A stretch of 23,898 nucleotides of DNA from a virus. Below are positions 1-23,898 of this stretch, piece after piece; the first letter of the stretch is position 1, and each line of letters begins with the position of its first letter. Below the pieces are notes generated by a model, which saw only the letters and a program-made list of their open reading frames with translations, did no database searches and had not been told where the DNA came from. The stretch covers positions 41,771 to 65,668 of IMG/VR virus record IMGVR_UViG_3300030329_002226. The stretch is one strand, 5' to 3'. Position numbers and translations under genes: made by a program.

Positions 1-3000
1 GCATCATCGCTTAAAATAATATCACCACCACCTGCATCTAAAGTAAGATCAGTAACTGAAGCAATTTTAAATTCACCATCTGAACTTTCTGTAAGTGTTG
101 CAGCGTTACTACCATCTCCACTTATAGATAAAGCACCAGCGGTAATACTTAAAGCATCATCTACTATTACATTACCATTGAAATAACTAGTTCCATTGTT
201 ATATAAGTCATAACTTATATTTACAGCGCCAATATACATACCTGCTACTTGTACATCTCCAGTACAAGTTATGGCTTGAGAAGAATCTATTGTAAGAGCG
301 CTTGTACCAGCTGTTACTATTCTAAAAGTATCAGCGCCTCCTCCAAAACCAAAATAAGTATTTGTATCACCTACATGATAAATATCATCAGTTATGTTTC
401 CAGTTCCCATTGACCAAGCACCAGCTGATATTCCATCATTAAAATATGCGTATCCAGCATTTGACATATCTAAGGTAAGAGCAGTTATAGTAGAACCGCC
501 ATCATTACCTTTGAATAATATGTCTTCATTTTCTATTGATGAAAATATTGCAAGATTGTTACTATCACTTTTAAATTTACCATATTCAACACCTGATTTA
601 AATAATCTTATATCATTACCAGCTGCATCTAAAGTTATATCTCCTGCAACGTCTAGTGTTAAATCACCTGAAGTTTTATTAATGTCTCCGCCAATACTAA
701 AACTACCAGTTGCGGAAAGATTATTTGTAAAAATTGTATCACCATCTACATAAAAATCTGAATCAGAATCAATAGAGCTAGTGCCATTCCAAAGAGCTAT
801 TCTATTATCAGCACCAGAACCTGTCACATTACCAACTTGAGTATTATCTATCTTCTGCCAAGCATCTGTTGCTAAATCAGAAAATACTGCCCAATCTCCT
901 ACAGCCCAATCTGTAATACCATCTAAATCGGTAGAACCTGCAACTGATACAATATAGTAATAACCTGGGGTTCCAGATCCACTACTTAATGTTGGTGAGT
1001 TTGTATCAGCGTTCCATGTTCCTTGGTATGTTAATACTCCTGTTGTAGAGCTATCAACATATGCTTTAATACTTTGTTGTGTAGCTAGCGCTGTTGCACT
1101 ATCACTAGCCATGTTATCTTCATCTAATATTGCTGTTACTGTAGTACTAGTTCCAATTAATAAACTATCAGTATCAGTTAACCCAGTTACTTGTACACCT
1201 GTAGATATTGTGGCAATTTTTAAAGCATTATCATGAAATAATTCTACTCCGTTTGTAACAGCTCCACTATAAAATCTAGCCATTTTTTCTCCATCAGTAG
1301 GATTATCCAGTCTAATTTGTCCATCAGATTGAATATATAAGTCTCCTGTTCCAACCTCACTTATATAACTATTACTTCCATTGTGATATAATACAAGATC
1401 TTTTCCATCACCTAGAGCTACTCTTGAATTATCTTTCCATTTAGTATAATATTCATCTGTAGCAGCACTACCACCATCTAATGTAAAATATATTGTAGTT
1501 CCACCACTTCCATCGTCACATTTAAATGCCATGTTACCATCATTTGTATGCTGTGTAAAGTAAAATGTTCCTGTATAATTTTCTAAATAACTATCTGATC
1601 CATCATGAAAAATTTCTAAATCTCCAGAAGTCCCAAGTTTAAGCTTTGCGTTATCAATAAATCTTACTTCTTTATTAAAAGTAGTTCTAACTTCTGAACC
1701 ATCTAAAAAGAAATATGTAGCTGTACCTCCTGAACCATCATCAGATTTAAAGTTTATATCTCCATCATCTAAGTTTTGTATAATCTGTAAATCACCTACA
1801 AAATTTTCTATATTAGAATTTGTTCCGTTATGGTAAATTCTTAAATCATCAGCATTACCAAATGTAGCATTTACATCATCAACATGCCTTGTTAATTTTT
1901 CAAATATAGTTTTTGTACCGCTTCCATCTAAATAGAAGTATGTAGCTAAACCACCTGCCCCATCATCACTTCTAAACAATATATCTGCATCATCTGCATT
2001 ATTTTGTATTTGTAAATCTCCAGTGAAGTTTTGAATATATGACTGTGAGCCATTATGTTGAATTTGTAGATCATCACCATCTCCAAAACAAAGAGGTATA
2101 CTATCTGGTATATCAATTCTTTTTGAACTACCATCTAATCTAAGATAAGTTGTATCACCACCACTACCATCATCACATTGCAATACCAAATCGCTATCAT
2201 TTGTACGCTGCATAATATACAAATGTCCAGTTGTATTTTCTATATAACTACTAGTACCATCGTGATACATTTTCATATCACCCTGATTTCCAAATTGTGC
2301 TTTTACACTATCTTGATGCTCTGTGTCTTTTAAAAATAGTGTTTGTTCTGTACTTCCACTTAAATGGAAATATGTTTCTACACCGCCTGAACCATCATCA
2401 CATGCAAAACTCATATTTCCATCATCAGTTCTATTTGTAAAAGTTACATTCCCAGTATCATTAAAGAAATTAAAATTACTCCCATCGTGTTTAAAGAAAG
2501 CATCTATACCTGTTCCAAATGCTGCGGCTACACCATCATTACACACTAAATCACCGGTCATATTACCACCAGCAAGTGGTAAATATGGGCCACCTGGTAA
2601 TCCAGCAGATGAAAACGCATTTTCTATAATATTACCAGAAGAATCTACTGTTAAGAAATAAGTCGCTGTACCTGTAAAAGTTCCTGAACCATAATCTAAA
2701 AATTCTACATCACCACCATTATTAAATACTACATGAGCAGTACCTCCGCCATCTATAAGTTGTAGTTGATCAGCTGTAGCAGTTTTTACATATGTAATTT
2801 TATAAGCATTCCAAGATCCTGCAGAATCACCAGCTTTAAAATTTATTTGAGAAGAACTATAACTACCACTTGCTCTACCATCTAAAGTAAGGATGTCAGT
2901 GGCTGTGGAATTTATTGCTAACTTAGCGTTCATAGTTGAGCTAGCTGAAGTTGTAAGTCCGCCAGTTATTGCTATTCCACTTGCAGTTGTTTCAAATGTT

Positions 3001-3671
3001 TTTACGTTATTGTGGTATAGATTTACAGCGCCATCATTTACTGCGTAAATCATATTTTCACCAGTATCACTTTGTAATCTTATAGCACCAGCGCTTCTAA
3101 TATATAAACTACCAGTTCCAACTTCATCAATATATGAGTTACTACCATCGTGATATATTTCTAAATCTGGAGTTGTTATATTTCCAAGGGTTAACTTTAC
3201 ATTATCTTCAAGTTGTACTCTTTTATAAAATCTATTTAATTCATTATTACCATCTATTACTAAATAAGATGTCATACTTCCAGAACCATCATCATTTCTA
3301 AAATCTATATATCCATTATCTGCACTCTGCATAAAATACCAAGTATCTGTCCCATTATGATATATCTGGGCGTCAGCTGAATTTCCAAAATACGCATATA
3401 CATTATCCATGTGTTTGGTGTTCTTAGGAAGTTCTGTAAGTTCTTGCGCTCCGTCTAGTTTTATATAATTCTGAGTTGTACCACTACCATTAGTAGCTTG
3501 AATATAAGTTTGTTGACTATTAGATTCATTTCTAATATATAAATCCCCAGCTGTAACGGTAACATAATTACTTTCTGTTCCGTCATGATATATCTTCATG
3601 TCTCCACTATCTCCAAATGTTATTTCAACTTCATCTGGGAAACTAGTTTGATATAAGAAATTTATAGGCAT
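1..3671 (-). CDS. Giant repeat-rich tail fibre-like protein, C-terminal part outside window
   Basis: The minus strand is open from the ATG at 3671 to the window edge, giving 1,223 codons with no stop, so the 3' end is missing. The protein begins MPINFLYQTSFPDEV and is dominated by a degenerate repeat. Each unit has a turn such as IYHDGSNSYI, a GDLYI strand, a DDGSGG turn and a TYFxLDGS strand. Nine HDG/HNG copies are visible in the N-terminal two thirds. A later segment reads ALATQQSIKAYVDS, a linker common in phage fibre proteins, followed by Gly/Ser/Thr-rich beta-type sequence. I infer a trimeric beta-rich tail fibre or spike on the virion surface that binds host receptors. It lies 24 nt downstream of the next fibre gene on the same strand and probably shares its transcript. 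The structural-fibre call rests on repeat style and context; enzymatic activity cannot be judged. Confidence 0.8.
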   Translation of the reverse strand, partial: MPINFLYQTSFPDEVEITFGDSGDMKIYHDGTESNYVTVTAGDLYIRNESNSQQTYIQATNGSGTTQNYIKLDGAQELTELPKNTKHMDNVYAYFGNSADAQIYHNGTDTWYFMQSADNGYIDFRNDDGSGSMTSYLVIDGNNELNRFYKRVQLEDNVKLTLGNITTPDLEIYHDGSNSYIDEVGTGSLYIRSAGAIRLQSDTGENMIYAVNDGAVNLYHNNVKTFETTASGIAITGGLTTSASSTMNAKLAINSTATDILTLDGRASGSYSSSQINFKAGDSAGSWNAYKITYVKTATADQLQLIDGGGTAHVVFNNGGDVEFLDYGSGTFTGTATYFLTVDSSGNIIENAFSSAGLPGGPYLPLAGGNMTGDLVCNDGVAAAFGTGIDAFFKHDGSNFNFFNDTGNVTFTNRTDDGNMSFACDDGSGGVETYFHLSGSTEQTLFLKDTEHQDSVKAQFGNQGDMKMYHDGTSSYIENTTGHLYIMQRTNDSDLVLQCDDGSGGDTTYLRLDGSSKRIDIPDSIPLCFGDGDDLQIQHNGSQSYIQNFTGDLQIQNNADDADILFRSDDGAGGLATYFYLDGSGTKTIFEKLTRHVDDVNATFGNADDLRIYHNGTNSNIENFVGDLQIIQNLDDGDINFKSDDGSGGTATYFFLDGSEVRTTFNKEVRFIDNAKLKLGTSGDLEIFHDGSDSYLENYTGTFYFTQHTNDGNMAFKCDDGSGGTTIYFTLDGGSAATDEYYTKWKDNSRVALGDGKDLVLYHNGSNSYISEVGTGDLYIQSDGQIRLDNPTDGEKMARFYSGAVTNGVELFHDNALKIATISTGVQVTGLTDTDSLLIGTSTTVTAILDEDNMASDSATALATQQSIKAYVDSSTTGVLTYQGTWNADTNSPTLSSGSGTPGYYYIVSVAGSTDLDGITDWAVGDWAVFSDLATDAWQKIDNTQVGNVTGSGADNRIALWNGTSSIDSDSDFYVDGDTIFTNNLSATGSFSIGGDINKTSGDLTLDVAGDITLDAAGNDIRLFKSGVEYGKFKSDSNNLAIFSSIENEDILFKGNDGGSTITALTLDMSNAGYAYFNDGISAGAWSMGTGNITDDIYHVGDTNTYFGFGGGADTFRIVTAGTSALTIDSSQAITCTGDVQVAGMYIGAVNISYDLYNNGTSYFNGNVIVDDALSITAGALSISGDGSNAATLTESSDGEFKIASVTDLTLDAGGGDIILSDD
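1370..3600 (-). repeat. Coding repeat array of about 74 codons per unit within the fibre gene
   Basis: The HDG/HNG turn is encoded near 3590, 3360, 3155, 2490, 2265, 2055, 1835, 1605 and 1385 on the minus strand. From copy 4 to copy 9 the spacing is about 205-228 nt. Between the turns, DDGSGG or DDGAGG recurs with flanking aromatic and threonine residues. The copies have diverged in DNA but keep the protein pattern, as expected for selected beta-structural repeats rather than a recent duplication. Confidence 0.75.
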
Positions 3672-3695
3672 TCTTAATTATTTTATTTATATTGA

Positions 3696-5996
3696 TTATC
3701 CAATATCTCTTATCATTACACCATATTCATCATTTGCAACTGTTCCTTTAAATTTAATGAATACTTCGTCAGCGTCTCTATATACTTGTGGATAAACTGT
3801 CGAATAAGCTGGTGTATTGGCATTTGGACTATCGGAAGCTACTTGATATACTTCTACCATACACGATGTTCCTGCAGCTCCTGCTCCTATTAAAGTAGTA
3901 GTTGTACAATCAAATATTGTATATCCTCCAGCAACTGTTCTATCAATACCTGATGTAGAATCTGTAAGATTCCCATTAAATGCACCAACTGAACCTGAAG
4001 CTAATGCTACTGTATATACACCAGAAGAATCTGATACACTTATTCCAGCACCTGCTTGTACCGCCGCTGCACCTACTGTAGTACCTGTTGCATTACTAAT
4101 TGCTATTGTTCCACTACCTGTTATAGTACCTCCTGTTATAGGTGCTGTAGTTGCAATACTTGTTACAGTACCACCACTATCAGTGTCTGACCAAGGAACG
4201 TTAACTACTAAGTTATCACTAGCATCAACTTGAACTTTATATGTTCTACCGGATGTAGTAGAAGAAGTATTTGCTGCTACACTTTGTGTTCCATCTACAT
4301 TAGCGTTAAATGTAGTAGAACTTAACGAAAGACCTGTACCCGCTGTATATGTGGTATTTGTGTCTGTAGAGGCTATTGTCATTTCAGTAGCACTATTACG
4401 AGTTAACGTAACATTACTACCTGCTGTAAATTGTAAAGTAGTATCTGTTCCACTACTAGCATCTAAAGTTAAATCTACATCACTACCGTCAGTAGCAAAA
4501 TTCATACTATAAGTAGTATTGTCATTATCTGGTGTTACCCATGTTGCATCACCACGTAAGAATGTACTAGCACTACCACCTGTTGGAACGTGACCTACAT
4601 TAGTAGATCCTGCATAAGCAAATGATTGAACTGTTACAGAACCTGTAGCCCCTGTGTTAGATGTTATTGCATTTCCTGTAGAACCACTTACAGCATTACC
4701 TGATGTTAAAGCTACAACACCTTCATCAGATTGAACAATAACCCAATCATTTACATCTGAAGCTCCTTCTGCTGCTGCTTCTTTACATATTACAGAGTCA
4801 CCAGCATCTAAGGTTACAGATCCATAAAAACTACCAGAAGTTGTTACTACATAGTAATCACCTACAGATATTGCTACTCTTGAAGCACCAGTAGTAAGAT
4901 TACCTCCTCCGTCAATTGCACCTGTGCCAGCATTAAATCCATCTTTAAAAGTTAAACCTCCAGAAACAAGTCCATCAACATATCCTTTAGATGCAGCATC
5001 TGTAGAAGCAGAAACAGTGTCAATACCTTGAATACGTCCTGTACCACTTAAAGTTATATCACCACCACCAACTGTTAAATCCCCAACTATACTAACATCT
5101 GTTGGAAGATCAACAGTTATTGTGCCACCTGATTCTTCTACTGTTACTCTAGTAGTTGCTCCACCAGCTATTGTTACTGTATCTGTAGAACCTGTGCTTG
5201 GTACTAAATTTATATCAGCTGTATTAGTTCCATCACTACTTGTTAAATCATAAGTAGTATTGTCATTAGTATCTGTCCATGGTACATTTACTACTAATTG
5301 ATTACTAGAGTTATCAGTTATACCATATGTTCTGGAAGCGGTTTCAGTTTTGCTTTCTGCCGCTGGAGTAGAACCTCTTGCATATCTTAATTTACCTAAC
5401 CCTAATGTAGCAGTGTTCATAGCGTTATAAGTAGTATCACCTGGAGATGTTAATGCTAATATAAATGGATCACCTGTGGTACCTGCTCCTGATAGATTAG
5501 TACCAGCTGTACCATTAGCCATTGTAACTTTTAAATATTTATTGCTACTATTTAATGTTTTATCATCATTATCATCATCTCTTATTATCCATTCACTCAT
5601 TTCACTACCAGTCGCTGGTGCGCTGTTAGTTATAGTAACTGCTCCTGTAGCTGCACTAACTGTTATTCCTGTACCAGCTACAACTGATGTTACACCTGTG
5701 TTTGTTAATAAAAACTCTCCTGAACCTGTTATAGGATTGGAACCTGAGTTCATTGCAACACTTATTCCTGTTCCTGTTGCAATTCCTACAGAAGTAACTG
5801 TACCGGTGGTTGAACTAGTACCAAGGGCTATCCAAGATCCACCTTCACCATACTTTACTTGATTATTTGTTGTGTCATAATAAAGCTGACCATCTGCGGG
5901 AGTTCCAGCAGCACCATCATTTAACTGATTTTCTAATACAGGTTGTGTTAGTTGGTTTTTATTAAACGCAACATCATTTAAAAAATTTATTGCCAT
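3696..5996 (-). CDS. Tail fibre/structural protein, 766 aa
   Basis: The protein starts MAINFLNDVAFNKNQL, then has a short motif (DGQLYYDTTNNQVKYGEGG) like those that open many phage fibre proteins and precede a beta-rich shaft. The shaft is almost wholly Gly, Ser, Thr, Val and Asn. Internal duplication is visible: NQLVVNVPWTDT (about residue 240) recurs as DNLVVNVPWSDT (about residue 600), and TSVVAGTGITVS-type strands repeat. A DAASKGYVDGLVSG segment near the middle is a common fibre linker. There are no membrane or enzymatic motifs. It is likely a virion fibre or fibre-associated protein. Its stop is 24 nt before the giant fibre gene and its start 7 nt after the preceding gene, so co-transcription on the minus strand is likely. 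Confidence 0.75.
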   Translation of the reverse strand: MAINFLNDVAFNKNQLTQPVLENQLNDGAAGTPADGQLYYDTTNNQVKYGEGGSWIALGTSSTTGTVTSVGIATGTGISVAMNSGSNPITGSGEFLLTNTGVTSVVAGTGITVSAATGAVTITNSAPATGSEMSEWIIRDDDNDDKTLNSSNKYLKVTMANGTAGTNLSGAGTTGDPFILALTSPGDTTYNAMNTATLGLGKLRYARGSTPAAESKTETASRTYGITDNSSNQLVVNVPWTDTNDNTTYDLTSSDGTNTADINLVPSTGSTDTVTIAGGATTRVTVEESGGTITVDLPTDVSIVGDLTVGGGDITLSGTGRIQGIDTVSASTDAASKGYVDGLVSGGLTFKDGFNAGTGAIDGGGNLTTGASRVAISVGDYYVVTTSGSFYGSVTLDAGDSVICKEAAAEGASDVNDWVIVQSDEGVVALTSGNAVSGSTGNAITSNTGATGSVTVQSFAYAGSTNVGHVPTGGSASTFLRGDATWVTPDNDNTTYSMNFATDGSDVDLTLDASSGTDTTLQFTAGSNVTLTRNSATEMTIASTDTNTTYTAGTGLSLSSTTFNANVDGTQSVAANTSSTTSGRTYKVQVDASDNLVVNVPWSDTDSGGTVTSIATTAPITGGTITGSGTIAISNATGTTVGAAAVQAGAGISVSDSSGVYTVALASGSVGAFNGNLTDSTSGIDRTVAGGYTIFDCTTTTLIGAGAAGTSCMVEVYQVASDSPNANTPAYSTVYPQVYRDADEVFIKFKGTVANDEYGVMIRDIG

Positions 5997-6003
5997 TTCT
6001 TGT

Positions 6004-6696
6004 TTAATTTAAATAAGCAGTTCCAGCAAATGCGGCTGAAAAGGTTATTGTTAGTTGTGTGTTTGATATATATTTTACTTCGCCAAATATGACGATGTCA
6101 TTATTGTTTATTACTGTTACAGAAGGATATGGTCCCCATCTACCTTCATGATCTATTGTCCATAACGTGTTAGAAGCATGTGTAAATACTCCTGTTCCTC
6201 CATCTGCATCAGATAAAGAAAATTCTGCGATATCATAGTATCTATCATTAGTGACAATTCCGCTTCCTCCTATATAACTTAATCCTAAAGTATATGAGTC
6301 CGCAAAACTTCCTGGACTTGTATACGATGTTATAGTATAGTGACCAAATGTAGAAATTGAATTTTGTTCACTTATTATTATTTGATTACCTACTAAATAA
6401 TTAACAAATGCCACTACATTTTGGCCGGAGCGATCTTTTATAGCTAAATCTAAAGAAGTTATATTAGCTAAGGGCGTACCATCCGCAACTCCAGTAAATG
6501 TTCCAGTTGTAGGTAATGAAGCTACAAACTTAAATACCATCTGAGCAGATACAGATATCTTACCTTTTGTATTTAAATAATTAGCTACAGCTTCTGCTGT
6601 GAAATTTTTAGTAGACCTATTTGAAGAGTCGGTTCCAATCCACGCGTCTTGATCCTGAACTTCTGAGTCTCTAGGATAGGAATTAATTCTAGGCAT
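6004..6696 (-). CDS. Putative structural/fibre-attachment protein, 230 aa
   Basis: The N-terminus (MPRINSYPRDSEVQDQDAW, then IGTD and TKNFTAEAVANYL) has the same plan as the upstream 154-aa protein: I-x2-YP, a Gly-Thr-Asp/Glu turn, then a T-K/R-NFT helix. I infer a shared module, perhaps for docking to the virion. The remainder looks beta-rich (YTITSYTSPGSFADSYTLGL and similar) with a hydrophobic C-terminus ending FAGTAYLN. The C-terminal half differs from the neighbour, so the two share only the N-terminal module. It sits in the minus-strand structural run with 7-12 nt gaps on both sides. A virion role is inferred from context. Confidence 0.6.
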   Translation of the reverse strand: MPRINSYPRDSEVQDQDAWIGTDSSNRSTKNFTAEAVANYLNTKGKISVSAQMVFKFVASLPTTGTFTGVADGTPLANITSLDLAIKDRSGQNVVAFVNYLVGNQIIISEQNSISTFGHYTITSYTSPGSFADSYTLGLSYIGGSGIVTNDRYYDIAEFSLSDADGGTGVFTHASNTLWTIDHEGRWGPYPSVTVINNNDIVIFGEVKYISNTQLTITFSAAFAGTAYLN

Positions 6697-6708
6697 CTGT
6701 TAATTTAT

Positions 6709-7173
6709 TTATGAATATACTCTTATTTCAAGGGCTCCTGCTGTTATTCTATCATCAGCCCCGTTTGTTTTGAATGTTATAACTGAACTACTCGTTCTAG
6801 TCCACATTACCATCTGATTTGGTTCTCCATCTCCAGGATTAACAAATACCATGGTTTTTAAATTAGTAAAAGGAGTACCAGAATTAGTAACAGTGTATAC
6901 TCCAGCACCTGTTCTAGCCCATGTCATTGTACCTGTAATAGTATTTTGTAAAACTGTAACGGTAGGAGCTGCTCCAGCTGCTTGACTCATTATACCTGAA
7001 TATAAAGTATATCCTAAAGTTCCAGAATTAGTAGCTATATCAGCAATTTGTTTTATTGTGAAGTTCCTAGTCTTATTAGTATCACCTGCTACATTAGGAT
7101 CTGCTAGTTCTGTTCCCAAAACTAGGTCACTTGCGGAAGGAGTACCTGTAGGATAAGCGGTTATTTCTGCCAT
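6709..7173 (-). CDS. Putative structural protein, 154 aa, with shared N-terminal module
   Basis: The N-terminus (MAEITAYPTGTPSASDLVLG, then TRNFTIKQIADIA) resembles that of the following 230-aa protein, giving a conserved I-x2-YP ... NFT-x3-IA module of about 45 residues. The C-terminal 100 residues are beta-type (TVTVLQNTITGTMTWARTG, YTVTNSGTPFTNLKTMVFV) and could be a small receptor-binding or fibre-tip domain. It is separated from its neighbours by about 12 nt and has no Shine-Dalgarno. I do not recognise a specific family; a structural role is inferred from module sharing and operon position. Confidence 0.55.
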   Translation of the reverse strand: MAEITAYPTGTPSASDLVLGTELADPNVAGDTNKTRNFTIKQIADIATNSGTLGYTLYSGIMSQAAGAAPTVTVLQNTITGTMTWARTGAGVYTVTNSGTPFTNLKTMVFVNPGDGEPNQMVMWTRTSSSVITFKTNGADDRITAGALEIRVYS

Positions 7174-7184
7174 TTGTGTTATTT

Positions 7185-7433
7185 TTATTTATTTTTACTT
7201 TGAGGTTTGGTTCCTTTACCATATCCACCTCGGTTTTGTGATGTTTTTACAAATCTTTTCTTAGTATGATCGTAATCTTTGTCTATTAACCAGTTTGTTC
7301 CATGTTTTTTAGCAGCTTTGCGTCTTTTTCGCTGATTTTCTGCTTTTTTACGTCTTCTATCTGGAGTTTTTGCTGCGGCAAGATCTCTTTTAGCCTTAGC
7401 TTTTGCTGCTTTTGGACTTAATTTTTGAGACAT
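7185..7433 (-). CDS. Small very basic protein, 82 aa
   Basis: This protein is extremely rich in Lys, Arg and Ala. The first 45 residues (for example KAAKAKAKRDLAAAK and RRRKKAENQRKRRKAAKK) look like an amphipathic, nucleic-acid-binding helix. The tail is Gly/Lys-rich (NRGGYGKGTKPQSKNK). No enzymatic motif or membrane segment is present. The composition suggests DNA or RNA binding, for example a virion-packaged DNA-condensing protein, but this is inference. It lies 3 nt from the gene before it in the minus-strand structural operon. Confidence 0.5.
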   Translation of the reverse strand: MSQKLSPKAAKAKAKRDLAAAKTPDRRRKKAENQRKRRKAAKKHGTNWLIDKDYDHTKKRFVKTSQNRGGYGKGTKPQSKNK

Positions 7434-7436
7434 GTC

Positions 7437-7772
7437 TTATTTATCTTCTCCCCATTGAGGCATAGGAATTGAACGCTGTTTTTTGTATCTATCCGCATGA
7501 GCAGATAAAAAGTTTTTTACGTTTTTACTAAAATTCTTAAATTTTTGTACAAAACGGTTTGCAGGAATGTTAACTGCAGGTTGTAAAGGCTTAGGAATAT
7601 AGTCTGCCCCTACCAATGTAGAGTCATTTACTGGTCTAGCTTGTGGTCTAGTAGCGTCGTGCTTTGCTCTTTCAGCTGCATTTGCTAATGCTTCTGCTTT
7701 TGCATCTGCATATTTACCGTAAGTCTCCTGATATATTTCCTCATCTGTTTGTTTTGCAGGATGTTTTCTCAT
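7437..7772 (-). CDS. Hypothetical protein, 111 aa, with HPxKQT N-terminal motif
   Basis: It begins MRKHPAKQTDEEIY; the upstream neighbour begins MKSHPLKQTKLTQ. The shared M-K/R-x-HPxKQT start suggests a common N-terminal tag or duplication. Residues 12-45 are helical, Ala- and charge-rich (YGKYADAKAEALANAAERA); the C-terminal part is basic (FVQKFKNFSKNVKNFLSAHA, then DRYKKQR). Its start overlaps the stop of the upstream gene by 4 nt (ATGA), implying translational coupling. No known family is recognised. A minor structural or DNA-binding role in the virion is possible. Confidence 0.5.
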   Translation of the reverse strand: MRKHPAKQTDEEIYQETYGKYADAKAEALANAAERAKHDATRPQARPVNDSTLVGADYIPKPLQPAVNIPANRFVQKFKNFSKNVKNFLSAHADRYKKQRSIPMPQWGEDK

Positions 7773-8206
7773 TTTTTAATGTTTTTAATAATTGGACCGA
7801 AATCTTTAGAATAGTTTAATATATAATCAATGTTTTCTTTTGAAGGACCCATAGGTTTATTTGGATTAGAATATCTTTTTAAATTATCAAAAGCTTGTTT
7901 ACTACCACCTTTATTCCAACCCTTAGGCATTGAACTAGGATATTTAAGTTTATTTTCTAAATTTAGTCTTCTTTGAATTGTTGCTTTTATACTCTGGTTA
8001 ATTTTTGAACCTATATTTCCAAAGTTAACAGTACTTCCTTTCCAGAAATTAGTTGATGGAGTTTTTAACCAACTAACCCCCCTACCTATAGGTAACATAG
8101 AAGCTATAGTACCTAATGCTCTAGGAATTCCTTTCTTTACTTTATGCCAAGTACCGGCATGATCTAATTGAGTGAGTTTAGTTTGTTTAAGTGGATGTGA
8201 TTTCAT
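7769..8206 (-). CDS. Hypothetical basic protein, 145 aa, first gene of the minus-strand operon
   Basis: It starts MKSHPLKQTKLTQLDHAG and is basic throughout, with an Ile/Leu-rich stretch (RALGTIASMLPIGRGVSWL, about residues 30-48) that could be a weakly hydrophobic or membrane-active helix. Segments such as KINQSIKATIQRRLNLENK look helical. The HPxKQT N-terminus is shared with the next gene. As the first minus-strand gene it directly follows the divergent intergenic region, so any late promoter for the structural block should lie at 8207-8400. No family is recognised. Confidence 0.5.
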   Translation of the reverse strand: MKSHPLKQTKLTQLDHAGTWHKVKKGIPRALGTIASMLPIGRGVSWLKTPSTNFWKGSTVNFGNIGSKINQSIKATIQRRLNLENKLKYPSSMPKGWNKGGSKQAFDNLKRYSNPNKPMGPSKENIDYILNYSKDFGPIIKNIKK

Positions 8207-8283
8207 CTTTTTTTACTTTAAGTGTCTATATATATCCTTACAGGTTTATCAAGAAATTTACATAAAATGTGACAAAAGCCATT

Positions 8284-8291
8284 TATTTATA
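8284..8291 (-). promoter_or_regulatory. Possible late promoter box TATAAATA
   Basis: The minus strand reads TATAAATA, identical to the T4-type late promoter -10 element, about 78 nt upstream of the first structural gene. The location is right for a late promoter and the phage carries a sigma factor. The sequence is easily met by chance in AT-rich DNA, and no second copy was found upstream of other minus-strand genes. Confidence 0.2.
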
Positions 8292-8292
8292 T

Positions 8293-8310
8293 ATATCTAA
8301 TCCTAGATAT
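8293..8310. promoter_or_regulatory. Inverted repeat ATATCTA-ATCC-TAGATAT
   Basis: Perfect 7-bp arms surround a 4-nt centre. The right arm shares GATAT with the next palindrome (8306-8328), so the two hairpins or operators are mutually exclusive or cooperative. It lies between the divergent transcription units. Confidence 0.4.
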
Positions 8311-8328
8311 TATACTTAGTATAATATC
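8306..8328. promoter_or_regulatory. Inverted repeat GATATTATAC-TTA-GTATAATATC
   Basis: Perfect 10-bp arms surround a 3-nt centre. It has no T-tract on either strand and is AT-rich, so it fits an operator for a dimeric regulator better than an intrinsic terminator. It sits between the divergent operons. Confidence 0.45.
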
Positions 8329-8517
8329 ATAAGGGTATTACTTATAGAGGGATATGGGGTTACTACCTATTTTTGAGACGAGCTTTGTAAAAGGAAAATC
8401 GTTTTGTTTTTGCCGGGTTGCCCTTGTTTTTAGGATTTTGGCATTAAGGTTTCAGCTTTGATCGTGATTACCGTAGGGGTTTTAGACTTTTTTCTACTAC
8501 TACTATCTCGCGCGACT

Positions 8518-8548
8518 CACGGACTTATATTCTATTCTATTCGATACT
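8518..8548 (+). promoter_or_regulatory. Early promoter copy 1 (CACGGACTTATA / GATACT)
   Basis: CACGGACTTATA at 8518 is followed by GATACT at 8543, the same 25-nt start-to-start spacing as in the six other copies. The -10-like box deviates (GATACT instead of GATAAT). Just downstream, at 8557-8564, TATGTTTG matches the Bacteroidota sigma-A -7 consensus TAnnTTTG, possibly by chance. It stands in tandem 57 nt upstream of copy 2. Confidence 0.55.
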
Positions 8549-8574
8549 ATCTATAATATGTTTGGTGAATACCA

Positions 8575-8605
8575 CACGGACTTATCTAATATTAATATAG
8601 ATAAT
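8575..8605 (+). promoter_or_regulatory. Early promoter copy 2 for the 87-aa gene
   Basis: CACGGACTTAT at 8575 and GATAAT at 8600, followed by ATAATT. The predicted +1 is G8612, leaving a leader of about 36 nt before the ATG at 8648. Confidence 0.7.
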
Positions 8606-8647
8606 ATAATTGAGTTTTAAAATAAATATTAATTAAATAATTTAACT

Positions 8648-8911
8648 ATGAAAAAACCACAAATTAAAACCAAAACAAGTACTAATGAACTACAAACTAA
8701 AAGGTTTGTTATTAGAAAATCATTAATAGGTTCAAATACAATTATAGTATTTATGAATCATAAAAATGAAGAATGTCGATACAATCATGACTTAGTATAC
8801 AATCAATTAAAAGATAAATTCGAGTCAATGAATTGTTTCCAGAAGTACAAAAGTTATACTAATTCTAAAAATCTACCTAAATTTGTTAGAGAATTAAAAT
8901 CAATAGTATAA
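8648..8911 (+). CDS. Small early protein, 87 aa, paralogue of the gene at 9754
   Basis: The protein is basic and contains TKRFVIRKSLIGSNTI, YNHDLVYNQLKDKF and LPKFVRELKSIV. These segments recur nearly intact in the 82-aa protein encoded at 9754-10002, so the two are clear paralogues. Conserved positions include the RFVIRKSLIG block, the C-x-YNHD-x-VYNQLK block and a C-F-x-K-Y motif. There is no signal peptide, membrane segment or known domain. It forms a stand-alone unit with its own promoter (8575) and a UUCG terminator (8919). The ATG at 8648 is chosen for its TTAACTATG context, shared with neighbouring starts. A host-takeover role is only inferred from the early position. Confidence 0.75.
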   Translation: MKKPQIKTKTSTNELQTKRFVIRKSLIGSNTIIVFMNHKNEECRYNHDLVYNQLKDKFESMNCFQKYKSYTNSKNLPKFVRELKSIV

Positions 8912-8918
8912 TTAGTCC

Positions 8919-8952
8919 AAAAGGAGGTAACTTCGGTTATCTCCTTTTTTTT
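8919..8952 (+). terminator. Rho-independent terminator with UUCG tetraloop
   Basis: GGAGGTAAC-TTCG-GTTATCTCC forms a 9-bp stem (one G-U), extended by flanking A/T pairs and followed by eight or more T. It lies 7 nt after the stop of the 87-aa gene. Confidence 0.9.
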
Positions 8953-8971
8953 AACCCTTTGTGGCGACTAT

Positions 8972-9002
8972 CACGGACTTATACTAATTTATTATAGATA
9001 AT
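8972..9002 (+). promoter_or_regulatory. Early promoter copy 3
   Basis: CACGGACTTATA at 8972 and GATAAT at 8997, followed by ATAATT and a predicted +1 at G9009. It follows the upstream terminator by about 20 nt and serves the 58-, 50- and 81-aa genes. Confidence 0.7.
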
Positions 9003-9048
9003 ATAATTGAGAAATTTTAAATATTTATTAACTAAAAAATTTATAACT

Positions 9049-9225
9049 ATGTCTAAATATAAAATTCAAAACTCAACAATAAAAACAACTATCAATTTAT
9101 TAACTAACAAACATATTAATATTAAAACCAATAATAATATTATATATATAATTAAAAACCCTTTTAATATTAATATACCAAAATTATTAACTAATAATTA
9201 TATACCATTTAAATTAATTAAATAA
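9049..9225 (+). CDS. Small Asn/Ile/Lys-rich protein, 58 aa
   Basis: The ATG at 9049 (context ATAACTATG) is preferred; a TTG at 9007 in the same frame lies at or before the predicted transcript start and cannot be used. The product starts MSKYKIQNSTIKTT and is dominated by Ile, Asn, Lys and Thr, reflecting extreme AT bias. No domain or convincing membrane helix is seen. It is the first gene after promoter copy 3, and the next gene starts 19 nt downstream. The coding status is plausible from the shared start context but not proven. Confidence 0.5.
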   Translation: MSKYKIQNSTIKTTINLLTNKHINIKTNNNIIYIIKNPFNINIPKLLTNNYIPFKLIK

Positions 9226-9243
9226 CCTTTAAAACCAATAACT

Positions 9244-9396
9244 ATGAACTATGAATTCACATTTGAGTTTAAAAACTCAGAACCTTTATATCTTACTCAT
9301 ACGAGTAATATATTAGATAACGAATTACTTCAATTTATGATAGAAATTGATGTAGACTTTAAAAACATTATTAACTTTAAAACAAATAAACTATGA
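9244..9396 (+). CDS. Small acidic protein, 50 aa
   Basis: The 51-codon frame runs from the ATG at 9244 (ATAACTATG context) to a TGA that overlaps the next ATG by 4 nt (ATGA). The product begins MNYEFTFEFKNSEPLYL and has an acidic-hydrophobic C-terminal part (LLQFMIEIDVDFKNIINF). The next protein starts MNYNQFEEKL, a weak similarity over the first residues. No family is recognised. Translational coupling with the following gene suggests related jobs. Confidence 0.6.
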   Translation: MNYEFTFEFKNSEPLYLTHTSNILDNELLQFMIEIDVDFKNIINFKTNKL

Positions 9397-9638
9397 ATTA
9401 CAATCAATTTGAAGAAAAATTACTAGATGAGTTTAGTTACACATTCTTTGACTATGCACCTGGTGATGAAGATGGAGGTTTTGATCCCTTTATTCAGTTT
9501 ACTATTAAAACACTGTTTGACTCTGGTGTAACAGACACTGTGAAGATGATGGAAATAATAGAACCGATGCTAATTAAAAGAGATAATCACCTCGGTAAGC
9601 TGCTAGATGAAGGAATACTACTTGCTCGTCACCAATAG
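9393..9638 (+). CDS. Small acidic protein, 81 aa
   Basis: It starts MNYNQFEEKLLDEFSYTFFD and carries a strongly acidic loop (APGDEDGGFDPF, about residues 22-33), then helices (FTIKTLFDSGVTDTVKMMEI). Its codons and amino acids are noticeably less AT-skewed than the preceding two genes. It overlaps the upstream gene by 4 nt and is followed by a strong UUCG terminator. I do not recognise the family. It could be an acidic inhibitor of a host protein, but nothing in the sequence shows this. Confidence 0.7.
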   Translation: MNYNQFEEKLLDEFSYTFFDYAPGDEDGGFDPFIQFTIKTLFDSGVTDTVKMMEIIEPMLIKRDNHLGKLLDEGILLARHQ

Positions 9639-9649
9639 TAGTAATAAAG

Positions 9650-9675
9650 AAGGGTTCTTCGGAGCCCTTTTTTTT
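9650..9675 (+). terminator. Rho-independent terminator with UUCG tetraloop
   Basis: AAGGGTTC-TTCG-GAGCCCTT (8-bp stem, one G-U) is followed by eight T. It lies 12 nt after the stop of the 81-aa gene. Confidence 0.9.
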
Positions 9676-9694
9676 ATCCTCTTTATATGACTTT

Positions 9695-9725
9695 CACGGA
9701 CTTATATTAATTAATATTAGATAAT
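9695..9725 (+). promoter_or_regulatory. Early promoter copy 4
   Basis: CACGGACTTATA at 9695 and GATAAT at 9720; the predicted +1 is G9732, giving a leader of about 22 nt for the ATG at 9754. It follows the preceding terminator by 20 nt. Confidence 0.7.
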
Positions 9726-9753
9726 ATATATGAACTTTAAAAATTAATACACT

Positions 9754-10002
9754 ATGAAGACTAAAATTAAATTAAATCAACTAGCAACAAAGAGATTTGT
9801 TATTAGAAAATCATTAATTGGTAAAAACACAGTAATAACTTTTACTAATAAGAAAAATGAGAAATGTACTTATAATCATGACATAGTATATAATCAACTA
9901 AAAACTAAGTTTGATAATATGATGTGTTTTAATAAGTATGGTAATTATACTAACACTAATAACCTTCCAAGGTTTGTTAGAGAATTAGATAAAATAGTAT
10001 AA
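9754..10002 (+). CDS. Small early protein, 82 aa, paralogue of the gene at 8648
   Basis: It carries TKRFVIRKSLIGKNTVITF, YNHDIVYNQLKTKF and LPRFVRELDKIV, matching the 87-aa protein in order and spacing; only the extreme N-terminus and a few loop residues differ. The duplicate also keeps the promoter-gene-terminator layout, so the whole cassette seems to have been duplicated and then diverged. No known domain is seen; basic composition with conserved Arg/Lys suggests nucleic-acid or protein binding. The start context is ACACTATG. Confidence 0.75.
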   Translation: MKTKIKLNQLATKRFVIRKSLIGKNTVITFTNKKNEKCTYNHDIVYNQLKTKFDNMMCFNKYGNYTNTNNLPRFVRELDKIV

Positions 10003-10008
10003 TTCAAT

Positions 10009-10059
10009 AGTGACATTAGGGTGTTATTATATAATATTAATACCCTTTTGTCACTTTTT
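10009..10059 (+). terminator. Long-hairpin terminator
   Basis: AGTGACA (10009-10015) pairs with TGTCACT (10049-10055), with AGGGT (10018-10022) and ACCCT (10042-10046) stacking inside, followed by five T. The inner loop is AT-rich and can extend the stem. Confidence 0.75.
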
Positions 10060-10079
10060 ATTCTCCTTGTATTAACTCT

Positions 10080-10110
10080 CACGGACTTATATATAATTTC
10101 TATGGATAAT
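10080..10110 (+). promoter_or_regulatory. Early promoter copy 5
   Basis: CACGGACTTATA at 10080 and GATAAT at 10105; predicted +1 near A10117. The leader to the ATG at 10197 is about 80 nt, the longest of the set. It drives the 47-, 71- and 74-aa genes. Confidence 0.65.
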
Positions 10111-10196
10111 ATATATAAATTAGTTGGATAATGTGAGATAGTGCATTAGAAATACTAATAAATTTAAATAACTAAACAAAATAACACTTTTAAACT

Positions 10197-10340
10197 ATGA
10201 ACTTAGAAGAATTAATATCAAACTTATTGATTAAAGAAATAAAAGAGAAGTTTCCATTTAATGAAGAAACTGATTGTAAAAAGAAATATAATGAAATCAT
10301 ACAAGATTACTTATATGAAACAATAATAACTAAACTATAA
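10197..10340 (+). CDS. Small helical protein, 47 aa
   Basis: The 48-codon frame begins at the ATG in AAACTATG. The product (MNLEELISNLLIKEIKEKF, then FNEETDCKKKYNEI) is predicted to be all helical with alternating acidic and basic residues. The next gene starts 3 nt after its stop, so the two are probably co-translated. No family is recognised. Confidence 0.55.
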   Translation: MNLEELISNLLIKEIKEKFPFNEETDCKKKYNEIIQDYLYETIITKL

Positions 10341-10343
10341 ATT

Positions 10344-10559
10344 ATGACTAGAGAAGATAAACTTCATGAAGAATTCCATGAAGAAGCGAGAGAATTAATG
10401 GAAAAACTTATTGATAAATACAATCTTGATAAGTATACTAGTGAAAGAAAAAGAAATAATCCATTTCCAATGTCACTAGATGAATTCTTATATGAATATG
10501 TATCTATTTTTAATAAAAGAGAAATAGATGAAATTAATAACTTAATAAACAAATTTTAA
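10344..10559 (+). CDS. Small acidic helical protein, 71 aa
   Basis: It begins MTREDKLHEEFHEEARELME and is predicted mostly helical, with a Pro-containing turn (NNPFPMSLDEFLYEYV) in the middle. Charged heptad-like spacing suggests a helical bundle or coiled-coil interaction. It is the middle gene of a three-gene unit from promoter copy 5, with gaps of 3 and 5 nt. The function is unknown. Confidence 0.6.
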   Translation: MTREDKLHEEFHEEARELMEKLIDKYNLDKYTSERKRNNPFPMSLDEFLYEYVSIFNKREIDEINNLINKF

Positions 10560-10564
10560 ATCTA

Positions 10565-10789
10565 ATGAGTGTAACTAAAGAAATAGATAGGATTTCAAGT
10601 GAAATCGCAAAGGAATTAGAACCGAAGTTATTTGAAATGATATCTTGGGGATTAGATAAAGACTTCATCATTAAGAAAAATGGTGAAAAAATGAATTTAA
10701 GTGATGTAGAAGGTGATGAGTTTATAGAACTTATTACTTACATTGCTAATAAATCAATAGAAAAATTAACTAAAAGTATAAATAAATAG
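10565..10789 (+). CDS. Small helical protein, 74 aa
   Basis: It starts MSVTKEIDRISSEIAKELEP and is helical with an acidic centre (NLSDVEGDEFIELITYIA). Its Lys/Ile-rich C-terminus ends EKLTKSINK. It closes the transcription unit of promoter copy 5 and is followed by a GC-richer gap before promoter copy 6. No domain is recognised. The start is set by the first ATG 5 nt after the previous stop. Confidence 0.6.
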   Translation: MSVTKEIDRISSEIAKELEPKLFEMISWGLDKDFIIKKNGEKMNLSDVEGDEFIELITYIANKSIEKLTKSINK

Positions 10790-10863
10790 TGAAAGACGTA
10801 AGACGAGGTGCACTTATTAAAGTAGTGGTAACACGGCGCGGGTTGATTAGCTAAAACAACTAA
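10790..10863 (+). other. GC-richer spacer with small hairpins
   Basis: This 74-nt gap contains GTGCACTT/AAGTAGTG-type pairing, an ACACGGCGCGGG block and a GTTG...CAAC hairpin around TTAGCTAA. It is clearly richer in G and C than the flanking genes, which in this genome marks structured RNA. It may be a 3' UTR hairpin or terminator lacking a T-tract, or a small RNA. No tRNA cloverleaf could be drawn. Confidence 0.3.
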
Positions 10864-10894
10864 CACGGACTTATAAACAAAAACTTTAGATAAT
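10864..10894 (+). promoter_or_regulatory. Early promoter copy 6, predicted leaderless
   Basis: CACGGACTTATA at 10864 and GATAAT at 10889, then six bases and ATG at 10901. With normal -10 to +1 spacing the transcript would start on the A of the start codon. Confidence 0.7.
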
Positions 10895-10900
10895 ATTAAT

Positions 10901-11131
10901 ATGGAAAATTTATATGAACAATTATTACCTGATGTTAAGTTTGAACTTAAGAAAAATAAAGGTAAATATAAAAATGCAGTGAAGCAAGTGATTGCTAAAC
11001 TACACGTCTATCATAACTACTCACAGATGAGTATGGATGATATTAAAACTTTAATAACTTTTTCTGATACTAACTGTTACGAGTGGACAGCGAGTGATTG
11101 GAAATATGGAGAAAAACTATTTAAACAATGA
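10901..11131 (+). CDS. Small basic protein, 76 aa, probably from a leaderless mRNA
   Basis: The start codon lies exactly 6 nt after the GATAAT box of promoter copy 6, so no ribosome binding site is possible upstream on that transcript. The product (MENLYEQLLPDVKFELKKNK ...) has a Lys-rich N-terminal half and a Trp-containing C-terminus (CYEWTASDWKYGEKLF). The last codons overlap the next gene by 4 nt (ATGA). No known family is recognised. Confidence 0.7.
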   Translation: MENLYEQLLPDVKFELKKNKGKYKNAVKQVIAKLHVYHNYSQMSMDDIKTLITFSDTNCYEWTASDWKYGEKLFKQ

Positions 11132-11280
11132 AGCATAAAGTATTTATTAAAATAACAGATATACTAATAAAATCATTAGTGGCAAGTCTTGCCGCTCTAT
11201 TTGTAGCTGGTTGGTTATTTTTGGTATTTGGTTTTATATCAGGTGTCATTGAACCACCTTCATTTGGTATATATAAATAG
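11128..11280 (+). CDS. Small single-pass membrane protein, 50 aa
   Basis: A 51-codon frame starts in ATGA overlap with the upstream gene and stops at TAG 11278-11280, immediately before the structured RNA locus. A basic N-terminus (MKHKVFIKITDILIK) precedes a hydrophobic helix at about residues 17-40 (SLVASLAALFVAGWLFLVFG), then a short polar tail. I infer an inner-membrane protein with N-in topology by the positive-inside rule. Small membrane proteins in phage early regions can affect superinfection or host physiology, but no specific function can be assigned. Confidence 0.65.
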   Translation: MKHKVFIKITDILIKSLVASLAALFVAGWLFLVFGFISGVIEPPSFGIYK

Positions 11281-11637
11281 TATTAGACGAGTAGCTTAAT
11301 AGGATTATTGGAAGTTAGCGCGTAAATCTGCAAGACAGTAGCTCACTAACTCATATATAATCACGTAAGTGAATTGCTAATACTAAACCGGAAGCGCACC
11401 GCTATCTGACGAGATTGACCAGGGAATCCCATGGTAATATCTCCGGACGATATGAGCGACTCGAGGTTGGTAGGTTGTGGTTGAACCAGTAAACGTTTTC
11501 ACGAGCTGGTTACTACAACCGATAACTAGGTTTGGATATTGGAGAAGGCATAAGACTCGGCGGGAGTATTCCTCAGAGCGCTGATTATCCCAATAACTAC
11601 TGACGAGTAAAGAGGTTCGATTCCTCTTCTAGTTACT
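11281..11637 (+). ncRNA. Large structured RNA with tRNA-like 3' end
   Basis: This 350-nt gene-free stretch is markedly richer in G+C than the flanking genes and full of pairings. The T-arm is AGAGG-TTCGATT-CCTCT (11611-11627), followed by acceptor strand TCTAGTT (11628-11634), which pairs over 7 bp with AACTAGG (11524-11530). The 5' region closes on the 3' region: AGTAG (11290-11294) plus TTATTGG (11305-11311) pair with CCAATAACTACT (11590-11601). Local helices are GTTAGCG/TTGCTAAT (11314-11320/11375-11381), TCAC-GTAA-GTGA (11361-11372, GNRA-type loop), AGCG-CAC-CGCT (11393-11403), GAGAT plus ACCAGGG with CCC-A-TGGT plus ATCTC (11411-11443), a 15-bp hairpin (11473-11520), ACTC/GAGT (11555-11567) and TCAG/CTGA (11573-11584). 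I recognise no known family. Alternatives are a divergent GOLLD/ROOL-like RNA, or a class II tRNA carrying an intron. Confidence 0.65.
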
Positions 11638-11649
11638 AAATTATAAATT

Positions 11650-12039
11650 ATGAATTGGAAACAAGAACAAGAAGTATTGGAAAATGCTTTTGCAAGAAGA
11701 TTACTAATTGAATATGGTATTCAAGAAGTAACTACGCAAAGACAAGCTAAGAATGGTACAAGAGAATTTGAATTTCCTGTATCTGCTCACAAGCAATGGA
11801 ATAGGAAAGATAGACTTAGATTAGCTTGTTTTAAAACAGGATATGTAAGAAATCAAAATTCTTGCGCATCTCCTTATCAACTAAATCCTCAATATAAAAG
11901 AACAAAGAAATGGGTTTTCTTAACTAAAGATGGATTAAAAACTAAAGAATACATAACAATTTCGCGAGCAAAGATCTATTCAGGTATGGCTCGATTAGTT
12001 TTTATGTTAGAATTTTATAAAAGAAATTATAAGATATGA
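11650..12039 (+). CDS. Hypothetical basic protein, 129 aa
   Basis: It starts MNWKQEQEVLENAFARRLLI in an AAATTATG context right after the structured RNA. The sequence is basic with several Trp/Arg/Lys patches (KQWNRKDRLRLACFKTGYVR, QYKRTKKWVFLTKDG), suggesting RNA or DNA binding. Two Cys residues do not form a zinc site on their own. The end overlaps the next gene by 4 nt (ATGA). Its place next to the RNA locus makes an RNA-binding role tempting, but that is speculation. No known family is recognised. Confidence 0.65.
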   Translation: MNWKQEQEVLENAFARRLLIEYGIQEVTTQRQAKNGTREFEFPVSAHKQWNRKDRLRLACFKTGYVRNQNSCASPYQLNPQYKRTKKWVFLTKDGLKTKEYITISRAKIYSGMARLVFMLEFYKRNYKI

Positions 12040-12170
12040 ATAAATGTAAGTTTTGTAATAGTACAGCTTTGGTATATCACTATTATATTTGTGATTCTAA
12101 ATGTGAAGAGTGTGGAGATTGGCAAGAAGGAGAAGAGTTTAACTTACACGGACTTAATAACAAACACTAA
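12036..12170 (+). CDS. Small zinc-ribbon protein, 44 aa
   Basis: A 45-codon frame starts in ATGA overlap with the gene before it. MNKCKFCNSTALVYHYYICD is followed by a second knuckle, giving C4-x2-C7 ... C23-x2-C26 with an extra C19, so a single treble-clef or ribbon-type zinc site is likely. The 3' part of the gene contains promoter copy 7: the LHGL codons are the CACGGACTT element, so promoter and coding sequence are superimposed. A role in nucleic-acid or protein binding is inferred from the zinc ribbon only. Confidence 0.65.
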   Translation: MNKCKFCNSTALVYHYYICDSKCEECGDWQEGEEFNLHGLNNKH

Positions 12171-12177
12171 CGATAAT
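12147..12177 (+). promoter_or_regulatory. Early promoter copy 7, inside a gene and predicted leaderless
   Basis: CACGGACTTA at 12147 lies inside the zinc-ribbon gene, and GATAAT at 12172 is followed by six bases and the ATG at 12184. This is the same -10 to ATG geometry as copy 6, placing +1 on the A of the start codon. Confidence 0.65.
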
Positions 12178-12183
12178 ATAATT

Positions 12184-12423
12184 ATGCAAAAAATAAAATT
12201 TACATCTAAAACAACACTTAGAATAACTAATAAACATGGTTATTCTATTAAATACAAAGGTTATAACGTAGGAGAATTACCTAATTCTTTTGGTTTTAAA
12301 TACAAGTTTAATGGATATGATGATGATGGATATGAAACTTTTAAAGAAGGTAAAGATAAATGGTTTAATTATAAAGGTCTAACTTGGGTAATAGATAAAG
12401 ACCATTGGAGTAAATCTTTATAA
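12184..12423 (+). CDS. Small aromatic-rich protein, 79 aa, probably from a leaderless mRNA
   Basis: The ATG at 12184 is chosen because it sits 6 nt after GATAAT of promoter copy 7; an in-frame upstream extension to about 12091 would overlap the zinc-ribbon gene and lie upstream of that promoter. The product begins MQKIKFTSKTTLRITNKHGY and is rich in Tyr, Phe, Trp, Gly and Lys (FKYKFNGYDDDGYETF), suggesting a small beta-barrel or beta-sheet domain. No family is recognised. The next gene starts 1 nt after its stop. Confidence 0.65.
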   Translation: MQKIKFTSKTTLRITNKHGYSIKYKGYNVGELPNSFGFKYKFNGYDDDGYETFKEGKDKWFNYKGLTWVIDKDHWSKSL

Positions 12424-12424
12424 T

Positions 12425-12562
12425 ATGGATAGAAACGATGATTTTTTAAATCCACATGAGCAACCAGAAGATGAATGTGTAGTATGTGGTAAACCAATGG
12501 ATTTCTGGTATTCTAAAAGTGATACATGTAGTGATGATTGCTTTAGAGCTAGTTTAATATAA
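12425..12562 (+). CDS. Small zinc-finger protein, 45 aa
   Basis: MDRNDDFLNPHEQPEDE leads into CVVCGKPM (C18-x2-C21) and later TCSDDC (C35-x3-C39), a likely four-Cys zinc knuckle. Similar tiny treble-clef proteins are common in phage genomes and often serve as protein- or nucleic-acid-binding adaptors; the specific role here is unknown. The stop codon's last base begins the 9-bp stem of the downstream structured RNA. Confidence 0.65.
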   Translation: MDRNDDFLNPHEQPEDECVVCGKPMDFWYSKSDTCSDDCFRASLI

Positions 12563-12780
12563 ATCTACTGGAGTTTTTCATAGTTATAACAGTAGATTAG
12601 GTCTGTACAGACAACAGAGCGTGCTACGGTACTAAGGTGCGGGTTCGATTCCCGCCACGCTCTCTAATGGGTAAAAGATAAGAGTATGAAAAACCTCAAA
12701 TAAGTTTATCCAACCGCATATGTATGTGGTGTCGAAGATTTGATCACTGGTACGTACGGAAGTGTATTACATATTGCGGT
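12562..12780 (+). ncRNA. Structured RNA with predicted kissing loops
   Basis: Hairpin 1 pairs AATCTACTG (12562-12570) with CAGTAGATT (12590-12598). A GTCTG-TA-CAGAC hairpin follows (12601-12612), then the armless tRNA-like element (12617-12663). Hairpin 3 pairs GGGTAAA (12669-12675) with TTTATCC (12705-12711). Loop 1 (GAGTTTTTCATA, 12571-12582) is complementary to loop 3 (TATGAAAAACCTC, 12685-12697) over 12 bp with one bulged C, a kissing interaction. Then ACCGCAT pairs with ATGTGGT (12713-12719/12724-12730) or alternatively ACCGCA with TGCGGT (12775-12780). No ORF fits. ATATTGCGG is repeated at 12771 and 12785, the second copy entering the tRNA-Met acceptor stem. Confidence 0.6.
12617..12663 (+). 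ncRNA. Armless tRNA-like element (acceptor stem plus T-arm)
   Basis: GAGCGTG (12617-12623) pairs over 7 bp with CACGCTC (12656-12662). The T-arm is GCGGG-TTCGATT-CCCGC (12639-12655) and the discriminator is T12663. Only 15 nt (CTACGGTACTAAGGT) replace the D- and anticodon arms, so it cannot be a normal decoding tRNA. It could be a deletion relic of a tRNA or a selected tRNA mimic and processing signal within the surrounding RNA. Confidence 0.6.
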
Positions 12781-12787
12781 AAAATAT

Positions 12788-12860
12788 TGCGGGATAGAGC
12801 AGTGGCCAGCTCGCGAGCCTCATAAGCTCGAGGTCGTAGGTTCGAATCCTACTCCCGCAA
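12788..12860 (+). tRNA. tRNA-Met (anticodon CAT)
   Basis: A full 73-nt cloverleaf is present. The acceptor is TGCGGGA/TCCCGCA with discriminator A12860. The D-arm is GAGC-AGTGGCCA-GCTC, the anticodon arm CGAGC-CTCATAA-GCTCG, the variable loop AGGTC and the T-arm GTAGG-TTCGAAT-CCTAC. The anticodon is CAT (12821-12823). CCA is not encoded (CTA follows). CAT may mean elongator Met, initiator Met or lysidine-modified Ile. The T1-A72 first pair is unpaired-like weak rather than the C-A mismatch of bacterial initiators, and the three G-C anticodon-stem pairs of initiators are not present as a block, so elongator Met or tRNA-Ile2 is more likely. Confidence 0.95.
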
Positions 12861-12875
12861 CTAAATAAATAAATT

Positions 12876-13205
12876 ATGAGTGATTCAAAGAAAAAATATG
12901 AAGAAATGGTAGAAGAGGGAGAAATCCCTAAATCTAGCGACATAAGACCAACACATGAATATAAATCTATGACTGAAGTAATACAAGAGGTTTATAAAGA
13001 AAAGTTTGAACGAACTAAATATATTTGGGTGTTAGACTTTACTGATGGTAAAATATATAGATATAATGTAAGAGCATTATGTAATGAAGATAATGAATGG
13101 AATCCTGATTCAGAAAGTTGTGAAGCATTTTTATTAGGTGCAGGTCATAAGATAAATAGTATTGAATGGATGGTAACTAATAATGAGACATGGGAAACAG
13201 ATTAG
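12876..13205 (+). CDS. Hypothetical acidic protein, 109 aa
   Basis: It starts MSDSKKKYEEMVEEGEIP in an AAATTATG context 15 nt after tRNA-Met. After a charged helical N-terminus it has a beta-like segment (YIWVLDFTDGKIYRYNV, about residues 48-64) and an acidic C-terminal half with two Cys. No known domain is recognised. The following membrane-protein gene begins inside its last codons (16-nt overlap), so the two are likely co-translated. Confidence 0.65.
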   Translation: MSDSKKKYEEMVEEGEIPKSSDIRPTHEYKSMTEVIQEVYKEKFERTKYIWVLDFTDGKIYRYNVRALCNEDNEWNPDSESCEAFLLGAGHKINSIEWMVTNNETWETD

Positions 13206-13408
13206 AAAGATTATTTACTGGATTTATTCTTATTGGACTTAGTTTCTTTTGTGGTGTGTTCTTTACATTTTACAAAATAGACCAAAGAACTTGGAATGAA
13301 AATATATTAAAAGCTAGAGATATGGAAACTAGATACTTAAACTATCCAGAGAAAAGATGTTATAAACAAGATGATTTAAAAAGAATAATATACGGAAAAA
13401 ATAAATAA
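13190..13408 (+). CDS. Small membrane-anchored protein, 72 aa
   Basis: After MGNRLERL comes a hydrophobic helix at about residues 9-28 (FTGFILIGLSFFCGVFFTFY), then a charged domain with one Cys (NYPEKRCYKQDDL). It is probably a single-pass inner-membrane protein. It overlaps the previous gene by 16 nt in another frame. No family is recognised. Confidence 0.6.
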   Translation: MGNRLERLFTGFILIGLSFFCGVFFTFYKIDQRTWNENILKARDMETRYLNYPEKRCYKQDDLKRIIYGKNK

Positions 13409-13409
13409 A

Positions 13410-13484
13410 ATGAAAAATAAAAAAACAAAAAAACGAGAAATGGTTCTTTTATATTCTCAATTAAATAAAATAAATAAAAAATAA
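13410..13484 (+). CDS. Possible 24-aa Lys-rich peptide
   Basis: ATG at 13410, 1 nt after the previous stop, to TAA at 13482, reading MKNKKTKKREMVLLYSQLNK and four more residues. Its position in the tightly packed series (next ATG at 13486) supports translation, but such a short Lys/Asn-rich frame can arise by chance in A-rich DNA. Confidence 0.3.
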   Translation: MKNKKTKKREMVLLYSQLNKINKK

Positions 13485-13485
13485 A

Positions 13486-13644
13486 ATGAGAAATATATAT
13501 GATAGAATATTTGGTGAGGAATTTATGAACTCACCAGTTCAAGGAACAAAAGAAGAAGCTAAATTTATGGAGCGAAAGTTAAATGAATTTAGAAAGAAAC
13601 AAGAAATGGATATTAATATACTTAAAAAAATTAAAGGATTATGA
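13486..13644 (+). CDS. Small charged helical protein, 52 aa
   Basis: A 53-codon frame begins MRNIYDRIFGEEFMNSP and continues with a highly charged helix (EEAKFMERKLNEFRKKQEMD) that could form a coiled coil. It ends with a TGA overlapping the next ATG (ATGA), indicating coupling with the 63-aa gene. No family is recognised. Confidence 0.55.
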   Translation: MRNIYDRIFGEEFMNSPVQGTKEEAKFMERKLNEFRKKQEMDINILKKIKGL

Positions 13645-13832
13645 GAAAATTTAATAGATATAAAGAAAATTTACGTAGAGTTGGTAATGCTATATGGTCT
13701 TACTCAACACACGTAGCAACAATAGATTACCCTGATAAACTAATACAACATGGTTGGTGGAGTGTAACTACACAGAAACATATTAACTATGTAGCAAGAG
13801 AATTAGGTTTAACTATTGAAAAAGATTACTAA
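13641..13832 (+). CDS. Small conserved-looking phage protein, 63 aa
   Basis: The product begins MRKFNRYKENLRRVGNAIW and contains YSTHVATID and GWWSVTTQKHINYVARELGL. From memory this pattern (RRVGNAIWS, a THVATI strand, GWWSxTTxKHINY) recurs in small proteins of marine phages, but no function is known to me. The basic N-terminus plus a C-terminal helix would suit nucleic-acid binding. It is translationally coupled to the upstream 52-aa gene and has ordinary phage-like composition. Confidence 0.65.
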   Translation: MRKFNRYKENLRRVGNAIWSYSTHVATIDYPDKLIQHGWWSVTTQKHINYVARELGLTIEKDY

Positions 13833-13847
13833 TTTAAAATTAATAAA

Positions 13848-14297
13848 ATGAAAAAAATACTTACCGAAGAATTGATTCTTGAAAAACTACTAGAAGAAAA
13901 AGAACTTAAAGAACCAGGAGATATAGATACTCCTGAGATGCAAGAAATAATATGCGAGTTTTATGGTTCTGAAATTAGACATGATTGGAGTAATTGTAAT
14001 ATGTATTTCACTACTGTTAGTACAGCTGATGGGTATGAATTATATCTTGCAGCAGAAGATGAATCATCTCCTTATTATGACCAAGACGTATACTATTATG
14101 AATCAGATTGGTTTGAAAAACTACCTGATTGTATTGTAAGTGGTTTTATGATTCATGTAGATGAGCATGCTATGGAAGATTATGGATTTGAAGATGCTAT
14201 AGCTTCAGTGTATGAAGATTATTGGAGAGATATGTATAATGAAGTAGAAGGTGAATTAATGGAAGAAGGATATGATTGGCCAGAAGATGAAAAATAA
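13848..14297 (+). CDS. Strongly acidic protein, 149 aa
   Basis: The protein (MKKILTEELILEKLLEEKEL ...) is very rich in Glu and Asp, with many Tyr and Trp and few basic residues. It has acidic-aromatic runs such as DESSPYYDQDVYYYESDWF and ends YDWPEDEK. The composition resembles DNA-mimic or anti-defence proteins, but there is no recognisable fold or motif, so this is only a hypothesis. The N-terminal 45 residues are helical. The 3' end overlaps the next ORF, in another frame, by 11 nt. The ATG is 15 nt after the previous stop. Confidence 0.7.
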   Translation: MKKILTEELILEKLLEEKELKEPGDIDTPEMQEIICEFYGSEIRHDWSNCNMYFTTVSTADGYELYLAAEDESSPYYDQDVYYYESDWFEKLPDCIVSGFMIHVDEHAMEDYGFEDAIASVYEDYWRDMYNEVEGELMEEGYDWPEDEK

Positions 14298-14394
14298 ATT
14301 AAGAGAACTTAAGAAATATATTCCTTTATTTTTAGTTATTTCACTTATTATATTATATACTATAATAGTAAATATACTTGTACCTTTAAATTAA
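14287..14394 (+). CDS. Tiny single-pass membrane protein, 35 aa
   Basis: The frame starts inside the end of the acidic-protein gene. A basic head (MKNKLRELKKY) precedes one hydrophobic helix (IPLFLVISLIILYTIIVNIL) and a short tail. The topology is probably N-in. No family is recognised; the basic-head/hydrophobic design supports that it is real. Confidence 0.5.
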   Translation: MKNKLRELKKYIPLFLVISLIILYTIIVNILVPLN

Positions 14395-14400
14395 AAACCT

Positions 14401-14511
14401 ATGAGAAGAAATATATATAAACATTTAATATCTACTAACTATATGGGTATAACCGATAGAATAAAACAATTTAAAAAGAGAAAACACAATGACAGAAAAA
14501 GAAATGCATAA
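14401..14511 (+). CDS. Tiny basic protein, 36 aa
   Basis: ATG at 14401 to TAA at 14509-14511. It begins MRRNIYKHLISTNYMGITD and ends with a basic tail (KQFKKRKHNDRKRNA), compatible with nucleic-acid binding. It overlaps the start of the next gene by 23 nt in another frame. Coding status is supported mainly by packing and strong basic bias. Confidence 0.4.
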   Translation: MRRNIYKHLISTNYMGITDRIKQFKKRKHNDRKRNA

Positions 14512-14767
14512 ATTAGCTGATATAATAATAGATAAATTAGTTGAAAAACAAATGGCGCATGATGATGAGTTTAGACAAGATCTAGCTGAGATGATGAAAG
14601 AAAATCCCGGATTAGAAATAGGAGAAATAACTCAACAAGAATTAATAGAACAAGAATTAAATTTCTTACAAGACTTATTAAAAGAACAAGAAGAAAAAGA
14701 GAATTATCGTGACGCCTCAATAACCTTAATTAAAATAGAAAAATTTAAAAAGAAATATAATCTATAA
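14489..14767 (+). CDS. Coiled-coil acidic protein, 92 aa
   Basis: It starts MTEKEMHKLADIIIDKLVEK and is almost wholly helical with heptad-like Leu/Ile spacing (EQELNFLQDLLKEQEEKENY). Acidic residues dominate. It is likely a small dimeric coiled-coil protein or an adaptor. No family is recognised. A palindrome and about 80 nt of AT-rich DNA separate it from the next, regulator-like gene. Confidence 0.65.
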   Translation: MTEKEMHKLADIIIDKLVEKQMAHDDEFRQDLAEMMKENPGLEIGEITQQELIEQELNFLQDLLKEQEEKENYRDASITLIKIEKFKKKYNL

Positions 14768-14787
14768 TCTTGCAAGCAATGTGTATA

Positions 14788-14805
14788 GCATAATCACTAT
14801 TATGC
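14788..14805. promoter_or_regulatory. Inverted repeat GCATAAT-CACT-ATTATGC
   Basis: Perfect 7-bp arms with a 4-nt centre lie 43 nt upstream of the HTH-protein gene. There is no T-tract, so an operator, perhaps for that HTH protein, is as likely as an RNA hairpin. The CACGGACTTA promoter motif is absent here. Confidence 0.4.
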
Positions 14806-14847
14806 ATATATGACAATAGGGATTATAATTATAAAAATAACAGGCTA

Positions 14848-15468
14848 ATGTCACACGAAAGAAACATGAAATGGTTAAATGATAGACAAATTATTTATAG
14901 AAGAGATCCTATTAATGATAAACCTACTATTGAGACAGATACATATAGATATTATGAGCAAGGCACACATGAATGTTATACACTATTTAACACCAGTGCT
15001 AAAATACCTACTTATAAATCATTAAAATGGCATTTTCTTGTATTATACTATTTAAATAGTGACATTTTGTCACCTGAAGAAGAGATAATAACTTTATTTA
15101 AATTTATAGCTAAAAAAGAGAATGGATTTGTTACATTTTTTATTAGTAAACAAAAACTAGAAGAAATAATACAAAACGTACTGACAATAGGTGGTGAACC
15201 ACCAATAAATAGAAAAAGAAAAATAATATTTAAAGACTTTACAGGATTATCTACTAAAGAAAAACTATCAATTGTAGGAAAATTAATAGGTAGATCAAGC
15301 ATAGATAAAGAAATGATATATGAAACTATGTTAGATTTAAATGACTGGGGTAAGAAAATTACTATTAGTCGTATTGCTGGTTTACTTAATTGTTCCGTGA
15401 GAACAATACATAGAAATATGGGAGATGAATTAAAACGAGAAAAAGTAAGATTAAATGAAGAAATATAA
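14848..15468 (+). CDS. Putative HTH transcription regulator, 206 aa
   Basis: The C-terminal 40 residues contain ITISRIAGLLNCSVRTIHRN (about 171-190), a well-formed helix-turn-helix of the type found in response-regulator and sigma region 4-like domains. The N-terminal part (RDPINDKPTIETDTYRYYEQ, then a hydrophobic stretch near 60-80) is mixed alpha/beta and resembles plasmid or phage replication regulators only vaguely. It overlaps the sigma-factor gene by 14 nt, which implies translational coupling and a joint role in transcription switching or replication initiation. The upstream palindrome at 14788 could be its operator. The HTH is firm; the partner and target DNA are not known. Confidence 0.65.
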   Translation: MSHERNMKWLNDRQIIYRRDPINDKPTIETDTYRYYEQGTHECYTLFNTSAKIPTYKSLKWHFLVLYYLNSDILSPEEEIITLFKFIAKKENGFVTFFISKQKLEEIIQNVLTIGGEPPINRKRKIIFKDFTGLSTKEKLSIVGKLIGRSSIDKEMIYETMLDLNDWGKKITISRIAGLLNCSVRTIHRNMGDELKREKVRLNEEI

Positions 15469-16216
15469 CGTAAACAATTACATTAGATATAAAGAAGATT
15501 TAAAAGAATCTTTAAAAAATATACCCGATTATGGAGACGACTATCATAAATATACTAGAAAGCAACTTATAATTAGATTTTTACCATTAGTAGAAACAAT
15601 GTCAAGAAAGTTCTCAACAGATAGTAGAGCTTCTGGTGTGTTAACTATAATGGATTTAATACAAGCAGGTTCAGAAGGACTTACTAGAGCAGTAGATAAA
15701 TTAGATTGGGAAACTCTTAGTCAATCACAAGATAAAGAAAAAACTTTAAAAGCTTTTTTTAGTAAAAGAATAAAAGGAAATATAAGAAGAAGAATAGATA
15801 TGATGAGAGGTAATATGAGAATACCTGAACATAAACTAAATGAAATACGTAGTAATCCTAAAGATAAAAAAATGGTATCAATGTTTTTTAATAGTATATT
15901 TTTATCTATAGATGCTAAACCAGAAACAGATGAGAACATGTTATATCAAATACCAGATAAATCTGAACCTTATAATATTCCTTTATTAAATATTTATTTA
16001 AAAAGTTTAATGCAGAAATATTTAGAAAAAAATGAATATGAAGTATTACGATTAAGTTATGGTTTAGACTGTGATAAACACTCTGCTAAAGATATAGCTA
16101 ACAAGTTAAATATATTAGGACCAAGTGCTTATGTTAGAATTTCAGAACTAAAAAAGCAAGCGGTTCAAAAACTTATAGATAATGTAGATCACTCGCAAGT
16201 GATTGATTATCTGTAA
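15455..16216 (+). CDS. Sigma70-family RNA polymerase sigma factor, 253 aa
   Basis: Region 2 spans about residues 38-127. It has RFLPLVETMSRKF as 2.1, LTIMDLIQAGSEGLTRAVDK as the core-binding 2.2 segment, then FFSKRIKGNIRRRIDMMRG for 2.3-2.4, the -10 recognition and melting part. Region 4 is at about 191-240, with an HTH around SAKDIANKLNILGPSAYVRI. Regions 1.1 and a full region 3 are absent, as in small group 3-like or phage sigma factors. It should bind host core RNA polymerase and redirect it to phage promoters; candidates are the CACGGACTTA/GATAAT elements or an unseen late promoter. It overlaps the HTH gene and precedes the recombination operon. Confidence 0.88.
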   Translation: MKKYNVNNYIRYKEDLKESLKNIPDYGDDYHKYTRKQLIIRFLPLVETMSRKFSTDSRASGVLTIMDLIQAGSEGLTRAVDKLDWETLSQSQDKEKTLKAFFSKRIKGNIRRRIDMMRGNMRIPEHKLNEIRSNPKDKKMVSMFFNSIFLSIDAKPETDENMLYQIPDKSEPYNIPLLNIYLKSLMQKYLEKNEYEVLRLSYGLDCDKHSAKDIANKLNILGPSAYVRISELKKQAVQKLIDNVDHSQVIDYL

Positions 16217-16279
16217 GTTAAGAATGTAAATTTAAAAATAAACATGTAATTATATTAATAACGCTTAAAACAAACACGA

Positions 16280-16789
16280 ATGACAATCAACGAAAAATTA
16301 GCGACAATTCAAACAAAGTTTAAATCGAAGAAAAGTAGATTTAACTCTTTCGGCAAATATTACTTTCGCTCTGCCGAAGATATTCTCGAAGCAATAAAAC
16401 CCTTTATTAAGGAGCTTGGTGTAACAGTAGTTATAAATGAAGAATTAGTAGATTCTGCAGTTATTAAAACTACAGCCACTGTAACTGATGGAAAAGAAAC
16501 AATTAATGCTACAGCAGTAGTTGGAGTAGATCTAGATCAGAAAGGTATGCAAATGCCTCAACGATATGGTTCAGCATCTAGTTATGGTAAGAAATATGCA
16601 CTAGGTAATTTATTTCTTATTGATGATACTCAAGACAGTGACGCAACTAATAATCATGGTAAAGTTAAAAATAAATTAACTGATATCATTGCAGCTAAGA
16701 ATTATATAGTAAATGGTGGTAAACTAGATACTATAAAAAATAAATATGATTTAACAGTTGCTCAAGAAAAAGAATTAAGTACTTTATAA
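16280..16789 (+). CDS. erf: ERF-family single-strand annealing protein, 169 aa
   Basis: FGKYYFRSAEDILEAIKPFI (about residues 24-43) and GMQMPQRYGSASSYGKKYAL (89-108), then LFLIDDTQDSDA, match the ERF signature of P22 Erf-type recombinases, which anneal complementary ssDNA during homologous recombination and genome circularisation. The length is typical for the core domain with a short C-terminal tail. Its stop overlaps the next start (TAATG), linking it to an exonuclease, the classical annealase-nuclease pair. The N-terminal codons are less AT-rich than elsewhere. The start ATG at 16280 has no Shine-Dalgarno. Confidence 0.92.
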   Translation: MTINEKLATIQTKFKSKKSRFNSFGKYYFRSAEDILEAIKPFIKELGVTVVINEELVDSAVIKTTATVTDGKETINATAVVGVDLDQKGMQMPQRYGSASSYGKKYALGNLFLIDDTQDSDATNNHGKVKNKLTDIIAAKNYIVNGGKLDTIKNKYDLTVAQEKELSTL

Positions 16790-17520
16790 TGAAAAAAGAA
16801 GATGTAATTAATAAGTTAAGAGATGATGAGCACTACTATGGAGACTTTGGTAAAAAGTATCTTAGTAATTCAGATATCAAAACTTTACTTACAAATCCTT
16901 TAGCTTTAGGGAAGGCGTCTGCAAAGACTGCTGCATTTCTAGTAGGTGGATATTTTCATACCGCTATACTTGAACCAGATAAACTCAAGAAATACCGAGT
17001 AATACCTTCATCTACTAGAAATACTAAAGTTTATAGAGAAATGTCAGAAGGAGAATTATGTTTACTTCAACATGAAGTAGATATGTTAGAAGTTATGATA
17101 GATAAAGTATTAAGTAATAATGTATGTAAAGGATTAATAAGAGGAGATAATGTAGAGTATGAAGTTCCTGGAATTACAAAGATATGTGGTAAAGAATGGA
17201 AAGGAAAAGCTGATATTATAAATCATGATGAAAAACTTATTGTCGACTTAAAAACAACTAATGATATAAATAAATTTAGAAAATCCTCTTGGTTATATAA
17301 TTATGATAGTCAATCATATATATATCAGAAATTATTTGGATATGAATTTATTTTTATAGTAATAGATAAAAACACGCATCAAATAGGTATATTTGACTGC
17401 TCACCTGAATTTATAGAGCGTGGATTTGAAAAAGTAGAAAGAGCAGTAGAACAATATAAACTGTTTTATGAAACAAAAGATTTCAAACCTGAACAGTATT
17501 TTATTAACCAAACATTATAA
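16789..17520 (+). CDS. PD-(D/E)XK exonuclease (ExoVIII/DUF3799-like), 243 aa
   Basis: The N-terminal region has LSNSDIKTLLTNPLALGKA and GGYFHTAILEP (His57), typical of phage exonuclease VIII-like proteins. The catalytic core is GKADII (Asp142), IVDLKTT (Asp153, Lys155) and then a YDSQSYIYQKLF helix with conserved Gln and Tyr. It would resect double-stranded ends to give ssDNA for the ERF protein. It overlaps erf by 1 nt and lies 2 nt before the SSB gene, so these form a recombination cassette. RecB- or Cas4-like relatives share the fold, but no Cys cluster is present, which rules out Cas4. Confidence 0.88.
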   Translation: MKKEDVINKLRDDEHYYGDFGKKYLSNSDIKTLLTNPLALGKASAKTAAFLVGGYFHTAILEPDKLKKYRVIPSSTRNTKVYREMSEGELCLLQHEVDMLEVMIDKVLSNNVCKGLIRGDNVEYEVPGITKICGKEWKGKADIINHDEKLIVDLKTTNDINKFRKSSWLYNYDSQSYIYQKLFGYEFIFIVIDKNTHQIGIFDCSPEFIERGFEKVERAVEQYKLFYETKDFKPEQYFINQTL

Positions 17521-17522
17521 CA

Positions 17523-17840
17523 ATGGCATCAATTATTAGAGCTAGTATTAATCTCAACAATATTGATAAAACAAAAATTGTTGAAGGAAAAAAAGGTAAG
17601 TATTTACCTATTGTAATTACAGTAAATGATGAAGTGGATCAATTTGGAAATCAAGGTCCAATTACTGTAGCACAAAGCAAAGAAGAAAGAGAAGCTAAAG
17701 AGGCTAGAACTTATTTAGGTAATGTTCAAGTCGTATGGACTAATGGTCATAACGTGGAGGTAACTCCTAGACAAGATCAGCAATCTAAACCAAAAGCAAC
17801 TCCAGTTACTAAACAAGTAGAAGACGATTTACCATTTTAA
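17523..17840 (+). CDS. SSB-like single-strand DNA-binding protein, 105 aa
   Basis: The C-terminus is VEDDLPF, matching the acidic DDxPF tail through which bacterial and phage SSBs recruit partner proteins. The N-terminal part (IIRASINLNNIDKTKIVEGK, KYLPIVITVNDEVDQFGNQG) fits a small OB-fold with beta strands, and the middle is charged and flexible. Its position between the exonuclease and primase-helicase genes supports a role in coating ssDNA during replication and recombination. It is shorter than E. coli SSB and the OB-fold match is not decisive, but tail plus context make the call strong. Confidence 0.8.
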   Translation: MASIIRASINLNNIDKTKIVEGKKGKYLPIVITVNDEVDQFGNQGPITVAQSKEEREAKEARTYLGNVQVVWTNGHNVEVTPRQDQQSKPKATPVTKQVEDDLPF

Positions 17841-17843
17841 TAT

Positions 17844-19556
17844 ATGATAGAACAAAACGAGATTAATGGATTTTTGATTGATAAGTTCAATCAACATAAC
17901 TTAGAAGTTGGGAAGAAACAAGGGATTTGTCCTTTGTGCTCACATACTAGGAAACCTCAGAATAAGAAAGCTAAATGTTGTTCTTATGATTGGGAACGGG
18001 GTCTCGGAACTTGTCATAACTGTAATTCTACATTTCAACTCCATACATATCAACGTAAAGGAGCTAGTGATAAAGAATATACTAGACCAGTAATAACTAA
18101 ATACTTGCCAGTTAAGGATAAAGTTACTACATGGTTTGAAAAAAGAGGGATATCTCAAAGGACTTTGGACGACCTTAAAGTTGGTCAAGGTCCTGAGTAT
18201 ATGCCACAGACTGGCAAAGAAGAGAATACCATTCAATTTAACTATATAATAGGTGATCAACTTATTAATGTTAAATATAGAGATGGTAGAAAGAACTTTA
18301 AATTATATAAAGGAGCAGAAAAAGTATTTTATAATATTAATAGTATTGTAGGGTATGACAATTGCGTTATAACTGAAGGTGAAATGGATGTATTAGCATT
18401 ACATGAAGCTGGTGTTACTAATGTTATTTCAGTTCCTAATGGCGCAACATTACATCATAACAATTTAGATTATCTTGATAATTGTATAGACTATTTTGAA
18501 GATAAACAAAAAATAATATTAGCATTAGATACCGACGAACCTGGATTAGCATTACGAAGAGAATTAGTTAGAAGACTAGGAGCTGAAGTATGTTACTTAA
18601 TTGATTTTGAAGAATGTAAAGACGCTAATGAATACTTAATAAAACATGGCAAAGAAAAACTTAAAGAAACAATCCAAAAAGCAAGAGCATATCCACTCGA
18701 AAATGTCACAACGTTCAAAGATATTGAAGGAGACGTTAAAGACTTTGTCACAAACGGATTCAAACCAGGATTCCAAATCGGTTTACCAAACTTTGATAGA
18801 ATATTTTCAACGTATACCGGGCAGTTCATTACTGTTACTGGCATACCTTCTAGCGGTAAGTCTGATTTTGTTGACCAAATGGTTGTAGGATATAATAAAC
18901 TATATGGTTGGAGAACAGGATTTGCATCACCAGAAAATGCTCCTAATTATTTACATGCTCATAAGTTAATGAGAAAAGTTTGGGGTGATATGCCTCAACG
19001 AGATGATATTGGAGGTTCTAAATGGGATGAGGTAGCAAATCATGTTAATGATAATTTCTTTTTTATTGATATGGAGAAATACACATTAGAATCTGTATTA
19101 AGAAAAGGAGCTGAACTTGTTAAACGTAAAGGTATTAAATGTTTGGTTATTGACCCTTTTAATAAAGTTAGAGATAAGAATGCTTCATCAATAGATGTTA
19201 ATATATATACTATGGAATATCTAACTAAAATAGAAACATTTGCAAAGAAATATGATGTGTTAGTATTTATTGTAGCGCATCCAACTAAAATGTATAAAGA
19301 TAAAGATGGGAAAATCGAAGAACCTAATATGTATAACATTAAAGGTGGAGGAGAGTGGTATGACGCGAGTTATCACGGCATTCTTGTACACCGCGATTAT
19401 ATACTCAAGAACACGAAGGTCAAAGTACTCAAGGTCAAATTCCAAAATTTAGGAGAAAATGGAGGAGAATGCTTTTTTACTTGGGAACCTAAATCAGGTA
19501 GTTTTATTCCTCAAGTTACTGATGAATTAGAATTAGAAAAAATGCCATGGGAATAA
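17844..19556 (+). CDS. T7 gp4-like primase-helicase, 570 aa
   Basis: Domains in order: a zinc-binding domain with C29-x2-C32 and C57-x2-C60 (CHNC); a TOPRIM primase core with ITEGEMD (Glu178) and LALDTDEPG (Asp229, Asp231); a linker; and a RecA/DnaB-type helicase with Walker A GIPSSGKS (333-340), a Walker B-like CLVIDPFN (433-440) and a VAHPTK motif (His479). The length matches T7 gp4 and Twinkle. It makes RNA primers and unwinds the replication fork as a ring hexamer. It follows the SSB gene by 3 nt. An internal start for a helicase-only form, as in T7 gp4B, cannot be confirmed. A DNA polymerase partner is not in the window. Confidence 0.95.
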   Translation: MIEQNEINGFLIDKFNQHNLEVGKKQGICPLCSHTRKPQNKKAKCCSYDWERGLGTCHNCNSTFQLHTYQRKGASDKEYTRPVITKYLPVKDKVTTWFEKRGISQRTLDDLKVGQGPEYMPQTGKEENTIQFNYIIGDQLINVKYRDGRKNFKLYKGAEKVFYNINSIVGYDNCVITEGEMDVLALHEAGVTNVISVPNGATLHHNNLDYLDNCIDYFEDKQKIILALDTDEPGLALRRELVRRLGAEVCYLIDFEECKDANEYLIKHGKEKLKETIQKARAYPLENVTTFKDIEGDVKDFVTNGFKPGFQIGLPNFDRIFSTYTGQFITVTGIPSSGKSDFVDQMVVGYNKLYGWRTGFASPENAPNYLHAHKLMRKVWGDMPQRDDIGGSKWDEVANHVNDNFFFIDMEKYTLESVLRKGAELVKRKGIKCLVIDPFNKVRDKNASSIDVNIYTMEYLTKIETFAKKYDVLVFIVAHPTKMYKDKDGKIEEPNMYNIKGGGEWYDASYHGILVHRDYILKNTKVKVLKVKFQNLGENGGECFFTWEPKSGSFIPQVTDELELEKMPWE

Positions 19557-19811
19557 ATGAGTCCTATAAAAAGAAAAGACAAAATGGGACAATATATGCC
19601 TACAGTAGAAGAATACAAGGCATACGCTTGGTGTATAAATAATTATATTTATATATCTCCATTTGCTACAGGAGAAGGAGCATGGTATATAGATATAAAT
19701 TTAAATGGTAAAATACATAGATCTCCTGAAAGTTATGGTAAAGTAACTATATGGATAAAGATATATGAGTATTATAAATATTATTATAATAAATATGAAG
19801 ACAAAGTTTAG
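19557..19811 (+). CDS. Small Tyr-rich protein, 84 aa
   Basis: Its ATG directly follows the TAA of the primase-helicase gene. The product (MSPIKRKDKMGQYMPTVEEY ...) is rich in Tyr, Trp and Ile, with a beta-like middle (INNYIYISPFATGEGAWYI) and a basic-aromatic C-terminus (YEYYKYYYNKYEDK). No family is recognised. It overlaps the next gene by 17 nt and sits between replication and nucleotide-metabolism genes. Confidence 0.6.
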   Translation: MSPIKRKDKMGQYMPTVEEYKAYAWCINNYIYISPFATGEGAWYIDINLNGKIHRSPESYGKVTIWIKIYEYYKYYYNKYEDKV

Positions 19812-20439
19812 AAATGCTGAAGAAGCTTATAATTATTTCTTTGATAAAATATTATTAGAAGGAATAAACTATGGGGATACAAAAGCTTTATTTAATATAG
19901 GATTTACTTTACAAAAACCTATGGAAAATTATATTGTAAATGAAGAACGTAATTGGAAATTAAATTATGCTCAAGCAGAATGGGAATGGTATTTATCTGG
20001 AGATTCCAACATTGCTAAATTAAAAGAAATATATGGTAAAATACCAGCAATATGGGAGCGTATGGCAGATAGTTATGGATATGTTAATTCTAATTATGGT
20101 TGGCAATGGCAACGTAATGACCAGATAGATTATGTAGTTGCAAAGTTAAAAAATTGTAAAGATACTAGACACGCGGCTATTAGTATTTATGACTGCAAAG
20201 AACATAAAATATATACCAAAGATACTCCTTGTACTTATGCAGTTCAGTTTTATATATTAAACAACGTGTTAAATATGTGTGTTGTAATGCGTTCTAATGA
20301 TCTCTGGTATGGCTTCTGTAACGATCAATATCAATTCAGTATGTTACAAAAAATGATTGCAGAGAGACTGTCTATTGAAATAGGAACTTATTACCATTTT
20401 GCACATAATTTACACTTATATAATAATAAAATAAACTAA
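19795..20439 (+). CDS. Thymidylate synthase-family enzyme, probable dCMP hydroxymethylase, 214 aa
   Basis: The start at 19795 (MKTKFRNAEE) is preferred over an upstream ATG at 19765 inside the previous gene. Family landmarks are EWEWYLSGD, INSNYGW-like VNSNYGW (about 97-103), catalytic Cys146 in DTPCTYAVQF, RSND (166-169), GFCND (173-177), and His207/Tyr209 in HNLHLY; they fall at the same numbers as in E. coli ThyA. Position 177, Asn in ThyA and the base-discriminating residue, is Asp here, as in T4 gp42 dCMP hydroxymethylase, whose MRSNDVVFGFRND segment is strikingly alike. It should transfer a one-carbon unit from methylene-tetrahydrofolate to dCMP. The C-terminus is shorter than in T4 gp42 and ThyA. 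Confidence 0.85.
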   Translation: MKTKFRNAEEAYNYFFDKILLEGINYGDTKALFNIGFTLQKPMENYIVNEERNWKLNYAQAEWEWYLSGDSNIAKLKEIYGKIPAIWERMADSYGYVNSNYGWQWQRNDQIDYVVAKLKNCKDTRHAAISIYDCKEHKIYTKDTPCTYAVQFYILNNVLNMCVVMRSNDLWYGFCNDQYQFSMLQKMIAERLSIEIGTYYHFAHNLHLYNNKIN

Positions 20440-21230
20440 TGTATTATATATATCATATACCTGGTAAAAAAATTGGAGTTACACGTAATTTAGAAATGAG
20501 AGTAACTTTAATGCAAGGATATAAAAAAGGAGAGTATGAAGTTCTAGAACAAAATGAAGATATAAATTATATATCTAATAGAGAATTAGAATTACAAAAT
20601 ACTTATGGATATAAAATAGATAATCAATCATATAAAGAATTAATAAATAATAATAAAAAGAAAATGAAAGTAAACGCAACTGAACAAACTACAACATTTC
20701 CTTGTCCACTTAATAAATTAAAAGGACGATTAATGGATAATATAGGTATGACATGGAAAACTGACCATGGAGTATTTGTGTTAGATAAACATATGATTAC
20801 ATGGATAATGGATAATGCTAGAATATCTATGTATAATAATGATAGAAGTTATGTATATAATAAAGCATTAGCTGAATGGTTTAATGAACGAAATAGTTTA
20901 GAATCTTTAATTGATTATAGTGATGATATAGAAAGAATAGAAGTATTTAACAAAATAAGATATTGGGCTAAATCTAGAGGTTTATTTGATAAAGGAGATA
21001 CTAGAACTCAATATATTAAATTACAAGAAGAAGCAGGAGAATTAGCTAAAGCATTATTAAAAAATGATGAAGCAGAAATAATAGATGCTATTGGTGATAT
21101 GGTAGTAGTATTAACCAATCTAGCTCACATACAAGGCGTGAGTATAGAAAGGTGTATAGCATACGCTTATGATATAATCAATAAGCGTACAGGTAAAATG
21201 ATTAACGGAACATTTGTAAAAGATGAATAA
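20439..21230 (+). CDS. MazG-type NTP pyrophosphatase with GIY-YIG-like N-terminus, 263 aa
   Basis: Residues 1-60 (MYYIYHIPGKKIGVTRNLEM ... ELQNTYGYKID) look like a GIY-YIG-type small domain, with YYIYHIPG and KIGVTRN in the expected order. Residues 95-185 are a helical domain of unknown type. Residues 191-250 are MazG-like: QEEAGELAKALL carries the EExxE metal site and EIIDAIGDMVVVL the second acidic motif. The enzyme would hydrolyse (d)NTPs to NMP plus PPi. Next to a dCMP hydroxymethylase-like gene, a dCTP-removing role like T4 gp56 is plausible but unproven. An internal ATG near residue 76 could give a form lacking the N-terminal domain. It overlaps both neighbours. Confidence 0.75.
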   Translation: MYYIYHIPGKKIGVTRNLEMRVTLMQGYKKGEYEVLEQNEDINYISNRELELQNTYGYKIDNQSYKELINNNKKKMKVNATEQTTTFPCPLNKLKGRLMDNIGMTWKTDHGVFVLDKHMITWIMDNARISMYNNDRSYVYNKALAEWFNERNSLESLIDYSDDIERIEVFNKIRYWAKSRGLFDKGDTRTQYIKLQEEAGELAKALLKNDEAEIIDAIGDMVVVLTNLAHIQGVSIERCIAYAYDIINKRTGKMINGTFVKDE

Positions 21231-21498
21231 TTACACAGTAAAGACTGAAGATAGAATAGTACAAAAAGTTATCGAAAAGATAGATCAACGTAGTCTGGTT
21301 GGTCAAGCTAAGTACGGAGCAATGATGATGGAAGAAGTAGAAGGTAAAGATAAAAATTTAATGGACTTCTTAACTGATGTTCAAGAAGAAATAATGGATG
21401 CTTTATTATATATTCAAGCGGCAAAAGCTTGTTTAACTGATGAGATAGAAGAAGCAATGCTACGAAGAATAGAAGTACACGATGAAAAGGAAATATAA
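21223..21498 (+). CDS. Small all-alpha NTP-PPase-like protein, 91 aa
   Basis: QRSLVGQAKYGAMMMEEVEG, then NLMDFLTDVQEEIMDALLYI, follows the R-x-G-x-KYG ... EE-x-MDALLY pattern of phage proteins related to MazG/dUTPase-like all-alpha pyrophosphohydrolases (DUF5664-type dATP/dGTP pyrophosphohydrolase domain). The acidic pair EE plus D in the second helix are the likely metal ligands. It overlaps the MazG gene by 8 nt and the endonuclease gene by 17 nt, forming a nucleotide-pool cluster. Substrate preference cannot be read from the sequence. Confidence 0.65.
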   Translation: MNNYTVKTEDRIVQKVIEKIDQRSLVGQAKYGAMMMEEVEGKDKNLMDFLTDVQEEIMDALLYIQAAKACLTDEIEEAMLRRIEVHDEKEI

Positions 21499-21928
21499 AA
21501 GAAAAAAAGGCCCTGTTAACAGTAAGAAAATTACTGTTGACGGGATAACCTTTGCCTCAGGACTTGAGAAGTATATGTATCAAGCTTTGAAGAATGCGGG
21601 AATAGACGCGGTTTACGAAGGTAGAACATACACTGTATTTCCTGAATTTGAATTTCCAAATATATCTATAGAAAGATGTGCTAATGGTAAAGGAGAGTAT
21701 AAGAATAGAGGAGAAAAGAAAATACTACCAATTAAATATACTCCAGACTTTATAGGAGATGATTTTATAATTGAATGTAAGGGTAGAGCCAATGAAAGTT
21801 TTCCTTTACGTTGGAAAATGTTTAAAAAATATGTAAGTATTGAATTACCTCATGTAATTATATATAAACCACAAAATCAAAAAGAATGCGACGAAACAAT
21901 AAAGTACATCCAGCAGTTGCAAAAGTAA
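21482..21928 (+). CDS. DUF1064/T7 endonuclease I-like PD-(D/E)XK nuclease, 148 aa
   Basis: The basic N-terminus (MKRKYKRKKG) is followed by ITFASGLEKYMYQALKNAGI with Glu29, then YTPDFIGDDFIIECKGR with Asp89, Glu98 and Lys100, the classical E ... PD ... ExK core. The layout is that of DUF1064 phage nucleases and of T7 endonuclease I, which resolve branched DNA or degrade host DNA. Its length is close to both. It overlaps the genes on either side. A Holliday-junction or debranching role in replication is the best guess. Confidence 0.82.
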   Translation: MKRKYKRKKGPVNSKKITVDGITFASGLEKYMYQALKNAGIDAVYEGRTYTVFPEFEFPNISIERCANGKGEYKNRGEKKILPIKYTPDFIGDDFIIECKGRANESFPLRWKMFKKYVSIELPHVIIYKPQNQKECDETIKYIQQLQK

Positions 21929-22056
21929 TAGCTAGAAAAAAGTATGCCGAGCGTCAAATAGATAAATGGTGGAAATGGAGCTGGGAAAAAAGAAATAAAG
22001 TAAAATATAAAGAATTAGTAGAAAAACACGAACAATATAATATTAAATGTTATTAA
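21886..22056 (+). CDS. Small basic protein, 56 aa
   Basis: A 57-codon frame begins within the 3' end of the endonuclease gene (43-nt overlap, different frame). MRRNNKVHPAVAKVIARKKY is followed by a Trp-rich basic segment (DKWWKWSWEKRNKVKY). The aromatic-basic pattern suggests nucleic-acid or membrane-surface binding. No family is recognised. The low-frequency Trp run makes random occurrence less likely. Confidence 0.55.
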   Translation: MRRNNKVHPAVAKVIARKKYAERQIDKWWKWSWEKRNKVKYKELVEKHEQYNIKCY

Positions 22057-22060
22057 AATT

Positions 22061-22207
22061 ATGAAAGAAAAACCCACATATTCAATAGAAATAGGAATAT
22101 ATCCAGGATTATTATTTGGAATAAGAACATATGATGAACCAGAACAAATTTCATTTGTAGCTTATATTCCTTTTATTGATTTTTGTATAACTTTTTACAA
22201 AGAATAA
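22061..22207 (+). CDS. Small hydrophobic protein, 48 aa
   Basis: A 49-codon frame starts 4 nt after the previous stop and ends 1 nt before nrdB. The product (MKEKPTYSIEIGIYPGLLFG, then ISFVAYIPFIDFCITFY) is beta-like and hydrophobic. From memory, tiny proteins with an I-G-I-Y-PG-x-LFGIR-x-Y pattern occur in other marine phages, but no function is known to me. Its packing against nrdB supports co-expression. Confidence 0.6.
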   Translation: MKEKPTYSIEIGIYPGLLFGIRTYDEPEQISFVAYIPFIDFCITFYKE

Positions 22208-22208
22208 A

Positions 22209-23177
22209 ATGAGTTTATTTAAAGAAAGAATACCTTACAAACCGTTTGAATACCCTATATATTATACCGAAGGTTGGCTTAAACAAGCTCAAGCTTTTTG
22301 GTTACATACTGAAATACCAATGTCAGGCGATGTAAAGGATTGGAACGAAAAATTAACTTTATCTGAAAAAAACTTAGTAGGAAATATCTTATTAGGTTTT
22401 GCTCAAACTGAATGTGCAGTATCAGATTACTGGACTCAAAAAGTCGTCGCATGGTTTCCAAAACATGAGGTCCAGCAAATGGCCATGATGTTCGGCTCAC
22501 AAGAAACAATACATGCTGTGGCCTATAGTTATTTAAATGAAACACTTGGACTTGAAGATTTCGAAGCTTTCTTACACGAGCCAGCTACTGCTGATCGTTT
22601 TGACAATCTTGTTGCATATGATGGCAATGAACCAGTCGGCATCGGAAGATCGTTGGCTATTTTCTCTGCTTTCGCAGAAGGAGTTTCTTTATATTCCGCT
22701 TTTGCAGTGCTTTATTCTTTTCAGTTGCGTAATCTTCTCAAAGGAATAGGTCAACAAATGAAATGGAGTGTAAGAGATGAATCGTTACATAGTAGAATGG
22801 GTTGTCAATTATTTAGACATATGTGTGAAGAAATTCCTACATTATTAGATAATTGTAAAGAAGATGTATATTCAGCTGCAAAAATAATGATGGAATTAGA
22901 AGAAAAATATATAGATAAAATGTTTGAAATGGGTGATATTGAAAACCTTAAAGCATTTGATTTAAAACAATTTGTTAGAAAAAGAACAAATGAAAAATTA
23001 CAAGAACTTGGTTACTCAGATAAAAGAAGATTTTTCAACTATGACAAAGACGCAGCAGCGAATCTTGATTGGTTCTATCATCTTACTGGGGGTCACACTC
23101 ACACTGACTTTTTTGCGATTAGGCCAACTGACTATAGTAAAGCAAATGAAGGAGAGGATTTTGAAGATATATGGTAA
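22209..23177 (+). CDS. nrdB: Class I ribonucleotide reductase small subunit (beta), 322 aa
   Basis: The metal site can be read by spacing against E. coli NrdB: Glu68 (in FAQTECAVSDY), Glu99 and His102 with radical Tyr106 (QETIHAVAY), Glu157 (FAEGVSLY), and Glu191 and His194 (RDESLHSRMG). The spacings 31, 3, 4, 34 and 3 agree; only the gap before Glu157 is shorter. The first ligand is Glu rather than the usual Asp, while the Tyr is kept. The protein houses the dinuclear metal cofactor that generates the radical for NDP reduction by NrdA. The C-terminus ends EGEDFEDIW, a plausible NrdA-docking tail. The order nrdB-small ORF-nrdA reverses the common bacterial order. Confidence 0.95.
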   Translation: MSLFKERIPYKPFEYPIYYTEGWLKQAQAFWLHTEIPMSGDVKDWNEKLTLSEKNLVGNILLGFAQTECAVSDYWTQKVVAWFPKHEVQQMAMMFGSQETIHAVAYSYLNETLGLEDFEAFLHEPATADRFDNLVAYDGNEPVGIGRSLAIFSAFAEGVSLYSAFAVLYSFQLRNLLKGIGQQMKWSVRDESLHSRMGCQLFRHMCEEIPTLLDNCKEDVYSAAKIMMELEEKYIDKMFEMGDIENLKAFDLKQFVRKRTNEKLQELGYSDKRRFFNYDKDAAANLDWFYHLTGGHTHTDFFAIRPTDYSKANEGEDFEDIW

Positions 23178-23194
23178 AAATAAAATAAAATAAA

Positions 23195-23413
23195 ATGGCA
23201 CAAAATAAATTAAAGAAAAAAGTTGAAGCTTTAACTAGAGTAGTTCAAGCTTTAATTAAAGAGGTTCAAGTGAATGCTAGTTTATCACAAGGAACTATAA
23301 CTGCTTTTCAACTTTATGTTGGTGAGAAAAAATGGAATGAATTAATTGAGGAAATGAAAAAGATAGAAGAAGAAAAAAAAGATAAAAAATTAGAAATTCC
23401 TGAAGAAAAATAA
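23195..23413 (+). CDS. Small coiled-coil protein between nrdB and nrdA, 72 aa
   Basis: It begins MAQNKLKKKVEALTRVVQAL and is predicted all-helical, ending in a Lys/Glu-rich tail (EEMKKIEEEKKDKKLEIPEE). No Cys pair is present, so it is not a glutaredoxin or thioredoxin of the kind often found in phage nrd operons. It sits 17 nt after nrdB and 1 nt before nrdA. A role as an RNR accessory factor is only suggested by position. Confidence 0.65.
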   Translation: MAQNKLKKKVEALTRVVQALIKEVQVNASLSQGTITAFQLYVGEKKWNELIEEMKKIEEEKKDKKLEIPEEK

Positions 23414-23414
23414 T

Positions 23415-23898
23415 ATGTGGAAAAAAGAATGGAAAAAAGGAATAGATTATCCTGAGTGGGGAGACACTGAGGTATATAAAAAAACAATAGGAGGAGGTTA
23501 TTTATATAATGGAGAAACACCAAAAGATGCGTATAAAAGAGTTGCTAAAACAATTGCTAAAAGATTACAGAAGATCGAAATGGAAGAAACTTTTTTCACA
23601 TATATGTGGAAAGGTTGGCTATGTTTGGCCTCGCCTGTTCTTAGCAATACTGGTACTGATAGGGGTCTCCCTATTAGTTGCTTTGGTATTGATGTCGCTG
23701 ATTCTATTATTGACATAGGACAAAAGAACTTAGAGATGATGCTACTCGCTAAGCATGGCGGTGGAGTTGGTATCGGTATAAATCAAATAAGACCCGCTGG
23801 CTCAGAAATAAAAATGAATGGAACAAGCGACGGAGTTGTACCGTTTTGTAAAATCTATGATTCTACGATACTCGCCACGAACCAAGGAGCGGTTAGAA
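23415..23898 (+). CDS. nrdA: Class I ribonucleotide reductase large subunit (alpha), 5' part
   Basis: The first 161 codons are present; the gene continues past the window. Family motifs are GYLYNGETPKDAYKRVA, LASPVLSNTGTDRGLPISCF (with the first active-site Cys in the ISCFG segment) and LLAKHGGGVGIGINQIRP, matching the catalytic ten-stranded barrel start of NrdA. The protein starts almost directly with the catalytic domain: the N-terminal ATP-cone of about 90 residues that mediates dATP feedback in E. coli NrdA is absent, as in several phage enzymes. It works with nrdB 18 nt plus one small gene upstream. Confidence 0.93.
   Translation, partial: MWKKEWKKGIDYPEWGDTEVYKKTIGGGYLYNGETPKDAYKRVAKTIAKRLQKIEMEETFFTYMWKGWLCLASPVLSNTGTDRGLPISCFGIDVADSIIDIGQKNLEMMLLAKHGGGVGIGINQIRPAGSEIKMNGTSDGVVPFCKIYDSTILATNQGAVR

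What the first reader, a model, noticed from the sequence alone, without database searches (positions are those of the whole stretch)
11281..11637. Large ornate RNA with tRNA-like 3' end in a gene-free gap
A 350-nt GC-richer island in an AT-rich early region can be folded with many exact helices. They include a 15-bp hairpin (11473-11520), a GNRA-type hairpin (11361-11372), a branched domain (11389-11447), and a long-range 12-bp closure between 11290-11311 and 11590-11601. The 3' end is a real T-arm plus a 7-bp acceptor stem. Hairpin TACT-GACG-AGTA (11598-11609) competes with the long-range helix, suggesting two states. It is not a recognisable tmRNA, group I intron or RNase P RNA. By analogy with large phage-borne RNAs found near tRNAs (GOLLD, ROOL), it may be an undescribed member or a new class.
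Basis: partly seen in the sequence, partly recalled or inferred. Interest (0 to 1): 0.78.

Follow-up and report, generated by a model that had tools for sequence, protein, structure and literature searches.

The report
Phage RNA built from interchangeable modules
This marine phage carries a 360-base folded RNA ending in a tRNA look-alike, and its relatives carry the same frames with different folded pieces plugged in, a swap-the-parts RNA system that I could not find described anywhere and whose job is still unknown.

Summary
Window 11278-11639 folds into a 5' domain (S5), two middle hairpin modules and a 3' tRNA-like domain (TLS-a). No Rfam family, tRNA or tmRNA model matches it. S5 occurs in about 65 distinct versions in viral contigs, TLS-a in 57, and a third frame (TLS-b) in 90. 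TLS-b is the tRNA-like end of tmRNA with the message region deleted. The frames have slots: 155 distinct inserts in three slots form 71 sequence clusters, and 11 clusters occur in two or more kinds of slot. Insert cores stay nearly constant while the stems joining them to the frame change on both sides at once (0 of 2000 permutations as good in S5 and TLS-b). Every testable S5 (63 of 63) lies just upstream of a tRNA or tRNA-like T-arm (control 11%). TLS-b keeps the alanine signal G3·U70 in 88 of 90.

Likely mechanism: host tRNA-processing enzymes cut the RNA out of the early transcript, and the swappable caps do the work. Function is inferred, not shown.

The parts
11278..11385 (+). S5 5' domain: closing stem 11278-11286/11377-11385; core helix CTTA 11295-11298/TAAG 11366-11369 between conserved internal loops (GACGAGTAG ... 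TGAAT); slot between 11300 and 11362
   Evidence: About 65 distinct S5 versions; core pair C-G in 44 and G-C in 16, 60/60 paired; coordinates
11303..11362 (+). Cap module M1 in the S5 slot, with linker stem GATTAT/ATAATC and core TGGAAGTTAGCGCGTAAATCTGCAAGACAGTAGCTCACTAACTCATAT
   Evidence: Core 94-100% identical in L125, L126, L151, L162, L172, L180, L186 with six different, always paired linkers
11386..11470 (+). Module M20, hinge AGCGC (11393-11397) with GCGaCT (11456-11461), inner stem TATC/GATA (11403-11406/11449-11452)
   Evidence: Shared with L004, L105, L150, L234; two double compensatory changes in L234
11411..11443 (+). Module M14 (CCAGGGAATCCCATGG, 11419-11434) nested inside M20 with its own linker GAGAT/ATCTC
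   Evidence: Same 16-mer in L004, L091, L108, L150 in other contexts; absent from M20 of L105 and L234
11473..11520 (+). Hairpin carrying module M2 (GTAAACGTTTTCACGAGC)
   Evidence: Exact core in 24 viral stretches; caps TLS-a in many relatives
11524..11635 (+). TLS-a tRNA-like domain: acceptor AACTAGG 11524-11530/TCTAGTT 11628-11634, GG-containing D-loop-like stretch, cap, variable-arm-like hairpin, T-arm, discriminator A11635
   Evidence: 57 distinct TLS-a; acceptor types AACTAG, AGCTAG, GACTAG, AACTAA, GGCTAG; not called by ARAGORN or Rfam
11537..11595 (+). Cap of TLS-a: linker TATTGG/CCAATA, outer module GGAGAAGGCATAA...CTGATTATCCC, nested M22 (11552-11579)
   Evidence: M22 is in the S5 slot of L150; outer module with other contents in L105 and L189
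11598..11609 (+). Variable-arm-like hairpin TACT-GACG-AGTA
   Evidence: 51-53 of 53 relatives paired at each position, with C-G/T-A/A-T changes
11611..11627 (+). T-arm AGAGG-TTCGATT-CCTCT
11636..11639 (+). Conserved trailer CTAA directly after the discriminator, also found after the phage's real tRNA
   Evidence: A-C[T/A]A in 56 of 57 TLS-a-type and 87 of 90 TLS-b-type tails; also after tRNA-Met
12617..12663 (+). Mini-TLS: acceptor GAGCGTG/CACGCTC, connector CTACGGTACTAAGGT, T-arm GCGGGTTCGATTCCCGC
   Evidence: GAGCGTG here, GAGCATA/TATGCTC in L003 and L004; in L131 and L135 the same mini-TLS sits inside the S5 slot
12714..12779 (+). Further hairpin module of the same set (CCGCATATGTATGTGGTGTCGA...GTACGGAAGTGTATTACATATTGCGG)
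   Evidence: Related pieces in S5 and TLS-b slots of L058, L098, L101, L108
12788..12861 (+). Genuine tRNA-Met(CAT), initiator-like by sequence
   Evidence: ARAGORN and Rfam 69.7 bits; initiator assignment is by eye

Best explanation
A family of modular phage noncoding RNAs. Fixed frames (S5, TLS-a, TLS-b, mini-TLS) present interchangeable folded caps. Shown by sequence comparison: the frames, slots, caps, covarying linker stems, and the constant position of S5 just upstream of a tRNA or tRNA-like domain. Inferred: the island is transcribed within the early operon; the tRNA-like domain is treated as a tRNA, with RNase P cutting before 11524 and a 3' tRNA nuclease cutting after A11635. This frees the S5-M20-M2 RNA (about 11278-11523), a separate capped tRNA-like RNA (11524-11635) and the downstream mRNA. 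The caps are the working parts, recognised by host factors, and phages re-equip by swapping caps on constant frames. The most likely use is as decoys or ligands for the translation machinery or for host RNA-targeting defences. The tRNA-like end gives defined ends, stability and, in TLS-b, probable charging with alanine.
For: 155 distinct inserts in three slots form 71 clusters, 11 of them in two or more slot types. Insert-base stems pair within an element (6.14 bp in S5, 5.29 in TLS-b) far better than between elements (2.81, 2.53); 0 of 2000 permutations. M1 and M4 cores keep their sequence while linkers differ and still pair. 63 of 63 testable S5 are followed by a T-arm within 700 nt (53 TLS, 10 tRNAs), control 212 of 2000. 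TLS-b ends a median 21 nt before the next ORF. TLS-b G3.U70 88/90 and A73 89/90 although pair 4-69 takes all four Watson-Crick types. Shared C[T/A]A trailer with the real tRNAs. TLS-b matches the tmRNA model.
Against: No expression or processing data. TLS-a lacks the G3.U70 signal and any hit to tRNA or tmRNA models, so charging of the window's own element is not suggested. TLS-a ends a median 101 nt before the next ORF, so tight punctuation is clearer for TLS-b than for TLS-a. Insert pairing in the TLS-a slot is weak (3.10 against 2.62 bp). No evidence bears directly on what the caps bind.
Confidence: 0.5

Rival explanations
1. tRNA-style punctuation only: the tRNA-like domains are cutting signals that separate mRNAs of a crowded early operon, and the S5 and cap structures are mere spacers or stabilisers of mRNA ends.
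For: TLS-b and mini-TLS end a median 21-29 nt before the next ORF; the S5 stem overlaps the stop codon of the upstream ORF; S5 is always upstream of a T-arm.
Against: Spacers need not keep 40-60 nt cores nearly identical while linkers change, nor keep an alanine identity pair.
Confidence: 0.2
2. Selfish hairpin elements: caps are tiny mobile palindromic elements that insert into the loops of other hairpins, like mitochondrial double-hairpin elements.
For: Nested insertion (M14 in M20; M13 within a longer TLS-b cap in L231), full and empty versions of M20 (W against L105).
Against: No target duplications or transposase were seen; linkers differ in sequence but stay paired, which selection on RNA explains and plain insertion does not; caps sit in specific slots of constant frames; G3.U70 selection shows RNA-level function.
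Confidence: 0.12
3. A structural RNA that assembles into a cage or multimer, as GOLLD and ROOL do, with caps as assembly contacts.
For: Same setting: phage-borne, large, ornate, beside a tRNA; GOLLD env-38 lies downstream of a Met tRNA in marine data (PMC12286853).
Against: No sequence match to GOLLD or ROOL models; caps vary freely, which is hard on a fixed assembly; the RNA is about half the size.
Confidence: 0.08
4. A tRNA gene interrupted by an intron (for example group I).
For: T-arm, acceptor stem, A73 and a class-II-like variable hairpin; a resemblance of 11543-11575 to group I intron ends noticed by eye.
Against: No anticodon arm is apparent in the 57 relatives; the insert position holds unrelated caps. 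ARAGORN and Rfam find no tRNA or intron here.
Confidence: 0.02

Closest known systems
tmRNA (Rfam RF00023), tRNA-like domain
   Same: TLS-b, the sister frame, matches both ends of the model (63.9-69.4 bits in several loci; E 1e-12 to 1e-15 in others) and keeps G3.U70 and A73
   Different: About 300 nt of message and pseudoknots are missing and replaced by a cap; TLS-a, the frame in this window, does not match tmRNA at all
GOLLD and ROOL RNAs
   Same: Large ornate phage RNAs of unknown function, often near tRNAs (PMC12286853)
   Different: No sequence or structure match; smaller, and built of exchangeable modules
tRNA punctuation, as in mitochondria
   Same: tRNA-shaped signal directly between co-directional genes
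   Different: Variable caps and the S5 domain have no counterpart there (own knowledge)
Mitochondrial double-hairpin elements
   Same: Short hairpin units, nesting (compare PMC5910586, PMC2800124, listed, not read)
   Different: Here fixed slots in conserved frames and compensating linkers argue for selection on the RNA

Membership tests
GOLLD / ROOL | Match to the Rfam covariance models | tested here: not met
   No hit in the window at gathering or at E up to 10 in 11150-11750; none in 23 relative and own-genome loci
GOLLD / ROOL | Phage-borne, large, near tRNA genes | tested here: met
   tRNA-Met 1.2 kb downstream; virus record
GOLLD / ROOL | RNA-only cage or multimer | not testable with these tools
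   Needs native gels or cryo-EM
tmRNA (window element, TLS-a) | Match to the tmRNA model | tested here: not met
tmRNA (sister frame TLS-b) | tRNA-like domain matching both model ends, with G3.U70 and A73 | tested here: met
   63.9-69.4 bits, model 1-374; 88/90 and 89/90
tmRNA (sister frame TLS-b) | Tag reading frame and pseudoknots | tested here: not met
   Alignment skips the roughly 300-nt middle; about 80 nt in total in L147
tRNA | Cloverleaf with D-stem and anticodon arm | tested here: not met
   Not called by ARAGORN or Rfam; the slot holds unrelated caps
tRNA | Acceptor plus T-arm with TTCRANN loop, A73 | tested here: met
Group I intron | Match to the group I intron model | tested here: not met
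   No match at E up to 10; a resemblance of 11543-11575 to an IC3 intron end was noticed by eye and dropped

The most novel reading that the evidence does not exclude
A combinatorial RNA-cassette system. Marine phages, probably of Bacteroidota, display exchangeable folded RNA caps on tRNA-like, tmRNA-derived and S5 frames, and rebuild this set by recombination as RNA decoys or ligands against host translation factors or RNA-targeting defences, the RNA counterpart of swapping protein domains on a phage tail fibre.
Probability: 0.3. Interest if true: 0.95.

Novelty: categorically new. Interest (0 to 1): 0.86.

Why it matters
Known large phage RNAs are single families with one architecture. Here RNA domains behave like exchangeable protein domains: one core, many mounts, with the mount stems changing in step. 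That offers dozens of naturally shuffled RNA modules for structure work. It also shows tRNA-like ends stripped of anticodon or message and reused as frames. If the caps bind host factors, they are leads to unknown phage-host contests fought with RNA. The novelty statement rests on Rfam 15 and the open-access papers I could search.

Tried and rejected
- Group I intron in a tRNA: suggested by eye, no Rfam support.
- Phage tmRNA with its tag: no hit for the window element; the tag-like string GCTTAATAG at about 11294-11302 lies in the S5 core.
- Cultured phages: the window element, the L108 composite and a TLS-b probe found nothing beyond T-arm-sized or shorter similarities, the best being tmRNA 3' ends of Streptomyces phages. 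No tRNA-like T-arm was found in the first 25 kb of Cellulophaga phage phi10:1.
- Bacterial genomes: seven matches to the 17-base S5 motif; only L189 has the 3' arm and a TLS, and it carries a phage gene like window ORF 10565, so it is probably a mis-binned phage contig. The other six look like chance.
- A fuzzy-regex module scan timed out and was replaced by blastn.
- Literature: searches on GOLLD/ROOL, phage tmRNA, tRNA-like and modular RNAs, and mobile hairpins found no description of this system.

Full report
What was checked. The window is bases 41771-65668 of a 67,276-base virus record. Around 11281-11637 the GC content rises to 0.42-0.47 against 0.20-0.31 nearby, and no ORF of 50 aa or more covers the gap between ORF 11128-11280 and ORF 11650-12039. 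The strand folds at -104.5 kcal/mol, z -2.63. Rfam finds only the tRNA at 12788-12860 in the window; in 11150-11750 nothing better than a chance CRISPR-repeat match appears even at E = 10. So the observation of a structured, unnamed RNA stands.

Relatives. A search with the primase-helicase (17844-19556) gave 80 related viral loci. The closest cultured relative by this protein is Cellulophaga phage phi10:1, at 42%, so the host is probably in the Bacteroidota. Blastn with the RNA found only its ends and pieces in these loci. Pattern scans for the 5' motif (73 stretches), the 3' end (36), one insert (7), a TLS-b end (50) and another insert (24) brought in the family. Of 38 helicase loci (the window included) with at least 8.3 kb upstream, 32 hold at least one element.

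Frames. S5 reads GACGAGTAG-CTTA-ATTAG [slot] ACA-TAAG-TGAAT inside a variable closing stem. The AGUA/GAA letters facing each other across its core are those of a bulged-G (loop E) motif; that is a reading by eye. TLS-a reads AACTAGGTATGG [slot] CTACTGACGAGTAT, T-arm, CTAGTT, A, C[T/A]AA. TLS-b reads GGGNGTGA...GG.TAG [slot] AAC, T-arm, CACNTCC, A, CTA. Mini-TLS have only a short GG-containing connector in place of the slot.

TLS-b as message-less tmRNA. Several TLS-b score 63.9-69.4 bits with Rfam tmRNA over both model ends with the middle missing. Others fall below the curated cut-off but at E = 1e-12 and 1e-14. Position 3-70 is G.U in 88 of 90 and the discriminator is A in 89 of 90, although position 4-69 takes all four Watson-Crick types. 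G3.U70 is the classical alanine identity of tRNA-Ala and tmRNA (established knowledge). A kept G.T mismatch would make no sense in a DNA hairpin, so selection acts on RNA.

Modules and slots. The window RNA is a patchwork. Its S5 slot holds M1; then follow M20 with M14 nested in it, the M2 hairpin, and TLS-a with M22 inside its cap. M1 lies in S5 here, in TLS-b of L125 and L126, and in two further contexts. M22 lies in S5 of L150. M2 caps TLS-a in many relatives. Over all loci, 155 distinct inserts from S5, TLS-a and TLS-b form 71 clusters (44 of them singletons), and 11 clusters occur in two or more slot types. The nearest helicase relatives with this region (L003 and L004, 84%) carry different caps, so caps do not follow the phage phylogeny closely.

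Covariation. At the insert bases the two sides of one element pair far better than sides taken from different elements: 6.14 against 2.81 bp in S5 and 5.29 against 2.53 in TLS-b, 0 of 2000 permutations each; in TLS-a 3.10 against 2.62, 1 of 2000. For M1 six different linkers and for M4 ten different linkers surround nearly constant cores and all pair. The S5 core pair is C-G in 44 and G-C in 16, never mixed. The small xxxx-GACG-xxxx hairpin pairs in 51-53 of 53 at each position, with changes on both sides. L234 carries a near copy of window 11378-11641 without S5, and in the M20 hinge two pairs change on both sides (sequences; pairs read by eye). Caveats: acceptor and T-stem pairing was used to find the TLS elements, so only their changes of type count as evidence; and related sequences are not independent.

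Corrected structure. Enforcing the comparative helices costs only about 3 kcal/mol (-102.4 against -105.5), and 55 of 77 of their pairs are already in the free minimum. Both have low predicted probability (0.20 and about 0.1).

Setting and mechanism. S5 is followed by a T-arm within 700 nt in all 63 testable cases (53 TLS, 10 true tRNAs; median 133 nt; two more are cut off by locus ends), against 212 of 2000 control stretches. TLS-b ends a median 21 nt before the next ORF. Real phage tRNAs and TLS share the C[T/A]A trailer. I therefore think the tRNA-like domains are cut by host tRNA-processing enzymes, releasing S5-type RNAs upstream and capped tRNA-like RNAs. The cutting is inferred. What the caps do is unknown; decoys or ligands for translation factors or RNA-targeting defences fit the constant cores, the swapping and the phage setting, but nothing here tests that.

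Novelty. No Rfam family matches S5 or TLS-a, and none of the papers found describes such a system. GOLLD and ROOL share only the setting. The library holds open-access papers only, so an undetected description is possible. I rate the architecture categorically new and the TLS-b frame on its own as a new variant of tmRNA.

Noticed in passing
12617-12663: A second tRNA-like element, a mini-TLS (acceptor plus GG connector plus T-arm, no anticodon arm), missed by ARAGORN; in L131 and L135 the same unit is plugged into the S5 slot.
   Followed up: partly
L106, L113, L117, L132, L133, L147: About 80-nt message-less tmRNAs (Rfam tmRNA 63.9-69.4 bits across model 1-374).
   Followed up: yes
12788-12861: tRNA-Met(CAT) that looks like an initiator tRNA by sequence; a tRNA-Met(CAT) recurs next to these RNAs in many relatives.
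   Followed up: partly
L233, L242, L243: A further TLS type (acceptor TAGCACGA/TCGTGCTA, T-arm GTGGGTTCGAGTCCCAC) also capped with M2; probably another frame class.
   Followed up: no
10790-10900: Gene gap with GC 0.35 and short hairpin-like pieces shared with five contigs; may be another member of the module set.
   Followed up: no
8648-8911 and 9754-10002: Two small ORFs are paralogues (shared TKRFVIRKSLIG...).
   Followed up: no
15455-16216: ORF with weak sigma-70 region 2 and 4 matches (Pfam E 0.004 and 0.09, below cut-off), a possible phage sigma factor.
   Followed up: no
L189 (JABSQH010000086.1): A 6.7-kb contig binned in an Ilumatobacteraceae MAG carries S5, TLS-a, TLS-b and a gene like window ORF 10565; it looks like a mis-binned phage contig.
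   Followed up: partly
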